64,000 bases of DNA from Halioglobus japonicus (GTDB lineage Bacteria; Pseudomonadota; Gammaproteobacteria; Pseudomonadales; Halieaceae), in assembly GCF_001983995.1 (NCBI RefSeq), contig NZ_CP019450.1, forward strand, positions 992,001 to 1,056,000, written 5' to 3'. The notes under the pieces are model-generated. The model made no database searches. It saw only the letters and a program-made list of their open reading frames with translations, and was not told where the DNA came from. Position numbers and translations under genes: made by a program. Below, piece by piece: positions 1 to 64,000 of the stretch (the first letter of the stretch is position 1; each line of letters opens with the position of its first letter).

Positions 1-438
1 GGTTACGCCGATTTCAATCTGTCCTTCCAGCAACATGGATTCGATTTGGGTAGTGCCGGCCTGGGTCACTGAGGCGGTGAGGCCCGGGTGTTCACCCAGA
101 AAGCCGGAAAGGAGTTCGGGCAGGAAGTAGGTCGCCAGCATCGAGGGGCAGGCAATACTTAGCTCGCCTTCCAGCAGGCCGCGCATGGCCCCAGCGGACT
201 GTTCAATCGCCTCTACCTGTTCCAGCACGGCTTCGGCCTGGGACAGCAGCTTGGCGCCCTCGGCGGTCAGCGCTATGCGCCGGCCACTGCGATCGATAAG
301 GGTCAGGTCTAGGGATTCTTCCAGCTTGCGCACGGCAATGCTCACCGCCGGTTGGGCCATGTGCAGTGCTTCGGCCGCCGCGCTGAATGACTGGTTGCGG
401 GCCACCGAGGAAAAGATTTCCAGCTTGCGTAAATCCAA
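1..438 (-). CDS. LysR-family transcriptional regulator (N-terminal part, GcdR-like)
   Basis: Partial gene running off the left edge; 146 codons are visible. The N-terminus reads as a LysR winged helix-turn-helix (LDLRKLEIFSSVARNQSFSA, then AAEALHMAQPAVSIAVRKLE), followed by the linker helix and the start of the effector-binding domain. I chose the TTG start at 438 because GGAGGG lies 7 nt upstream on this strand and the HTH begins immediately. It is divergent from a glutaryl-CoA dehydrogenase gene. In Pseudomonas a LysR regulator in this position controls gcdH-gcdG, so it is probably the local activator of glutarate catabolism. The ligand is inferred, not seen. Confidence 0.9.
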   Translation of the reverse strand, partial: MDLRKLEIFSSVARNQSFSAAAEALHMAQPAVSIAVRKLEESLDLTLIDRSGRRIALTAEGAKLLSQAEAVLEQVEAIEQSAGAMRGLLEGELSIACPSMLATYFLPELLSGFLGEHPGLTASVTQAGTTQIESMLLEGQIEIGVT

Positions 439-480
439 GCGCTCACCCTCCGGGAGGTGGTTGGTTGCAACGACGAACCG

Positions 481-511
481 CGCCCTGGTGTGGTCATGTC
501 ACATCAGGGCG
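481..511. promoter_or_regulatory. 31-bp inverted repeat, candidate LysR operator
   Basis: Arms CGCCCTGGTGTG (481-492) and CACATCAGGGCG (500-511) match at 11 of 12 positions around a 7-nt centre. The repeat lies between the divergent LysR and gcdH genes, followed by a very AT-rich stretch (about 530-585) that probably holds the gcdH promoter. Position and symmetry suggest a regulator binding site. A transcript hairpin is the alternative. Confidence 0.5.
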
Positions 512-628
512 CGGCTCGTCGCTACTGGAATATATACTACATATATTAAAAAGATATAAAACATATATTTTATAAATAGTTTGGCTTTTGCTACTTTGCC
601 CGCCTTCACTCGATCGCGGAGCAGGATA

Positions 629-1810
629 ATGGCGGGAAAAAAGTGGCAAAAACTGAACTGGGAAGATCCCTTTCTGCTGGAACATCAACTCACTGACGAG
701 CAGCGTATGGTGCAGCAGAGCGCGCGCCAGTACGCCCAGGACAAGCTCGCCCCGCGTGTACGCGAGGCGTTTCGAGCGGAGCATACAGACCGGGCCATCT
801 TTAACGAGATGGGCGAGTTGGGTCTGCTCGGGTCGACGATTGACGGCTACGGCTGCCCCGGTGTCGACTACATCTCCTATGGTCTGGTGGCCCGCGAGGT
901 TGAGCGCGTGGATTCCGGCTACCGCTCCATGATGAGTGTCCAGTCGTCGCTGGTGATGTATCCCATCTGGGCCTACGGCAACGAAGCCCAGCGCGAGAAA
1001 TACCTGCCCAAGCTGGCGACCGGTGAATGGGTGGGCTGTTTTGGTTTAACCGAGCCGGACCACGGTTCGGACCCGGGTTCCATGGTGACTCGCGCACGCT
1101 CTGTAGAGGGCGGTTACTCCCTAAGCGGCGCCAAAATGTGGATTACCAACAGCCCCTTCGCGGACGTATTCGTGGTGTGGGCGAAAACGGACGACGGCAA
1201 AATTCGCGGCTTTGTCCTTGAGAAAGGGATGGAAGGCCTGTCGGCACCCAAGATCGAGGGCAAACTGGCCCTGCGCGCTTCCGTGACCGGTGAGATCGTC
1301 ATGGACGAGGTGTTTGTGCCCGAGGAAAACCTGCTGCCTGGCGTTGAGGGTTTGAAGGGTCCCTTTGGCTGCCTGAACAACGCGCGTTACGGTATTGCCT
1401 GGGGTGCGATAGGTGCCGCCGAGACGTGCTGGCATGCGGCGCGCGAGTACACCCTGGATCGCAAGCAGTTCGGTGTGCCCCTGGCGTCAAAGCAGTTGGT
1501 ACAGCTTAAGCTGGCCGATATGCAGACCGAAATTTCGCTCGCCCTGCAGGGGTGCTTGCGGGCGGGCCAGTTAATGGATGCGGGCGAGATCGCCCCGGAA
1601 TTGATTTCGCTGATCAAGCGCAACTCCTGTGGCAAGGCGCTTGATATTGCACGCACGGCTCGCGACATGCTCGGTGGCAATGGGATCTCCGATGAGTACC
1701 CGATCATGCGGCACATGGTAAACCTCGAAGTGGTCAATACCTACGAAGGTACCCACGATGTGCACGCGCTGATCCTGGGTCGTACCCAGACCGATATTCC
1801 TGCCTTCTGA
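629..1810 (+). CDS. gcdH: glutaryl-CoA dehydrogenase
   Basis: Predicted FAD enzyme (393 aa) that dehydrogenates and decarboxylates glutaryl-CoA to crotonyl-CoA in lysine, glutarate and tryptophan breakdown. It has the acyl-CoA dehydrogenase signature [14 protein letters not shown] near residue 140 and the family-typical C-terminal block [16 protein letters not shown], whose Glu is the catalytic base. Length is normal for GcdH. The reading frame is open back to 581, but ATG 629 is preferred because GGAG lies 7 nt upstream. Its stop overlaps the ATG of the downstream CoA-transferase (ATGA), so the two are translationally coupled. The divergent LysR gene is the likely regulator. Confidence 0.93.
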
Positions 1811-2968
1811 TGGGCGCGCTGTCCCACATCCGGGTGCTGGACCTGTCGCGTATTCTGGCCGGCCCCTGGGCCAGTCAGATGCTGGGTGACCTCGGTGCCG
1901 ATGTGATCAAGGTTGAGAACCCCGCCGGAGGTGACGACACCCGTCGCTGGGGGCCGCCTTATATGGCCGACGAACACGGTGAGGCCACCGCCGAGGCGGC
2001 CTATTACCTGTGTGCCAATCGCAACAAGCGCTCGGTCTGCATTGATATGAAAGCGCCTGAGGGCAGGCCCAGCTGCGTGAGCTGGCTGCCCAGAGCGATG
2101 TGCTTATCGAGAATTTTAAAGTCGGCGGCGCCGCAAAGTACGGGTTGGATTACGCCTCACTGAGTGCGATCAATCCGCGCCTGGTGTACTGCTCGATTAC
2201 CGGCTTCGGCCAGACGGGCCCGCTTGCCAATCGGCCCGGGTACGACTTCCTGGTGCAGGCCATGGGTGGGCTAATGAGTGTGACCGGTGAGCGCGACGGT
2301 AAGCCTGGTGCCGGCCCGCAGAAAGTGGGAGTGGCACTCACTGATATCATGACCGGCCTGTATGCAGTTATCGGCATCCAGGCAGCGCTGGCAGAGCGGG
2401 AGCATTCAGGTTTGGGCCAGCATGTAGACCTGGCCCTGCTGGATGTGACGGCGGCCACCCTCGCCAACCAGGCGACCAACTACCTTGTCGGGGGCATGAA
2501 CCCCACCCGCCTGGGTAATGCTCATCCAAACATCGTCCCTTATCAGAGCTTTGTTGCCAGTGATGGCCATTTGATTGTGGCCGTGGGCAATGACGGTCAG
2601 TTCCGGCGCTATGTGGAGGTGCTGGGTGTGCCCGAGCTGGCCGATGACGCGCGATTCAGCACCAACAGTCAGCGCGTTGCGAATCGGGATGCGCTGGTGC
2701 CGTTGTTGCAGGCGCGTATGCTTGAGCGGGGCAAGGATGAGTGGATTGCGCTGCTGGAGCAGGCGGGGTGCCCGCCGGTCCGATTAATACGGTGGCTGAG
2801 GTGTTTGCCGAGCCGCAGATCCAGGCGCGCGATATGCAGGTGAATCTGTCGCACCCTCTCAATCCAGATCTGCAGCTGGCGGGGAACCCCATCAAGCTGT
2901 CACGTACGCCGGTGGAGTATCGGCGACCTCCACCGCAGCTCGGTGAGCACACCGACGAGGTGATTTAG
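1810..2968 (+). pseudogene. class III CoA-transferase (CaiB/BaiF, glutarate/succinate type), two frameshifts
   Basis: The three frames together give one full-length family III CoA-transferase of about 385 aa: N-terminal LSRILAGPWASQMLGDLGADVIKVE, then DVLIENFKVGG with SITGFGQTGP, then a C-terminal part containing PAGPINTVAEVF. The frame is lost near 2064, where one C is missing (GGC-AGG instead of GGC-CAG), and again near 2775, where a G run is one short. Both halves of each break stay conserved, so sequencing error is as likely as real decay. Next to gcdH, the best functional guess is glutarate:succinyl-CoA transferase (GcdG/SUGCT-like), which would supply glutaryl-CoA. Confidence 0.82.
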
Positions 2969-2990
2969 GAGCGACCGGCGGTCGCTCCTA
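2966..2990. terminator. bidirectional hairpin between convergent genes
   Basis: Perfect 11-bp stem: TAGGAGCGACC (2966-2976), loop GGC, then GGTCGCTCCTA (2980-2990). It overlaps the stop codon of the CoA-transferase and lies 12 nt from the end of ald on the other strand. No T-tract follows, so it could be a weak terminator or a REP-like extragenic palindrome. Confidence 0.55.
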
Positions 2991-3001
2991 TCGAGTAAGG
3001 C

Positions 3002-4117
3002 TTACTGCAAGACCTGCTCGGCAGGCACGCAGTTGTAACCCAGGACCTCAGCAACGGCCGCATAGGTGATATCGCCGCAATGCACGTTGAGTCCGTTGCG
3101 CAGGTGTTCATCGTCGAGCAGTGCCTGCTTGTAGCCTTTGTCCGCCAGTGCCAGGGTGAATGGCAGCGTGGCGTTGTTGAGGGCAAAGGTAGAGGTGCGC
3201 GCGACACCGCCGGGCATGTTGGCCACGCAATAGTGGACCACGCCTTCCTCGACATAGGTTGGATGCTCGTGAGTGGTCGCCCGGCTGGTTTCGAAGCAGC
3301 CGCCCTGGTCAATGGCCACGTCGACCACCACCGAGCCATCACGCATTTCCTTGAGCATCTCGCGGGTGACCAGCTTGGGCGCTGCCGCGCCGGGTACCAG
3401 AACGGCGCCGATCACCAGGTCGGCATTGGTCACGTGCTTCCACAGGGATTCACGGGTGGAATAAATGGTGTTGAGCATAGTGCCGAACTGGAAGTCCAGC
3501 TCTTTTAGACGTTTCAGGGAGCGGTCGAGGACGGTAACGTGTGCTTCCATGCCCATCGCCATGCGGATGGCATTGGTGCCTACGACGCCGCCGCCGATCA
3601 CCACCACCTTGGCAGCCTCTACACCGGGTACGCCGCCTAGCAGCATGCCGGAGCCACCCTTGTGCTTTTCCAGAGCGTGAGCGCCGGCTTGAATCGACAT
3701 ACGGCCTGCGACTTCGCTCATGGGTGACAGCAGCGGCAGCGTGCCATCGTCGTCGGTTACGGTTTCATAGGCGATGGCAATGCAGCCGGATTCCTTCAGC
3801 AGGCGCGTTTGCTCCGGGTCAGGTGCCAGGTGCAGATAGGTAAACAATACCTGTCCCTCGCGCAGCATGCGGCACTCGTCGGGCTGGGGTTCCTTGACCT
3901 TGACCACCATGTCGGCGCGCTCGAAAATTTCGGCGGCGGTGGCGACAATTTCCGCACCGGCGGCCCGGTACATGTCATCGGTGAGGCCGATGCCGACACC
4001 GGCGTTAGTTTCTACAATGACCTGGTGACCGTGGTGGACAAGCTCTTCCACAGAGCCTGTTGTCAGGCCTACACGGAACTCCAGGGTTTTGATTTCTTTG
4101 GGTACACCTACCAGCAT
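3002..4117 (-). CDS. ald: alanine dehydrogenase
   Basis: NAD-dependent L-alanine dehydrogenase (371 aa, the usual length), interconverting alanine with pyruvate and ammonium in the cytoplasm. It starts with the family-typical [10 protein letters not shown]. The substrate Lys is in VVKVKEPQ (about residue 74) and the catalytic His in TYLHLAPD (about 96). The Rossmann glycine motif [12 protein letters not shown] lies near residue 172, and the C-terminal [10 protein letters not shown] block is present. A GAGGA ribosome site precedes ATG 4117. It is apparently monocistronic and convergent with the CoA-transferase; no regulator (AldR/Lrp) is next to it. Confidence 0.95.
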
Positions 4118-4206
4118 TGTGCTTATCCTCGGCTTGGGGTTTTCACGCCGCCATCTTAGTCAAAGTCATGCCCTGTGCGAGTACCTCTAGAGGGGTAGAA
4201 ATCCGC

Positions 4207-5163
4207 CTATTTCAGGGCGCTCAGCGTACGTTTTCCAAGGTCGTCGCCAGCGGTCGCCGGAACAATGCAGACTTCGTCTGCCCCCGCAGCCTTGTAGTCC
4301 TCCAGTTGCGCGGCCACCTCCGACTCAGACCCCAGCAGGCCGACCGCAGCGATCAGCGCATCGGGCATTGCGGCCAACAGTTCCCGTGGGTGAGGGCGAG
4401 TACGGGCGAATGCGACCAGTTCCTCAAAGCCAGCCGCCGCCATCATCTCGCCATAACCGGGCGCTGCCAGGTAGCCGACGATGCCGCGTTTCAGCTGGTC
4501 GATGGACTCCCGTGAGGGGTCGACCGCCGTGGGCAGCCACACCGCCACGCGCGGCGTCTCTCTTCCTGCGGCATTGGCAGCAGCCTGCAGTTGATCGCGC
4601 AATGCAGCGAGGCTGGCGGGGGTGACCATGTTCAATAACATGCGGTCTGCCCGGCGGGCCGCGGTGCGCACCGCGGCGGGCGAGAACGCGGCGATGGTTA
4701 GCGCTGAGCCGGGGGCATTGAGGCGCAGGCGATAGCCCTGGCAGCGCGCCAGTTCGCCTTCAAGCTGCGCCTTTTCGCCATCTAGCAGGCTGCGGACGAT
4801 TTGCGCAGTTTCATCCATGTGCGTCGCAGTGCGCTCCCGGTCGCGGCCATGCCATTCTTCGACAACGACCACGCTGGAGGCGCCGAGGGCGATGCTCGTG
4901 GCGCGACCAGTGAGGTCCGCCACCGAGGCTGCGCCCATGGCAATGGTCATGGGGGTGCGCACCGATACTGCCAGGGGACCCACCGCCAGTTGGATCTGCT
5001 GGGTGTTCAGGCCGACGGCTGTGGCAAAGGCGAAGGCATCGTAGGTCGCCATCTCTCCCATCCACAGCTCCGGGTAACCCAGGCGATCAGTCAGCTGTGC
5101 CAGGGCGAGATTCTCCGCCGGATCGCGGTCCTGCCAGTAGGGAGTGACTACACTGATTTGCAT
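4207..5163 (-). CDS. LLM-class flavin-dependent oxidoreductase
   Basis: 318-aa protein of the bacterial luciferase-like (TIM barrel) family that uses FMN or F420. Seen: N-terminal ISVVTPYWQDRDPAENLALAQLTDRLGYPELWMGE, then a substrate/cofactor core with MGAASVADLTGRATSIALG and a C-terminal LGSESEVAAQLEDYKAAGADEV block typical of the family. The frame is open upstream to 5406, but ATG 5163 begins the conserved domain and sits beside the divergent promoter region. It is divergent from the acyl-CoA ligase operon, so it may act on the same substrate. Substrate and cofactor cannot be told from sequence. Confidence 0.8.
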   Translation of the reverse strand: MQISVVTPYWQDRDPAENLALAQLTDRLGYPELWMGEMATYDAFAFATAVGLNTQQIQLAVGPLAVSVRTPMTIAMGAASVADLTGRATSIALGASSVVVVEEWHGRDRERTATHMDETAQIVRSLLDGEKAQLEGELARCQGYRLRLNAPGSALTIAAFSPAAVRTAARRADRMLLNMVTPASLAALRDQLQAAANAAGRETPRVAVWLPTAVDPSRESIDQLKRGIVGYLAAPGYGEMMAAAGFEELVAFARTRPHPRELLAAMPDALIAAVGLLGSESEVAAQLEDYKAAGADEVCIVPATAGDDLGKRTLSALK

Positions 5164-5250
5164 GGTTCTCTGTCCGTAGTGGATGGCAGGGCGATTATAG
5201 CTTAGGATTGGTTCTTTTATAAAAGCAATTGGCTGCACGGCTGCGACTGC

Positions 5251-6857
5251 ATGAATACCACCGCTGAACAACGCATCAATACGCTGACCGCCGCCGGTTT
5301 GTGGGGCGAGCAAACCCTGCAGGGGCTGCTGGCTGAGCACGCCAGTGATCGCGGCACCCGCCTGGCGGTAAGGGATCAACCCAACCGTGAGGCGCTCACC
5401 GGTCATCTGCCCGTGCAGATGACCTGGTCAGAGTTGGCCGCCGCTAGCGATGCCCTGGCCCATCAACTCACAGCCGCCGGTATTGGCGAGGGCGATACGG
5501 TCGTCGTGCAGCTGCCCAATATTGTTGAGCTGGTGGTGGTTTACTACGCGGTGGCCAAAATGGGCGCGGTGGTGAGCCCCGTGCCTGTGCAGTATGCGGC
5601 CCATGAGCTGCAAATGCTGACTGGCGCTTTGCAGGCACGGGCATTCATCAGCATCGAGCGGGTGCGGGATGTTGCGCTGGCAGACATGGCGCGGTCCGCA
5701 CTGCCGGCGATGCCGGTACTGGAATTTGGCCGCGACCTGCATCTTGATGCAACGCCTGTTGATGCTTTTGCTGGACCGGCTCCGGATGCCAATCGCACGC
5801 TGAGCATCTGCTGGACGTCAGGCACAACCGGTACGCCCAAAGGGGTACCCCGTTCGCACAATATGTGGATTGCCACCGGTCGCACCAGTATCGCTGCGGG
5901 GTCGATGCAGGCCGACGATGTCATGCTCAATCCGTTTCCCCTGGTAAATATGGCGGCCCTGGGTGGGTTTTTGTTTCCAGCGGCGATTCTGGGGGCGGCA
6001 GTGGTGCTTCACCATCCCCTGGACCCCGGCCTGTTCCTTGCGCAAATGCAGGACGAGCGCATTACCTTCACTATCGCGCCGCCCCCCTGCTGAATCAGCT
6101 GGCAAAAGCACCTGCCATGTGGCAACAGTTTGATTTTAGTGCACTGCGTCGCATTGGCTCGGGATCGGCGCCGTTGGCACCCTCCATGATCGCCACCTTT
6201 GAGCGCGACTACGGCAAGCAGATTGTTAACTTCTATGGCTCCAACGAGGGCATCTCCCTGTTCTCAACGCCCGAGGACGCGGCGGACCCGGAGGTGCGCG
6301 CGAGTATGTTCCGACGCCCGGGTGCGGACGCGTTAATCGAAACGCGGGTGGTAGACCCGGGCAGTGGTGAGGAAATCACTGCCCAGGGTGAGCGAGGTGA
6401 ATTACTGATCCGCGGTGCCACGGTCTTTGACGGCTATTTTCATCATGACAATGCCGATGTATTCGACGATCAGGGCTTTTTCCGCACTGGCGACCTGGTA
6501 GAAGTTTGCGGCGACGGTCAGTTCTATCGAATTGCCGGCCGCTGCAAGGACATTATTAATCGCGGTGGCATGAAGATTTCGCCAGTGGAGCTCGATGTGG
6601 CTTTGGAGCATCACCCCGCGGTGGCCGAGGCAGCCGTGTGCGCTTATCCGGATGAGCGCCTGGGCGAAAAAATCTGCGCCTGCCTAGTGCTCCAGGCAGA
6701 TGCCGAAGCCCCCACTCTGGAAGCCCTGCAGGCGTACCTGCTGGAGCAGGGTTTTGCCAAATTCAAACTACCTGAGCGGTTGCAGATGCTCGAGCAATTG
6801 CCGCGCAACCCGCTGGGTAAGGTACAACGTTTCAGTTTGCAGGAATCTATCTCATGA
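5251..6857 (+). pseudogene. AMP-dependent acyl-CoA ligase, one frameshift
   Basis: ANL-superfamily acid-CoA ligase of about 535 aa once a single base is restored. The first part (to 6093) carries the P-loop SICWTSGTTGTPKGVPRSHN. After the break the second part carries NFYGSNEG (motif A5), YRTGDL-like FFRTGDLVEV, GRCKDIINRGGMKISP and the terminal catalytic lysine region NPLGKVQR. The frame is lost in the C run at 6082-6087 (six C where seven keep IAPPPLLNQ). Everything on both sides is conserved, so a sequencing deletion is likely. The stop overlaps the next gene (ATGA), giving an operon ligase - thiolase - thiolase. Substrate unknown. Confidence 0.85.
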
Positions 6858-8092
6858 CAGACATCTATATTCTCGGCGGTAGCCAGACCGACTTCGCCCG
6901 TAACTGGGCGCGCGAAGGCAAAGACATTTACGATATGTTCTCGGAGAGCCTGCAGGAAGCGGTGGCCAACGCCGCGATTGAGCCGGGCCAGATTGAAGTG
7001 GGCCACGTGGGCAACTTCGTGGGTGAGCTGTTCACAGGCCAGGGTTTGCTTGGCGGTTTTTTTGGACAGGTGTATCCGGAGCTCGCCGCTCTGCCCACCT
7101 CGCGGCATGAGGCAGCCTGTGCATCGGGCTCGATTGCGATTATGTCGGCCATGCGCGATATCGAGGCCGGTCACTATGATGTGGCCTGTGCCCTTGGCCT
7201 GGAACTGATGCGCAACACCGACGGCAAGACCGGTGCGGAATACCTCGGTGCCGCGGCATGGAAGGGGCATGAGGCGACACCGGAGGAATGTGACTTCCCC
7301 TGGCCGCACATGTTTGATCGGCTCACCGAGGAATATGATCATCGCTATGGCATCAATGCCGATCACCTGAATCGAATTGCCGAAATCAACTTTGCCAACG
7401 GCAGGCTCAACCCTCGAGCCCAGACCCGCGAATGGGATTTCCCCGAGGGTGCATTCACTTGTGACGATACGCTCAATCCCGTCATCGAAGGCCGGGTGCG
7501 TAAACAGGATTGCGGCCAGATTACTGATGGCGCTGCCTGTGTCATTCTGGCCAGCGAGCGCGCGGCTCGCCAGCACGCCGACAAGCTCGGCCTGCAGCTA
7601 CAGGATATTCCGCGAATCAAAGGCTGGGGTCACCGCTCTGCGCCGATTCTGTTGTCGCGCAAACTCGAGTTGAGTGCCGATGCCCCGCTGGTGTTCCCGC
7701 ATGCCGCACAGTGTCTTGCTGAGGCAGCTCAGCGCGCCGGTTTTGCGGCCGTTGCAGAGCTCGATGGCCTGGAGACTCACGACTGCTTCAGCATGACCGA
7801 GTACATGGCTATCGACCACGCCGGCCTGACGGCGCCGGGCGAAAGCTGGAAAGCGGTCGAAGAGGGGCGCATTACCCTGGACGGTGACTTTCCGATCAAT
7901 GCCAGCGGCGGGTTGATCGGCCTGGGACACCCGGTTGGCGCCACGGGCATTCGTATGGTCCTCGACTGCGCGCGGCAGGTCACCGGCAGGGCCGGTCCCT
8001 ATCAGATGCCGCGGGCCGAAAATATGATCACATTTAACGTGGGTGGCAGTACCACCACCTGCGCGAGTTTTGTTGTAGGGGTTGGATCTTGA
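6854..8092 (+). CDS. SCP-x/SCP2-type thiolase
   Basis: 412-aa thiolase-superfamily protein of the sterol-carrier-protein-x branch, which cleaves branched or cyclic 3-oxoacyl-CoAs in steroid, isoprenoid and bile-acid pathways. Visible catalytic features: nucleophile Cys89 in HEAACASGS, His309 in LETHDCFS, and His359 in GLIGLGHPVGATG. The C-terminus NVGGSTTTCASFVV places another Cys at 403. It overlaps the ligase stop by 4 nt and the next thiolase by 4 nt (TTGA), so it is tightly coupled. Its specificity is not determined by these motifs. Confidence 0.88.
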   Translation: MTDIYILGGSQTDFARNWAREGKDIYDMFSESLQEAVANAAIEPGQIEVGHVGNFVGELFTGQGLLGGFFGQVYPELAALPTSRHEAACASGSIAIMSAMRDIEAGHYDVACALGLELMRNTDGKTGAEYLGAAAWKGHEATPEECDFPWPHMFDRLTEEYDHRYGINADHLNRIAEINFANGRLNPRAQTREWDFPEGAFTCDDTLNPVIEGRVRKQDCGQITDGAACVILASERAARQHADKLGLQLQDIPRIKGWGHRSAPILLSRKLELSADAPLVFPHAAQCLAEAAQRAGFAAVAELDGLETHDCFSMTEYMAIDHAGLTAPGESWKAVEEGRITLDGDFPINASGGLIGLGHPVGATGIRMVLDCARQVTGRAGPYQMPRAENMITFNVGGSTTTCASFVVGVGS

Positions 8093-9288
8093 GAGACGTA
8101 TTTATCTACGAGGCGATTCGTTCGCCGCGCACCAAGGCGAAGGACAGCGGTGGCCTGGCAGACCTTACGCCCCAGGCGTTGCTGGCAAGCCTTTATAACA
8201 GCCTGACCGAGCGAACCGGGCTGGACCCGGCTGATGTCGGGGAAATTATCCTCGGCTGTGTCACCCAGCACCGTGAGCAGGCGGCCAACATCGCCAAAAC
8301 CTCGGCGCTGTACGCTGGTTGGCCGAGTTCTGTCGGCGGGCTGACCGTGAATCGGTTCTGCTCCTCGAGTATCGATGCGATGAACCTCGGCATGCTCAAG
8401 GTAGCCTCGGGCCAGGAAGAGGTGATTGTTGCCGGTGGCGTGGAGATGATGTCACGCATTCCGATGTTGTCCGACGAAGCGCGGGCCTTTAAAGATCCTG
8501 CCTTTGCGGCCCAGTGCCAGTTGCTGATGATGGGTTCCGGCGCCGACCTGATTGCCACATTGCACGATGTAAGCCGCGAAGAGGCGGACGCCATCGCGGT
8601 GCAAAGCCAGCAGCGAGCGGCGCACGCACAGCGCGAAGGCTATTTTAAATCCATTGTTCCGGTGGAGAATCCCGACAAGGGCATGACCGTCAGTGAGGAT
8701 GAGTGTATCCGCGCCAGTGCCACCACTGAGGGGTTGGCAAAACTGCCCGCAGCCTTTGCCGGTATTGGTGCCAAGGGTGTCGATGCCTATCAGCTTGCGG
8801 CCCACCCGGACCTGACAGAGATTCAACACATCCATACCGCTGGTAATTCCCCGGCCATGGCTGATGCGGCCACGGTGGTGGTGCTCGGTACGGCAGCGCT
8901 GGGCGAAAAGCTCGGCATAGCGCCGCGCGCCCGACTGGTTGCTGGCGCGAGCTGTGATGATGATCCACTGCAAGTGTTGTCGGGATGCGTCAGCTCGGCG
9001 CAGAAGCTCATGCAACAGCAGGGATTGTCGGCTGATGATGTGGATTTGTTCGAAGTTCACGAAGCTTTTGCCGCCACGGTGGTGAAGTGTCGCCAGGACC
9101 TGGGTATCGATGACGATAAATTGAATGTGAATGGCGGGGTTATTGCCCTGGGGCACCCGATGGGGGCCACGGGCGCCATTATGGCCGGCGTGCTGCTGGA
9201 TGAGTTGGAGCGGCGTGACCTCAAGCGCGGGATTGTGTCAGCCAGTGGTGCCGGCGGCTCCGGTAGTGCGCTGCTGATCGAGCGCTAA
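8089..9288 (+). CDS. acetyl-CoA C-acyltransferase (FadA-type thiolase) with Cys-to-Ser at the second active cysteine
   Basis: 399-aa degradative-type thiolase, TTG start overlapping the previous stop. Nucleophile Cys91 (NRFCSSSID), His324 (EVHEAFAAT) and His356 (ALGHPMGATG) are all present. The C-terminal motif that normally reads C-x-G-G-G is here SGAGG, with Ser386 at the position of the second catalytic cysteine. That residue normally acts as the acid/base, so activity may be altered, biased towards one direction, or lost. Together with the adjacent SCP2-type thiolase this resembles a lipid or ring-degradation operon. Annotation as a thiolase is firm; classical thiolysis is not. Confidence 0.88.
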   Translation: MRDVFIYEAIRSPRTKAKDSGGLADLTPQALLASLYNSLTERTGLDPADVGEIILGCVTQHREQAANIAKTSALYAGWPSSVGGLTVNRFCSSSIDAMNLGMLKVASGQEEVIVAGGVEMMSRIPMLSDEARAFKDPAFAAQCQLLMMGSGADLIATLHDVSREEADAIAVQSQQRAAHAQREGYFKSIVPVENPDKGMTVSEDECIRASATTEGLAKLPAAFAGIGAKGVDAYQLAAHPDLTEIQHIHTAGNSPAMADAATVVVLGTAALGEKLGIAPRARLVAGASCDDDPLQVLSGCVSSAQKLMQQQGLSADDVDLFEVHEAFAATVVKCRQDLGIDDDKLNVNGGVIALGHPMGATGAIMAGVLLDELERRDLKRGIVSASGAGGSGSALLIER

Positions 9289-9305
9289 GGCGGATGCCAG
9301 GCCTC

Positions 9306-9333
9306 TTGCGTAAGCGAACCAGTGCCCTATAAT
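9306..9333 (+). promoter_or_regulatory. sigma70-type promoter of the carotenoid oxygenase operon
   Basis: TTGCGT (9306-9311), 16-bp spacer, then an exact TATAAT (9328-9333), in the gap between the thiolase and the oxygenase gene. It gives the oxygenase-aldehyde dehydrogenase pair its own transcription start near 9340. Confidence 0.65.
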
Positions 9334-9353
9334 TAACATAGATTGTATAAAAA

Positions 9354-9370
9354 GACTTGCATTGCAAGTC
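9354..9370. promoter_or_regulatory. 17-bp perfect dyad, candidate operator
   Basis: GACTTGCA (9354-9361) and TGCAAGTC (9363-9370) are exact reverse complements around one central base. The dyad lies just downstream of the predicted transcription start and touches the ribosome site of the oxygenase gene, a typical place for a TetR- or MarR-type repressor. No obvious cognate repressor gene is adjacent. Confidence 0.55.
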
Positions 9371-9382
9371 GGAGAGAAGAGC

Positions 9383-10855
9383 ATGTCTTCAGCACAACAC
9401 GACAGCCGGTTTGCCGACCCCCAGGCGCCTTTTGGTCGCGAGCACGGGCCGCACTTAACCGACGCATTTGCCCCTATCGACTACGAGCTGGAGCTTACTG
9501 ATCTGCCGGTCGAGGGCGAAATCCCCAGCGATCTCAACGGGGTGTATCTGCGCAATGGCCCCAACCAGCAATTCAAGCCCAAGGGTGTGCACCACTATTT
9601 TGATGGGCAGGGCATGATCCACTCCGGCGTGTTTCGCAACGGCACATTCAGCTATCGCAACAAGTGGATTCGCACCGAGGGTTGGAACCAGAATGAGGCC
9701 GCCGGCGAAGAGCTGTTCTGGGGCGTGATGAACTCCCATAAGGCGAGTGAAGACAAGCCCATGAGCGATGCGGCCAACACGGATGTGATTGGTCACGCCG
9801 GCAATGCAGTAGTGAGTTGGTATCTCGCCGGTATTCCCCATGTTGTCGATCCACTGACCCTGGAAACCCTGCGGGCTGCGCCGGAATACGTCAGTGGCCC
9901 GGGTATGGGTATGTCTGCGCACTGCAAGGTCGATGAACACACTGGCGACATGATGTTCTTTGATTACTTCACCAGCAAACCCCACATGAGCTACGGCGTG
10001 GTTAGTGCCGAGGGCAAGCTGTTGCATCATGTGCCCGTCGAACTGCCCGGTGATCGCCTGATGCACGACATGGGTGTGAGTGAGAACTATTCGATCCTGC
10101 ACGACGTACCGGTTTATCACGATGAAGAAGCGCTGAAGGCGGGTCGACACAAAATTCGCTTCGATTCCTCGCTGCCCATTCGCTTTGGTGTGATTCCGCG
10201 TTTCGGTGCCGCAGACACGATTCAGTGGTTCGAGTTTTCCTCCTGCTTCCTCTACCACGTGGTCAATTGCTGGGAGGAGGGTGATGAAGTCGTGATGGTA
10301 GCCTGTCGCTACATGCCTGCCCGCAAAGAGGATGGCAGCATTGATGAAGAGCGCACCGCGCGCATGATCGCCAGCCTGGAGATGGATGCGCGCCTGTGGT
10401 GTTACCGCATGAATGTGAAAACAGGCGAGACAAGTGAGACCTGCCTGAATGCCGACCACAATGTGGAATTCCCCTCGTATAACAGTGCCGAAACCGGGCG
10501 CTATACCGAATGGGCCTACCTGGTAGATCACGATCCCAAACAGCTGCGCTGGACTGGCATTCGCAAGATGAACACCGTGACAGGAGAGAGCGCCGGTGAG
10601 TGGACTGACGGTCACGCCGACTGCTGGTACAGCGAGCCCTGGTTTGCGCCGGCAGATAATCCTCGCAGTGAAGACCACGGCTATGTCGTGAGCTTCTGCT
10701 GGAATGCGCGCACTGAGGTGCAGGAGCTGCAGGTATTTGATGCCCTGGATATCAGCAAAGGACCGGTGGCCCGAGTGAAGTTGCCCCAGCGCATTCCGCC
10801 GGGCTTCCACGCCTGCTGGATGAAGGCTTCCCAGGTCGCGAGCTGGGCCGCGTAG
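9383..10855 (+). CDS. carotenoid oxygenase (RPE65/lignostilbene dioxygenase family)
   Basis: 490-aa non-haem iron oxygenase of the seven-bladed propeller family that cleaves C=C bonds of carotenoids, apocarotenoids or stilbenes into two aldehydes. The four iron-binding histidines fit His180 (MSAHCKVD), His228 (LMHDMGVS), His292 (FLYHVVNC) and His476 (PPGFHACW). The family N-terminal LNGVYLRNGPNQQF is present. ATG 9383 follows GGAGAG with good spacing; the upstream frame to 9362 is ignored. It has its own promoter and dyad and is followed 11 nt later by an aldehyde dehydrogenase that could oxidise the aldehyde product. The last about 10 residues (after FHACW) are short and unusual. Confidence 0.9.
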   Translation: MSSAQHDSRFADPQAPFGREHGPHLTDAFAPIDYELELTDLPVEGEIPSDLNGVYLRNGPNQQFKPKGVHHYFDGQGMIHSGVFRNGTFSYRNKWIRTEGWNQNEAAGEELFWGVMNSHKASEDKPMSDAANTDVIGHAGNAVVSWYLAGIPHVVDPLTLETLRAAPEYVSGPGMGMSAHCKVDEHTGDMMFFDYFTSKPHMSYGVVSAEGKLLHHVPVELPGDRLMHDMGVSENYSILHDVPVYHDEEALKAGRHKIRFDSSLPIRFGVIPRFGAADTIQWFEFSSCFLYHVVNCWEEGDEVVMVACRYMPARKEDGSIDEERTARMIASLEMDARLWCYRMNVKTGETSETCLNADHNVEFPSYNSAETGRYTEWAYLVDHDPKQLRWTGIRKMNTVTGESAGEWTDGHADCWYSEPWFAPADNPRSEDHGYVVSFCWNARTEVQELQVFDALDISKGPVARVKLPQRIPPGFHACWMKASQVASWAA

Positions 10856-10866
10856 GAGGGGATTCG

Positions 10867-12528
10867 ATGACGGCACTGATGGCCAGGCACCGCCCTACGT
10901 TGTATAAGGCGATCGACGCCTGTAACAAACGCTACTCCTGGACGGCCTATCCCGAGAGTCCCAGCAGCAAAATCTGGGGTGCCAAGCCGCCGGTGGCGGG
11001 GAAGGAAAATTTTGAAGCCATGCTCGGGAGTGACTACCCACTGAACCAGCCCGGTGAAGTAGGCCGCACCGGGGCGGAAGTGTCTCCCTACACCGGAGAG
11101 CCTCTGGACATTACCTATCCGAAAACTGACATAGACACACTCTACGAGGCTATTGCTGTCGCAATGCCTGCCTGGCGGGACGCCAACCCGGAGACACGCC
11201 TGGGTATCTGTCTGGAGATTCTCGACCGCTGCGCGGGCCAACTGTTTGAAAACGCCCACGCAACCATGCACACCTCGGGTCAGAGTTACATCATGGCGTT
11301 TGCCGGGTCCGGTGCCAATGCCCTGGACCGGGGGCTGGAAGCGCTGGCCTATGCGGCCAAGGCCATGGCCGATGTCCCTGCCACGGCCCAATGGGAGCGT
11401 CAGTTTGGCAAAAGCGGTGCCGCCCGTCTGGACAAAAAATATCGGCTGATGCCCCGCGGCGTGGGCGTCGTTATCTGTTGCGCGACATTTCCGCTCTGGA
11501 ATGGCTATCCCGCCCTGTGTGCGAGCCTGGCCACTGGCAATCCAGTGGTGCTCAAGCCTCATCCGGCAGCCATTTTGCCCGTGGCGCTGCTGACCACCGT
11601 GGCACGCCAGGTGCTGGAAGAGGAGGGTTTTGACCCGAATCTCGTCAGCATGGTGGCGGACACCCGCGATGCGCCCGCGACCATGGCATTGCTCGAACAC
11701 CCGATGACAGCCATTGTCGATTTTACCGGCAGCCCGGCCTTTGGTGAATGGATTGAGCAGCACTGCAGTGACAAGCTGGTATACACCGAAACCGCAGGCT
11801 GTAACTCAGTGGTGATCGAGTCCTGTGAGAACCTGGAGGCCATGGCCGGCGCCATTGCGCACTCCCTGTGCCAGGCCTCCGCCCAGATGTGCACCAGCGT
11901 ACAGAATATTCACGTGCCGGCGGGTGGTATCCGGGTCGGCGATGGCCACGCGAGTTTTGACGAGGTTGCCGCCGCATTGGTGGCGGCGGTGGACAAGCAT
12001 TTGCACAACCCCCAGGTGTTGTGTGGCACGCTGGTGGACGAGGCCATACTCGCGACGATTGAACGCTATCGAGGTCTTGCCGCTGACCACGGTCAGCTGC
12101 TGCGTGATTCCGGCCCGCTCGACTATGCGGACTTCCCGGGGGCGCGCACGGCATCACCGCTGATGCTGGAGGTCACTGAGGCGGCCCGCGATATTTACCG
12201 GGATGAGATTTTTGGTCCGGTGTCGTTTGTAATTAAAGGTGCCGATGCCGAGGCCTGCCTGCGTGACGCCACCACTAACGCCCGTGAGCGCGGCGCGATA
12301 ACCTCGCATGTGTATTCACTCGATGAGGCGTTCCTGGATCGCGCCGAGATGGCCTATCACAACGCCGGTGCCTCGGTGGCCTGTAATCTGATCGGCATGC
12401 CCATCAACTTTGCGGCGGCCTATTCTGACTACCATGTGTCGGGACTGAATCCTGCCGGCAATGCCTGTCTGGCGGATCTGGCGTTTGTGGCGAGTCGCTT
12501 CCGCATCGTGCAAAGCAAGCGGATGTAA
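10867..12528 (+). CDS. PaaN-like aldehyde dehydrogenase
   Basis: 553-aa member of the aldehyde dehydrogenase superfamily resembling the PaaN branch (phenylacetate-degradation type), which oxidises semialdehydes or aldehydes with NAD(P)+. It has an unusual long N-terminus, the cofactor-binding stretch PVVLKPHPAAILPVAL, the DFTGSPAFGEWI motif and the catalytic Cys in SAQMCTSVQNIHVP (about residue 345). The C-terminal IFGPVSFVIK motif is typical of the superfamily. A GGAGGGG site precedes the ATG, 11 nt after the oxygenase stop. No other paa genes are nearby, so a role in oxidising the cleavage product of the upstream oxygenase is more plausible than phenylacetate degradation. Confidence 0.85.
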   Translation: MTALMARHRPTLYKAIDACNKRYSWTAYPESPSSKIWGAKPPVAGKENFEAMLGSDYPLNQPGEVGRTGAEVSPYTGEPLDITYPKTDIDTLYEAIAVAMPAWRDANPETRLGICLEILDRCAGQLFENAHATMHTSGQSYIMAFAGSGANALDRGLEALAYAAKAMADVPATAQWERQFGKSGAARLDKKYRLMPRGVGVVICCATFPLWNGYPALCASLATGNPVVLKPHPAAILPVALLTTVARQVLEEEGFDPNLVSMVADTRDAPATMALLEHPMTAIVDFTGSPAFGEWIEQHCSDKLVYTETAGCNSVVIESCENLEAMAGAIAHSLCQASAQMCTSVQNIHVPAGGIRVGDGHASFDEVAAALVAAVDKHLHNPQVLCGTLVDEAILATIERYRGLAADHGQLLRDSGPLDYADFPGARTASPLMLEVTEAARDIYRDEIFGPVSFVIKGADAEACLRDATTNARERGAITSHVYSLDEAFLDRAEMAYHNAGASVACNLIGMPINFAAAYSDYHVSGLNPAGNACLADLAFVASRFRIVQSKRM

Positions 12529-12637
12529 GTCTTTGGCAGCGGCTTGTCGCACCTGACGGGCATTTCACCGCCGGAGCCTGATATCCGGGCCCCAAACTGA
12601 TAGCATCCGCTCGTTTTCTATCCGAAGGAATCTCCCA

Positions 12638-14371
12638 ATGAAAAAAATGATGAACGTGCTTGGCTTCGCCCTGGCGCTGGTCGCACTCGGCGTAAAGGCC
12701 GACTGGATCGAGCGCAGCGATGCCATTACCACCGAGGTCATGATGGCCCAGGGCCAGCACCAGCCCGAGCTGATGAGCTTCTACGGCATTGCCGAATTCG
12801 ACACACAGGTGAGCAGCTATAGCGAGGCAGCTCGTCAGGCTAGCCTGGCAACCAACCGTGAGTTTGTCACTGAACTGCAGGCACGCCTTGAAAAGGAAGA
12901 GCATCGCAAGCTGCGCCAGGATCTGCAGATCCTGATCGATGCACTTGAGCGTGAGAACACGACTTCGGAGTTGAGTCACCAGTATGCGGTGCCCTATGCG
13001 GATCTGCCTTCGGACCTGTTTGGGGTATTCCGGTCGCTACTCGACAAGCGTGTCGATCCGGACCGATATCCTGCAGCACTGGTACGCCTGAAAAAGTACA
13101 ACGGTACCGCCCCGGGTTTTGCGCCTGCGACCGAGCAGGCCATAGCCAGCGCTGAGGCACGCTTTGGCGTAGACGGCGTCGCTGGCCCCTGGGTGGGCGA
13201 AATCGATAACCACCTGAGCAGTGCCGAGGGCATCATTGCGGGTATCCGCAGCCTGTTTGAGGGATCTGGCCTCGAGGGATGGGAAGCGGACTACGACATC
13301 CTCGCTGAACAGCTCAACGCGTACATGAAGTGGGTGGACACCGATCTGCGCAAGCACGCGCGGGACAGCAACTTGTTGCCGCCGGCCCTGTATGCCGACA
13401 GCCTGCGTAACTTCGGTGTCGATGCCGAGCCCGAAGAACTGATTGCCCGTGCCCAGTACAGCTACCAGTTGCTGCGCAGTGAGATGAAGGCCATTGCCTG
13501 GCGGATTGCCGAACAGAATGGCTGGAAGGACAAAGATCTTGTCGCCGTAATGAAGCGCATGAAGCAGGACCAGCTCGCCGACGACGTGGTGCTGCCTCGT
13601 TACCAGGAGCGCCTGGCGATTGTGGAAGACATTATCCGTCGCGAGGACATCGTCACGCTGCCCGAGCGTCCCGCCAATATCCGGGTAGCGACCCCGGCGG
13701 AGTCGGCGGCTAGCCCCGCGTCGCACATGAGCCCACCGCAACTGGTGAACAACACCGGACAGTACGGCGAATTCGTGCTGGTTACCTCCAATCCGGCGCT
13801 CGGTGAAGACGCGCGTATGGATGACTTCAGCCACGACGCCATGACCTGGGCGCTGGTGGTACACGAAGCGCGCCCCGGCCACGAGCTGCAGTTCGCCCGC
13901 CTGGTCGAGGACGGCACTTCCCTGGCTCGCGCCAGCTACGCCTTTAACAGTGCCAATGTTGAGGGCTGGGGGCTGTATGCGGAGTCGATTATGCAGGAGT
14001 ACCTTCCGCTGGAAGGCCAGCTGTTCAACCTCTATACCCGTATCATGCGCGCCGCGCGGATGTTCCTTGACCCCATGGTGAACACCGGCCAGATCAGCCG
14101 CGATGACGCCCGCGATTTCCTGATCGAGCAACTGGCGATGTCCAAGGCCATGGCCAGCTCAGAAGCGGATCGCTACTCGTTCCGGGCGCCGGGTCAGGCA
14201 ACCTCCTACTACTGGGGATATATGGGTCTGAGCGCGCTGCGCACCGAGGTGGAGCTGGCGCAGGGCGATGCCTTTAACCAGCGTGAATTCCACGACTTCA
14301 TTCTCCGCCAGGGTCTGCTCCCACCGGAGATGTTGCAAGCGGCTGTTCGCGAGAAGTTCATCGAGAACTGA
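12638..14371 (+). CDS. DUF885 family exported metallopeptidase-like protein
   Basis: 577-aa protein with an N-terminal signal peptide (MKKMMNVLGFALALVALGVKA) and one long DUF885 domain. The zinc-peptidase-like HEARPGH motif is at residues 409-415, followed by NVEGWGLYAE, as in the family. DUF885 proteins are thought to be zinc carboxypeptidase-like enzymes, but few have known substrates. AAGGA precedes the start. It is separate from the upstream aldehyde dehydrogenase (about 110 nt) and convergent with an M48 protease gene. Periplasmic or surface location is inferred from the signal peptide. Confidence 0.85.
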   Translation: MKKMMNVLGFALALVALGVKADWIERSDAITTEVMMAQGQHQPELMSFYGIAEFDTQVSSYSEAARQASLATNREFVTELQARLEKEEHRKLRQDLQILIDALERENTTSELSHQYAVPYADLPSDLFGVFRSLLDKRVDPDRYPAALVRLKKYNGTAPGFAPATEQAIASAEARFGVDGVAGPWVGEIDNHLSSAEGIIAGIRSLFEGSGLEGWEADYDILAEQLNAYMKWVDTDLRKHARDSNLLPPALYADSLRNFGVDAEPEELIARAQYSYQLLRSEMKAIAWRIAEQNGWKDKDLVAVMKRMKQDQLADDVVLPRYQERLAIVEDIIRREDIVTLPERPANIRVATPAESAASPASHMSPPQLVNNTGQYGEFVLVTSNPALGEDARMDDFSHDAMTWALVVHEARPGHELQFARLVEDGTSLARASYAFNSANVEGWGLYAESIMQEYLPLEGQLFNLYTRIMRAARMFLDPMVNTGQISRDDARDFLIEQLAMSKAMASSEADRYSFRAPGQATSYYWGYMGLSALRTEVELAQGDAFNQREFHDFILRQGLLPPEMLQAAVREKFIEN

Positions 14372-14379
14372 CCTGGTGT

Positions 14380-14410
14380 GGTCAGCGATACACTCAGTGT
14401 ATGGCTGGCC
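14380..14410. terminator. long hairpin between convergent genes
   Basis: Arms GGTCAGC-g-ATACAC (14380-14393) and GTGTAT-g-GCTGGCC (14397-14410) pair with one mismatch and one G-U pair around TCA. It lies between the DUF885 gene and the M48 gene and touches the latter's stop codon. No T-tract is present, so termination strength is uncertain. Confidence 0.55.
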
Positions 14411-15222
14411 TAGCGGACGATTTGGACCGGCGCTACCGGCGCCATGGTGCCGCTGGGATTCAACTGACGCATCTCCGGAATCATTGCCTGCAGGGCCGCC
14501 TGGCGATTGCCCGGCGCCGGGTGAGTGCTGAGAAATTCCGGCGGTGCTGAACCGCCGGCTTTGCCCATCTTTTGCCACAGTGTAACGGCCGCGTCCGGCT
14601 CGTAACCCGCCTGTGTTGCCAGGCGCATACCAATGGCATCCGCCTCGGATTCCGCGGTGCGTGAGTTGGGTAGTTCGAGCGCAACCTTGGCCGCTGCAGC
14701 GGCGCCCAGCATGGCTGCACCGTGATGGTCGGAGGCAACGCCGACGGCAACCACACCCAGGGTGGTAGCCATGGCACGCGACATGCGCTCGGCCGTGTGA
14801 TTGGCCAGGGCGTGGGAAATTTCGTGGCCCATGACCTGGGCGAATTCATCATCGGTGAGCTTCAGTTTATCCAGCAAGCCGGTGTACACCGCCATACGCC
14901 CGCCTGCCATGCACCAGGCGTTCACTGTCTTGGGATCGTCAATAATGGCAACACTCCACTCCCAGTTGCTGGTATTCGGGTATTGCTGCTTGGCCACATA
15001 AACCAGCCTGCCCGTTATCGTGGCCACTCGATCCATCACTTTCGGGTCGTCGACGAGCTTGTTCTGCTGATCGAGCTGGTTAACCGTGGTCAGGTAGGCT
15101 TTCTTCGATTCGACTATGGCTGACTCGGGTGAGATTAGCATCAGCTGAGAGCGTCCTGTGGGGCTGGTGGCGCAGCCGGCGAGCAGTGACAGGGCCAGGG
15201 TGGCGAGCAGTAGTTTCTTCAT
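14410..15222 (-). CDS. M48-family metalloprotease, lipoprotein (LoiP/YggG-like)
   Basis: 270-aa zinc protease anchored to the outer or inner membrane by lipid: signal peptide with lipobox LLAGC, acylated Cys17. The zinc site is H133-E134-x-x-H137 in MGHEISHALANH with the third ligand Glu in TAESEADAIG (about 191). The C-terminal STHPAPGNRQ block is typical of M48 proteases such as LoiP and BepA. These act in envelope quality control. It is a single gene convergent with the DUF885 gene. Confidence 0.92.
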   Translation of the reverse strand: MKKLLLATLALSLLAGCATSPTGRSQLMLISPESAIVESKKAYLTTVNQLDQQNKLVDDPKVMDRVATITGRLVYVAKQQYPNTSNWEWSVAIIDDPKTVNAWCMAGGRMAVYTGLLDKLKLTDDEFAQVMGHEISHALANHTAERMSRAMATTLGVVAVGVASDHHGAAMLGAAAAAKVALELPNSRTAESEADAIGMRLATQAGYEPDAAVTLWQKMGKAGGSAPPEFLSTHPAPGNRQAALQAMIPEMRQLNPSGTMAPVAPVQIVR

Positions 15223-15331
15223 GACATTCTCAAGCGGTTAGTAATAACAAGCCCTTATCGACGGACGCCGTTGAGCGCCGCCGCATCGGCCACTACATAC
15301 TATGACATATTCCGCGTGAGGGAGGTTCAGG

Positions 15332-15544
15332 TCAGCGGTCTAATTCTGCCTGCAGTCGTTCCAGAGCACGCTCGTAGGCCTGCTGGCCCAGCATTTACTT
15401 GAGCGCGCAATCACTGCCTTCTGGGACAGAATCGACCCCCTCGGCGGTGTATTCGTCCCAGCGCAGTCTGGCTAAGAGAAGATGATTGGCCTTTTTCCGT
15501 GAGGGATTAGCGAGCGCTTTTTCAGTATATGGGATAACACCTTG
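15332..15544 (-). pseudogene. degenerate small coding remnant, unknown family
   Basis: In the roughly 500-nt gap between the M48 gene and the Rieske gene, one minus-strand frame reads a plausible protein tail (ANPSRKKANHLLLARLRWDE, then a stretch ending GSDCALK), then a TAA, then MLGQQAYERALERLQAELDR and a second stop. The continuous amphipathic character on both sides of the in-frame stop suggests a decayed C-terminus of a lost gene. I do not recognise the family, and no upstream part is visible. Confidence 0.4.
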
Positions 15545-15672
15545 TTAGATGCCCGGGTGAAGGGCGAACAGCGCTACATGTGGTTTTCGGGTCAGAAAAT
15601 GCCGAGCACACGGGTAGCGTGAGTGCTGACACCGTTCGTTTCTGAACGAGGTTGGTGATTAGCCTGCTCAAT

Positions 15673-15702
15673 AAAAGGAGAGCCAATGGCTCCCCTTTTT
15701 TT
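15673..15702 (-). terminator. rho-independent terminator after the Rieske oxygenase gene
   Basis: Stem GGAGAGCC (15677-15684) with GGCTCCCC (15688-15695), one mismatch, flanked by A and T runs, so it can work in both directions. On the minus strand it follows the Rieske stop codon by about 18 nt and ends in TTTTATT. Confidence 0.8.
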
Positions 15703-15719
15703 ACTCGCTTAGTGCCGGC

Positions 15720-16811
15720 TTAAATCGCCAGGCCGCCGTCGATAGCGTGACCGGCTTCTTCGGCGCTGCGCATACCCTGGGTACCCACCTTGCCGTTGAG
15801 CTCCTCGCGAATCGCTGCGACGGATTCCTGTTTGGCATAGAACTGCGAATACCACTTGCGGCCATGCTTGAAGGGTCCGTCGGTCTTCAGCTGCATGATT
15901 TTCAGCGCGGGACGTTTGGTTGCCCATACGTTGAAGTCTGCGGCAAACGCCTCCAATGCACCGGCCTGGTAACCCTTCTGGATTTCCACATCCTCGGCGG
16001 TGGCCTCGGCATGGGCGCTCTTGTAGATAACGCCGTGCCAGGCCTTGATGCGGCCGTCATCGACCGGCGTGTTGAAGATCAGCTCGTAGATTTCACTATC
16101 GTCCCAGACCTGCTTGGAGCGCAGGATGCCGGGGCCGGTATACCAGGTGGTGGTGAACAGGAACGCGCCACCATAGGCCTGCATCGGGCCACCCTGGCGC
16201 TGGATGTAGATATGGTCGCGGAACTCGTTCTCGAAGTACTGGCTGGGTGCGCCGTGGGTAGGGCCCAGGTGCGCCATATCGGCCATGTTGTCGAGAACCT
16301 CCTGAGGATGGATATCCAACTCACCCAGGTGGTCCAGCGGGCCCATGACCCACTGCGGGTCGTCCACTTCTGCCAGTGTCGGCGCATCGTACTCGGGCTC
16401 GCCGCCATCGGGATCAAACCAGGCCATGACGGCGCCCAGGCTGTCGACCACTGGGTAGGAGCGAATGGAGGCTGATTTGGGGCACGGGCCGTCGTGATAG
16501 GGGATATCGTCGACATCGCCCTTATCGTTATAACGCCAGCCGTGATAGGGGCAGCGGATCGAGTCGCCCTCGATCTGTTCTCCGTTTTTGACGATCATCG
16601 AGCTGGTGGCGCCGGTCAGGTGGGTGCCCATGTGCGCGCAGTAAGCGTCGAGCATCACCGGCTTGCCGCTTTCGCCGCGGTAGAGTGCCAGGTCGCGACC
16701 CCAGAAGCGCACTGCCATGGGGCCCTTATCCAGTTCGGAGCTTTCGGCGACGACAAACCACCCGCGGGGGAATTCGTTGGGGCCGAGACCGTATTCAGCT
16801 GCAGTTGCCAT
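15720..16811 (-). CDS. Rieske non-haem iron oxygenase, KshA-like alpha subunit
   Basis: 363-aa oxygenase component. The Rieske [2Fe-2S] ligands are Cys58/His60 (AYCAHMGTHL) and Cys87/His90 (RCPYHGW). The mononuclear iron site fits Asn175, Asp178, His181 and His186 in NMADMAHLGPTHG. The overall pattern (WFVVAESSEL start, short C-terminal domain) resembles 3-ketosteroid 9-alpha-hydroxylase oxygenase (KshA) and related single-subunit oxygenases. It needs a separate reductase, which is not in the window. Expression signals are strong: a full AAGGAGGTG ribosome site 8 nt before the ATG and a TATAAT -10 element at 16847-16852. The substrate is inferred only loosely (steroid or terpenoid ring). Confidence 0.88.
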   Translation of the reverse strand: MATAAEYGLGPNEFPRGWFVVAESSELDKGPMAVRFWGRDLALYRGESGKPVMLDAYCAHMGTHLTGATSSMIVKNGEQIEGDSIRCPYHGWRYNDKGDVDDIPYHDGPCPKSASIRSYPVVDSLGAVMAWFDPDGGEPEYDAPTLAEVDDPQWVMGPLDHLGELDIHPQEVLDNMADMAHLGPTHGAPSQYFENEFRDHIYIQRQGGPMQAYGGAFLFTTTWYTGPGILRSKQVWDDSEIYELIFNTPVDDGRIKAWHGVIYKSAHAEATAEDVEIQKGYQAGALEAFAADFNVWATKRPALKIMQLKTDGPFKHGRKWYSQFYAKQESVAAIREELNGKVGTQGMRSAEEAGHAIDGGLAI

Positions 16812-16866
16812 AATTCTGCACCTCCTTGTAGACTTATTGAGGCTGAATTATAGCTGCGGCGACTGT

Positions 16867-17394
16867 TTACTGCGGTTCAAGCAGGTAGTCTATTGCCGAT
16901 TTGAGCAGTCCCCGAAAGACCGGATCATCCCATTCATCGTCATTGTGTCCCAAAGTTAAACCAATCACCGTCCCCTTGCCTTGAGGGGCTTCCCACATGA
17001 CGACCTCATCGTCCTTGCGCTGCAGTCCGCGCAACAGCGGGGTGACTTCGGGTGTGACGTAGTGACTGTTGTATAAATCCGTTTTCTCGGTGGTGTAACC
17101 CTCCGGGATGTTCAGTTGTAGCGGCGCATCGGCGACGGGTACGAGGGTGATCGGTTTCTTGGGTCCGTGCTTGGTGCTGGCAATACCGGTGAATTCACCC
17201 CATGCAGGTAGGCTGCTGTCAGGATGATCCTGTTGCCACTGTTCGAGGAGGCGTTTATTGGCCCTCGCTTTCCCCAGAGTGTTGCCGGGAATCGGCTTGC
17301 CCTTCTTAAACGTATCCCACCAGCTGTGCATGGCGCAGTGCACCAGTAATGCGGGCAGGCCGGCGCTGACGGTCTGGTCGATCAGATTGGTCAT
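16867..17394 (-). pseudogene. ThuA-like protein, N-terminus missing
   Basis: 175-aa reading frame matching only the middle and C-terminal part of a ThuA-like (class I glutamine-amidotransferase-like) protein: GLPALLVHCAMHSWW, EFTGIASTKHGPKKPITLV, and GTVIGLTLGHNDDEWDDPVFRGLLKSAIDYLLEP. Family members are usually 230-300 aa and begin with a Rossmann-like strand that is absent here. The similarity seems to extend a few residues upstream (SPEAAAMTNL) to about 17410, where it stops at a palindrome. It may still be translated from ATG 17394 but would lack the first half of the fold. ThuA-like proteins often occur in sugar or sulfatase-type catabolic clusters; the function is not established. Confidence 0.65.
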
Positions 17395-17396
17395 GG

Positions 17397-17418
17397 CGGC
17401 GGCCTCCGGAGACCGCCG
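17397..17418. repeat. 22-bp palindrome at the junction of two truncated ThuA-like genes
   Basis: CGGCGG-c-CTCC and GGAG-a-CCGCCG are inverted copies with a single mismatched pair. The palindrome sits exactly where two different ThuA-like coding sequences meet head to head, each lacking its 5' half. Confidence 0.6.
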
Positions 17419-17728
17419 GTATCGTGCGGTTCTCGATGCTGGATGAATGGTACCTCAATATGCGTTTTCGCGATGAAGCCGTTGTCGATATTCTCAGTGC
17501 GATCGCACCTGAATCAACCATGAAGCGCCGCAATGGCCCCCGCAGCGGCAACGATGCTGTGCGCAAGCTGGTTGCGGACGGTGTGCCCCAGGTGGTGGCC
17601 TGGGGCTATGAGCGCCCGGCGGCGGCCGCGGCTTTGGTTATATGGGCGGACACTTTCACAAGAACTGGCAGAATGATAATGCCCGCAACCTGGTACTCAA
17701 TGCGATTGAGTGGACGATGGCGCGCTAA
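17415..17728 (+). pseudogene. ThuA-like protein, C-terminal fragment with a frameshift
   Basis: C-terminal about 100 residues of a second, different ThuA-like protein: RFSMLDEWYLNMRFRD, APESTMKRRNGPRSGN, then VVAWGYERP. One G is missing near 17618 (CCG-GCG for CCG-GGC-GGC); after restoring it the frame continues GGGRGFGYMGGHFHKNW and ends NAIEWTMAR at the TAA 17726-17728. The N-terminal half is absent and replaced by the opposite-strand ThuA-like remnant. Its 3' end overlaps the end of the transporter gene on the other strand. Confidence 0.65.
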
Positions 17729-19022
17729 GCCCGGCGGCCTCCTCGCGGCGCTCAAAACTGCGCCCCAGCGCTACGCCGGTGCCCGCCCACAGCAGGGCAA
17801 TGCCAGCGCCAACGCCGGCTGCTGCGCCCAGGCTGAGACCCAGCCCCTGGGTGAGTAGCGTGAACGCCCAGGCGTTAAGCATATCCCCACCCCGGTACAC
17901 CACTATATCGATGACCGGTTTGGCCTTGAACCGGGTCTCGCGATCCACCGCGGTAAACAGCATCTCCCGGGCAGGCCTTGAGACGGCGTAATTACCCACA
18001 CGCCTGACCACCTGAATGGCAATCACCGCTGCCACCGACGGAGCCGCCATAAGCAACAGCATGCCGACACAGATCAGCATGGGGACCGAGGCAAGTGTGA
18101 ACGGCAGCCCCATGCGGGTAGCGATACGCCCTGTGACAAACATCCCGATGATCAGGGTCAGGGCGTTGACCAGCAGATCCACCTGAGCCCAGATCTGGGC
18201 GCGCTCCTCGCGGGTGTAGTCCACCATCAGGTTCTTCAGCTCGAAATAGACAAAGGAACTGATCGATGTATACAGCAGAATGAACACCCCGATGCCGAGC
18301 AGATAGGGGTTCTTCACAAACTCAGCGAAGCCCGCAAAGGGGTTGCCGCCCACGTATTCGAAATCTGTACTACTAGCGTGCACAGTCTGATTGTGTAGTT
18401 CGGTCGACTTCAGGTGTTGCACCCAGATGACCAGAGGCAGTGCCGCGAGAATCACCACGGTTGATATCAGCAGCATGGCGTCCGTGCTACTGGTGCCGGC
18501 CAGCAGCGAGGCAAACGCAGGACCGCCGATCGCGCCAACGCTGGCGCCTGCACCAATAAAGGCAAATAGCCGTTTCGACTGCGGCTGGCTGAAGGTGTCG
18601 GACATAAAGCTCCAGAACACCGAGATGTGGAACAGCGCAAACAGGCTGACCCAGACATAAAAACTCTTATCGACCAGGGTGCGGTCCTCGGCAATTTGGG
18701 TGCCGACATAGAACAGTGCAAACGTCAGGCCGAAGAAGGCATACACGCCGGGAACCAGCTTTTTGACCGAGAAACGGGCTACAGCAGCACCGTAGAGTGA
18801 GACTGCCGCGGCGCTGAAAAAGAACGTAAACGTCCACAGCCAACTCACTTCGGCATCGGTCCAGTCGCTGGCCATGGCATCTCGAACCGGGCGCAGCACG
18901 TAGTACGACGCCATAAGTACCAGTACCAATGAGAATGACGCCAGCGTGGCGCGAACCTCTTCGGGGCGGATGTCGCAGGCGCGGGCCAGCAGTCGCTGCA
19001 GCGCGCTCTCGTTAGCGGCCAT
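17697..19022 (-). CDS. MFS / NTP-NDP exchange-type transporter
   Basis: 441-aa polytopic inner-membrane protein with about 12 hydrophobic segments. A soluble N-terminal stretch comes first, then SYYVLRPVRDAMASD and repeated glycine-rich helices, with a VVRRVGNYAVSRPAREMLFTA loop in the second half. This pattern is typical of the bacterial branch related to ATP/ADP translocases (Npt1/Npt2), which in free-living proteobacteria has unknown substrates. Its ATG overlaps the stop of the upstream aldo/keto reductase (TGATG), so the two form an operon. An energy-parasite function should not be assumed. Confidence 0.8.
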   Translation of the reverse strand: MAANESALQRLLARACDIRPEEVRATLASFSLVLVLMASYYVLRPVRDAMASDWTDAEVSWLWTFTFFFSAAAVSLYGAAVARFSVKKLVPGVYAFFGLTFALFYVGTQIAEDRTLVDKSFYVWVSLFALFHISVFWSFMSDTFSQPQSKRLFAFIGAGASVGAIGGPAFASLLAGTSSTDAMLLISTVVILAALPLVIWVQHLKSTELHNQTVHASSTDFEYVGGNPFAGFAEFVKNPYLLGIGVFILLYTSISSFVYFELKNLMVDYTREERAQIWAQVDLLVNALTLIIGMFVTGRIATRMGLPFTLASVPMLICVGMLLLMAAPSVAAVIAIQVVRRVGNYAVSRPAREMLFTAVDRETRFKAKPVIDIVVYRGGDMLNAWAFTLLTQGLGLSLGAAAGVGAGIALLWAGTGVALGRSFERREEAAGLSAPSSTQSH

Positions 19023-19941
19023 CAGGCGGATAGCGCCTGGAATACGCGCAACATTTCCTCACGCTGTTTGGCGTCCGGCACCGGGCCGACATTGGCACCC
19101 ATATTGTCCGCCATGTGGTGTGCCTTGGACGTGGCTGGAATCAGGCTGGTCACCGCCGGATGGCCAATGATGAACTTCAGGTAGAACTGGCCCCAGCTGG
19201 TGCAGTCGAGATCTTTGGCGACCTCGGGCAGCGCCTGGTTGCTGGATCGCTTGAACAGCGAGCCGCGCTGATAGGGGCGATTAATCATGGTGGCGATACC
19301 GCGGTCCTGGGCCAGTGGCAGCAGAGCGTCTTCAGCGGTGCGGTTGCCGATATTGTAGGTGAACTGGACAAAATCCAGCGGTTCCTTGCGCATGATCTCC
19401 AGCAGAGGTTCGTGGTCGCGGCCGTGCGAGGTGGTAATGCCGATATAGCGAACCTTGCCCTCATCCTTCCACTGTTTGAGCGTGGCCAGTTGGGTCTGCC
19501 AATCGACCAGGTTGTGGACGGCGATCAGGTCGAAATTCTCCACCGCCATGCGTTTTGCAGACAAGTCCATCTGAGCGATACCTTCATCGCGGCCCTCGGT
19601 CCACACCTTGGTTGCGGCGAATACCGAAGGCGAGGCGCTCATGCTTCGCAGTACGTCGCCAACCCGGGATTCGGCCTGGCCGTACATGGGCGACGAATCG
19701 ATGACCGTGCCGCCTCCGGCGAAGAAAGCTTCCATGACTTTGGCGAGGCGAGCTACGGTGGCCTCATCTGCGCCTGCGTCGAAAGTGCGCGAGGTGCCCA
19801 TACCGATGACGGGTATGGTCTCTCCTGTGCTGGGAATAGGGCGAACAATAGTGGCGGGGCCGCGCCGGAGACCGGGAAAGGCAGCGCCGCCATGGCCGCC
19901 AGTGAGGCTCCAAATTTGACTGCGTTTCTGCGAGTGATCAT
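19022..19941 (-). pseudogene. Tat-exported aldo/keto reductase, one frameshift
   Basis: About 306-aa aldo/keto reductase with a twin-arginine signal (MITRRNAVKFGASLAAMAAL) in one frame and the mature TIM-barrel protein (IPSTGETIPVIGMGTSRTFD, DSSPMYGQAESRVGDVL, ending LRVFQALSA) in another. The frame is lost near 19853, where one base is missing in GCCCCG-CCACT. Restoring it joins SGAAP to ATIVRPIPSTGE. AAGGA precedes ATG 19941. The catalytic Tyr is in DSSPMYGQAESR, and VATKV-like FAATKVWTEG follows. A periplasmic oxidoreductase that folds with its cofactor is implied by the Tat signal. It is co-transcribed with the transporter downstream. Confidence 0.78.
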
Positions 19942-20204
19942 GCGTTGGGTTCCTTGCGGATATAGAGACAGTGTTCCAGCCCCCCAGGCGACGGTCAAGC
20001 GACTGCCCTGGGCACACCAGGGCATGGTTTTATGCCAGGCCGTAGTGGTTGTCTGTGTTGACGGGGAAAATGTCCTGGACTCTGACCACCGGCACCGAAA
20101 GAAAGTTCACTGCCTGCTCGCAGAATCCTGGCGACGTAAAAAAGGTGTAATGGAAGGCACCACTACTATACTGCTTAAAAGCGATTGATCATTGTTTGTT
20201 ATGC

Positions 20205-20220
20205 GGGGCTTTGGAGCCCC
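20205..20220 (+). terminator. short GC hairpin upstream of the DUF3302 gene
   Basis: GGGGCT (20205-20210), loop TTGG, AGCCCC (20215-20220), followed by TATTGTT. It lies 17 nt before the DUF3302 start codon, in the about 220-nt gap between it and the aldo/keto reductase gene. It could be a weak terminator or a leader hairpin. Confidence 0.45.
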
Positions 20221-20237
20221 TATTGTTGGAGTGATAC

Positions 20238-20522
20238 ATGCTGGAAATTTTCGCACTGATTGTGCTGGGTGTGCTTGTGGCCACGGCTATATGGCTGGTG
20301 GTAACCATTGGCAATATCCCGGGGAATATGGCGCGGGCGGTCAATCATCCCCAGGCCGACGCCATTTCGGTATTGGCGTGGATCGGTTTGCTTACGCTTG
20401 GACTGGGCTGGTTTATCGCGTTGGTCTGGGCAAAGACCAAACCGGTATTTGCCACGGCCGAGCTTGAACAACGCGTGGCGGAACTGGAGCGTCAGATGGA
20501 GCAGAAGGAGCCGGCCGCATGA
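20238..20522 (+). CDS. DUF3302 inner-membrane protein (YibI-like)
   Basis: 94-aa protein with two hydrophobic helices (residues about 3-24 and 45-65) separated by [20 protein letters not shown], the signature of DUF3302, and a short charged C-terminal coiled segment. In E. coli the family member YibI is encoded just before the HlyD-like YibH, and the same arrangement is seen here with a 4-nt ATGA overlap. It is probably a membrane partner of the HlyD-type protein; the biochemical role is unknown. Confidence 0.85.
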
Positions 20523-21511
20523 TTGCTTTTATATCCATTTGCTATGCGTTGCTCTACATCCTGATATTTAACAAGCTGGGTATCCTCAAAAAAACCATCG
20601 GCAACATCGCAGCATTCGCCGGTGTGGGGGTGGTGTTGATCGCCAGTATTGTCTTCATGTGGTACACCTTTGCGCCGATAAGCTCCGATGCGCGTATGTT
20701 CAGGTTTATTATTCCGATCGTGCCCAATGTGCGCGGCGAGGTCGTTGAAGTGCCGGTCCAGCCCAATACGCCGCTGAAGCGCGGAGAGGTGTTGTTTCAG
20801 ATCGATCCGGAGCCATTTGAGATCAATGTTCGCCAATTGGAAGCGCAAGTAGCCCGTCACCAGGCGGAGAGGCGCCTCGCTCAGGTTAATGTGGAGCGTG
20901 CGGAGAAGTTGCTGCAGGTGCAGTCCGCCGCCCAGATCGATGTCGATACCTGGACGGCGAACCGGGATATTGCCGATGCCGCCATTCAAAGCGCTGAGGC
21001 GCAATTGGATAATGCGCGCTGGCAGTTGGGTGAAACGACCGTCACGGCCCCCTATGATGGCTACGTTGTGAATCTCCAGTTGCGCCCTGGCGGGGTGGTG
21101 ACAACCATACCGCTGGCATCACCGATGGCGTATGTGTCGACAGAATCGAGCATGGTATTGGCCAGTTTCAGTCAGAGTGCGGTACGCAGAATAGCGGTGG
21201 GTGACGCTGCTGACGTGGTATTTACCAATGTCCCCGGGCGCACGTTCTCGGGTACGGTTGAGCGCATAGTCGGTGCCAGCAGCGGTTCGCAGTTCGCGGC
21301 GTCAAGTCAGCTGCCAACGTTGACTGGGGCCCCGGCAAATGATCGTTGGGCCGTTCTGGTGGACTTGGATGACAAAGAGTTTGCGCAGCAATTAGCTCAG
21401 GGCGCCGGTGGTGCAGTAGCTATCTATACATCTGCGGGTAAACCGGTCCACGTCGTCAGTAAAGTGGCCGTACGGATGAAAGCCTGGCTGGGATACCTGA
21501 CCTCTCCCTGA
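20519..21511 (+). CDS. HlyD-family membrane fusion protein (YibH-like)
   Basis: 330-aa periplasmic adaptor: an N-terminal membrane region (residues about 1-50, two hydrophobic segments), then the lipoyl/barrel half [27 protein letters not shown], an alpha-helical hairpin (about 105-170) and the returning half [19 protein letters not shown], then a beta-barrel domain. Such proteins bridge an inner-membrane transporter to the periplasm or outer membrane. No ABC or RND pump gene is adjacent, as with YibH. It is translationally coupled to the DUF3302 gene and followed 15 nt later by an antiporter gene. Confidence 0.88.
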
Positions 21512-21526
21512 GGTCATAGGTTCAGA

Positions 21527-22711
21527 ATGTACTCACTTCTGGCCGTCATTTGCCTCCTGGTTTTTCTGTTCAGCCTTGTCGCGAAGCGGGCTGAACGGTC
21601 TATGTTTACCGGTCCCATTCTGTTTCTGCTTGCGGGAATGTTGCTGGGTGAGGCGGGTGCAGGTTGGGTGTCGCCGCAGATTACCCCTGATGTACTGCGC
21701 GTGCTGGCGGACATTACGCTGGCGCTGTTGCTGTTTGCCGATGGTGCTCACTCGGATCGGGCATCGTTGCGCGATCACGCCCAGTTGCCTGTGCGTATGT
21801 TGGCCATTGGTATTCCCGGCTCCATCTTGTTGGGTGTGGCCGTGGGTATTGTGCTACTGCCGGCATTTGATCTCTGGCAGCTGGCCATTATGGCGACAGC
21901 GCTGGCCGCGACGGATGCAGCCCTGGGCAAATCGGTCGTCTCTGATCCCCGTGTTCCCACGTATATCCGCTCCACCCTGAATGTCGAGAGCGGTCTCAAT
22001 GATGGGCTGTGCGTGCCCATCCTGCTGGTGTTCATTGCCCTCAGCCAATCACATCATGGCGATGAGCCAGGCATGATAGCGCTTGCGCTAACAGCCCAGG
22101 AAATTGGCATCGGCCTGCTGGTAGGGCTGACCGTGGCAGGCCTGGGTTTTCAGTTGATTGCCCTTGCGAAAGCACGTGGGTTCATCAACAGTCTCTGGAA
22201 GCGGGTGCCCACGGTTATGTTGGCGTTACTGTGCTTCGCTCTGACTCAGTCGCTGCACGGTAGTGGCTACATCGCCGCTTTCTCTGGCGGATTGCTGTTT
22301 GGGCATCTGGCACGCCAGCGAGTGCATCACATGGTGGTGGATGCTGAGGGAATAGGCGAAGTCCTGGGGTTGACCACCTGGTTCCTGTTTGGTGCTGCGG
22401 TTGTACCTATCGTCTCCCAGCGGCTCAGTTGGGACGTGGTGGCCTATGCACTTTGCTGCCTGACCTTTGTACGTATGGTGCCTGCGCTGGTGTCTCTCAT
22501 CGGCAGTGGCGTGAGTATGAAGCACGCTTTATTCATGGCCTGGTTTGGGCCCCGTGGGCTGGCTAGTATCGTCTTCGCGATAATTATTCTTCACGAGCAG
22601 GTCAAAGAGGGCGATGACATAGCAGTGATCATCGCCTGCACGATATTCCTCAGCGTGATTCTGCACGGTTTAAGCGCTGCTCCATTGGCGCATAGATTTA
22701 CCAAGTCCTGA
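21527..22711 (+). CDS. NhaP-type cation:proton antiporter
   Basis: 394-aa integral membrane protein with about 12 transmembrane helices of the CPA1 family. Characteristic stretches are LALLLFADG, ATDAALGKSVVSDPRVP and NVESGLNDGLCVPI; the Asp residues of the latter two correspond to the ion-binding TD and ND motifs. FGPRGLASIVFA near the C-terminus is also typical. It exchanges Na+ or K+ for H+ and would serve pH and salt homeostasis, fitting a marine habitat. The C-terminal cytoplasmic tail is short. The 15-nt gap to the HlyD gene suggests one operon. Confidence 0.88.
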   Translation: MYSLLAVICLLVFLFSLVAKRAERSMFTGPILFLLAGMLLGEAGAGWVSPQITPDVLRVLADITLALLLFADGAHSDRASLRDHAQLPVRMLAIGIPGSILLGVAVGIVLLPAFDLWQLAIMATALAATDAALGKSVVSDPRVPTYIRSTLNVESGLNDGLCVPILLVFIALSQSHHGDEPGMIALALTAQEIGIGLLVGLTVAGLGFQLIALAKARGFINSLWKRVPTVMLALLCFALTQSLHGSGYIAAFSGGLLFGHLARQRVHHMVVDAEGIGEVLGLTTWFLFGAAVVPIVSQRLSWDVVAYALCCLTFVRMVPALVSLIGSGVSMKHALFMAWFGPRGLASIVFAIIILHEQVKEGDDIAVIIACTIFLSVILHGLSAAPLAHRFTKS

Positions 22712-22760
22712 CGAAGCCAGCGAACTGCTGGCGCTGTATGCGCAGTTATGGTCCGCTGAT

Positions 22761-25700
22761 CTATGAGGTTTCCTTGGCGAGGCGAATTTCGAGCGGTTTC
22801 AAGGTGTCCAGATGAACATCCCGCTGCGGGAAGGAAATGACAATACCCGCTGCGTTGAACTTGTCATTAATGATAGTGCGCAGCTCGGTCCAGGCGCGTG
22901 GACGTTCTTCCGGCACGTAGCAGCGCAACCAGAGCAGCAGCGAATTGTCGCCGAAGTCCTCAAAGGTGGCAGTGGGCTCTGGCTCAGTTTGTACCAGCGG
23001 TACCTCGCGAGCGGCTTCCAGCATCAAGTCCATGGCTTTGCGAACATCCGTTCCATAGGCTACACCGACGGGAATCACCACCCTTACATTGGATTCCGAC
23101 AACGACCAGTTAATTACCGGCGTGGTGATCAGTTCCTTGTTGGGAATAAGATGTTCCTTGCCTTCGAAGGTCTGCAAAACTGTGGCTCGAGCGTTAATGC
23201 TCTTCACCGTACCTTCGGCGCCGCCAACACTGATAATGTCGCCTACCCTCACGGGCCGTTCGAAAAGTACAATCAGGCCGCTGATAAAGTTGGCAACAAT
23301 TTCCTGCAGGCCAAAGCCAATACCTACACCCAGGGCGGCCACCAGCCACTGCAATTGCGACCAGTCCCAGCCCACCGTCGCGAGGAACATTGAGACGCCG
23401 ATGGCAACAACGGTGTATTGCATAATAATGCTGCTGGCGTAACGCGCGCTGGCGCTAACGTCGACCCACTCCAGCAGGAATAAGGTGACTAACGACGGAA
23501 GGTGCTTGGCGACCAGTGCGGTCACCACCAGAATGAAGATGCCTACCACGAGATCCATCAGAGTGACGGTGCGCAGGGCGCCCGTTGGATCAGCGGGATC
23601 ATCCACTTGCCAGAGTCCCACGGAGTCGAGCAGGATGGAGCCCGGCAAACTCGGAGACCAGATAATCCACAGGCCAGTGCCCAGCGCGACGAATCGGATC
23701 AGCATTAGCAGCTTGTCGTGTGCTTCTGACAGCGATTCCACATCCACCAGGTCGTCGATTTCCAGGTCGGTTTCATCACCGTCCTCTTCCCTGGCGCGCA
23801 GCTCTTCCTTGGCTTTGCGCTCCAGGCGCGCACGGAGGATGAGCAGTGCGCGCTCGAAAATATCGTTGAAGATTTTGACTGCGAAGACCAGCACGATGCT
23901 GAGGATGATGGCGTCCAGGTAGATCTTGGCGGCAAACAACAATCCCAGGGTGAGCATGCCGAGGGTGATGGCGGGCAGCAGTATCATGAGGCGCAGGAAG
24001 ACGCGCAGGTTGCGGTTGTCGTGAAAAAGAGGGTCGCGAAGCAGCCGTAAACTGATGGTAATAATCGTAGTGGCTACGGCCGCCGTTGAGGTGGCCCCCA
24101 GTGGGCCGCCGCTGGATGCCGAATCCAGTTTCAGCATAATGGTTTCGACCAGCAGGGCAATAAGAATCAGGGGGCCAGACCAGCGCAGTTCTTTGCGTAA
24201 CACTTCCAGCATACGCGCGTCCCATTTCAGGAAGCGCCGGCCAATGCCCATGGGGCTGAGCAGTTCCTTCACCAGTAACAGGGCATACAGCCCGACCGCC
24301 ACGAACTGCAGGGCAGGCGCGAGCGCCTCATACAATGAACTGGTTTGTGGGAGCTGATAGAGGAACGCGCTGGCGATGTAGACGGCGAGCGGTATCGGCA
24401 GCACCAGCAGAGCGACGAGGCAAAGGCAAAGGAGAATGTTGCTCAGGGTTTCTGCGTTGAGCAGCGCCGGTTGAGCCAGACGGCCGTTGTATATCGATTT
24501 AAGGGGCCTGTGCAGGGCAATGACGGCGAACAGTAGCGCGAGTAATACCGACCCCCAGTCGTGAATCTGATAGCCGCGCAGAAGCACGCCTGGGAGATTA
24601 AGCCAATCGTCTACTGACGAAACGCTAGCCATCTGGTTGATCAGGGCGCCTGCACCGATGAAATTAAAGTTGCGCACCCACATCAGGTTGCCAACCAGAA
24701 AGCGTTGAAAATCATTGGCGACCAGAATGAGGTTGCTGGCAGACTCGTTGTTGTTGAGCAGGTTCTGGATGAGATCGCGCAGCGAGTTGAGATTACTCTC
24801 AACCAACTGACGGCGCTGATCGATCATTTGAATGACGAGTTCGCGACTCTCGGTATCGTCTGGCGATAGTGTCGCGAGAATCTCGGAGTTGTAGTCGCGA
24901 CTGCCGATAATTTTGCGCAACTCTTCGTCATAGTCGATGTAGTAGAGTGACAAATTAGCCACCCGGTCATTGTTGTTGCGCACCTGACGTCGAATACTGT
25001 CTATGTTGGGTAGGCTCTCGAGCATCTGGATCATGACCCGACCGAGAATCTCCTTGCGCCCGGCCACATCCAGCCGACGTTTCATGAGCGAGTAATCTGA
25101 TTCCATGCTCTCCAGCTGACGCTTGATCGCGTCCCCCTTGGAGACCGCCTCATCGTTATCGAGAGCGTGCTCGCGAGCTCGCTCAGCGAGCACGCGATTG
25201 TGTGCGGCAAATTCGCGCAGCTGCGGCGCCAGGCTGCTGATCTGTTCTTCCAGCTCGGTGGTGGTCACCACCTCTTCTTCAGCGGCTTTACTGCGGGCAC
25301 TCTCTGCGGCAGTGCGCAAGGCAGCCAGTTCCTGGTCTGCGACTTCGAGGTCGTATGACACTTTCGCTGATTCCGCGGACCCGATCTCCATGCGGGCCGG
25401 GCGCGTCAGCAGGTCAACTTGTAACCTGTGTTGTTCCGCATGCAACGCCTGGTCGCGAGCGCTACGCAGCGCGTTTTTTACGCGCTCTTCCAGCGTATCA
25501 CCGGTCATGTTGGGTGCTGCGGCGTTCTGGGTCAGCAGGCCCTTGAGTTCCGTGAGGCGGTTCTGAATGTTCTCGCGTTGCTGCGGCCACTCGTCCAGTT
25601 CCGTGCGCAACTCGTCGCGACGCTGGGCGAGGCTGCTGCGGCTGGCCTCTAACAGCGTAACTTCGCTTTCCAGTTGTTCGAGCGTCGCATCAGCTGGCAC

Positions 25701-26039
25701 CAGGCTATCCGAGTCAGTTGCTTCACTGCGTAACGCATCCAAGGCGCGCTTGAGGCGCTCGGCCTCTTCGGGGGCGGACTTGGCCAAAGCATTGAGTTGC
25801 TCGGCCTGCTCGGTATTGCTCTGTGCGTCTCGGAGCTGTTGCTGGGCGGCCTCTAGCTGGGTGGTGAACTGGGTTTTGGCCTCATCGCCCAGCGCAGTGT
25901 CCAGATTTACCTGATCGATTAACGCGGTGAGTTTGTCCTGAGTGATTGGCGCTGGCTCGCTGGTTTGCTGCGCATTGACACTGATGGCCAACAGGCACAG
26001 AAATACCAGGTGTGCAAAGCTCCATTGCAAGCGTGTCAT
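22761..26039 (-). CDS. giant MscS-family mechanosensitive channel (MscK/MscM-like)
   Basis: 1092-aa protein. A signal peptide (ending VNAQQ) is followed by a long periplasmic helical and coiled-coil domain rich in Gln, Glu, Ala and Arg (about 30-480). Next come many membrane helices (about 490-880), and finally the MscS pore and beta domain (about 885-1080) with GVGIGFGLQEIVANFISGLI, ERPVRVGDIISVGGAEGTV and the HLIPNKELITTPVINWS block. Such channels release solutes on hypo-osmotic shock, and MscK is additionally ion-gated. It lies 28 nt downstream of a TAXI-type binding-protein gene on the same strand, which is an unusual partner. Confidence 0.9.
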   Translation of the reverse strand: MTRLQWSFAHLVFLCLLAISVNAQQTSEPAPITQDKLTALIDQVNLDTALGDEAKTQFTTQLEAAQQQLRDAQSNTEQAEQLNALAKSAPEEAERLKRALDALRSEATDSDSLVPADATLEQLESEVTLLEASRSSLAQRRDELRTELDEWPQQRENIQNRLTELKGLLTQNAAAPNMTGDTLEERVKNALRSARDQALHAEQHRLQVDLLTRPARMEIGSAESAKVSYDLEVADQELAALRTAAESARSKAAEEEVVTTTELEEQISSLAPQLREFAAHNRVLAERAREHALDNDEAVSKGDAIKRQLESMESDYSLMKRRLDVAGRKEILGRVMIQMLESLPNIDSIRRQVRNNNDRVANLSLYYIDYDEELRKIIGSRDYNSEILATLSPDDTESRELVIQMIDQRRQLVESNLNSLRDLIQNLLNNNESASNLILVANDFQRFLVGNLMWVRNFNFIGAGALINQMASVSSVDDWLNLPGVLLRGYQIHDWGSVLLALLFAVIALHRPLKSIYNGRLAQPALLNAETLSNILLCLCLVALLVLPIPLAVYIASAFLYQLPQTSSLYEALAPALQFVAVGLYALLLVKELLSPMGIGRRFLKWDARMLEVLRKELRWSGPLILIALLVETIMLKLDSASSGGPLGATSTAAVATTIITISLRLLRDPLFHDNRNLRVFLRLMILLPAITLGMLTLGLLFAAKIYLDAIILSIVLVFAVKIFNDIFERALLILRARLERKAKEELRAREEDGDETDLEIDDLVDVESLSEAHDKLLMLIRFVALGTGLWIIWSPSLPGSILLDSVGLWQVDDPADPTGALRTVTLMDLVVGIFILVVTALVAKHLPSLVTLFLLEWVDVSASARYASSIIMQYTVVAIGVSMFLATVGWDWSQLQWLVAALGVGIGFGLQEIVANFISGLIVLFERPVRVGDIISVGGAEGTVKSINARATVLQTFEGKEHLIPNKELITTPVINWSLSESNVRVVIPVGVAYGTDVRKAMDLMLEAAREVPLVQTEPEPTATFEDFGDNSLLLWLRCYVPEERPRAWTELRTIINDKFNAAGIVISFPQRDVHLDTLKPLEIRLAKETS

Positions 26040-26067
26040 CCCGTTACTCCTGTGTCCGGGCCACCTG

Positions 26068-27264
26068 TCAGTCCCGGTTGAGTTCTGACCTGGCTGTGGC
26101 TAGCAGGTCTGTGAAAATACGAAAGCTTTCATTGGCAGACAGGCGTTCCTTGACCAGTAAATCAAACGCCTCCTGTTCCAGTGTGTCCAGTTCGCCGAGG
26201 CGTTCCGTGACCGATCTGGAGGCGTCCTGCCGAATATCCATGATTCGAGTATAGAATACGTCAATCCGATCTTTCTTCGTTCGCTCGCGCCAACGTGCAA
26301 ACGCCAGAGATGCTGAGATCAGCAGGAACGATACATATACCAGCATGTTGATAGTTTCGGCGTACCTTTCGATAAATCCAGGGTTGTCTCGCTCAAAGTA
26401 GGCGCGAGCCCCGCGGTGCAGCGGAAAACTGAGGTCCAGGGGGTCGAAGGATTCGTTGATGCCGGCAAACAAGTGAGGTGCAATGGCGGTGAAGCGTGGT
26501 TTCTGCTCCAGAAACGTGCGCGTCAGTTCGTAGATGCTGGCCTCAGAGACATCCTTGCGGGCGATGAGCAGGGTGTCGACGGCGACTGTGGCAATGTCGG
26601 TTTCGTTGCCTGGCAGATCATAGGTTAGCGCCGGTATGGTTTTGGGCTTCATGTTTGGTGCAGTGTAGCCGATACCTTCTTTGTAGAACTTGCCCTGCGG
26701 GTTTAGTTCATTATCCAGCGATACCAGTGAGTAGCCGGGTGTGGCCCAGGGGGTGTTGCTGGGGTCGATGGGGCCGAAGTACACGATGATGTCTGTGGTG
26801 CCGGGGTCAAAGGCTTCGCTGATCGTGTACTGGTCTGGTGTCAGCCCCATGCGATGGGTGACCAGTTCGATAAAGCGGATGCCGGCAGCGGAGCGATTGG
26901 CAACATAGAAATCTGCCCCGTTGAGTGGGTTGCCCAGGTCTTCAGGCTCGAGGTCATCCCGGGCGAGTATATGCAGGACACTTTCGAATACGGGTAGCAC
27001 CGTGCGTAAGCCTTCAACAAAGGGCGTACTGTTTTCGAGGAGTGCGAGATCGGCAAGGTCAGAGGTGAGCGCGTCCACCGACGATGTTCCCGGCGGCGCC
27101 TCCGCCGGAATAAGCGTCAGTTTTGATTGGTCTTCGAAGATGGCGTGGACCGCGTCTGAATCGAATTGACGGTATTCGGCGATGAGTATGCGGGCAGAGC
27201 CCACGGTGGTGTCACAGCTGATCAGCAAAAGCGTGGCTAGCAGCAAGAGGGCGCGATAAGTCAT
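26068..27264 (-). CDS. TAXI-type solute-binding lipoprotein with C-terminal membrane anchor
   Basis: 398-aa protein. An N-terminal lipobox (LLLISC, Cys17) precedes a TAXI-family periplasmic binding domain (about 20-290) of the kind that normally feeds TRAP transporters. A single transmembrane helix follows (about 302-321, MLVYVSFLLISASLAFA), then a charged cytoplasmic tail of about 75 residues with predicted helices. No TRAP permease gene is present. Instead the next gene is a giant MscS-type channel, 28 nt away. The architecture suggests a ligand sensor that signals across the membrane rather than a transport receptor. That reading is inference. Confidence 0.82.
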   Translation of the reverse strand: MTYRALLLLATLLLISCDTTVGSARILIAEYRQFDSDAVHAIFEDQSKLTLIPAEAPPGTSSVDALTSDLADLALLENSTPFVEGLRTVLPVFESVLHILARDDLEPEDLGNPLNGADFYVANRSAAGIRFIELVTHRMGLTPDQYTISEAFDPGTTDIIVYFGPIDPSNTPWATPGYSLVSLDNELNPQGKFYKEGIGYTAPNMKPKTIPALTYDLPGNETDIATVAVDTLLIARKDVSEASIYELTRTFLEQKPRFTAIAPHLFAGINESFDPLDLSFPLHRGARAYFERDNPGFIERYAETINMLVYVSFLLISASLAFARWRERTKKDRIDVFYTRIMDIRQDASRSVTERLGELDTLEQEAFDLLVKERLSANESFRIFTDLLATARSELNRD

Positions 27265-27377
27265 TCGCTAAGTGTAGGCCAAAGGCTTGTTTAGCGAAAC
27301 GCAGTGTCGGCGCCATGGCCAAGCTCAGTGTTCTATGCTGATAGAGCGCAAAGTGGGAAGCTCAAAGGAGGCTACTC

Positions 27378-28447
27378 ATGTTTTTTCTGCGTCTTTTGCG
27401 CCTGGCCTGGCTGCCAGTCTGCCTGTGCATGTCGCACTCGGCTATGTCATCAGAGAGTGCAGATGTATCGCCTGCTACCGATGAGGTGGTTTTGAATAAT
27501 GGCTCGCGCTTCGTTGGTGAGCTCACAGATATGCGTGATGGAGCTGTACAGTTTGCAACGGAGTTGCCGGCACGCTGGAAATTGCCGTTGAGCATATAGC
27601 CTCGATAACTACTGGCGGTACGGTTTTTGTGCAGATGGCTGATGCATCGGTTATCGAAGATTTGCCGCTACACATCGAGGGGCACGAGCTGCTAGTGCCC
27701 GGTGAGCAACTGCCTCTCCCTCTAGAGACCTTGCGTGTGGTCAATCCTGAACCCTGGGAGTTGGGCGAGGGCTATAAGTGGACGGTGGATATCAGTTTTG
27801 CGTTTTCGATTGAGCGGGGTAATAGCCATTCTTACGAATTGGATTACGCGATGAACACTGTGTGGCAGTGCCAGGATGATCGCTACATCCTCAAGCTCAG
27901 GGGTGAGCTTGACGAAGCCAACGACAATAAGAATGCGGACAACTGGAACATTATCGGCAAGTACGATTCCTATTTTGATCCGCCGGATGGGGAGGCATTT
28001 GGCAGCCGCAATTACTGGGGCCGGCACATGTACGCGGAGGAAGATCAGTTTGCAGACCTCAATTTGCGTTATTTTACCGGACCCTACATCGGTCGCGACT
28101 TTCTCATCCGGCCGAGGTTTAAGCTGTCTGCCGAAAGCGGCCTGTCCTATGTCAGTGAAGACTTTATCAACGCCCGTGTTCAGGAGTATCCCGGTGCCAC
28201 CTGGAATCTGGAGCTCAGCAGTGATTTTCTGGGTGGTGATTCCAGCCTGTATATGGATCAGCTGGGAGTGTGGAATCTGTCGGAAACGTCGGACATGGTC
28301 ATCAACACGTCTTTTGGCCTCTCTTTCCCATTGCTACTGGGGTTCGAGGCCGCCGCGGAGATTCTTCTGGAGTACGATTCAGGATCAGTGGAGGGCGTTG
28401 AACGCATGGATGAAACCTATGCCCTGCGGTTGGGTTATTACTGGTAG
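27378..28447 (+). pseudogene. DUF481 outer-membrane protein, one frameshift
   Basis: About 356 aa once one T is restored near 27565 (GAG-TTG-CCG should read GAG-TTT-GCC-GGC). Before the break: signal peptide and VLNNGSRFVGELTDMRDGAVQFATE. After it: GTLEIAVEHIASITTGGTVF, then the DUF481 beta-barrel with alternating strands ending LRLGYYW, a C-terminal aromatic residue typical of barrel proteins. DUF481 proteins (YdiY-like, salt-induced) are integral outer-membrane barrels of unknown function. AAAGGAGG precedes ATG 27378. Both sides of the break are conserved, so sequencing error is likely. Confidence 0.8.
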
Positions 28448-28460
28448 CGGCGCTGTAGGA

Positions 28461-28481
28461 GCAGCGCGGCTGTCACGCTGC
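28461..28481. terminator. hairpin between convergent genes (REP-like)
   Basis: GCAGCG (28461-28466) and CGCTGC (28476-28481) with a 9-nt loop, preceded by TGTAGGA. It sits between the DUF481 gene and the outer-membrane barrel gene, which converge here. The TAGGAGC start is shared with the hairpin at 2966-2990. No T-tract. Confidence 0.4.
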
Positions 28482-28502
28482 ACATGAAGAGGCGCTCGAC
28501 GG

Positions 28503-29207
28503 CTACATCTTGGTGGTAAAGGTCAGCACAAACTGCGGACCTTCAATATCGATGGCCCCGACGGTGTCGGAGAAGTCCAGTTCCGCTGACATGTAGCGCA
28601 CGCCAAAGCCTAGGTGCTTGCCCTTGGCATAGCGATAGTCGAGGCCGGCGCGCGCGTAGTAACCCACATCCCAGTCGGAGGCTTCCGAGCCGTTAACCAC
28701 GATGGTGCCGCTGGGCGCCGCCACTTCCTCGTCTTCCAACTCCAGCTTGCCATACATCAGCATGGGGCCGGCGCCGGCATAGGCTGCCAGTTTGGGCGCC
28801 AGGCCGCCGCGTACATAGGCGCCCAGGTGCATTTCACCCAGGAACAGACCGTTGTCCAGATCAAAGCGAATGACGGCGCCATTGTCGCCGCCGATAACGC
28901 CTGAGACACGGGTGTCGCTGCTTTTCCAGGAAATGCTGCCGCCCGGATTAATGCCCCAGCGCCAGGTGTCACTGCCCCCCCAGGCGTATTCGGCTTCGAG
29001 GCCGCCGCCGAGCATGGATGAGGGGAATTCCACATCGGCGATCTCGCCGCCCAGCTTGTCCCAGCTTGCGCTCTGGTCATCCAGTTGCAGGTTACCGATA
29101 AAGCCCTGGTAGAGAGGTGCGTATTCAGTTTCCTGATCGGCATGGGTCGCCAGGGACGTCAGCCCGAGCATTGCCGAGCACAGGGTAAGGGGGAGTAGAG
29201 ATTTCAT
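28503..29207 (-). CDS. outer-membrane beta-barrel protein
   Basis: 234-aa protein with a signal peptide (MKSLLPLTLCSAMLGLTSLATHA). It then alternates glycine- and aromatic-rich strands (LGAYVRGGLAPKLAAYAGAG, YYARAGLDYRYAKGKHLGFG) ending in QFVLTFTTKM, the layout of an eight-strand OmpA/OmpW-like barrel. ATG 29207 overlaps the stop of the upstream pbpG gene (TGATG), so its translation is coupled; the longer frame to 29228 lies inside that gene. No specific family name can be given. Confidence 0.75.
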   Translation of the reverse strand: MKSLLPLTLCSAMLGLTSLATHADQETEYAPLYQGFIGNLQLDDQSASWDKLGGEIADVEFPSSMLGGGLEAEYAWGGSDTWRWGINPGGSISWKSSDTRVSGVIGGDNGAVIRFDLDNGLFLGEMHLGAYVRGGLAPKLAAYAGAGPMLMYGKLELEDEEVAAPSGTIVVNGSEASDWDVGYYARAGLDYRYAKGKHLGFGVRYMSAELDFSDTVGAIDIEGPQFVLTFTTKM

Positions 29208-30046
29208 CAGCTGTTCGCCAGCATCCATTTGCGTAGTCGGTTGGAGTCACCAAAGGGGGTGAGTTTGCCGAAGGAGTTGAGCAGCACGATAGAGACATCC
29301 TCGCCTTCGATATTGGCCTGCATGACGAGGCAGCGCCCGGCTTCGTTGATATAGCCGGTTTTGGACAGCTCGATATCCCAGCTGGCGTTTTTCAGCAGGC
29401 GGTTGGTATTGCCATAGGTGAGGTGGCCGCGACCGCGATACGGGTATACATCTTTGCGGGTTGTGGTACTGGCCTCGGTAATCAGCGGGTAGTCCTCGGC
29501 GGCTTCAATCATTTTGGCCAGGTCGCTGGCGGTGGATACGTTCTCTGACCTGAGGCCGGCGGGGTCTGCAAAGTGGCTGTTGTGCATGCCTAACTCGCGG
29601 GCTTTGCGATTCATGTCGGCGAGGAAGTTATCCATGCCACCGGGGTAGGTTCTGCCCAGTGCGGTGGCAGCTCGGTTCTCCGATGACATCAGTGCCAGCA
29701 GGAGCATTTCGCGGCGGGTCAGGCTGGCGCCGTATTCCAGGCGCGAGCCGGTCAGTCGGATCAGATCGCGATCGTCCTTGGTAATGGTGATTTTTTTATC
29801 CAGGGAGACGCCCGAGTCGAGAATGACAATGGCCGTCATCATCTTGGTGATGGAAGCAATGGGGCGAACGGTGTCTACGTCCTTGCCGTAGATCAGGTTG
29901 CCCTTGTCATCCAGCACAATCGCCGAGGCGGATTTCAGCCCCGGGTTGCCCGGTAAGTCGGTAAATTTCGAGGTGCCCGCTAGTGCGGATGTCGTTGCAC
30001 AGGCCCAGATGGCCAGCCCCGTGCAGAGGTTTCTGGCAATTCGCAT
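29207..30046 (-). CDS. pbpG: D-alanyl-D-alanine endopeptidase (PBP7)
   Basis: 279-aa penicillin-binding protein of the S11 peptidase family that cleaves D-Ala-meso-DAP cross-links in peptidoglycan. Signal peptide MRIARNLCTGLAIWACATTSALA. Active-site motifs: SITK (nucleophile Ser, IASITKMM), SEN (MSSENRAATALG) and KTG (ELSKTGYINEAGR). An ATG 18 nt upstream (30064) is possible, but 30046 starts the signal peptide. It lies downstream of gpsA by 73 nt on the same strand. Confidence 0.92.
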   Translation of the reverse strand: MRIARNLCTGLAIWACATTSALAGTSKFTDLPGNPGLKSASAIVLDDKGNLIYGKDVDTVRPIASITKMMTAIVILDSGVSLDKKITITKDDRDLIRLTGSRLEYGASLTRREMLLLALMSSENRAATALGRTYPGGMDNFLADMNRKARELGMHNSHFADPAGLRSENVSTASDLAKMIEAAEDYPLITEASTTTRKDVYPYRGRGHLTYGNTNRLLKNASWDIELSKTGYINEAGRCLVMQANIEGEDVSIVLLNSFGKLTPFGDSNRLRKWMLANS

Positions 30047-30119
30047 GGTCTTCACGTCCCGCATGGGGTTAATAATAGTTTTCGACCATTTTGCCCCAGC
30101 GAGGGCTAAATCACCAGCA

Positions 30120-31124
30120 TCAGCCGGGCTCTGACTCGGCCCCTGCTTCCACCCGTAGCAGGCCCCGGAAGGCCCGGCTGGCGGTGGCATCGCCGGCCAG
30201 CACCCGCGAAACATCCTGGGCAATAGGCATCTCCACGCCATGTTGGGCCGCTAGGGCCATGACCGCCGGCGCACTCTTCGCGCCTTCGGCCACCATGGTC
30301 ATTTCCTCGATGATCTCTTCCATGCTGCGCCCCTTGCCCAGCTCAATGCCCACGTGGCGGTTGCGGCTCTGGGCGCTGGTGCAGGTGGCAATCATGTCGC
30401 CCATGCCCGCTAGGCCCGCAAAGGTTTCTGCGCGGCCGCCCATGGCGGTGCCCAGGCGGGTGATTTCTGACAGGCCGCGGGTAATCAGTGCTGCCCGGGT
30501 GTTATCGCCGGCGCCCTGGCCGTCGCCCATGCCCACGGCAATAGCAATAATGTTCTTGAGGACGCCACCCAGTTCGCAGCCGATCACATCGGTATTGGTA
30601 TAGACCCGGAACAGACCGCTCTTGAAGACTTCCTGAAGTTCCTTGACGATGATTTCATCTTCCATGGCAATGACGCTGGCCGCTGCTTGCCCGGCCATAA
30701 TCTCCCGGGCGAGGTTGGGGCCGGTCAGCACGCCCACCGGGTGCCCCGGCAATTCCTGTTGGATGATTTCCGTCATGCGCAGCTGGGTGCCGCGCTCGAG
30801 GCCCTTGGTCAGGCTGATCACAGGCACCCAGGCACGAATGTGAGTCCTTACTTCCTGAAGCACGGTGCGGAAATTCTGTGAGGGTATGCCCATGACAATC
30901 ACATCGGCACCGGCGACCGCCGCGCCAATATCACCGGTGGCTTTGAGGTTGTCATGAAGTTTGGCGCCCGGCAGGTATTTGCTATTCCTGTGCTGTTCGT
31001 TGATCTCGGTGACAGTGCCTTCGTCGCGCGCCCAGATTGTCACGTCGGTGTTGCGGGCTACCAGCGAGGCCACGGTGGTGCCCCAGGAACCACCGCCGAG
31101 AACGGCGACCTTCAATTGTTTCAT
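30120..31124 (-). CDS. gpsA: glycerol-3-phosphate dehydrogenase [NAD(P)+]
   Basis: 334-aa cytoplasmic enzyme reducing dihydroxyacetone phosphate to sn-glycerol 3-phosphate for phospholipid synthesis. N-terminal Rossmann motif VAVLGGGSWGTTVA (about 6-19), SLTKGLERG and LTGPNLAREI in the middle, the catalytic-lysine region GVLKNIIAIAVGMGDG, and AGMGDMIATCTS(AQSRN). ATG 31124 follows AAGGAG at 6 nt; the frame is open upstream to 31178 inside plsB. It is 10 nt downstream of plsB and clearly co-transcribed. Confidence 0.96.
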   Translation of the reverse strand: MKQLKVAVLGGGSWGTTVASLVARNTDVTIWARDEGTVTEINEQHRNSKYLPGAKLHDNLKATGDIGAAVAGADVIVMGIPSQNFRTVLQEVRTHIRAWVPVISLTKGLERGTQLRMTEIIQQELPGHPVGVLTGPNLAREIMAGQAAASVIAMEDEIIVKELQEVFKSGLFRVYTNTDVIGCELGGVLKNIIAIAVGMGDGQGAGDNTRAALITRGLSEITRLGTAMGGRAETFAGLAGMGDMIATCTSAQSRNRHVGIELGKGRSMEEIIEEMTMVAEGAKSAPAVMALAAQHGVEMPIAQDVSRVLAGDATASRAFRGLLRVEAGAESEPG

Positions 31125-31134
31125 GCAGTGCTCC

Positions 31135-33462
31135 TTACACAGACCCGCTATTGGCGACACCAATCGCCCTGATGACATCGATGCGCCTGATCATTTCGCG
31201 CAGCTCGCGTGCGACTTCCAGGCGTTTTTCCTTGAGGTCGTCTGCGCCGCCCTCGGTCAGCTGGCGGCTTTGCAGCATTTTATAGGCATTCTTGAACAAC
31301 AGCTTGCCGATAGACGATTCGCTGGAAATGCGCCGCTGTAGATACACCTGGCGGCCATACGTAAGTGCATCGGCAATACACTCTGCCTCTTCCAGTGAAT
31401 CATACGCCTCCTTGCGCGCCAGCATGGCGGCGACCACTGAGTAGGCTTCGGTATAGGTCAGCAGGGTGACGTGGGCGACCAGCGGCGTCATGTTCTGGAG
31501 TAGCGCGCCAAACCCGGCGGCACCCTGGCCGACGAGGGTCTCCCAGTCTTCGCTGTAAAGCGACATCTCGTCGCGAATCTGCTGGTGGAATTCTTCGGTC
31601 GGTGCGTAGAAGAACTCGAACTTGAACAGGTCGCGCATCCGGTCTACCTCGCGCCAGAACACCTCCAGCGCCCAGCTCTCGGGCATTTCGGTGGCTTTGA
31701 CCAGGGCCAGTTCGATAATCGCCTTGTTGACGAAGAAATGAATGACAGTATTGCGGTAGTAGCTGGCGACTGGATGCTGCTCCAGACCAATGCCGTAGAC
31801 GACCTCCGGGCCTTCGTCATAGCGGGTGACGATGTTCTCGTCGATCATAATGCCCAGTGGGCCTTCAAGGTGATCACCGAATGCACGGTCGAAATCCGGT
31901 GAGATGCGCAGCTGGCGGCTCTCTGCCCAGGCCAGCAGGGCTTCGAGGTCCGCCACCAGTTCCGCCTCGGTGAGCGCCTTGGGCGCGGCACCCAGCAGGC
32001 TCATGGTGACCAGCGAGGGCAGGGTAATCGGGGTGACCTGATTGGCTTCCACCGCCACCTCGAAGGCGATCTTGGATAACGCCAGGCGGTCATCGGGGTT
32101 GGGCGCCTTGTTGAGTACGACCGGTTCGCCGATATCCATGTAAACCTTGCCCATGGGGCGGGCGAGGCTGCGTACATAGCCGACAAACCACTTCAGGGAT
32201 TCAGCGCCCTTACCGCGGCCGGTCTGCTCTGTGGCGTATTCCTCGACATCGCGAATAATGTCGTAGCTGATCGAGACGGGGATGATATGGATGTTTTCTG
32301 CCCCGGTGTAATAACAGGCCTCCATCACATACTTCAGCAGGCCGTAGCGCGGCGGCATGAGTTTACCCATGCGTGAGCGGGTACCCTCGAAGGACCAGTT
32401 CATCGGGAAGCGCTTTTCCATCAGGTAGCCGATGTAGTGGCGCAGAGTGATTTTGTAAAGCTCGTTGTCCTGAAAGCTGCGCTTGATGAAAATAGCGCCG
32501 GCGCGGTGCAGCAGGTGGCCGAGAATGGGGAAATTGAGATTCGCCCCGCCAAACATATGCGGCATGGGGAAATCGTTGTCGTACATGACCTTGGGTACGA
32601 CCATGCCGTCGAGATACGTCTTGTGCGTCCACAACAAAATGGAGGGGTGGTTGCGTACGACGGTGCGTGTTTTCTCAAGCGCCGCCTGGTCGTAGACAAT
32701 GTCTTCTTCGTAGCCCAGACCCAGGCAGAAGTTGTTAAAGCGGGCATAGAAGTCGATCCAGAAGGAACTGGGCGTGGACACCATCTCCTCCATGTAACCG
32801 GCTGCTTCTTTCATGAGCGCGTCTTTCGACTTGCCCGTGGCTTCGGCCAGTGCATCGAGCTCTGCGTTGTACTCGGCACTCGCCATTAGTGCCGCGGCCA
32901 CGTGGCGGGGCATCTTGTAGCGACCACCTTTCAGCTTGCGCTCCTCGAGGTCGAGGACCACCGCCGCCTGGCGAGCTACAAAGTTGGCAAATTCTTCCTG
33001 GGAGACTGTCTGGTCTGTGCCCTGCTGATTCTGGAAGCGTGCCTGCAGGTTGGCCATGGTGTCTGGCGCGCCGGCGAGCAGATTGACGCGCTCCGGGTGC
33101 TCCTCGAGCACTTTGCGGCCTTTGCGTGGCGACGGCTTGCGCGGGTCGCCGAAAACCAGATAGCGGAGTCGGCCGCGGTTGTCGTCAGATGACCAGTTGA
33201 CGCGCAGCGGGGCAATAATGGTGTCTGCCGGCAGTGCCAGCGACATGACTAACTGGCCGCTGTCGAAGCCGGTGCGTTCGTCCTTGAGATCGATCACGAC
33301 CTGGGGTGCATCGAAGGCGGCCGACGCATCGCTGTGTACCTCGATCCACTTGCGCAGTATCTCCTCGTCGAGGCTATTGCGCGCATCGAGAATAAACAGG
33401 ACTTTCTGGTTGTTGCGATCTGGCCAGGGACTTTTATTGTCGTAGAACTGTTCCAGGGTCAC
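31135..33462 (-). CDS. plsB: glycerol-3-phosphate 1-O-acyltransferase
   Basis: 775-aa membrane-associated acyltransferase that adds the first fatty acid to glycerol 3-phosphate. Motif I is H280-x4-D285 (THKTYLDGM), motif II the GAIFIKRSF region, motif III FEGTRSRMGK, then IIPVSISYD. Length is close to E. coli PlsB (807 aa). The sequence is rather divergent from enterobacterial PlsB and has a mycobacterial PlsB2-like character. It starts 5 nt after the end of the HAD-PlsC gene, an arrangement also known from Mycobacterium (plsC-plsB2). Confidence 0.9.
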   Translation of the reverse strand: MTLEQFYDNKSPWPDRNNQKVLFILDARNSLDEEILRKWIEVHSDASAAFDAPQVVIDLKDERTGFDSGQLVMSLALPADTIIAPLRVNWSSDDNRGRLRYLVFGDPRKPSPRKGRKVLEEHPERVNLLAGAPDTMANLQARFQNQQGTDQTVSQEEFANFVARQAAVVLDLEERKLKGGRYKMPRHVAAALMASAEYNAELDALAEATGKSKDALMKEAAGYMEEMVSTPSSFWIDFYARFNNFCLGLGYEEDIVYDQAALEKTRTVVRNHPSILLWTHKTYLDGMVVPKVMYDNDFPMPHMFGGANLNFPILGHLLHRAGAIFIKRSFQDNELYKITLRHYIGYLMEKRFPMNWSFEGTRSRMGKLMPPRYGLLKYVMEACYYTGAENIHIIPVSISYDIIRDVEEYATEQTGRGKGAESLKWFVGYVRSLARPMGKVYMDIGEPVVLNKAPNPDDRLALSKIAFEVAVEANQVTPITLPSLVTMSLLGAAPKALTEAELVADLEALLAWAESRQLRISPDFDRAFGDHLEGPLGIMIDENIVTRYDEGPEVVYGIGLEQHPVASYYRNTVIHFFVNKAIIELALVKATEMPESWALEVFWREVDRMRDLFKFEFFYAPTEEFHQQIRDEMSLYSEDWETLVGQGAAGFGALLQNMTPLVAHVTLLTYTEAYSVVAAMLARKEAYDSLEEAECIADALTYGRQVYLQRRISSESSIGKLLFKNAYKMLQSRQLTEGGADDLKEKRLEVARELREMIRRIDVIRAIGVANSGSV

Positions 33463-33467
33463 GCGGT

Positions 33468-35045
33468 TTACTTCTCCTGCTGCTTGGCTTTCGATTTAGG
33501 CTTGGCCCTGGATTTTGGGGCCGCCTTCTTTTTAGCGGCGGGCTTTTTCGCGGCCGCCTTTTTCTTCGCGGGGACTTTACGCTTCTTGGTGGCGGTTTTC
33601 TTCGGGGCGGGCTCTTCGGCCTGACCCAGTGCCCGGGCAAACATATTGCGCACATCCCTGACATGATCGTCGATCGAGTCGAGTGTCCACTTGCTGGTGT
33701 CCACCGGCGGCAATACCTCGACATCGACGGTGGCCGGGCGGAACACGAAATCGCCTTTGGGTGCTACGTCACCGGCGTTGCGGATCACAATCGGGATCAT
33801 CGGCACGCCGGCCTGCATGGCGATATGGAAGGCGCCTTTCTTGAAGGGGGCCAGTTTAGGCGACACGGTGCGGGTGCCCTCTGGGGCCAGCACCACAGAT
33901 TTTCCTTCCACCTGCATGGCCTCGACGAGAGGTTCCATCGACTCGATAGCACTGTTGGCATTGCTGCGGTCGATGAAGACCACACCGCCCATTTCCATCA
34001 CTTTGCCAATAATAGGCTGCTCAGACTTGATCTCTTTTTTGCCGATCCCGGCAATATCCCGACGCAGCAGGCGGGCGCAAATGACGACATCCGCTTTACT
34101 CTGGTGATTGAACACAAATACCGCGGGCCGGTGTGACCACAGGTGTTCTTCGCCTTTGACGTTGAGGTCCAGGCCGATCAGCGCTGAGGCTGTGTCGGCA
34201 AACAGCGAAAACGAGAAGTTGTTTGAGGCGCGCCGCGAGCCGGTGAGGGCGTAGATCGGTAGCCCTGCAGCAAAACTGGTGACCAGGCTGCTGGTGGCGG
34301 CAACCGAACGCACAAACTGGGTAAGGCTGGGGCGGCCACGGCTGCCGAAGTGGGCGACGGGCCAATGTTTCTTCTGGGCAATGCGCTCCAGTTTGTCGCT
34401 GGGGTTGAGAGGGCGTGGGTGGCCCACGCGCTCGAGCAACAGAATGTCGTCGGTGCTGTCCGAGTAAAAGAAGCTCTGATCGAGATCGCCATTGACCTCT
34501 GCCGCGAGGTCCTCGGCGGCATCGACCTTGCCCTGACCGAAGCAGGTAGGGCTGACCACGCTACCGGTAAATTTACCGTTGGCCACTTCCAAGTGCGTGC
34601 ACATCACATGCTCGATATCGAGGTCGCGGGCGGCGGGCTCCACCTGGTACGGGGTGGCCGAGGAAATAATCGATACCGTGTGGCCCTTGGCGATATGTGC
34701 ATCAATGAGGGCGCGGGATTCCGGGTAAACTTTGCGGGCAATCTGTTTGTTGTACAGCTTCTCGCCGACCTCGTAATAGGTGTCTTCATCGATGCCGCGC
34801 ATGAACTGGGCGTTGATGGCCATCATGCCGGAGAAGCCCAGTGAGCCCATGCCGAAACTGGTCATGGCTGACATCAGCTCGACAAATTCGCGCGGTGACA
34901 GGTCGCCCCTGCGGACCTGCTCACGGATAAAAACAGTGGCCGAGAAACCGGAGATGATGGTCCCGTCGAAGTCGAAAATAGCAAAAATTTGCGGGCCGGA
35001 GGGAGACTTCTCGATGTCCTCGAGAAGTTGATCGATATTTGCCAT
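33468..35045 (-). CDS. bifunctional HAD-IB phosphatase / 1-acylglycerol-3-phosphate acyltransferase with Lys-rich tail
   Basis: 525-aa fusion. Residues about 18-215 form a SerB-like HAD phosphatase (IFDFDGTI with Asp25/Asp27, SSATPYQVEP, YSDSTDDILLL). Residues about 240-470 form a PlsC-type acyltransferase (H314-x4-D319 in FNHQSKAD, APEGTRT, IPIVIRNAG). Residues 477-525 are a low-complexity tail of Lys, Ala and Pro (AKKKAAAKKPAAKKK core), resembling histone-H1-like tails. The same HAD-PlsC architecture next to plsB is known in mycobacteria. It should make phosphatidic acid from lysophosphatidic acid; the HAD substrate is unknown. ATG 35045 begins the conserved domain. It is the first gene of the operon, downstream of the structured RNA. 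Confidence 0.9.
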   Translation of the reverse strand: MANIDQLLEDIEKSPSGPQIFAIFDFDGTIISGFSATVFIREQVRRGDLSPREFVELMSAMTSFGMGSLGFSGMMAINAQFMRGIDEDTYYEVGEKLYNKQIARKVYPESRALIDAHIAKGHTVSIISSATPYQVEPAARDLDIEHVMCTHLEVANGKFTGSVVSPTCFGQGKVDAAEDLAAEVNGDLDQSFFYSDSTDDILLLERVGHPRPLNPSDKLERIAQKKHWPVAHFGSRGRPSLTQFVRSVAATSSLVTSFAAGLPIYALTGSRRASNNFSFSLFADTASALIGLDLNVKGEEHLWSHRPAVFVFNHQSKADVVICARLLRRDIAGIGKKEIKSEQPIIGKVMEMGGVVFIDRSNANSAIESMEPLVEAMQVEGKSVVLAPEGTRTVSPKLAPFKKGAFHIAMQAGVPMIPIVIRNAGDVAPKGDFVFRPATVDVEVLPPVDTSKWTLDSIDDHVRDVRNMFARALGQAEEPAPKKTATKKRKVPAKKKAAAKKPAAKKKAAPKSRAKPKSKAKQQEK

Positions 35046-35147
35046 GGAACAACTCTGCAATGGTTAAGCGTGAAGAATAGCGTAATTACATGCGCAATGT
35101 ATCGGCGTGTGATCGCAAGCGTGACTCAGGCCCGGATAAGGAGGCGA

Positions 35148-35182
35148 AAAAAAGCCCCGGCGCAGTCCGTGCGCCAGGGCTT
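35148..35182 (-). terminator. rho-independent terminator of the structured RNA
   Basis: 13-bp stem AAGCCCTGGCGCA with TGCGCCGGGGCTT (one G-U pair), 5-nt loop CGGAC, followed by seven T on the minus strand. Read-through would enter the HAD-PlsC-PlsB-GpsA operon. Confidence 0.88.
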
Positions 35183-35358
35183 GTGTGAGGGGCAATGCTT
35201 TAACTTGTTGCCTTTGTAGGTCTTTCCGGCCCGCTACCGGATCAGGTCCCTCTGGCCTTGATGGTTGTCTCTGACAAACGCCCATCAGCGTCCCCCTAAG
35301 GTAACTTACCTTCGCGAAGCGCACTCACCCCATGCGTGAGTACGTTTCAGCAAGTTAC
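35148..35358 (-). ncRNA. structured RNA of unknown family upstream of the phosphatidate operon
   Basis: About 210-nt transcript predicted from its own promoter and ending in a strong terminator, about 100 nt before the HAD-PlsC start. Helices visible: 5' GTAACTT (35358-35352) with AAGTTAC (35307-35301); ACTCAC with GTGAGT inside it; TGATGG/CCATCA extended by TTGTC/GACAA; CCGG/CCGG around TAGCGGG; GGCAA/TTGCC. The loop of the last hairpin contains CAAGTTA (35207-35201), which can pair with the 5' TAACTTG instead, so the 5' end has two exclusive partners. I do not recognise the family. It could be a riboswitch/attenuator for the operon or a separate sRNA. Confidence 0.6.
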
Positions 35359-35364
35359 GGGGTG

Positions 35365-35392
35365 AGTATAAGAACCTGAAATCAGAGGGCAA
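35365..35392 (-). promoter_or_regulatory. sigma70-type promoter of the structured RNA
   Basis: On the minus strand TTGCCC (35392-35387), 16-bp spacer, TATACT (35370-35365). The predicted start near 35358 coincides with the first base of the 5' pairing element GTAACTT. Confidence 0.6.
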
Positions 35393-35437
35393 GAAATAAC
35401 GCCATGATATTTTTTTATTCCTGTTTATAACCTTTGG

Positions 35438-36292
35438 TTATTTCTTCTTGAACAGCAGGGTCATGCGGTCTGATTCACCAATGGCTTCCATGGCCGCCCG
35501 CTGCTCGGGGTTGTCTTTGCTGCCACGCAGGCTGGGGGGTAGGCGCCAGACCACATCTTCGGCACCTGGCTTGTCCTTGGGATTGGCGTTGATTTCGCTG
35601 GAGGCCACCAGTTCAAAGCCCGCTTCCTCGAACATGCTGATCACGTCAGACTGCTTTAGGTAACCGCGGCTGCCATCGGCGCCTTCAGCTGGGGCACTCT
35701 CGGGCAGGCGGTGCTGGACTACTCCCACCATGCCGTCATCGGCCAGCATGGCGCGAACACTCGCCAGGGCCTGGGTGCGGGTACCCGCCTTGGCTTCAAA
35801 CCGGTTGAGGTTGTGCAGTGCGCGCACGAACAGGAATCGATCGACCGTGCCGATGGCATCCTCGGGCAGGGAGTTGAAGGTAATCCCCTTGGCGTTGATG
35901 CCGTTATCAGTGAACCCTGCAACCTTGTTGTCAAAATCATTGACGGCGGCGATGCGCTTTTTGACCCATTCCTCAGTCGCAAAGCTGAACATGGGCCACA
36001 TACGGGCGACATAGTCGACACCATAGATGGTGCCTTCTGCACCCAGATACCCCGCCAGGATCTTGGTATACCAACCGCTGCCAGGCAGCGCCTCGGCCAC
36101 GATCATGCCCGGTGCAATCTGGAAAAAGCTGATCGTCTCGGCAGGGTGGCGTGCACCATCGCGTGCGCGATCGGCTTCGCTGCGGGCTTCCACAACAGCA
36201 GTCAGGGCAGGATCGATGTCGCTGGCCAGGGTGGTCGTGGTGCCGGCAATCGACAAGGCTGCAACGGCGATGCAGGTTTTTACGAAACGCAT
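35438..36292 (-). CDS. exported class I SAM-methyltransferase-like protein (COG4798 type)
   Basis: 284-aa protein with a clear signal peptide (MRFVKTCIAVAALSIAGTTTTLA) followed by a methyltransferase-like Rossmann fold: APGMIVAEALPGSGWYTKIL (SAM-binding glycine loop), GVDYVARMWP, and VVQHRLPES with a C-terminal GFELVASSEI strand. Proteins of this kind are widespread in proteobacteria, but no activity is established. A cytosolic cofactor in an exported protein is puzzling. It is a single gene; about 230 nt of non-coding DNA separate it from the divergent GT9 gene. Confidence 0.78.
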   Translation of the reverse strand: MRFVKTCIAVAALSIAGTTTTLASDIDPALTAVVEARSEADRARDGARHPAETISFFQIAPGMIVAEALPGSGWYTKILAGYLGAEGTIYGVDYVARMWPMFSFATEEWVKKRIAAVNDFDNKVAGFTDNGINAKGITFNSLPEDAIGTVDRFLFVRALHNLNRFEAKAGTRTQALASVRAMLADDGMVGVVQHRLPESAPAEGADGSRGYLKQSDVISMFEEAGFELVASSEINANPKDKPGAEDVVWRLPPSLRGSKDNPEQRAAMEAIGESDRMTLLFKKK

Positions 36293-36526
36293 GTGGGTTC
36301 CTCTAAGTAGGGGCCCGCTCGCAGGGAGCCGGGCGCTGGGCGATGGATGACAAATGCAGGCAATCTGAGCGTAGGCGGGTGTCTCTCCTGACAGTGTGCG
36401 CCGGTAGCTCAGTCCCTAAGGCTATATATTGTTAGCGCTTTATCGAGCCAGTGTAGCGGGGATTTCAGCCGGAATATATACTGCGCATCCATTCTCGGCG
36501 CATGCCTTGCAACAGGAAAACCCCGC

Positions 36527-37585
36527 TTGAACGCTTTGTCAGTTTCTCGGCTCGATTCTCAACCCCGGCGAATTCTGCTGGTGCTGCCGACCTGGGCAAG
36601 CGACGTGGTAATGGCAACGCCTTTCATCCGCAGCCTCTTTGCCCACTTCTCCCAGGCTGAGATTCACCTGCTGATGCATCGGCGATTGCTGCCGGTACTA
36701 GAGGGTAGCCCGTGGATTAATCGTGTTCATTTCTGGGCACCGCGAACCAAAACTGCCGAGGCAAGAGCGGCCCAGCGCGAGCTGATTCATACCCTGCGTG
36801 GCTGTGACTTTGATCTAGCGGTTCCGCTCCCTAACTCTTTTCGCAGCGCCTGGCTTTGTTACCAGGCCGGTGCCCGCCGACGGGTCGGGTTCGCCCGGGA
36901 TGGTCGCGGCTTGCTGCTCACCGACAAGATCGCTGCCCCGAATCGTATCAGGGGCGGTTTCCAGCCCATGCCTTTGTGCGACTACTACGGCGTTCTGGCC
37001 GAGGCGCTTGGTATGCCCCATCCGGGAGATCGCGTAGAACTGTTTCTGGTTGACCACGCCGATGCGGCAGTCGATGCCCGGCTCGCCCAGGCCGGTGTCA
37101 AACCTCACCAGCCTCTGGTGGTCGTGTCGCCCGGTGGTGAGCACGGGTCGGCTGAGTACTTCGCGGTGGTGGCCGATCAACTGGCGGCGCGCTTTGATGT
37201 GGCAATCGTGATCGCGCCTGAGGCGGGTGATGAGTCTCTCGCCTCAGCGATGGCTGATGCCATGAACGCTCCTGCCTGCCTGTTAAGTGCCCCCTGTCTC
37301 AGTATTGGTGAGCTGAAGTCGCTGATGGCAGACGCCGATCTCCTGCTGGGTGTCGAGGGCGATCTGCGCCAGTACGCCACCGCTTTCGAGACGCCGCAGG
37401 TCACGGTGTTTGGCACTAATGACCCGCGCTGGAGCGCGATATCCCACCGCCTGGAAATTGGTCTGGGATTCGATGGGCGCACTGCTGGCGGCGCCTCCCG
37501 ATCGAGCGATCGCATTCAGGTACCAACGATTGCGGTGGAAGACGTGCTGGCCGCCTGCGAGGCCCAGTTGAATACTGTTCTCTAG
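36527..37585 (+). CDS. glycosyltransferase family 9 (LPS heptosyltransferase-like)
   Basis: 352-aa GT-B-fold glycosyltransferase. The N-terminal half carries RRILLVLPTWASDVVMATPFIRSL, the GT9 signature for the acceptor-binding domain; the C-terminal half carries VVVSPGGEHGSAEYFAVVADQL and the donor-binding DLLLGVEGDLRQYATAFETPQVTVFG, which matches the family D(S/G)GP..HLA..G.P region loosely. TTG start with AGGA about 9 nt upstream. It probably adds heptose or another sugar to lipopolysaccharide core. First gene of a same-strand glycan cluster. Confidence 0.85.
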   Translation: MNALSVSRLDSQPRRILLVLPTWASDVVMATPFIRSLFAHFSQAEIHLLMHRRLLPVLEGSPWINRVHFWAPRTKTAEARAAQRELIHTLRGCDFDLAVPLPNSFRSAWLCYQAGARRRVGFARDGRGLLLTDKIAAPNRIRGGFQPMPLCDYYGVLAEALGMPHPGDRVELFLVDHADAAVDARLAQAGVKPHQPLVVVSPGGEHGSAEYFAVVADQLAARFDVAIVIAPEAGDESLASAMADAMNAPACLLSAPCLSIGELKSLMADADLLLGVEGDLRQYATAFETPQVTVFGTNDPRWSAISHRLEIGLGFDGRTAGGASRSSDRIQVPTIAVEDVLAACEAQLNTVL

Positions 37586-37678
37586 ACGCAGGGTTTGCTG
37601 GCCGCTGGGGTCATGCTCTAGCGTTGTCGGTAGGGCTATAGTGGATGTCTGTTTAAGCCCTAATAAGAGATATTCACG

Positions 37679-38674
37679 ATGGCAAAAGTTCTGATCACCG
37701 GCGCGACCGGGTTTATTGGCAATCACGTGACCCGGCTGTGTCTGGAGCGTGGCCACGAGGTCCGTGCCATGGTTATGCCAGGCGAGGATCGCTCGCCCCT
37801 CAATGGCTTTGATGTCGAGTTTGTCGAAGGTAACTTGCTTGATCCCGATTCCCTCCAGCGTGCCGTGCAGGGGGTGGAAAAGGTCTTCCACCTGGCGGCG
37901 TTGTTCGCCATCTGGACCAAAGATCCGGATCTCCATTACAAGATCAACGTCAACGGGACCGAATCATTGATGCGCGCGGCACTGGCCGCGGGCGTCGAAA
38001 AGGTGGTGTATACCAGCAGCGTTGCCGCCATCGGTATTCCCGGACACGGGGCAATTGCCGACGAGAACACGCCCTTCAATTCATGGCCCTGGGCCAGCGA
38101 CTACATCCTGTCAAAATACCTGAGCCACCAGTTGGTCAAGGGTATGGTCAGCGAAGGCCTGCCAGTGACCATGGTGATGCCCGGCCTGCCATTTGGTCCG
38201 GGTGATCGCATGCCAACGCCTACCGGCACCATGATTATCCGCACCCTGCAGGGCAAGATGAAAAATTACTGGGATGGCGGTGTGTGTCCGGTCGATGTGC
38301 GTGATGTGGCTGCGGGTCACGTTCTGGCGATGGAGAAAGGGCGCATTGGTGAGTCGTATATTCTCGCCAACCGTGAAGGGAATATGTGTAACCAGGATTT
38401 TTTGCAACTGATCGGGCGCATTGCAGGCGTCGACAATGTGGCAACCACCGAAGTCTCAGGCAAGGTGATGCTGCGCGTTGCCCGGCTGGCCGAGATCTGG
38501 TCATCTATTACGGGTAAGGCCCCGATGACCACGGTGAAAAACACCCGCTATGTCCTGCAGCACGGTTATGTGAACCCCACCAAAGCCATCGAGGAGTTGG
38601 GCCTGCCGCAGACTCCGATTGAAACAGCGGTGCGCGATTCCGTCGAGTGGTTTCGCGCCAATGGCTATGTTTAG
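37679..38674 (+). CDS. NAD(P)-dependent epimerase/dehydratase (HpnA/dihydroflavonol reductase-like SDR)
   Basis: 331-aa extended short-chain dehydrogenase. Rossmann motif VLITGATGFIGNHV at residues 4-17, then TSSVAAIG, and the active-site YxxxK as YILSKYLSHQ (about 141-145), with VMPGLPFGPGD and VCPVDVRDVAAGHV typical of the HpnA-like group. Hopanoid-associated members act on sugar nucleotides or lipid head groups, but no hopanoid genes are nearby. It lies within a glycosyltransferase cluster, so a sugar- or polyprenyl-modifying role is likely. Confidence 0.82.
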   Translation: MAKVLITGATGFIGNHVTRLCLERGHEVRAMVMPGEDRSPLNGFDVEFVEGNLLDPDSLQRAVQGVEKVFHLAALFAIWTKDPDLHYKINVNGTESLMRAALAAGVEKVVYTSSVAAIGIPGHGAIADENTPFNSWPWASDYILSKYLSHQLVKGMVSEGLPVTMVMPGLPFGPGDRMPTPTGTMIIRTLQGKMKNYWDGGVCPVDVRDVAAGHVLAMEKGRIGESYILANREGNMCNQDFLQLIGRIAGVDNVATTEVSGKVMLRVARLAEIWSSITGKAPMTTVKNTRYVLQHGYVNPTKAIEELGLPQTPIETAVRDSVEWFRANGYV

Positions 38675-38752
38675 GCGCTGAGCGCTTTCTTTCTGCGGCC
38701 TGCCACCGGATACTGGCCGGTATATCACTGACCACCCGGGTGGGCCGTATTC

Positions 38753-40435
38753 ATGCGTCTGTTTGTGCCTCTGGCACTGCTTTTTATTGTGGCACTGTTG
38801 CCTCGGCTCTACAGCGCACAAACCCTGGGCTGGGATTGGGACGGCTCGGGCAGTTTTACATTGATCAACTTCGATGAAGGCGGCTCCTGCCGCGCGGCAC
38901 TGGAGGGCTTTAGTTACTCGCCTTTCATCGGTTACCAGACGATTGCGCTGGCAAGCGCCAGCGGTGCGGTACCGCCTGACGGAGCCGTGGACAGTGCCGC
39001 CGTGGCAAAGCGCTATTGCCACTCCCCCCTTCACATTCTGGTGGCGCGCAGTTACTCGGCGTTGCTTGGCGCCGCCTCGGTTGTGGTGCTGGCGTTGCTG
39101 GCTATGCAATTGGTGCCGGGTAATCCAGCGGTCGCCCTGTCGGCCGCTGCCCTGTTGGCCCTCTCTGGCTTTCATATCAGTCAGGCTCAAAGTGGTACGG
39201 TAGATGCTGCGTCCACGTTCTTTATTTATAGCTTTCTGGCCGTTCTGGCCTGGGCGCTTCGGCGCCGTTCGGCGCTTGCCTACGGGCTGGCGGTGCTGGC
39301 CTGTGTTGCTGCGGTATGGGCTAAATACTGGGTCTTTGCCCTGTTGGCCTGGCTGGCCCTGATCCCCTACGACGGATGGCGGTATATACGCCTTGGTTTT
39401 AGTGGTGCACGTATTGTTCTGGTGGTTCTGGCTGCTTCTGTGCTGGTTGCGGCGATGGCCAATCCTGCCTGGCCCGCCTGGGGCTTGTTACCGTTGCTGG
39501 TGATCTATCTCGCTCTAGTGCCCTGGCGCAATGTGCCTTTGCCCATGGCGGCTTGCTGGCTTGCGTTGCCGTTCCTTTGTTGGGCGGTGCTGCAGATAGA
39601 CCTTGTGGCCACCTATACCCAAGGGGGCGTCGCCGGCAAATTCGGCTCTGGTTATGCCGCGATTGGTGAGCACAAGTGGCTGCGCAATCTGTTCAATATT
39701 CCCATGTGGTTGCTGGTGGCGATTGGCTTGCCAGCGCTGGTGTTTGTGCCTCGCGGTATCGCCGAGTTTTCCAGATTGGCTGAAGATCGCCGACTGTGGG
39801 TGTGCGCGTTGCCAATGCTTGGCTTCGGCTTGTTTATGGCGTTCCTTGCCCCGGTGACTTACTACCGGCATTACCTGCCTCTTCTGCCTGCTGTGGCCCT
39901 GCTCGCGGCACTGGGTTTGCACGCTACGCCGTGGGGGCAGCGGCGCTGGTTTCTGATGTTGTTCTTCGCCTGGCCCGCCGCGCTGGCGTGGGATATGGTC
40001 AGTGATTATCACAATGACCCGCGCAAGGCTTTGCGTCCCTGGAATGCGGCGCATCAGGACGCTCAGGTGTTCAGCAGCTATTACGTCAATCCGCCGCCTG
40101 GGCGCTATGCGTTGTTCCGCCCCGAATACGCCGCGGGTGAGGGCACTGTGCTGCGCCGGGCAGACTACTTAATTCTCAGCGAGAACTGGTATGACACCGC
40201 GTTTGCCAACGAGTTAAACGGCCCGCGGGTAAATGTGCCTGAGCGCCTGGTGAAAACTACGCCTGAATATGCGGCGTTTTATCGCAGTGCCCTCGCTGGT
40301 GAGCATCCGCTGCTGGTGCCGGACGTTGCCTATGACCTGCAACACTTTATGCCGGAATTGCTTTTCCATCGCGCCCTGTACGGCAATGTGCAGTTGTTTG
40401 TCGGTGATCTTAAAGTATTCCGAATTCGCAAGTGA
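38753..40435 (+). CDS. polytopic GT-C-type membrane glycosyltransferase (ArnT/PMT-like)
   Basis: 560-aa integral membrane protein with about 10-12 hydrophobic helices. The first periplasmic loop has acidic and aromatic residues (WDWDGSGSFTLINFDEGG), including an Asp-Glu pair where GT-C enzymes place the catalytic acidic residue. Further conserved-looking segments are SGFHISQAQSGTVDAASTF and PVTYYRHYLPLLPA (RHYLP is typical of ArnT/GT39-like proteins). It would transfer a sugar from a polyprenyl-phosphate donor in the periplasm. It is followed by a GT2 gene that could make that donor. Confidence 0.78.
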   Translation: MRLFVPLALLFIVALLPRLYSAQTLGWDWDGSGSFTLINFDEGGSCRAALEGFSYSPFIGYQTIALASASGAVPPDGAVDSAAVAKRYCHSPLHILVARSYSALLGAASVVVLALLAMQLVPGNPAVALSAAALLALSGFHISQAQSGTVDAASTFFIYSFLAVLAWALRRRSALAYGLAVLACVAAVWAKYWVFALLAWLALIPYDGWRYIRLGFSGARIVLVVLAASVLVAAMANPAWPAWGLLPLLVIYLALVPWRNVPLPMAACWLALPFLCWAVLQIDLVATYTQGGVAGKFGSGYAAIGEHKWLRNLFNIPMWLLVAIGLPALVFVPRGIAEFSRLAEDRRLWVCALPMLGFGLFMAFLAPVTYYRHYLPLLPAVALLAALGLHATPWGQRRWFLMLFFAWPAALAWDMVSDYHNDPRKALRPWNAAHQDAQVFSSYYVNPPPGRYALFRPEYAAGEGTVLRRADYLILSENWYDTAFANELNGPRVNVPERLVKTTPEYAAFYRSALAGEHPLLVPDVAYDLQHFMPELLFHRALYGNVQLFVGDLKVFRIRK

Positions 40436-40476
40436 GCATGCTACTGTGACCGCCATATAAAGAGCGGAGCATTGTC

Positions 40477-41409
40477 TTGCAAACCCTGACGGCGGTAGTG
40501 CCGGTCTATAACGAGGCGGAAGTTCTCGACGCTTTCCACGCACGTCTGACGGCAGCGTTAGCCGGACTGGATCTGGACTGTCGGGTGCTCTATGTCGACG
40601 ACGGTAGTGACGAGCCCTGCGCGGTTCGGCTGCGTGAGCTGGCGCACGAGCATGACAACGTCGGGCTGCTGGTGTTGAGCCGCAATTTTGGCAAGGAAGT
40701 GGCGATTAGCGCCGGGCTTGATCACGCCGAAGGCGACGCGGTAATACTGATTGATGCCGACCTGCAGGATCCCCCCGAGTTGATCGCCACGTTTGTGGAG
40801 CAATGGCGTGCCGGATACGACGTGGTGTATGGGCAGCGTACCGAGCGGCGTGGCGATTCCAGACTCAAGCGTGCCACGGCTGCCGTTTACTATCGCGTTC
40901 TCAATGCGCTGAGCGAGGTTGAGATTCCGCAGGACGTCGGTGATTTCCGGTTGCTGAGCCGCCGTGCCGTGGACGCCCTCAATGCACTACCCGAAAGACA
41001 CCGTTACATGAAAGGGCTGTACGCCTGGATCGGCTTTTCCCAGGCGGCTGTGCCCTATGTGCGCGAGGCGCGCGCCTCTGGCAGCAGCAAGTGGAGCTAT
41101 TGGCGGCTGTGGAACTTCGCGATGGAGGGGATAACCTCCTTCTCCACATTACCCCTCAAGGTCGCCACCTATCTGGGCATGTTGGTTTCCAGCCTGTCGT
41201 TTATGTATGGCCTGTATATGCTGGTTAAGACGCTGATCTGGGGAAACCCGGTGCCCGGTTACCCGTCGCTCATCGTGATTGTGTTGTTTCTCGGTGGGGT
41301 GCAGCTTATGTGCCTCGGGGTGATCGGCGAATATCTGGCGCGCACCTATACCGAGAGCAAGGGGCGCGTGCTTTATCTCACCCGGGAGTATCACCCGCCT
41401 CGTGACTGA
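40477..41409 (+). CDS. GT2 family polyprenyl-phosphate glycosyltransferase (DPM1/GtrB/ArnC-like)
   Basis: 310-aa enzyme. GT-A domain (about 1-220) starts LTAVVPVYNEAEVL, with LDLDCRVLYVDDGSDE, the divalent-metal site DADLQDPPE and GDFRLLSRRAVDAL; two C-terminal membrane helices (about 230-290) anchor it. This family transfers a sugar from a nucleotide donor to a polyprenyl phosphate. TTG start with GGAG 7 nt upstream. Its end overlaps the next gene by 8 nt. Together with the upstream GT-C protein it forms a donor/transferase pair. Confidence 0.9.
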   Translation: MQTLTAVVPVYNEAEVLDAFHARLTAALAGLDLDCRVLYVDDGSDEPCAVRLRELAHEHDNVGLLVLSRNFGKEVAISAGLDHAEGDAVILIDADLQDPPELIATFVEQWRAGYDVVYGQRTERRGDSRLKRATAAVYYRVLNALSEVEIPQDVGDFRLLSRRAVDALNALPERHRYMKGLYAWIGFSQAAVPYVREARASGSSKWSYWRLWNFAMEGITSFSTLPLKVATYLGMLVSSLSFMYGLYMLVKTLIWGNPVPGYPSLIVIVLFLGGVQLMCLGVIGEYLARTYTESKGRVLYLTREYHPPRD

Positions 41410-43105
41410 CCCGCGCGATCGAACCGAACTCGCAGTAGCGCGCATTCTCCTGTATTGCGCCGGTGCAGTGCTGTTTCTATCCTTTGGCTATACCGAGATG
41501 GCCGGCTCCGACCTGTGGTGGCATATTGCCGCAGGCCGGGAGCTACTCCAGACAGGGAGCCTGTGGATGGTGGATGACTGGTCGTTCACCGCCCGTGGCG
41601 ATGACTGGCTAAACCACGAGTGGCTGGCTGACATTCTGTTCTATAGCTGGGTGCAGCTGTTCGGTCTGCCGTCGCTGGTGTTCTGGAAGTGGTTGGTAGT
41701 GATCGCCACCTTCCTGATGCTGCAGCGGGTGTTATGGCGTCAGGGCGGCAATGGTCTGGCGGCCTTCCTGGGCGCGGCCATGGCGGCCGCATTAGCGGAG
41801 CCCTTCGTGGATATAAGGCCGCACCTATATACCTTGCTCGGCTTTGCCGTGTTGCTGTGGCTTGCCCTTGAGCGATCTCCCTCCCGCCTGTGGCTGGCAC
41901 TGCTGTTTCTGGTCTGGGTAAATCTGCACGGCGGCTTCTTCTTCGGCCTGATGGCCCTGGCGATCCTCATCTTTCCCTGGCGTGATTTCAGCTGGCAGCG
42001 CTTTGCAGTGGCGGTGGTGACGGGCTTGGTGTGTGTGGCCGCGGCGGCGCTGAATCCTTCAGGGATAAAGACATTTCTGTATCCGCTGGTGTACGCCTTT
42101 GATCAGACTTCACCGTTTCGAGAGTTAGCCGAATGGCATTCCCCGTTCCGTCCAGGTGGGATTCAGGCGCCGCTGTTTTTCTACGCCATGTGGCTGCCGG
42201 CCTTTGCTGTTTTCTATGCCGTGCCTGTCGTACGCGAGCGCACCGGCGTGCCCTGGGCAGCGCTGGCGCTGTGTGCATTGAGCCTTGCCATGGCGTTGAC
42301 TAGCCGTCGGTTTATCCCCCTGTTCGGTATGTCGCTAGCCTTGTTACTGACTCCGCTGCTTGCGCTCGCATTGTCGTCGATTCGTCATCGCGTTCTGCAG
42401 GTGGGCTTCGCGGCGGCATTTCTGTTGATAGCGCTGATGCGAATGCTGCCCTTCAATTTGCAGGCGGCGCCTAACTTCCACTACCTCACGGCTGAATACT
42501 CCTACCCCACAGATACGGTCGACTTCATGTTGGCCAATAATTTAAGCGGCAACGTATTTGCATTGTACAACTGGGGTGGTTATCTGCATTTACGCAGTGA
42601 TGGCCAGTTGAGCGTGTTTATCGACGGTCGCGCGGATACGCTGTACACCGCCGGTGACTACTACGCCTATCTCGCCGTGCAGCGCGCGGAGCCCGCCTGG
42701 ATTACGCTGGTAGAGGAATCTGGTGCGGATTATTTCCTGTGGCCGATAGGCCGCAGCGGCGGTGCCGAGAAGTATCGCCAGCTCGTGGCAACCGGGCGCT
42801 GGCGCGCGATCTACCAGGATTCGGTTTCCTGGCTGGCGGTGCGTGAAGGTGTGGATTTACCGGTGGAAGTTGTCGCCCCGCCGGCGTCGCCACTGCACTT
42901 GCTCACGCAAGGTGTTCTCGCCGCAGGGGAGGGGCGCCCGGACGAGGCGCTGGCGATGGCCAACCAGGTTCGGGAAACACTCCCCTGGCAGCGCGGCGCC
43001 TGTCAGCTACAGCTGGATATGCTGCGCCGACAGGGCCGTCTGGATGCGGCTCAGGCGGTGTACTGGGATTGCCTGAGCTATTTCCCTACGCGCTACCTAC
43101 GCTAG
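41402..43105 (+). CDS. polytopic membrane protein of the glycan cluster
   Basis: 567-aa protein with about 11-13 hydrophobic helices (residues about 12-370) and a soluble C-terminal domain (about 375-567) that ends in two TPR-like helical hairpins (QGVLAAGEGRPDEALAMANQ, then MLRRQGRLDAAQAVYWDC). N-terminal loop DLWWHIAAGRELLQTG and later RPHLYTLLGF, both common in uncharacterised GT-C-like membrane proteins. GTG start overlapping the GT2 stop. Its 3' end overlaps the stop codon of an opposite-strand acyl-CoA dehydrogenase gene by 4 nt. Role unknown; presumably glycan or lipid transfer. Confidence 0.72.
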   Translation: MTDPRDRTELAVARILLYCAGAVLFLSFGYTEMAGSDLWWHIAAGRELLQTGSLWMVDDWSFTARGDDWLNHEWLADILFYSWVQLFGLPSLVFWKWLVVIATFLMLQRVLWRQGGNGLAAFLGAAMAAALAEPFVDIRPHLYTLLGFAVLLWLALERSPSRLWLALLFLVWVNLHGGFFFGLMALAILIFPWRDFSWQRFAVAVVTGLVCVAAAALNPSGIKTFLYPLVYAFDQTSPFRELAEWHSPFRPGGIQAPLFFYAMWLPAFAVFYAVPVVRERTGVPWAALALCALSLAMALTSRRFIPLFGMSLALLLTPLLALALSSIRHRVLQVGFAAAFLLIALMRMLPFNLQAAPNFHYLTAEYSYPTDTVDFMLANNLSGNVFALYNWGGYLHLRSDGQLSVFIDGRADTLYTAGDYYAYLAVQRAEPAWITLVEESGADYFLWPIGRSGGAEKYRQLVATGRWRAIYQDSVSWLAVREGVDLPVEVVAPPASPLHLLTQGVLAAGEGRPDEALAMANQVRETLPWQRGACQLQLDMLRRQGRLDAAQAVYWDCLSYFPTRYLR

Positions 43106-44229
43106 CTTGCGGCCAGAAACTCGCGGGCAATCTCTTCGCCCAACTGGCCGGTCAACTGAGCGCTGTTGCCCATGCTCAACTCGATCTGGCGCGCCTGCAG
43201 GCAGTAGCGGAACAGCGGGTAATCGCGGTCGACACCCGTGCCACCATGGCAGTGCTGTGAAGCCTGGCTAACCCGGTGAGCGACATCGCCGCACCAGATC
43301 TTGGCGATGGTCACAGCTTCTTCTGCGGGCCTTCCCTGATCGATCAGCGATGCTGCCTGCTGGGTGACCAGGCGCAAGCACTCGATGTCGATGTAGCAAT
43401 CGGCGACCCGATGGCTCACCGACTGGAAGGTTGCAATGGCGCGACCGAATTGCTCACGTTCGCTGGTGTAGGAACCGGTGATGCGCATCATCTTGTCGCA
43501 CAACCCAAGCATGGATGCACACAGTGCAGTGCGGGTTGCCTGGGTCGCCCAGTTCATCGCGTCGACAGCTGTAGCGCCCGTGGCGACGATGTCTTCGGCG
43601 GGCACCTGGACGTTGTCCAATGCTATTTCGTGCCGTAATTCATTGGCTGTCACTAGCTGTGGTGAAAGTGTCACTCCGGCGGCCTTGGGGTCTATCAGGG
43701 CCACGATGAGTTGTCCGTCACAGTTGGCGGACAGCAGGATGCGCTGGGCCTGATCGGCCAGGCTTACACAAATCTTGGTGCCGCTGACGGCATAGCCGCC
43801 CTCGGTCGCCTTGGCACTGGTGGCGGGAGTGGCGGGATCCTCGTTGCCGTATTCTTCCAGCGCCGCTGTCACGATACTGCCTCCGGCAATCGCCGACAGC
43901 CACTGCTCCTTGAGTGCATCGCTGCCAAAGCGTCGGAGTGTACCTGCGGCGCTGACCAGAACCGGCACCACAGGCGCCGGTGCGGCTGTTCTGCCGACTT
44001 CTTCGCACAGCGCGGTAAGCGCAAAGAAACCCAGGTCAGTACCACCTTGCGGTTCGGGGATGTCCAGCCCCAACAAGCCCGCCTCGGCGAGTGCTTCCCA
44101 GAGCTTGCTGTCAAACCGCACATGTTCGCCGTCGAATGCCTTCAGTTGTTCTACGTCACTGAAGTCGTTGAGAATCTGTTGTGCCAGTTGTTGGACGCTG
44201 GCGAGTTCTTCTGCAATGGTGAAATCCAT
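43102..44229 (-). CDS. acyl-CoA dehydrogenase, probable non-catalytic/partner subunit
   Basis: 375-aa member of the acyl-CoA dehydrogenase family. The N-terminal helical domain, middle beta domain (AEGGYAVSGTKICVSLADQAQ-like) and C-terminal helices are all present, but the usual C-terminal catalytic block is replaced by HCHGGTGVDRDYPLFRYCLQARQIE, as in the FadE28/ChsE-type partner subunits of heterotetrameric dehydrogenases. It is 10 nt downstream of another acyl-CoA dehydrogenase gene. In actinobacteria such pairs work as alpha2beta2 complexes on steroid side chains. Start ATG 44229. Confidence 0.82.
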   Translation of the reverse strand: MDFTIAEELASVQQLAQQILNDFSDVEQLKAFDGEHVRFDSKLWEALAEAGLLGLDIPEPQGGTDLGFFALTALCEEVGRTAAPAPVVPVLVSAAGTLRRFGSDALKEQWLSAIAGGSIVTAALEEYGNEDPATPATSAKATEGGYAVSGTKICVSLADQAQRILLSANCDGQLIVALIDPKAAGVTLSPQLVTANELRHEIALDNVQVPAEDIVATGATAVDAMNWATQATRTALCASMLGLCDKMMRITGSYTSEREQFGRAIATFQSVSHRVADCYIDIECLRLVTQQAASLIDQGRPAEEAVTIAKIWCGDVAHRVSQASQHCHGGTGVDRDYPLFRYCLQARQIELSMGNSAQLTGQLGEEIAREFLAAS

Positions 44230-44238
44230 AGTGTTCTC

Positions 44239-45420
44239 CTAGCGCGTGCGGGGCATCCACAGCCCCGCCATGGCGATAATGTCTCGCTGTACTTCATTGG
44301 TGCCGCCGCCAAAGGTGAGGATGGAGCCCACCCGCCAACGGAATTCGAGTTTGCCTTGCAAAATGGCGCCTGGTGAATGTGCCGCAATGCTCCCTGCGCC
44401 ACCCATGCACTCCAGCAGGAGGCGATAGAGTTCCACAAAGAACTCACTGCCATAGACCTTGGCCGTGGACGCCTTGGCCATATCGAGCGGGCCCTGGTCC
44501 ATCATCCATGCTTGGTTCCAGCACATGATTTTTAGTGCCTCCAGACCGACCTTCACCCGGGCGAGATTATGCTGCACCCAGGACTGTTCGATCACCTTGC
44601 CGCCGCTGGGCGCCTTGGTTTCTGCGGCCCATTCTGCAACGCTCTCATAGAGTGAGTGAACCTGACCGTGCGTGAACAACGACAGGCGCTCGACGTTGAG
44701 CTGGCTGGTGATCAGTTTCCAGCCGCCATTGATCTCTCCCACGCGGTATTTGTCGGATATGCGCACGTCCTCGTAGTAAGTGGCATTTGTACGCGCGCCG
44801 AGGGTCCGAACCGGGGTGCAGGAGTATCCGGGGGTGTCGGTAGGCACCAGGAACATTGTCAGGCCCTTGTGCTTCTTGTCCGGGTCCGGGTCGGTGCGGG
44901 CTGCAAGCCACACGTAGTCCGCGTAGTTGGCCAGGCTGGTCCACATTTTCTGGCCGTTGATTACCCAGTCATCGCCATCGCGTTCCGCTTTGGTGCGCAG
45001 GCTGGCGAGATCGGTACCGGCGTTTGGCTCTGAGTAGCCGATGGCAATAGTCACTTCGCCGCGCTTTACACCGCCAACGACTTCTTCCCGAACCTCGTCG
45101 TTAGCGTTCTTCGCAAGGACTGGGGCGACAGCCTCGGTGGTGAGAAAGGGGTAGGCGAAACCCGAGCGAATCACTTCGTCGGTGAATATGTACTGTTCGA
45201 TGTGAGACAGCTCTTTGCCGCCCAGATCCTTGGGCCATGACAGTCCGATCCAGCCATCAGCCCCCATACGCGCGTATTGTTTGCGAAATTCCGGTCCGCC
45301 GCCTTCCTTGAGATCGTCGTCTTTCATTTCTTCGAGAAGCTCTGGCGTCATGACAGTTTTCATGTACTCGCGAACTTCCGTTTGCAGTGCCTTCTGCGCT
45401 GCGGTGAGTTCAATATTCAT
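44239..45420 (-). CDS. acyl-CoA dehydrogenase (FadE29-like partner)
   Basis: 393-aa FAD dehydrogenase. FAD/substrate motif IGYSEPNAGTDLASLRTKAE (about 128-147), WVINGQKMWTSLANYADYVW, ERLSLFTHGQVHSLYE and the C-terminal TFGGGTNEVQRDIIAMAGLWMPR. The frame is open to 45501, but ATG 45420 after GGGGAGA is the natural start. The close pairing with the dehydrogenase gene 10 nt downstream suggests a heteromeric enzyme. An LLM-class oxidoreductase gene lies 22 nt upstream on the same strand. Confidence 0.87.
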   Translation of the reverse strand: MNIELTAAQKALQTEVREYMKTVMTPELLEEMKDDDLKEGGGPEFRKQYARMGADGWIGLSWPKDLGGKELSHIEQYIFTDEVIRSGFAYPFLTTEAVAPVLAKNANDEVREEVVGGVKRGEVTIAIGYSEPNAGTDLASLRTKAERDGDDWVINGQKMWTSLANYADYVWLAARTDPDPDKKHKGLTMFLVPTDTPGYSCTPVRTLGARTNATYYEDVRISDKYRVGEINGGWKLITSQLNVERLSLFTHGQVHSLYESVAEWAAETKAPSGGKVIEQSWVQHNLARVKVGLEALKIMCWNQAWMMDQGPLDMAKASTAKVYGSEFFVELYRLLLECMGGAGSIAAHSPGAILQGKLEFRWRVGSILTFGGGTNEVQRDIIAMAGLWMPRTR

Positions 45421-45442
45421 TGGTTCTCCCCAACCATTGGGT

Positions 45443-46459
45443 TCAGTTTTCCGTGTTGCGTATGGCAGTGAGTAACTGGCGCTGCGTTTCAGCATCCCCA
45501 CTTTCGAAGGTGCATTGCCAGTTGTCGATCAATGTGCCGAAGCGGCTCTTGAATGCCGTTGGCATTTGCGCCAGGTCCTCACAGACCAGAGCAAAATTGT
45601 CCAGAATGTCGCCGTCGATCAGGTTGCCAAGTTCGTCCCAGCGGCCCTGGCGCGTCAGGGCGTTAGCCTCTGTCTGGAGATCGCCCCAGCCGTGCAGTTC
45701 CAGCACCGGACGATAGGCGGGTGTTGAAGCATAGAAGCCGAGCTGGGCCTTCACTGCCTGCAAATTCTGTTTGAACGAGGCCTCGTCAGTGCCGCAGACC
45801 ACCATGGCCGGGCAGTTGATCTCAAAGTCGCTGCGCTCGCGGCCAGACGTTTCCAGGCCGCGCTCGACGGCAGGCAGGGTGACCTCGCGTAGGTATTTTG
45901 GGGTGGTGAAGCCGTGGGCGATCATGCCGTCGGCTACCCCCGCGGCAGTCTCTGTCATCAGCGGACCCACTGCAGCCACATTGACCCGCGGCGCCTCGCA
46001 GCCGTTATTGGGTGGCGTGAACATGGGTGTCATCAGGGTGTGGTTGTAGAACTCGCCCTCGAAGGCGAGCTTCTCGCCGGTCTGCCAGCTGTGCCAGATG
46101 GCCTTCATAGCCCGCACGAATTCACCCATGCGCGCAGCCGGGCGCGACCACGGCATACTGAAGCGGCGGGTGATGTGCGGCTTGATCTGCGAGCCGAGTC
46201 CCACACTGACGCGACCACCGGAAAACTGGTTAATGTCCCAGACCTGCTGCGCAACGGTCATGGGGTTACGGGCAAAGGCAACTGCGATAGAGGTCGTCAG
46301 GCGGATGGCCTGGCTGTGCTCAGCTGCCATCAGTAATGGCAGGAATGGGTCGTTGTTGATTTCGGCAGTGAACAGCGCGTCGTAACCACGGTTTTCCAGT
46401 TCCGCAGCGGCAAGAGGGGCCATGGCCAGGTCAGATCCCAGCATGCCGGACACTTTCAC
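45443..46459 (-). CDS. LLM-class (F420-type, TIGR03617-like) oxidoreductase
   Basis: 338-aa luciferase-like TIM-barrel oxidoreductase: ELENRGYDALFTAEINNDPFLPLLMAAEHSQ, TTSIAVAFARNPMTVAQQVW, FSGGRVSVGLGSQIKPHITRRF and a C-terminal region typical of the putative F420-dependent group TIGR03617. That group is defined from actinobacteria; whether this organism makes F420 cannot be seen here, and FMN is possible. It is probably the first gene of the operon with the two dehydrogenases. The substrate is likely an acyl-CoA or an isoprenoid/steroid derivative, by association only. Confidence 0.83.
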   Translation of the reverse strand: MKVSGMLGSDLAMAPLAAAELENRGYDALFTAEINNDPFLPLLMAAEHSQAIRLTTSIAVAFARNPMTVAQQVWDINQFSGGRVSVGLGSQIKPHITRRFSMPWSRPAARMGEFVRAMKAIWHSWQTGEKLAFEGEFYNHTLMTPMFTPPNNGCEAPRVNVAAVGPLMTETAAGVADGMIAHGFTTPKYLREVTLPAVERGLETSGRERSDFEINCPAMVVCGTDEASFKQNLQAVKAQLGFYASTPAYRPVLELHGWGDLQTEANALTRQGRWDELGNLIDGDILDNFALVCEDLAQMPTAFKSRFGTLIDNWQCTFESGDAETQRQLLTAIRNTEN

Positions 46460-46471
46460 GACAGCTTGTCC

Positions 46472-47353
46472 TTAAATGTGCGCCAGTAGTCTCGCTACCA
46501 TGTCCTCGGCCTGTCCGGCGTAGGCGCCGCCAAACAGGTTGTAGTGATTGAGCACGTGGTAAAGGTTGTATAAGACTTTACGCGTGCTGTAACCCGGATC
46601 AATGTCCCAGGTATCGCGGTAGGACTGGTAAAAGCGATCATCAAAGCCGCCAAACAGCTCGGTCATGGCGAGATCTGCTTCCCGGTCACCGTAATAGACA
46701 GCAGGGTCAAATAGGACGGGTCGTCCCGATTGATCGGCGGCGGCGTTGCCTCCCCAGAGATCACCGTGCAGTAGCGATGGCACCGGGTTATAGCTGCCGA
46801 AGAAGACCGATAATACCTCCATCAGGCGCTGGCCGTTGTCGTAGAGTCGAGCCGGGGCACCGTTTTCCTGGGCGAGCCGCAATTGGTAGTGGAGGCGCTG
46901 CTCGCGGTAGAACTCGATCCAGCTATCGGTTTGCATATTCAGTTGTGGAGTGGCTCCAATGGTGTTGTCTCGGCTCCAGCCGAAGAAGGTGGCAGAACAG
47001 CGATGCATGGCCGCAAGTTGCCGGCCCAAGGCAGCGCTGGACTGTGGTGAGATTGGCCCGAGTTCTATGTACTCCATGGCCAGCCACGCGCGTTTGCCGT
47101 CGACCCCGGTGGCGACAGGGCGGGGTGCCCGGATGGTGCCGCTATCCGACAATGCTGCCAGCCCGGCTGCCTCAGCCTCAAACATGGGTAGCCTGTCGCG
47201 CTGGTTAAACTTCACAAAGTAGCGGGCCCCGTCACCTTCAAGACACGCCGCCTCGTTGATACAGCCGCCCCCCACAGCCCGGCTGTGTCTGGTGACAAAT
47301 GGCGGCCCTGTGGCCGCCGAAATCGCTGCCGAAATCCCTTCCCAGTCGCGCAA
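46472..47353 (-). CDS. fructosamine kinase family protein
   Basis: 293-aa kinase of the fructosamine-3-kinase/aminoglycoside-phosphotransferase fold. ATP-site lysine in YFVKFNQRDRLPMFEAEAAG, hinge MEYIELG, catalytic loop LLHGDLWGGNAAADQSGRP and metal-binding FDPAVYYGDREADLAMTELFGGF. Family members repair glycated proteins by phosphorylating sugar-lysine adducts; bacterial homologues often act on ribulosamines. Probable TTG start at 47353 after a purine-rich stretch. It lies 12 nt upstream of the LLM oxidoreductase gene and may be co-transcribed with it by chance of position. Confidence 0.9.
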   Translation of the reverse strand: MRDWEGISAAISAATGPPFVTRHSRAVGGGCINEAACLEGDGARYFVKFNQRDRLPMFEAEAAGLAALSDSGTIRAPRPVATGVDGKRAWLAMEYIELGPISPQSSAALGRQLAAMHRCSATFFGWSRDNTIGATPQLNMQTDSWIEFYREQRLHYQLRLAQENGAPARLYDNGQRLMEVLSVFFGSYNPVPSLLHGDLWGGNAAADQSGRPVLFDPAVYYGDREADLAMTELFGGFDDRFYQSYRDTWDIDPGYSTRKVLYNLYHVLNHYNLFGGAYAGQAEDMVARLLAHI

Positions 47354-47385
47354 TTTTCCCCCGCTTTGCCGCCTGATATTGGGTG

Positions 47386-47414
47386 TTGAGCTCTGCGGGC
47401 GAGATGCTTATAAT
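47386..47414 (+). promoter_or_regulatory. tRNA-Val promoter
   Basis: TTGAGC (47386-47391), 17-bp spacer, exact TATAAT (47409-47414), then a GC-rich discriminator (GCCCGCC) just before the tRNA, as in stringently controlled stable-RNA promoters. Confidence 0.8.
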
Positions 47415-47427
47415 GCCCGCCCTCTTC

Positions 47428-47504
<77 letters not shown>

Positions 47505-47510
47505 ATACCA

Positions 47511-47540
47511 AAAGCCCCGGCATTCGCCGGGGCTTTTTTT
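47511..47540 (+). terminator. rho-independent terminator of tRNA-Val
   Basis: AAAGCCCCGGC, loop ATTC, GCCGGGGCTTT, then a run of T; a near-perfect intrinsic terminator starting 7 nt after the tRNA 3' end. Confidence 0.93.
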
Positions 47541-47662
47541 GCCTTGAATGTCATGCCATCAGCGCATCGGCTCGTATCTATAACCGCCTCTTTATCCGCG
47601 CAATTTCATGAACTTTAGCTATCTTTTGAGTACCACCCGTCCTCTGGTTCAATCAAGAGGCA

Positions 47663-48074
47663 GTGATTGTGCGCACCCAAAGCATTCGCAAGCGCATTCT
47701 GGCTACCGCCGTGGCCGCCTCTGCCCTGGCCGACGACAAAGTCCTGCTGTGGGGCGACACCCACCTGCATACCAATCTCTCCCCCCGGCGCCTATATGAA
47801 CAAGAACACCACATTCACGCCGGATACTGCCTATCGTTTTGCCGGGGGCATGGCGGTGATCGCCGACGATACGCGTGCCAAGGTGAAGCTGGAGACGCCG
47901 CTAGATTTCCTAGCCGTGACTGACCACGCTGAGTGCGCCGGCGTCCCCAAACTATTGTGGGGCGGTGACGATAACTTCGTCCAACATGAGTTGCTAGACA
48001 GATACCAGCGTGTCCTAAGAGAGAGAGTCGAAACCCAAGGTGGCGGCGAGCGCAGAGGCGAGGCTCGTTCGTGA
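47663..48074 (+). pseudogene. DUF3604 protein, 5' fragment with a frameshift
   Basis: Remnant of a DUF3604 (PHP-like metal-dependent) exported protein. First frame: signal-like RKRILATAVAASALA and LLWGDTHLHTNLSP. The frame then breaks in the C run at 47781-47786 (one C too many) and continues as GAYMNKNTTFTPDTAYRFAG and LETPLDFLAVTDHAECAGVP. Similarity fades after about 48000 and the frame ends at 48074, giving about 130 residues of a family that is usually about 600-700 aa. It sits just downstream of a tRNA gene. A true truncation plus a possible sequencing insertion is likely. Confidence 0.75.
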
Positions 48075-48126
48075 CATAGTTCAGGGCATGACGCTCATTG
48101 TTATTTCCTTGCGTTGCGAATCTGTT

Positions 48127-49803
48127 TTAGTGGTCGGCGAAAATCACGCGTTGTGGCTGTGATTGCCAATAGGGCACCCGGGGCATGTAGGCCTTGTCTA
48201 CCTCGGGGCGCTTGATCTTCAAGGTCGGTGTCACGATGTTGCTCTCCACCGTCCAGGGCGTTGGAAACACGATGATTTGTGACAGGTTTTCGTGTTTGTC
48301 CAAAGAGGCGTTGGTTTCTGCCAGTAGCGATTCCAGCTCACGTTGCAGCGTCGCATGATCATGGCTGGCATCCTCGGCCAAAGTTACCAGCGCAATGGGC
48401 TGTGGCAGGTTGGCGCCCGTGACACACACAAGCTCCAGGGCGGTGTGCCGCTGCAACTTGTCTTCTATTGGCGCAGGGGCGACGTACTTGCCCTTGCTGG
48501 TTTTGAAAATATCCTTGATACGACCGGTGATTTTCAGGTGTCCGTCGGCACTGATTTCGCCCTTGTCGCCAGTGTGAAGGTAGCCTTCGCTGTCGATGGT
48601 TTGAGCGCTGAGCTCGGGTTCTTTGTAATAGCCGAGCATATTGGTCGGCGACTTCACCAGAATTTCGCCCTCGGCAGAGAGTTTGCAAATCACATGGGGG
48701 TTGGCATTGCCCACATAGCCGATACGGGCCTGGCCCGACTGGGTGGAGTGCGAGTAAGCGAAGTTCTCGCTCATCGCGTAGCCCTCGAGAATGTCGATGC
48801 CGAGATTGCTGTACCAGCGCATCAGCGATGTCGACAGAGGAGCAGCGCCGCTGATGGCGATGCGTAGCTTGTCCATGCCCAGTGCACCGGTAAGTTTGCG
48901 GCGAACAATGCCGGCGACAATCGGTAACCGCAGAAGCCGCTCAAGTTTTTTCTCCGGGACCTGTTCCAGCACCCGCTGCTGCAGCTTGCTCCAGATTCTC
49001 GGTACGGCGAAAAATAGGGTGGGTCGAGCCCGGCGCAGGTCGTCGGCAAACGTGTCCAGTGAATGGGTGAAGTAAACCCGGAAACCGTTGTATAACTGAT
49101 TGATTTCTACTGCGGCGCGCTCGGCCACGTGGGCCAGGGGCAGATAGGAAAGCATGCGGTCTTGTTCGCGGGTGTCGTACAGATCTCCGGTCAGTTGGCC
49201 CACTGTCGCCAGGTTTGCGAATGAGTGCATCACGCCTTTGGGCATGCCTGTGGTGCCGGAGGTGTAAATAATCGTTGCGAGTGCTTCCAGTGGTTGAGCC
49301 GGTTCGCCGGGCATTGGTAACTGTTCGCGCAGGATGTCGCCCCAGCGAGTCGTCCCTTCTGCAATCTCAGTCGAAGCCAGTGGCAGGCTGATCAGAGACA
49401 CCTGTTCCGGGATGCCGGCGCGAATGGTCTCCCAGTCCTGCAGTTTGCCCACGAACATGATCTCAGCTTCGCTGTGTTCAAGCACCTTGCGAACCGTATC
49501 TGCGGCGAGAATCGGGTAGAGCGGTACAGAGATGTGGCCCGCCATCCAGATCGCCAGGTCGGCAATAATCCAATGGCAGCAGTTGCTGGACATGAGTGCC
49601 ACGCGGCTGCCCGGGGCAAGCTCTTGAGCCTGCAGGTAGCTGGCAATCCGCCTGGCCTGCTGGCCCACGTCACGCCAGGTCAGCGACTCGACCTCATCCT
49701 CGGGGCCGGGTTGCACGAAGCCGATGTCGTCGGCGTTCTCCCGCTCGCGAGCGTAAAAGGCTTGTAGTGGTCCCCGCTGGATCTCTGGCAAAACGCTGGT
49801 CAT
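48127..49803 (-). CDS. long-chain-fatty-acid-CoA ligase (FAA1-type AMP-binding protein)
   Basis: 558-aa ANL-superfamily ligase. P-loop IIYTSGTTGMPKGVMHSFANL, A4/A5 region AISGAAPLSTSLMRWYSNLGI and LEGYAMSE, adenine/ribose motif GYLHTGDKGEISADGHLKITGR and IKDIFKTSKGKYVAPAP, the hinge and catalytic-lysine region. It activates a fatty or related acid with ATP to acyl-CoA at the membrane. The start has GGGGAAG about 10 nt upstream. It begins about 90 nt after the neighbouring thiolase-like gene on the same strand. Confidence 0.92.
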   Translation of the reverse strand: MTSVLPEIQRGPLQAFYARERENADDIGFVQPGPEDEVESLTWRDVGQQARRIASYLQAQELAPGSRVALMSSNCCHWIIADLAIWMAGHISVPLYPILAADTVRKVLEHSEAEIMFVGKLQDWETIRAGIPEQVSLISLPLASTEIAEGTTRWGDILREQLPMPGEPAQPLEALATIIYTSGTTGMPKGVMHSFANLATVGQLTGDLYDTREQDRMLSYLPLAHVAERAAVEINQLYNGFRVYFTHSLDTFADDLRRARPTLFFAVPRIWSKLQQRVLEQVPEKKLERLLRLPIVAGIVRRKLTGALGMDKLRIAISGAAPLSTSLMRWYSNLGIDILEGYAMSENFAYSHSTQSGQARIGYVGNANPHVICKLSAEGEILVKSPTNMLGYYKEPELSAQTIDSEGYLHTGDKGEISADGHLKITGRIKDIFKTSKGKYVAPAPIEDKLQRHTALELVCVTGANLPQPIALVTLAEDASHDHATLQRELESLLAETNASLDKHENLSQIIVFPTPWTVESNIVTPTLKIKRPEVDKAYMPRVPYWQSQPQRVIFADH

Positions 49804-49896
49804 GGCTGTAGCTTCCCCGGATTGTGATTAGGGTGTTCATATTAGGCATGGCCTGCAGCGCGGGGAGTGGCCCGGGCGATCAAATAAACTGGCTCC

Positions 49897-51402
49897 TCAG
49901 AGCGCGAACTCGTTACCGGCCTCCGTCGCGGTGACTTGTCCGGCTTTGCCGATAATGTCACCCTCCAGCATCCGGGCCAGGGTGCTGCTATTCGCTTCGA
50001 CATTCGCCAGGATTCTTTCGCCGCTAGGGTTGGTAGCAACGATGAACCCGCGTTGGGGGCCTGTTTTGTCGTAAGCGACGGTATAGGCCTCTACGGTAGC
50101 GGTCCCCTCGGGGTTGGCCGCCAGCGAGCAGCGAGGGCTCTCGTCTACCTCAGCCTGCAGGCTTTCCGCATCAATAGGTTGCCAGGGCTGGGTGGGTGGC
50201 TCGCTGGAATAGATGCCCACTGAATGTTTGGTCAGGTACAGGCCATTGGCTGTGACCAGGCCGTTGCCGCCAGTCTTGCCCAATTGATCTGCCATCTGGG
50301 CAATGGCGTGCAGAGAGTAGTTATTGCCCGGTCCGCCGAAGAAAGGTAGCCCGCCGGTCACGGTAACGCCGCGGTTATCCAGAGGATCAAGGCCAATCTC
50401 GTTGCAAGCGATCTCTACGGCGCAGGGAAAACAGCTGTAGAGATCAAAGTGGTCGATGTCTTCAAGCGTCATGTCTGCCGCGGTGAGACTGGCGTTCACC
50501 GCCTTGCCAATGGCCGGGGCGCGTTTCAGGTCCGGTCGCTCACTGACATGCCATACCTCGTTGATATCTGTGCCGCTGCACAGGTAGATGCACTGTGATT
50601 CGGGAATGCCCAGTTCAGTAGCGTGTCCTGCGGTGGTCATGATAATGGCGGCTGCCATGTCTACCGCCAGCAGTGCATTCATAGCTTTGGTATAGGGATA
50701 GCCTATATAGCGGTTGCCCTTGTCGGGCGTGGCAATCGCGTCGGCACTGAGGCATTCCTGACGCCAGGCGTACGGGTTGTCGGCCGCTACAGCGGCCATG
50801 CTCGCGCACAATTCGGCAGATAGTGACTGGCCGTTGTTGCTGTGCCGCAGCGCGGACTCAAACAGCGGGTAGGTGTTAATCGGTTCGTACAGACCGTGAG
50901 CCTGCTCGATGCTGTTCAGTCCATCCTTGTCTTCGGGGCCAACCATCGTCGGCGCCTCGCAGGGCTCACCCATCCAGCTGCTAATGTCTGCGCCGCTGCG
51001 CATGGCACTGAAAAAATTGTGAATAAATTCCGCACCGTTAACCAGGACTGCCTTGAACTGGCCTTGCGCAAGGCGATTAGCAAAGTGGTTGACGAGAAAC
51101 TGGGGTGTGTTGCCACCTATGCCGGTTTGAAAACACTGGGGGTTATCCAGGCCGACGCGTTCGGCGATGATCCGACCCGGGTTGCGGGGAAGTAGTGGCG
51201 CGAGGTTGGGGTCGGTATCCATGATGAAACGCACCGTGGCGATGGCATCCACACTGTCCGCCAGAGCATCGCAGTTGGCATTGGCCAGTACCTGCAGGCT
51301 AATCGATTCCAGGGCGTTCAGGGGGGTGCGCTCGGCATCTGGCTCGCGCCACGTGTGCTGAGCGCAGGCAACAATGACGGGTGCATTCGGATTTGACGGC
51401 AT
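49897..51402 (-). CDS. thiolase-superfamily protein lacking catalytic residues (acetyl-CoA acetyltransferase-like)
   Basis: 501-aa protein annotated by similarity as an acetyl-CoA acetyltransferase of the SCP-x-like class. The usual nucleophile motif (CASG) is replaced by GIGGNTPQF (about 94-102), the HDC/HEA histidine motif by FDLYSCFPCAVEI, and the GGHPxGATG block by GGLPFFGGPGNNYSLH. It may be a thiolase-like structural partner or carry a changed chemistry. The frame is open to 51435, but ATG 51402 begins the family N-terminus (VIVACAQHTWREP). It is divergent from an acyl-CoA dehydrogenase gene. Confidence 0.8.
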   Translation of the reverse strand: MPSNPNAPVIVACAQHTWREPDAERTPLNALESISLQVLANANCDALADSVDAIATVRFIMDTDPNLAPLLPRNPGRIIAERVGLDNPQCFQTGIGGNTPQFLVNHFANRLAQGQFKAVLVNGAEFIHNFFSAMRSGADISSWMGEPCEAPTMVGPEDKDGLNSIEQAHGLYEPINTYPLFESALRHSNNGQSLSAELCASMAAVAADNPYAWRQECLSADAIATPDKGNRYIGYPYTKAMNALLAVDMAAAIIMTTAGHATELGIPESQCIYLCSGTDINEVWHVSERPDLKRAPAIGKAVNASLTAADMTLEDIDHFDLYSCFPCAVEIACNEIGLDPLDNRGVTVTGGLPFFGGPGNNYSLHAIAQMADQLGKTGGNGLVTANGLYLTKHSVGIYSSEPPTQPWQPIDAESLQAEVDESPRCSLAANPEGTATVEAYTVAYDKTGPQRGFIVATNPSGERILANVEANSSTLARMLEGDIIGKAGQVTATEAGNEFAL

Positions 51403-51609
51403 AGCTTGGTTCTCGCATCGAATATTGGCAGGCAACGAATCTGCGTTTGTGTACGCAAACTGTCAAGCTAACGGCGGCGCACGGCGACATTTTGATTGCC
51501 GCGGGCAGGCTTTTTGGTTGCTGCGGATATTGTTCATAGACCGGTGCGGGTTGACCATGAAAGTGTCAGAAAACTTGCGGCGGTCACGCCGCCTTTCATG
51601 GAGAACAAG

Positions 51610-52782
51610 ATGTCGCTGGATTTCGATAGCGCACGCATGCACAACCCGGATCTGAATGAGGAGCACGATGCATGGCGCGAGCAGTTGCGCCGCTTTATTG
51701 ATAAGGAGATTGTGCCCAATGTGGATACCTGGGACGAACAGGGCTTCCTGCCAGCTGAGCTGTGGGGCAAGGCGGCAGCGTTTGGCCTGTTGGGCCTCGG
51801 TTACCCGGCTGAATACGGAGGCACCGAAGAGGGCATCGATCTCTGGCACCGCAATATCGTGAGTGAAGAGTTGTCGCGGACCAGTCTGGGTGGTCTGCCG
51901 AGTACATTGTTGTCCCACGGTATCGGCTTGCCGCCGGTCGTCGCCTTTGGCAGTGAGGCGCTGAAGGCAGAAGTCATTCCGCTGATTCTCGCCGGAGAGA
52001 AGCGCATTGCCCTGGCAATTACTGAGCCCTCGGGAGGCTCGGACGTTGCGAACCTGCAAACCACAGCGCGTCGCGAAGGCGATTACTACATCGTCAATGG
52101 CAGCAAGACCTTTATCTCTGGTGGTATGGGCGCCAACTGGTTCACAACCGGGGTTCGCACCGGTGGAGACGGTATGGGTGGCGTGTCGGTGCTTGTCATC
52201 CCTGCCGATGCCGAGGGCGTGAGCCGCACGCCGCTGGATAAGAAGCAGGGCTGGTGGTGTTCAGACACGGCCACTATTTACTTCGACAATGTCAAAGTTC
52301 CCGCGGTTAATCTGCTGGCAGAAGAAGGGCATGGCTTTCTCGTAATCGCGAATAACTTCAACGGTGAGCGCATGGGTATGTGTGTCATGATGGAGGCGAG
52401 TGCGCGGGTGTGCCTGGAAGAGGCTGTGGCCTGGGCGCAGGAACGCAAAACCTTCGGCAAGCGTCTGGCCGATCACCAGGTCATTCGCCATAAAATCGCT
52501 GAGATGAAACAGCAGATCAACGCTTGTCAGGCCATGATTAATCACTGCACCCGGGAGATTATCGCCGGCCGCGCGGTGTTTGGAGATATTGCCCTGCTCA
52601 AGGTTCAGTGTAGCCAGACCATGGAATTCTGTGCCCGCGAGGCCATGCAGATTCTGGGTGGCATTGGTTACATGCGCGGCAACAGGGTTGAGCGTATTTA
52701 CCGTGAAGTGCGGGTCAATGCCATCGGTGGCGGCTCGGAAGAAATCATGCGCGATCTGGCCGCGCGCCAATACCAACTATAA
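51610..52782 (+). CDS. acyl-CoA dehydrogenase
   Basis: 390-aa FAD enzyme with all family blocks: GLGYPAEYGGTEEG, ALAITEPSGGSDVANLQTTA (about 135-155), NGSKTFISGGMGANWF, QERKTFGKRLADHQVIRHKIAEMK and the C-terminal IGGGSEEIMRDLAARQ. The frame is open back to 51496, but ATG 51610 follows GGAG at 6 nt. It is followed 16 nt later by an enoyl-CoA hydratase gene, so the two perform consecutive beta-oxidation steps on an unknown acyl-CoA. Confidence 0.92.
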   Translation: MSLDFDSARMHNPDLNEEHDAWREQLRRFIDKEIVPNVDTWDEQGFLPAELWGKAAAFGLLGLGYPAEYGGTEEGIDLWHRNIVSEELSRTSLGGLPSTLLSHGIGLPPVVAFGSEALKAEVIPLILAGEKRIALAITEPSGGSDVANLQTTARREGDYYIVNGSKTFISGGMGANWFTTGVRTGGDGMGGVSVLVIPADAEGVSRTPLDKKQGWWCSDTATIYFDNVKVPAVNLLAEEGHGFLVIANNFNGERMGMCVMMEASARVCLEEAVAWAQERKTFGKRLADHQVIRHKIAEMKQQINACQAMINHCTREIIAGRAVFGDIALLKVQCSQTMEFCAREAMQILGGIGYMRGNRVERIYREVRVNAIGGGSEEIMRDLAARQYQL

Positions 52783-52798
52783 AAAACGGTAAAAGATA

Positions 52799-53539
52799 GT
52801 GAGTGAAAATTTGAAGGTAGGGATAGAGAGCTGCATCGCGACATTGACGCTCAATCGTCCGGAGTCCATGAATGCGCTGAACCATGCGTTGTTCATGGAG
52901 CTGGAGACCGCGATTGCCGATCTGGGTAAGCGCGATGATGTGGCCTGTGTCATTCTGTGTGGAGAAGGCAAGGCCTTTTCTTCCGGGCACGATTTGCGCG
53001 ATATCGAAGCGGGGGGAGAGACGGAGCACTCTCAATACGAGGCAACGGTTCTGGAGGCGCTGGCCAGCTTGTCAGTGCCGACCATTGCCCAGGTGCATAA
53101 ATACTGTTTCACGGGCGCTCTCGAGCTTGCGCTGGCCTGCGACCTGATCTTTGTCGATGAGGCAACAGTGCTGGCAGATACCCACAGTCAGTGGGGGCTT
53201 AGCCCGGTATGGGGAATGACGCAGCGCCTGCCGCGCCGTGTTGGCGCCGCCCGTGCCAAAGACATGATGTTCAGTGCTCGACGCGTTGGCGCCGAGGAGG
53301 CGCTGCGGATCGGGTTGGTCGATCGGGTGTTTGCAGCCGGCGAACTAGCCTCGCAAACGCGTGACTATGCGTTGGCTGTGGCGAAGAATTCACGCCATAG
53401 CCATCATGTGTGCAAGAGCATCATTGAAGCGACTGACGGCTTGCGCCTGCATGAAGGTCTGGATTACGAATACACCAACAGCCCCGGCGTCTGTAGCGAT
53501 ATGCAGGCAAGGGTGGCGGCATTCACCAGTAAGTCCTAA
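52799..53539 (+). CDS. enoyl-CoA hydratase/isomerase family protein
   Basis: 246-aa crotonase-fold protein (GTG start). The oxyanion-hole residues fit GKAFSSGHDLRDIE (about 59-72) and KYCFTGALELALACDLIFVD (about 100-119), the helical trimerisation region follows. It would hydrate or isomerise the enoyl-CoA from the upstream dehydrogenase. The second oxyanion stretch (CFTGALELALACDL) is FTGA rather than the common AxGGG, so activity on unusual substrates is possible. Its 3' end overlaps the end of the opposite-strand AraC gene by 4 nt. Confidence 0.88.
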   Translation: MSENLKVGIESCIATLTLNRPESMNALNHALFMELETAIADLGKRDDVACVILCGEGKAFSSGHDLRDIEAGGETEHSQYEATVLEALASLSVPTIAQVHKYCFTGALELALACDLIFVDEATVLADTHSQWGLSPVWGMTQRLPRRVGAARAKDMMFSARRVGAEEALRIGLVDRVFAAGELASQTRDYALAVAKNSRHSHHVCKSIIEATDGLRLHEGLDYEYTNSPGVCSDMQARVAAFTSKS

Positions 53540-54546
53540 GATTTTTTCTCGCGGGCCGTATACGCCCGCGGCGTCACGCCTGTCCAGCGCTTGAACGCGC
53601 GGAAGAACGAGGTCGGCTCAGAGAAACCAATGCTCTCGGCCACCTCCTCAATGCTCATGACACCTCGGTTAAGGTTGTAAATCGCGGTATCCCTGCGCAG
53701 GTCGTCCTTGAGCTGTTGATACGAGGTGCCTTCCTCGCGCAGCCGTCGGCGCAGTGTGCCGGTGGTGGAGTGTAGCTGGGACGCCACCCATTCGAAGTCG
53801 GGAAATTCATCAGCGACGCTGGGCTTGATCAGTTGAGTGACCTTGGCCACGTGGCTGTTGCGCTCATCCGGGCTCGCCATGAGTTGAGCGCCGGGAATTT
53901 TCAGGAACGCTTCAAGATCGGCCTCGCTGCGGACGATGGGAGCATCGAGATAGTTGGCACTGAAACTAATGCAATTGCGGTTGCGGCTGAAATGAATCGG
54001 CGCACGGTACAGCAGGTTGTATGCCGCAGCGTGCTCCGGCCTCGGGTGTGCAAAACTGGCACTCTCAAGCGGAATATTCTGACCGATCAGCCAGCTCGCC
54101 AGGCGATGGATAATCGCCAGGAAGGACAGGACCAGCAGCCGCTGTGGTTCGGAATCGTCGCCCAGAGGGGCAAACACATAGTGGGCAATGCCGTCGACGA
54201 CCTCTACTGATGTCACACTGCAATCCGTAGTGACCGAATGGAAGGGCGTGGCGCGCTCGATAAAGGCGCCCAGCGTAGGCGCGTGAATACAGGCGTAGCA
54301 AATCAGTGCGAATGTGCCCGGCCTGGAGGGTTGTTCCACCAGTCCACAGTATTCATCGTTGAGCTCGGCGGAAATCAGATCGACCAGGGCTGAATACTGG
54401 GCGGCCGGAATGCGCGCCCGTGCGCCGTCAACCACCTCCCTTGAGATGTCCAATTGCTCCAGCGCAGCCTCGATGTCACAGCCCTTCAAGGTGGCGCCGT
54501 GCAGCAGTGCGCGGACAAATACAGCGGGTACTGTCGATATTTCCAT
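53536..54546 (-). CDS. AraC-family transcriptional regulator (OruR/ArgR-like)
   Basis: 336-aa regulator. N-terminal arabinose-binding-type domain (about 10-190, with the LLVLSFLAIIHRLASWLIG segment), then a C-terminal double helix-turn-helix (about 235-335) with LRRRLREEGTSYQQLKDDLRRD and the typical EVAESIGFSEPTSFFRAFKRWTGVTPRAY. It is divergent from an iron-dependent alcohol dehydrogenase gene with a 149-nt intergenic region, so it probably activates that operon in response to its substrate. Its 3' end overlaps the enoyl-CoA hydratase gene. Confidence 0.92.
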   Translation of the reverse strand: MEISTVPAVFVRALLHGATLKGCDIEAALEQLDISREVVDGARARIPAAQYSALVDLISAELNDEYCGLVEQPSRPGTFALICYACIHAPTLGAFIERATPFHSVTTDCSVTSVEVVDGIAHYVFAPLGDDSEPQRLLVLSFLAIIHRLASWLIGQNIPLESASFAHPRPEHAAAYNLLYRAPIHFSRNRNCISFSANYLDAPIVRSEADLEAFLKIPGAQLMASPDERNSHVAKVTQLIKPSVADEFPDFEWVASQLHSTTGTLRRRLREEGTSYQQLKDDLRRDTAIYNLNRGVMSIEEVAESIGFSEPTSFFRAFKRWTGVTPRAYTAREKKS

Positions 54547-54695
54547 TCAGTTAAAGCCTTATAAAACAAACGCTTAGCGCGTTTCGGCGAGATTGACAGT
54601 TTGGGCTATAAAAGTACGTGTTTCAAGCCATTAAAACCTGTCGACAGCTGTCCGAGAATACGCGCTGATCAGCGAAATATCGGAGACCCCCACGG

Positions 54696-55895
54696 ATGCG
54701 ATTCATCAACTGGCTGTTGCACAAATGCATAGTTGGCCTGCTTGGCGTTGTGCAAAAGTTTCTCAGTGTTCCCACCCAGACGTTGTTTGCCGGCGCCGGC
54801 AGCTCAGGACAGCTGGCGCGTCACATGGTGGCCATGGGGCACCAGCGTATCCTGCTGGTAACCGACCAGATTCTGGTAGACCTCGGTATGGCAGAAAATA
54901 TCCGTAAGTCGGTTGAAGAGGCGGGCGGAGAGCTGTTTGTTTATTGCGGCGTGCTGCCTGACCCGACCACAGCGATCGTCGAGGAGGGGCTTGCCTACTA
55001 TCGCACTCAGCGCTGCGACTCGATCCTGGCTTTAGGTGGAGGCTCGTCCATTGATGCTGCCAAGGGTATTGCCGCCAGCGCGACCAATGGTCCGGTGCAG
55101 TCGCTGGTGGGTATTCTCAAGATCCGCCAGGCGCTGGCGCCGTTGTATGCCATTCCTACAACGTCTGGCACGGGTTCCGAGGCCACTTTTGCCGCAGTCA
55201 TCTCCGATGCAGAGACCCATCGCAAGGGCTTTCTGGCGGACATGAAATTAATCCCACTGGGCGTAGCGCTCGACCCGCTGCTACTCACCGGTATGCCGCA
55301 GGGTGTGACGGCCGCCACTGGCGCCGACGCCCTGACGCACGCCATCGAAACCTATATTGGCCGCTGGTCGAACGATGAAGTTCGGCGCCTGTCCGGCACT
55401 GCGACCCGTCTGCTGTTTGACCATTTGCCCCGGGTCTATCGTAACGGCCAGGATGTGCAGTCGCGCGAAGCGGTATCGCTGGCCTCCTACTATGCCGGCC
55501 AGGCGATTAATCACGCCAGTGTGGGCATGGTACATGCGATTGCCCATCAGTTAGGCGGCTTGTATGGCACACCCCACGGTGTGGCTAACGCGATTGTGCT
55601 GCCCCATGTGCTCGACTGCTATGTTGAACACAGCCCCGAGGCGCTGGCGGAGCTTGCGGCCGTCATCGGTGTGGGCAGGTCCAGTCAGACTGATCATGAG
55701 CGCGCCAGCGCCTTCGTACAGGCGACTCGCGACCTGCTGGCGCAATTGGGTCTTGCGACCCGCCTGGAATCTTTTCCCACCTCCGATATTCCCGCAGTGG
55801 CTAATGACAGCATGGCGGAGTGCCGGCTGTACCCGGTGCCACACTGGGTATCCCGGGCGGAGCTGAAGACTATATTGGACAAGATAGCTGTTTAA
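54696..55895 (+). CDS. iron-containing (group III) alcohol dehydrogenase
   Basis: 399-aa dehydrogenase. NAD-binding region SILALGGGSSIDAAKGIA (about 109-126) and IPTTSGTGSEATFAAVI. Metal ligands fit Asp and His in TGADALTHAIETYIGR and His in MVHAIAHQLGGLYGTPHGVANAIVLPHV. It oxidises an alcohol to an aldehyde with NAD+. The N-terminal hydrophobic stretch (residues about 5-22) is longer than usual. It starts an apparent operon: dehydrogenase (11 nt gap), acyl-CoA dehydrogenase (28 nt gap), arylsulfatase; controlled by the divergent AraC regulator. Confidence 0.9.
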   Translation: MRFINWLLHKCIVGLLGVVQKFLSVPTQTLFAGAGSSGQLARHMVAMGHQRILLVTDQILVDLGMAENIRKSVEEAGGELFVYCGVLPDPTTAIVEEGLAYYRTQRCDSILALGGGSSIDAAKGIAASATNGPVQSLVGILKIRQALAPLYAIPTTSGTGSEATFAAVISDAETHRKGFLADMKLIPLGVALDPLLLTGMPQGVTAATGADALTHAIETYIGRWSNDEVRRLSGTATRLLFDHLPRVYRNGQDVQSREAVSLASYYAGQAINHASVGMVHAIAHQLGGLYGTPHGVANAIVLPHVLDCYVEHSPEALAELAAVIGVGRSSQTDHERASAFVQATRDLLAQLGLATRLESFPTSDIPAVANDSMAECRLYPVPHWVSRAELKTILDKIAV

Positions 55896-55906
55896 GGAAC
55901 GGACTG

Positions 55907-57064
55907 ATGACGATCTTGAACTCGATTTGGATGAACGAAGAGCTGCGCATGCTGCACGATAGTGCGCTCAAATTTACCGAGCAGGAGCTGGGGCCGAATC
56001 GCGAGCGCTGGGAAGCCCAGGGTATGTGCGATCGCGATGCCTGGCGTACCACCGGCGCGGCCGGGCTGCTGTGCGCCAGTATTCCGGTGGAATACGGTGG
56101 TGCTGGCGGTGACTACACCCACGAGGCCGTTATTTACGACGCCATGATACGCGGTGGAGCGGCGGCGTCCGTGGGTGGCGGCAACACGGTCCACAGTCAG
56201 ATTGTGGCGCACTACATTCTCGACTACGGCACCGAAGACCAGAAGCATAAGTGGCTGCCGGCTATGGCCGCCGGAGAGCTCGTGGGTGCCATTGCCATGA
56301 CGGAGCCGGGCGCAGGGTCCGATTTGCAGGGTGTAAAAACCACAGCAGTGCGCGAGGGTGACGAGTACATTATCAATGGCGCCAAGACCTTTATCAGCAA
56401 CGGCCAGCACGCCGAGCTTATTATTGTTGTGGCTAAAACCGACCCCGCCGCAGGCGCCAAGGGCACGTCGCTGATCGTGGTGGAGACCGAGGGGCTCGAC
56501 GGCTTCGCGCGAGGCCGCAACCTGGATAAAGTGGGTTTGAAAGATGCCGATACATCTGAATTGTTTTTCAATAACGTCCGTGTGCCCACCGCCAATCTGT
56601 TGGGCGACCCTGAGGGCCAGGGCTTTATTCAGTTAATGATGCAGCTGCCTCAGGAGCGACTAGGTATTGCCTGTGCCGGTGCGACGATCGCCGAAATGGC
56701 CGTTGAGACCACCTTGGAATACACCCGTGACCGAGCGGCGTTTGGCAAAAGTGTGTTCGACTTCCAGAACACGCGCTTCAAGTTGGCGGAGTGCAAAACC
56801 GAAGCCACTATTGCCCGCAGTTTCGTCGATCAGTGCATTGCCAAGCACATTAATGGCGAGCTCAGCGCGGAAGAGGCGTCGATGGCCAAGTGGTGGTGTA
56901 CCCAGAAGCAGTGCGACATTGTAGACGAGTGCCTGCAATTACACGGAGGCTACGGCTATATGTGGGAATATCCCATCGCACGAATGTACGCTGACAGTCG
57001 GGTGCAGAAAATCTATGGCGGCACCAACGAAATTATGAAAGAGCTGATCGCCAGGTCGCTCTGA
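55907..57064 (+). CDS. acyl-CoA dehydrogenase
   Basis: 385-aa enzyme with EYGGAGGDYTHEAV, GAIAMTEPGAGSDLQGVKTTA (about 120-140), NGAKTFISNGQHAELIIVVAKT, RAAFGKSVFDFQNTRFKLAE and the terminal QKIYGGTNEIMKELIARSL. ATG 55907 follows AAGGA at about 8 nt; the frame extends upstream inside the alcohol dehydrogenase. It is probably the second enzyme of the AraC-controlled operon, acting after oxidation and CoA activation of an alcohol-derived acid. Confidence 0.92.
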   Translation: MTILNSIWMNEELRMLHDSALKFTEQELGPNRERWEAQGMCDRDAWRTTGAAGLLCASIPVEYGGAGGDYTHEAVIYDAMIRGGAAASVGGGNTVHSQIVAHYILDYGTEDQKHKWLPAMAAGELVGAIAMTEPGAGSDLQGVKTTAVREGDEYIINGAKTFISNGQHAELIIVVAKTDPAAGAKGTSLIVVETEGLDGFARGRNLDKVGLKDADTSELFFNNVRVPTANLLGDPEGQGFIQLMMQLPQERLGIACAGATIAEMAVETTLEYTRDRAAFGKSVFDFQNTRFKLAECKTEATIARSFVDQCIAKHINGELSAEEASMAKWWCTQKQCDIVDECLQLHGGYGYMWEYPIARMYADSRVQKIYGGTNEIMKELIARSL

Positions 57065-57092
57065 GAGGGCCACGCAATCACAGGTAATCACA

Positions 57093-58667
57093 ATGAAGAA
57101 CCTATTACATACCTTACGCCGGGCCTGCGCGGTGGCCGCAACACTGGCAGTGTCCTTTGGCGCTGCCGTTAGTCAGGCCGCAGACAAGCCCAACATCCTG
57201 GTGATCTGGGGCGACGATATTGGCTGGTCCAACCTCAGTGCCTATCACCGCGGCATGCTGGGTGGCAGCACGCCCAACATCGACCGAATTGCTAACGAAG
57301 GTGCGATGTTCACTGACTATTACGGCGAGCAAAGCTGTACCGCGGGCCGCTCTGCCTTCATCACCGGCCAGCACCCGCTGCGCACTGGATTGCTGAAAGT
57401 CGGTATGCCTGGCGCTGATATCGGCCTGCAGGCGGAAGATCCCACTATCGCCGAGCTGCTCAAGCCCCACGGTTATGTGACGGGCCAGTTCGGTAAGAAT
57501 CATCTGGGCGACAAGGACGAGTTCCTGCCGACCAATCATGGCTTCGATGAGTTCTTCGGTAACCTCTACCACCTCAATGCCGAGGAAGAGCCGGAAACGT
57601 ATTTCTACCCGAAAGATCCTGCCTTCCATAAGCGCTTCGCACCTCGCGGTGTAATTCGCTCTTATGCGGACGGCAAGATCGAAGACACTGGCCCGCTGAC
57701 CCGCAAGCGCATGGAAATGGTGGATCAGGAATTTACCGACGCAGCGCTCAAGTTTATCGACAAGGCCCACAAAGACGACAAGCCGTTCTTTGTTTGGTTT
57801 AACGCGACCCGCATGCACGTGTGGACCCGCCTGGCGCCCAAGTGGGATGGCGCATCTGGTTACGGTTTGTATGCCGATGGCTTGATGGAGCACGATTACC
57901 ACGTGGGCCTGCTGCTGGACAAAATCGACGAGCTCGGCATCGCCGACAACACGATTGTGGTTTACTCCACCGACAATGGCTCGCAGACCAGCACCTACCC
58001 GGATGCCGGCGTCGAGCCGTTTCGTGGTGAAAAAGGCTCGACCTGGGAGGGTGGCTTCCGCGTTCCCGCCATGATTCGCTGGCCTGGGGTGGTAGAGCCA
58101 GGCACGGTGATCAACGACATCTTCTCGCACCTGGACTGGATGCCCACACTCTTGAGTGCGGCGGGTGAGCCCGGTGTGAAAGAGAAACTGCTCAAGGGCC
58201 ACCGCGCGGGTGACATGACCTACCGCGTGCACCTGGACGGTTACGACCAGACGGAACTGCTGGCGGGCAAAGGCCCCGGTAAGCGCACCACGCTGTACTA
58301 CTTTGACGACAACGCCAACTTTAATGCCATGCGCTGGAATGACTGGAAGATTCACTTCGGCTGGTCCATGCAGGGCTGGGCGGGTCAGCGTGAGGCACTG
58401 AACTTCCCGCGGATGGTTCACCTGCGTTCAGACCCCTATGAAACCTCGCTGGACTCCGGCCTGTATACGCGCTTCTTCGGTGATCAGCTGTGGCTGTTTG
58501 TGCCGGTGCAGCAGGAAGTCGGCAAGTGGCTGATGACCTTCCGCGAATATCCGCCGCGTCAGCCCACGGCGAGCTTCAGCATCGACAAGATGATTGATCA
58601 GATGCAGCAAATGATGCACGTGCGCGCCATGCAGCAGCAAGGTGCAGGTGCCCGCCCCGGGCAGTAA
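57093..58667 (+). CDS. arylsulfatase (type I, exported)
   Basis: 524-aa sulfatase with a signal peptide (ending AVSQAA). The formylglycine site is Cys82 in SCTAGRSAFITGQ (C-x-x-x-R sulfatase motif); metal-binding DD at 41-42 in IWGDDIGWSN; the second-half STDNGS and catalytic Lys/His regions GKNHLGDK are present. Its C-terminus (about 450-524) is long and Met/Gln-rich. It hydrolyses a sulfate ester in the periplasm and needs a formylglycine-generating enzyme, which is not in the window. Its place directly after an alcohol dehydrogenase and an acyl-CoA dehydrogenase suggests use of the alcohol part of a sulfate ester as carbon source. Confidence 0.9.
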   Translation: MKNLLHTLRRACAVAATLAVSFGAAVSQAADKPNILVIWGDDIGWSNLSAYHRGMLGGSTPNIDRIANEGAMFTDYYGEQSCTAGRSAFITGQHPLRTGLLKVGMPGADIGLQAEDPTIAELLKPHGYVTGQFGKNHLGDKDEFLPTNHGFDEFFGNLYHLNAEEEPETYFYPKDPAFHKRFAPRGVIRSYADGKIEDTGPLTRKRMEMVDQEFTDAALKFIDKAHKDDKPFFVWFNATRMHVWTRLAPKWDGASGYGLYADGLMEHDYHVGLLLDKIDELGIADNTIVVYSTDNGSQTSTYPDAGVEPFRGEKGSTWEGGFRVPAMIRWPGVVEPGTVINDIFSHLDWMPTLLSAAGEPGVKEKLLKGHRAGDMTYRVHLDGYDQTELLAGKGPGKRTTLYYFDDNANFNAMRWNDWKIHFGWSMQGWAGQREALNFPRMVHLRSDPYETSLDSGLYTRFFGDQLWLFVPVQQEVGKWLMTFREYPPRQPTASFSIDKMIDQMQQMMHVRAMQQQGAGARPGQ

Positions 58668-58680
58668 TCCTCTTCCAGAC

Positions 58681-58700
58681 CCCTGCCCTTCGGGGCAGGG
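58681..58700. terminator. UUCG-capped hairpin between convergent genes
   Basis: CCCTGCCC (58681-58688), tetraloop TTCG, GGGCAGGG (58693-58700). It separates the sulfatase gene from the convergent enoyl-CoA hydratase gene. No long T-tract follows, but the stem is very stable. Confidence 0.65.
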
Positions 58701-59597
58701 TTAGTCCCCTCTATCCTCGCGATAATCCCCGAATTCACCGTCGCGCTGTGACAGCGCTTCGGTGAGCTTGCCTCCGCCCTGGGTGGCGGCTATGAAATCC
58801 TTGAAGCTCTGCTGGTGGGTTGCCAGCGTACAGATCTCGGTGCCCTGGCGCAGGCCGGCACGCAGGCCCATGGCTTCCATCTGGCGGTGCACGGCGCGTT
58901 TGTTGAGGGCGAGGATATCCGCCGGAATGGCGGCGATGCGTTCCGCCTGGGCAAGCGTGGCGGCCTCGAGTTCCTCCGCCGGGAAACTGCGCGTGGCCCA
59001 GCCGTACTGTACGGCTTCGGTGCCGCTGACGGAGTCGCCGGTAAGCAGCATCTCCATGCCCTTGCGCATACCCAGTAGCCACGGGTGAAACTGCATATCG
59101 GGCACGCCGAAGCGCACCGCGGGGTAGCCAATCTGGGCGTCGTCGGCCGCATAGACCACGTCGCAACCGGTGGCCAGTTCGCTGCCACCCGCCAGGCAGT
59201 AGCCGTGAACCTCGGCAATGACTGGCTTGGACAAGTCCCAGATGCGCATCCAGCTCTCTACCACGTGGCGCGGCCACTGGCTGTCGCCGCCCGCGGTGTG
59301 GAAGGGGTAGGCCTGGCCGACGTTGCCGCCGCCCAGGTCATAGCCAGCTGAGAAACATTTGCCGGAGCCGCGCACAATCATCACTTTCACTTTCGGGTCT
59401 GCATCGCCGGCCTCCAGTGCATGCAGGAGCTCACCGCGAAGCTGGTGGTTCAGCGCGTTGCGCTTGTCAGGCCGATTGAGGGCGATACGCCTCACGCCAG
59501 GCGAAGGCTCATCGATCAGTACTACTTCATAGCCATTTTCACCGTAGCGGCCTTGCGCTGCTTGTCCCTCTGCGTAGGGGTTCGCTTCGTTGGTCAT
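58701..59597 (-). CDS. enoyl-CoA hydratase/isomerase family protein
   Basis: 298-aa crotonase-fold protein. Oxyanion-hole stretches SGKCFSAGYDLGGGNVGQ (about 78-96) and HGYCLAGGSELATGCDVVYAADD (about 130-152), then ALNKRAVHRQMEAMG and a typical C-terminal helical end. A longer N-terminus (about 25 residues before the fold) than usual. GGAGATCACA precedes the ATG. Probably a beta-oxidation step; the substrate is not determined. Confidence 0.88.
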   Translation of the reverse strand: MTNEANPYAEGQAAQGRYGENGYEVVLIDEPSPGVRRIALNRPDKRNALNHQLRGELLHALEAGDADPKVKVMIVRGSGKCFSAGYDLGGGNVGQAYPFHTAGGDSQWPRHVVESWMRIWDLSKPVIAEVHGYCLAGGSELATGCDVVYAADDAQIGYPAVRFGVPDMQFHPWLLGMRKGMEMLLTGDSVSGTEAVQYGWATRSFPAEELEAATLAQAERIAAIPADILALNKRAVHRQMEAMGLRAGLRQGTEICTLATHQQSFKDFIAATQGGGKLTEALSQRDGEFGDYREDRGD

Positions 59598-59753
59598 TGT
59601 GATCTCCTCAATAGTGGCATTGATTGTACGCCCCGCAAGGGGCGGAAGGGATACAGCAATTTGTACTAACCCTGCTCGGGACGGCGGCGAATGAGGCGCA
59701 CCAGGCGTCAGTGTGTGGTGTATGCTGCGCGTTTTGATGGTGCGAGAAACCCT

Positions 59754-60634
59754 ATGTTAAGCCCGCTACTGGATGTGCTGACCGGCCCTTGCCCGAGGAC
59801 GCCGCGCGCCTGTTTCACGGCCGTGGCCTGTGCTATGAGGGCTTGTCTTTTCTCAATGTGGACTGGTTCGAACCGGTGGTGTGGGCCGTTGTCTACGGTG
59901 ATGTCGACGATGATCTGGTGGCTTCAATTGCTGCGGCGTTGGCCGCTTTCGGCGAACATGAAAGCAGGGTGCAATGTGTATCCCTGCAGCGTCGTGGGCG
60001 CGGTACAGCAAGCCAGGAGGTGATCTATGGTGCACTGCCTGAAGTCTGTTTCGCCCGTGAGGCTGGGGCGCGCTACGAACGGAATTTCTCGGCTAACCAG
60101 AATGTTGGATTCTTCCTCGACGTACGTCCCGGGCGGCAGTGGCTGCGTGAACGTGCCCAGGGAAAGCGCGTGCTTAACCTGTTTTCTTATACCTGCTCGT
60201 TCTCGGTGGTAGCGCTGCAGGGTGGGGCGGCAGAGGTGATCAATATCGATATGGCCAAGTCCGCGCTGGCTACCGGGCAACGCAATCATGCACTCAACGG
60301 GCTGCCGCCTGATGTCTTTCGCTCTACCCGCAACCTGGAAGATCTGGGGCCTTACGATCTGGTGATCTCTGACCCGCCCTCGCGCCAGAAGCGCAGCTTT
60401 GAGGCCGACAAGGATTATGCGCGCCTGCTGCAGCAGCTGGCACCGATGCTGGCTCCGGGGGCCGAAATACTCGCGTGCCTGAATGCGCCCTATCTGGGGG
60501 CGGCCTTTCTGCCCGAGCTATTCGAGGCACACCTGAAGAGCTGTGAGTACGTGGAACATCTGCCGCAGCGTGAGGATTTTCCGGAAAAGGATCTGGATTG
60601 CTGCCTGAAGATGCAGGCCTTCAGGCAGCGCTAG
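59754..60634 (+). pseudogene. SAM-dependent methyltransferase (RlmI/PF10672-like), one frameshift
   Basis: About 293-aa methyltransferase once a C is restored near 59787 (GGC-CCT-TGC should read GGC-CCC-TTG). The start MLSPLLDVLTGP then joins LPEDAARLFHGRGLCYEGLS. The core has the NQNVGFFLDVRPGRQWLRER and KRVLNLFSYTCSFSVVALQGGA motifs of the RlmI-type class, and ISDPPSRQKRSFEADKDY (DPP motif). RlmI methylates 23S rRNA at m5C1962; this shorter homologue lacks an obvious PUA domain, so its target is uncertain. The 35-nt 5' part is in another frame only because of the indel. Confidence 0.78.
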
Positions 60635-60664
60635 CGGCGCAGCGGGCGCTGCGCCGCGCGGTGC

Positions 60665-61753
60665 TTAGCGAATGTGACGCAGCAGGAAGGGGACCAGCTC
60701 TTCGCCGGATGGGTCTTCCAGTGGCCAGGCAGGGTCGCGGGAATAGCCCACGCTTTCCAGGCCCACCTCGTCAGCACGCTCCTTGATCGCAATGCCATGC
60801 AAAGCGTGATGTAGGAACAGGTCCACAGGGTTTTCCAGTGAGGTCGTGAAGTTTTCCACGTAAATGGGCGCATCACCAGCGTCCATGAGTTCCAGCATGT
60901 CCACTTCTGCGCGGTAGTCCAGGGTGGCCTGGTCTTCCAGCGCCTCGACGCTGGGAACACCGAGGAAGGTCAGCAGGTAGTTGGTCTGGCCCAGCGTGTT
61001 GACGAGGGTCAGAATGTCGGTGCTGCCCAGGATGTCCTCGAGGGGTGCCGTGAGCGGCAAGAGCACATCTCCCCAATCGATAATGTCATAGGTGGACTGA
61101 GTGACCAGGGCGCCGACGGCGCTGACACGGGTTGATTCACGCAGGATTTCATCCGCGTTATCCGGGTCCGCAAGGTCGTCGCGGGTGCCCAGCCACAGGC
61201 TGGCGCCGGCACCGGCGGATACGCCGTACAGTGCGACATTGTCAACATCCAGGTTCAGGCTCTCGTAGTAGTAGCGCATAAATTGCAGCGCCTGGGCTGT
61301 GTCCTGCAGGGAGGTGAGTACACCGCCTTGCTCAGCGGCTGCGACAATGTCACCGCCCTCTTCGGGTACCGTGAGCAGGGTGTAGTTGATGGTGGCATAG
61401 GCCACGCACTCCTGCAGGAAGGCCCGTACGTCATCGGCGAAGTTGTTATGGGCGCTGGATTTGTCGCCGCCGGTAAAGCCGCCGCCGTGGATGTAGATGA
61501 CCAAGGGTGTCGGGTCATCGCATTCCGGCAGGTAGATATCGAAAAGGTTGCGCTCATCATCGCCGTAGGGCACGTCGGCGGAAAACTTGGCAGAGATGTT
61601 CGGCAGGTCGATTGGCGCCGTTGTGAAGGTCAGGTCCAGGGTTGGCCGGGGCACCTGAGCGGGGCTGCTGGGGCGGCTCGAATCAGAGCTGTCGCTACAG
61701 GCAACGAGGGTAGCACCCAGTAATACCGGGGCTAGAACACGGAGCAATTGCAT
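60665..61753 (-). CDS. alpha/beta-hydrolase (carboxylesterase-like) lipoprotein
   Basis: 362-aa protein with a lipobox (LVAC, Cys19), a Ser/Pro linker, and an alpha/beta-hydrolase domain of the hormone-sensitive-lipase/BD-FAE type: oxyanion loop VIYIHGGGFTGGDKS (about 84-98), NYTLL, nucleophile elbow GVSAGAGASLW (about 175-185) and a possible Asp/His pair towards the C-terminus (HHALHGIAIKERADE). An outer-membrane-associated esterase acting on an unknown ester. Single gene between two plus-strand genes. Confidence 0.85.
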   Translation of the reverse strand: MQLLRVLAPVLLGATLVACSDSSDSSRPSSPAQVPRPTLDLTFTTAPIDLPNISAKFSADVPYGDDERNLFDIYLPECDDPTPLVIYIHGGGFTGGDKSSAHNNFADDVRAFLQECVAYATINYTLLTVPEEGGDIVAAAEQGGVLTSLQDTAQALQFMRYYYESLNLDVDNVALYGVSAGAGASLWLGTRDDLADPDNADEILRESTRVSAVGALVTQSTYDIIDWGDVLLPLTAPLEDILGSTDILTLVNTLGQTNYLLTFLGVPSVEALEDQATLDYRAEVDMLELMDAGDAPIYVENFTTSLENPVDLFLHHALHGIAIKERADEVGLESVGYSRDPAWPLEDPSGEELVPFLLRHIR

Positions 61754-61850
61754 GTGTCACTTCCAAAAGTTATTTTGAATCGCGACAGTAGCAAAATGTA
61801 CTCATTGTTTACATTTTAATCAGCCTGAAAATCTGGACGGAATCACAAAA

Positions 61851-62867
61851 ATGGAAAGAAATCGCCTCGGCCGCAGTGGCATTGTCGTCTCCGATATCTG
61901 CATGGGAACCATGACTTTTGGTAACCAGGCGGATGAGAAAACCTCATTTGCCATTATGGATGCCGCGTACGACATCGGCATCGATTTTTACGACACGGCA
62001 GAGGTGTATCCGGTCCCTCCTGAGGAACGCTATATGGGCGTGACGGAGGAGATCGTGGGCCGCTGGCTGAAAACCAAGCCGCGCGATTCCATCATTCTCG
62101 CCACCAAGGTGGCGGGTCCCGGTCACGGCTGGATTACACCGCCGGTGCGCTCGGGGAAAACCGGCCTCGATCGCCACCACATTGTACGCGCCATCGAGGG
62201 CAGCCTGCGGCGTCTCGATACCGACTATGTAGATCTCTACCAGACCCACTGGCCCGATCATGATTATTACTATGAAGAAACCCTGCGAGCCCTCGAGGAG
62301 CTGGTGGATTCGGGCAAGGTGCGGGTATTGGGTTGCTCCAATGAAACCAGTTGGGGGCTGACCAAGAGCCTGTGGGCGGCGGACAAGCACGGTCTGCCTC
62401 GCTATGAGACGATCCAGAACAATTTCAGCCTCAACCAGCGGCGCTTTGAAGATGAGTTGGCCCAGGTGTGTCGGCAGGAAGAGGTGAGCCTGTTGCCTTA
62501 CTCACCTTTGGCGGGCGGCGTGTTGTCGGGCAAATACAATGACGGGGCGACCCCGGCAGGTGCACGCTTCACCAACTACCTCACCGCCGGAGAGCGGCAA
62601 AAGAGAATGGCTGCCCGGTTTATTAATCCGATCGCCGAAGCCTCTACCAAGCGATTTACTGCGATTGCCGCAGATGCAGGCCTGTCACCGGTTACCATGG
62701 CGGTGGCCTGGAGCAAGCAGCACGATTTTGTCGCGTCGACGATCGTAGGAGCGACCAGTATGGATCAGATGCCTGACATTCTGGCGGCGGCTGACGTCAC
62801 GCTCAGCGCGGAAACCATGGCCGCAATCAATGCCGTGAGCCGGGAGCTCAAATATCCGATGGGCTGA
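61851..62867 (+). CDS. aldo/keto reductase (Tas-like)
   Basis: 338-aa NADPH-dependent TIM-barrel reductase. N-terminal NRLGRSGIVVSDICMGTMTFG, active-site FYDTAEVYPVPPEERYMG, ILATKVAGPG, and cofactor site NNFSLNQRR, LLPYSPLAGGVLSGKY, IVGATSMDQM. The insertion after DTAEVYPVPP is like E. coli Tas. It reduces carbonyls of unknown identity. It ends 43 nt before a TTG-started amidohydrolase gene. Confidence 0.9.
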   Translation: MERNRLGRSGIVVSDICMGTMTFGNQADEKTSFAIMDAAYDIGIDFYDTAEVYPVPPEERYMGVTEEIVGRWLKTKPRDSIILATKVAGPGHGWITPPVRSGKTGLDRHHIVRAIEGSLRRLDTDYVDLYQTHWPDHDYYYEETLRALEELVDSGKVRVLGCSNETSWGLTKSLWAADKHGLPRYETIQNNFSLNQRRFEDELAQVCRQEEVSLLPYSPLAGGVLSGKYNDGATPAGARFTNYLTAGERQKRMAARFINPIAEASTKRFTAIAADAGLSPVTMAVAWSKQHDFVASTIVGATSMDQMPDILAAADVTLSAETMAAINAVSRELKYPMG

Positions 62868-62910
62868 GCCCTCGCGGCCGGTGTTTAGTGGTTAATCGGG
62901 AGAATATGTT

Positions 62911-64000
62911 TTGTTGAAGAAGTTGTTGCTGGTGCTGTTGGCCGTGGTGGTCATCCTCGGTGTTACTGCCGCCCTGATGTTGGGCCGCGCCGCGCCGCCG
63001 GAGCGACAGGTGTTTATCAACGGCAAGATTCTGACCATGGATGCTAGCAACAGCATTGCCAGCGCGGTTGCTGTGGAGCGCGACCGGATTGTTGCGGTGG
63101 GCGACGAGGCCGCGATTGCAGCGTATCGGGATGGCGCCCAGGTGATTGATCTCGGTGGCAAGGTCATGATGCCGGGGATTATCGATGCTCACGGTCATTT
63201 TCCCGGCACCGGGGCGCGCGCCATTATGGCGGATCTGAACAGTCCGCCGATTGGCTCGATAGAGGAGATCGCCGATATACAGGCGGCGCTGCAGCCCTTT
63301 GTTGATCAGACAGCACCGGGCAAGTGGGTGTCGGCCATGGGTTATGACGACACCCTGTTGGCTGAGAAGCGCCATCCCACCAGGCAGGAACTGGATGCGG
63401 TGTCGACGGAGCACCCCATCTTCATCACGCATGTGTCGGGTCATATGGGGGTGGCCAACAGCCTGGCTTTGGAAGTGTCGGCTATTGATGCCAGTACCCC
63501 GAACCCCGAAGGTGGGGTAATTGTGAAGGACCCCGCCAGTGGCGAGCCCACAGGTCTGCTGGAAGAGACGGTGGCCCAGGAAATCCAGGTGGGCACGGCC
63601 GCTGACACCATGACTCCGGGCAATCTCATTGCCATGTTTAATACCGCGGTGCACGACTATGTGAGTCAGGGCGTGACCACGGGCCAGAGCGGCGGTGCAA
63701 TGGGGCCCATGTATCAGGGCCTGGCCTGGGCGAGCAAGCTGGGGCTGGTGCCCTTCCGACTGGAAGTGTGGCCGTTCTGGAAACTCCTGGGCGAAGACGT
63801 GCTCACGGGTGAGTTCGATTTAACGCCCTACGAAACGCCGTACTTTCGCGGACAGACCATGAAGATCGTTTCGGACGGGAGTATCCAGGGCTTTACCGGT
63901 TATCTCGCTGACCCCTACCACACGCCTTTCCGTGGCGATGCAGACTATCGTGGCTATCCGATTTTTCCACGTGCGGAGCTGGTAGAGATCGTTGGCCGGG
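62911..64000 (+). CDS. amidohydrolase (YtcJ-like), 5' part
   Basis: The frame opens with TTG at 62911 preceded by GGGAGA and runs off the right edge (about 363 residues visible). An N-terminal membrane or signal helix (LLLVLLAVVVILGVTAALML) is followed by an amidohydrolase start: RQVFINGKILTMDASNSIAS, VIDLGGKVMMPGIIDAHGHFPG (HxH metal motif), then FITHVSGHMGVANSLALE and MKIVSDGSIQGFTGYLADPY, typical of the YtcJ family (PF07969). Probably an exported or membrane-anchored metal-dependent hydrolase of unknown substrate. Confidence 0.88.
   Translation, partial: MLKKLLLVLLAVVVILGVTAALMLGRAAPPERQVFINGKILTMDASNSIASAVAVERDRIVAVGDEAAIAAYRDGAQVIDLGGKVMMPGIIDAHGHFPGTGARAIMADLNSPPIGSIEEIADIQAALQPFVDQTAPGKWVSAMGYDDTLLAEKRHPTRQELDAVSTEHPIFITHVSGHMGVANSLALEVSAIDASTPNPEGGVIVKDPASGEPTGLLEETVAQEIQVGTAADTMTPGNLIAMFNTAVHDYVSQGVTTGQSGGAMGPMYQGLAWASKLGLVPFRLEVWPFWKLLGEDVLTGEFDLTPYETPYFRGQTMKIVSDGSIQGFTGYLADPYHTPFRGDADYRGYPIFPRAELVEIVGR

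Follow-up and report, generated by a model that had tools for sequence, protein, structure and literature searches.

A conserved structured RNA beside a phosphatidate operon of the Halieaceae is probably a free-standing small RNA gene under LysR-type control

Introduction

OxyS of Escherichia coli is a single small RNA (sRNA), ~109 nt long, that is driven by the LysR-family activator OxyR. Another E. coli sRNA, GcvB, acts via a G/U-rich single-stranded seed, and its gene is adjoined by gcvA. LysR-activated sRNAs of this kind pair with mRNA targets in trans, usually with the help of Hfq. According to an excerpt of PMC3658693, GcvB is 206 nt long and is activated by GcvA, which a reference title in that excerpt terms LysR-type. 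For Pseudomonas aeruginosa, an excerpt of PMC8407307 describes BsrA (PA2121), a regulator that controls both the uncharacterised sRNA PA1112.1 and its own gene and that has multiple genomic binding sites.

The locus that we compare with these systems lies in a window of 64,000 nucleotides of Halioglobus japonicus DNA (contig NZ_CP019450.1, positions 992,001 to 1,056,000), and all coordinates below are positions in this window unless a genome and contig are named. An initial annotation of the window had described a minus-strand structured RNA of no known family ahead of an operon for HAD-PlsC, plsB, and gpsA. It had favored a riboswitch or attenuator acting on membrane lipid synthesis and had named a constitutive sRNA as the alternative. 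We found nothing on this RNA among the open-licence papers of PMC.

Results

The RNA gene (~212 nt) lies on the minus strand, from a predicted start at ~35358 to the end of a T tract at 35147. Its signals are where the initial annotation had placed them. The predicted promoter, TTGCCC and TATACT separated by 16 bp, occupies 35392–35365, and the predicted start, 7 nt past the −10 element, falls exactly on a pairing element, the 5′ arm of the first helix starting at 35358. The intrinsic terminator (35182–35147) consists of a 13-pair stem (35182–35152) and seven T (35153–35147). Both ends are conserved. The best promoter spacer is 16 bp (30 sequences) or 17 bp (6 sequences) in 36/36 sequences, and the unit ends in a run of at least six T in 34/36, the run being weaker in loci L060 (five T) and L055 (four T). 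By sequence, then, the unit has the own promoter and intrinsic terminator that define a free-standing gene.

The minus strand folds more stably than 200/200 shuffles (z = −3.9), and five parts of the fold recur: P1, P2, P3, P4, and the terminator. P1 is a long 5′ hairpin that begins at the predicted start (domain 35358–35301); its outer arms pair 35358–35349 with 35310–35301, as supported by folds and by covariation. The P2-P3-P4 core spans 35296–35189. Within it, P2 (GGGG..GC with GC..CCCC) closes the junction, the G run at 35296–35292 pairing with 35192–35189 and a GC at 35289–35288 pairing with 35198–35197. P3 (35286–35260) presents the near-invariant loop GUCAGAG (35275–35269), and P4 (35251–35218) combines an AGG/CCU pairing (35251–35249 with 35220–35218), an asymmetric loop, and the apical stem UCCGGU/GCCGGA (TCCGGT-AGCGG-GCCGGA in the DNA, 35241–35225). 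The absence of a gene from this interval, as originally noted, is upheld for the RNA itself: across the 36 sequences the longest open frames are 5 to 61 codons long and begin at differing places, so we found no conserved frame and rejected the idea of a small protein gene.

Covarying helices, which the earlier reading called for, are indeed present in relatives. In the P2-P3-P4 core of 35 sequences, 95.5% of cells are paired and double changes occur in 12 pairs and 76 cells, a level reached by 0/500 shuffles; sliding the core by one to three columns leaves at most 53% paired. This alignment was fitted to the covariance model and hence leans towards it. An alignment of 16 sequences made with MAFFT gave 95.0% paired and 30 double-change cells (0/500 shuffles); its count of double-change pairs (147/500) and its count of pair types (109/500) were not unusual. 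In P1 (alignment A4), double changes were found in 8/8 pairs and 57 cells; the cell count was again reached by 0/500 shuffles and the pair count alone by 57/500, and 4 to 8 of the 8 pairs form in the 35 sequences. Judged by this covariation, the element is a genuine conserved structured RNA.

The two exclusive pairings that had been proposed for the 5′ TAACTT fared differently. We took the longest pairing of the 5′ arm with either the P1 3′ arm or the linker before the terminator, averaged over 36 sequences. The first, with AAGTTA, is the P1 helix; it averages 7.5 versus 6.2 in shuffles and so stands, with its site moved by one base to 35307–35302. For the second, with CAAGTTA (35207–35201), the letters are present as described, and the linker pairing averages 5.9 versus 6.0 in shuffles. 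Because this is the level of chance, the second pairing most likely arose by accident in the window's genome and in its sister, which removes the main argument for a riboswitch. We therefore rejected a switch between two exclusive 5′ pairings.

A search of Rfam (release 15, gathering threshold) found nothing in the RNA, the window's one match being a tRNA elsewhere, and nothing in the loci of five relatives, in agreement with the earlier view that the RNA belongs to no known family. The models of 6S, CsrB, RsmY, RsmZ, and GcvB gave no match in the RNA, and the best weak match at relaxed settings, ncS01, reached 22.5 bits versus a cut-off of 58. We rejected 6S RNA (RF00013) as an identity, the genome's one 6S match lying elsewhere (G000:C1:834007-834186). 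Our best reading is that the RNA represents a new family, absent from Rfam at its cut-offs.

A DNA search found the RNA in 13/58 related genomes; every one of the eight genomes of the window's genus, its own included, was among them. R1, a covariance model built from 16 sequences of the P2-P4 core, found it in 35/140 Halieaceae genomes and 10/28 genera, one match each, with at most 27 candidates scored per genome and some genomes incomplete. Among 390 genomes of the order, searched at lower sensitivity (9 candidates scored per genome), there were six matches, all in the window's genus, and a model search of 40 genomes gave one match (E = 0.42), which we took as chance. A strict motif run over GTDB genome contigs returned 15 stretches, 14 of Halieaceae type and one from Clostridia; they come from Seongchinamella, Pseudohalioglobus, Mangrovimicrobium, Parahaliea, Haliea, and metagenome-assembled genomes, including the Clostridia one, and NCBI places both Seongchinamella and Parahaliea in the Halieaceae. 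Seongchinamella unica GH4-78 and Pseudohalioglobus lutimaris HF004 are both among the carriers. The Clostridia match looks like chance, since by eye it is coding-like, and the remainder of the RNA is absent there. The strict motif had no match in viral contigs, and a phage origin was rejected on that ground. Diverged copies can be overlooked by the models. One such copy, upstream of HAD-PlsC in genome G024, was found by position only, having been missed by a second model (R2) and given no match by R1; it keeps the promoter, both operators described below, a P4-like part, and the terminator, and its GUCAGAG hairpin (P3) has been replaced.

The 36 copies are preceded by a box, ATATCAT-N3-GTWATTTCTTG with variations, which overlaps the −35 element and is followed by the 16- to 17-bp spacer to the −10. 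In the window's genus this box (at most one mismatch) occurs in 7/8 genomes, at the RNA promoter only. The promoter holds two copies of an operator dyad, ATAAC-N5-GTTATTTCT, the second being on the other strand and further upstream. The distal, RBS-like site, ATAACCTTTGGTTATTTCT (35427–35445, plus strand), is centred at a predicted ~−77 and overlaps the upstream gene's stop codon; the proximal, ABS-like site, ATATCATGGCGTTATTTCTTG (35410–35390, minus strand), is centred at a predicted ~−46 and overlaps the −35, 31 bp centre to centre from the distal site. Both centres assume a transcription start 7 nt past the −10. The distance is exactly 31 bp, or three helical turns, in 29/36 RNA promoters; the best distal site lies elsewhere in the other 7/36. 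The distal site scores at least 10 in 32/36 promoters, compared with 6.4% of shuffles; the score of the proximal site is partly circular because these same promoters supplied the operator string, which was picked by eye.

The dyad follows the T-N11-A pattern, which an excerpt of PMC8407307 gives as typical for LysR proteins. A partial text on the LysR protein AccR (PMC11602165) puts the sites typically near −65 and −35 and, in the case of AccR itself, the RBS at −79 to −62 and the ABS(I) at −48 to −33; on the assumed start, the sites at the RNA promoter lie ~6–11 bp further upstream than the quoted positions. The promoter thus has, by its letters, the paired RBS and ABS sites of a LysR-activated sRNA, and it is likely switched on by one LysR-type regulator. 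Of the constitutive sRNA that had been offered as the alternative, the sRNA part survives and the constitutive part does not, since LysR-type operators point to a gene that is likely regulated.

Searching for the operator dyad in relatives led to a LysR-type gene at G000:C1:884428-885420, on the same contig as the RNA gene, ~142 kb from it and outside the window. Its product matches PF00126 (HTH_1) and PF03466 (LysR_substrate) above cut-off. The best NCBIfam match is BsrA (NF050187), and because it scores 128.6 bits against a curated cut-off of 480, the regulator is not BsrA. An operator with at least 12 of 14 positions stands just before the LysR start codon in 29/30 loci (0.17% of shuffles), these being the best 30 of 52 matches. 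The sole exception is G024, where the LysR promoter has no site, although the RNA promoter of that genome has both. At the LysR gene the operator lies downstream of a −10-like TGCTAGCAT. In several genomes the LysR-type gene is, by eye, divergent from a small lipoprotein-like gene, which may share the operator.

Across 20 regulator-bearing genomes, the exact operator ATAAC-N5-GTTATWTC has 32 sites versus 4 for a reversed control; by coordinates, 10 of them are at the RNA promoter, 13 are before the LysR gene, and 9 are elsewhere. Ten genomes without the regulator contain a single exact site (reversed control, 3). A longer form of the operator, with one mismatch allowed, has 25 sites in 30 other genomes versus 12 for the reversed control; none of the 25 falls in the 13 of these genomes that have neither the regulator nor a homolog (reversed control there, 5). 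The window's genome has three exact sites: one at the LysR gene, one at the RNA, and one inside a reading frame. We rejected the last (near G000:C1:2560944) as a further target, the open reading frame being shared with G002. Further exact sites are scattered (G001:C7:30303, G074:C3:9074, G035:C24:5300, and G029:C69:4220) and could be lineage-specific members of the regulon.

Orthologs of the regulator (at least 70% identity) are present in 46/140 genomes. Each of the 35 R1-positive genomes has one, and 0/94 genomes without a close ortholog, six of which have a 51–59% homolog, show an R1 match (Fisher 1.1e-23, uncorrected for shared ancestry, so that descent confounds it); absence of the RNA here rests on at most 27 scored candidates per genome, some genomes being incomplete. 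Eleven regulator-bearing genomes lack an R1 match. One is G024, with its diverged copy, and in G031 the promoter and the 5′ stretch of the RNA are present and cut by the contig end, which leaves 9/46 in which the RNA shows by no evidence: G073 (71% complete), G021, G027, G083, and five g6 genomes of 3.0–3.3 Mb (G012, G143, G150, G156, and G157), of which G150 is only 74% complete. The regulator's identity in these five g6 genomes is the lowest of the g6 genomes listed (71–76% versus 76–81%), as if constraint had been relaxed after loss of the RNA. In G013, G015, G075, G076, and G077, where the RNA was not found, 58–59% homologs of the regulator have the operator (one mismatch) just before their own gene. 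Thus, the LysR autoregulatory site appears to be older than, or independent of, the RNA.

The RNA lies between a gene for a 284-aa protein (35438–36292, minus strand) and the first gene of the adjoining operon, a fusion of an HAD-IB hydrolase and a PlsC-type acyltransferase (HAD-PlsC; 33468–35045, minus strand), for which a role as target is unsupported. The 284-aa protein, a neighbor only, matches nothing in Pfam or NCBIfam at E 1e-3, and a homolog is found upstream of the RNA in many relatives. At five loci from several lineages (L042, L047, L010, L019, and L020), the gene next to the RNA on its upstream side is transcribed in the opposite direction and looks, by eye, like a short-chain dehydrogenase; it lies outside the unit from operator to terminator.

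Downstream of the terminator we predict a separate −10 for the lipid operon, TACGCTATTCT (35084–35074, minus strand; family form TGCGCTATGCT). The family form, with at least 9 of 11 letters, stands between the terminator and the HAD-PlsC start in 26/27 RNA-bearing loci (0.22 expected), and it is found in 9/23 loci without the RNA (0.30 expected). The stretch from terminator to HAD-PlsC start varies in length among loci. In G156 and its near relatives the RNA is cleanly missing and the operon is kept; in G156 the −10 of the RNA gene sits ten bases ahead of that of the operon. The next gene downstream also differs, being HAD-PlsC in 27 of 35 loci, gpsA in 7, and neither in 1 (G153). The gpsA cases are g6 loci (L042, L045, L048, L050, L058, L061, and L062) in which HAD-PlsC, and presumably plsB too, is missing from between; there the lipid operon was therefore rearranged while the RNA stayed. 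In G153, the 7.1-kb contig lacks HAD-PlsC, PlsB, and GpsA, and the next downstream genes likely run the opposite way (by eye); this case is weak alone because the assembly has 320 contigs. Over 27 loci, complementarity of the RNA to the HAD-PlsC leader was nothing special, with a mean z of −0.05 and no locus below −2, and antisense action on that leader was rejected.

Given the operon's own −10, the clean loss, the varying next gene, and the lack of leader complementarity, the RNA is most likely a gene of its own and not an operon leader. On this view the adjoining phosphatidate operon would for the most part be a bystander, served by a promoter of its own. The same evidence, together with the chance-level alternative pairing, speaks against the riboswitch or attenuator first proposed, and control of membrane lipid synthesis by such a switch is not supported.

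Discussion

We consider it probable that the element is a free-standing Halieaceae sRNA gene, likely activated by a LysR-type regulator, that works like GcvB or OxyS. The LysR protein would bind as a tetramer to the distal and proximal sites and, on sensing its ligand, would recruit RNA polymerase to the RNA promoter; through the third site it would regulate its own gene. The ~210-nt transcript would stop at its own terminator and act in trans on mRNAs or on a protein, possibly through the exposed P3 loop and the internal loop of P4. Activation, as opposed to repression, is assumed from the geometry of the sites, and the least certain step is the mode of action, base pairing or protein binding.

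The cis-acting alternative holds that the RNA senses a ligand and decides, at its terminator, whether the HAD-PlsC, plsB, gpsA operon is transcribed. The terminator between RNA and gene, the highly conserved loops, and HAD-PlsC as next gene in 27/35 loci would suit it. We nevertheless regard it as very unlikely: the alternative pairing put forward for it is no longer than chance, with no conserved antiterminator seen at that helix; the operon's own −10 accompanies the RNA in 26/27 loci versus 9/23 without it; relatives that keep the operon cleanly lack the RNA; and the downstream gene differs in 8/35 loci. We give hardly any credence to the view that this is conserved DNA that happens to fold and makes no functional RNA; expression is predicted here from sequence signals, which leaves room for that view, but double compensatory changes extend across P1 and the core, and promoter-like signals (36/36) and T runs (34/36) flank them.

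The RNA might instead bind a protein, titrating or scaffolding it as 6S, CsrB, and RsmZ do, in which case LysR control would still hold. The unusually strong fold (z −3.9), the closed helices that carry near-invariant loops as well as internal loops, and the lack of a pairing signal to the HAD-PlsC leader, the one mRNA leader examined, are consistent with this, but the RNA matches none of the Rfam models of 6S, CsrB, RsmY, and RsmZ, 6S is encoded elsewhere, and there is no candidate protein; on balance we find it unlikely, with a real chance of being right. The operators of a stand-alone sRNA could also belong to another regulator, the LysR gene being just another member of the regulon. The position of that gene's site downstream of its −10-like element would fit any repressor. 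Against this, the excerpt cited above (PMC8407307) gives dyads of this kind as typical for LysR proteins, a site with one mismatch precedes the LysR gene even in the five genomes that have a 58–59% homolog and where the RNA was not found, and 0/13 genomes without regulator or homolog have the site (reversed control, 5). Ownership by another regulator thus seems quite improbable.

Returning to an sRNA gene under the LysR-type regulator, we also entertain a bolder version, tentatively and with the odds against it: the regulator's conserved outputs would be limited to its own gene and a single, tightly folded RNA, by way of which it would exert its effect. The RNA would be a protein- or ligand-binding effector working via its near-invariant P3 and P4 loops, and it would found a structural class of its own among bacterial regulatory RNAs. 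The element adds an RNA family that Rfam lacks and for which a likely regulator can already be named. A transcription factor with, apparently, essentially two conserved sites, one at its own gene and one at an sRNA, would make a clean small circuit, in which deleting just the regulator could reveal what the sRNA does. The locus also carries a warning, namely that an RNA beside a lipid operon need not control that operon, and that relatives lacking the RNA tell more than its fold.

Compared with known systems, the RNA resembles a riboswitch or attenuator of a lipid operon in being structured, in its leader-like position, and in having a terminator before the operon; it differs in lacking a conserved switching helix (at the proposed helix, the one examined), in the separate −10 of the operon, and in its clean loss. 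OxyS and OxyR are set apart from the pair described here in that the Halieaceae RNA matches no known Rfam model and its regulator is not OxyR (35.4 bits versus a cut-off of 329). From GcvB the RNA differs in being tightly folded and in not matching the Rfam GcvB model, and the pair differs from GcvB and GcvA in that the regulator gene lies ~142 kb from the RNA gene. The likeness to GcvB and GcvA, as described in the excerpt of PMC3658693, is that of an sRNA of similar length under a LysR-type activator. BsrA, as portrayed in part of PMC8407307, differs from the Halieaceae regulator in its multiple genomic binding sites; the two would share an sRNA and their own gene as targets, both of which are predicted on the Halieaceae side.
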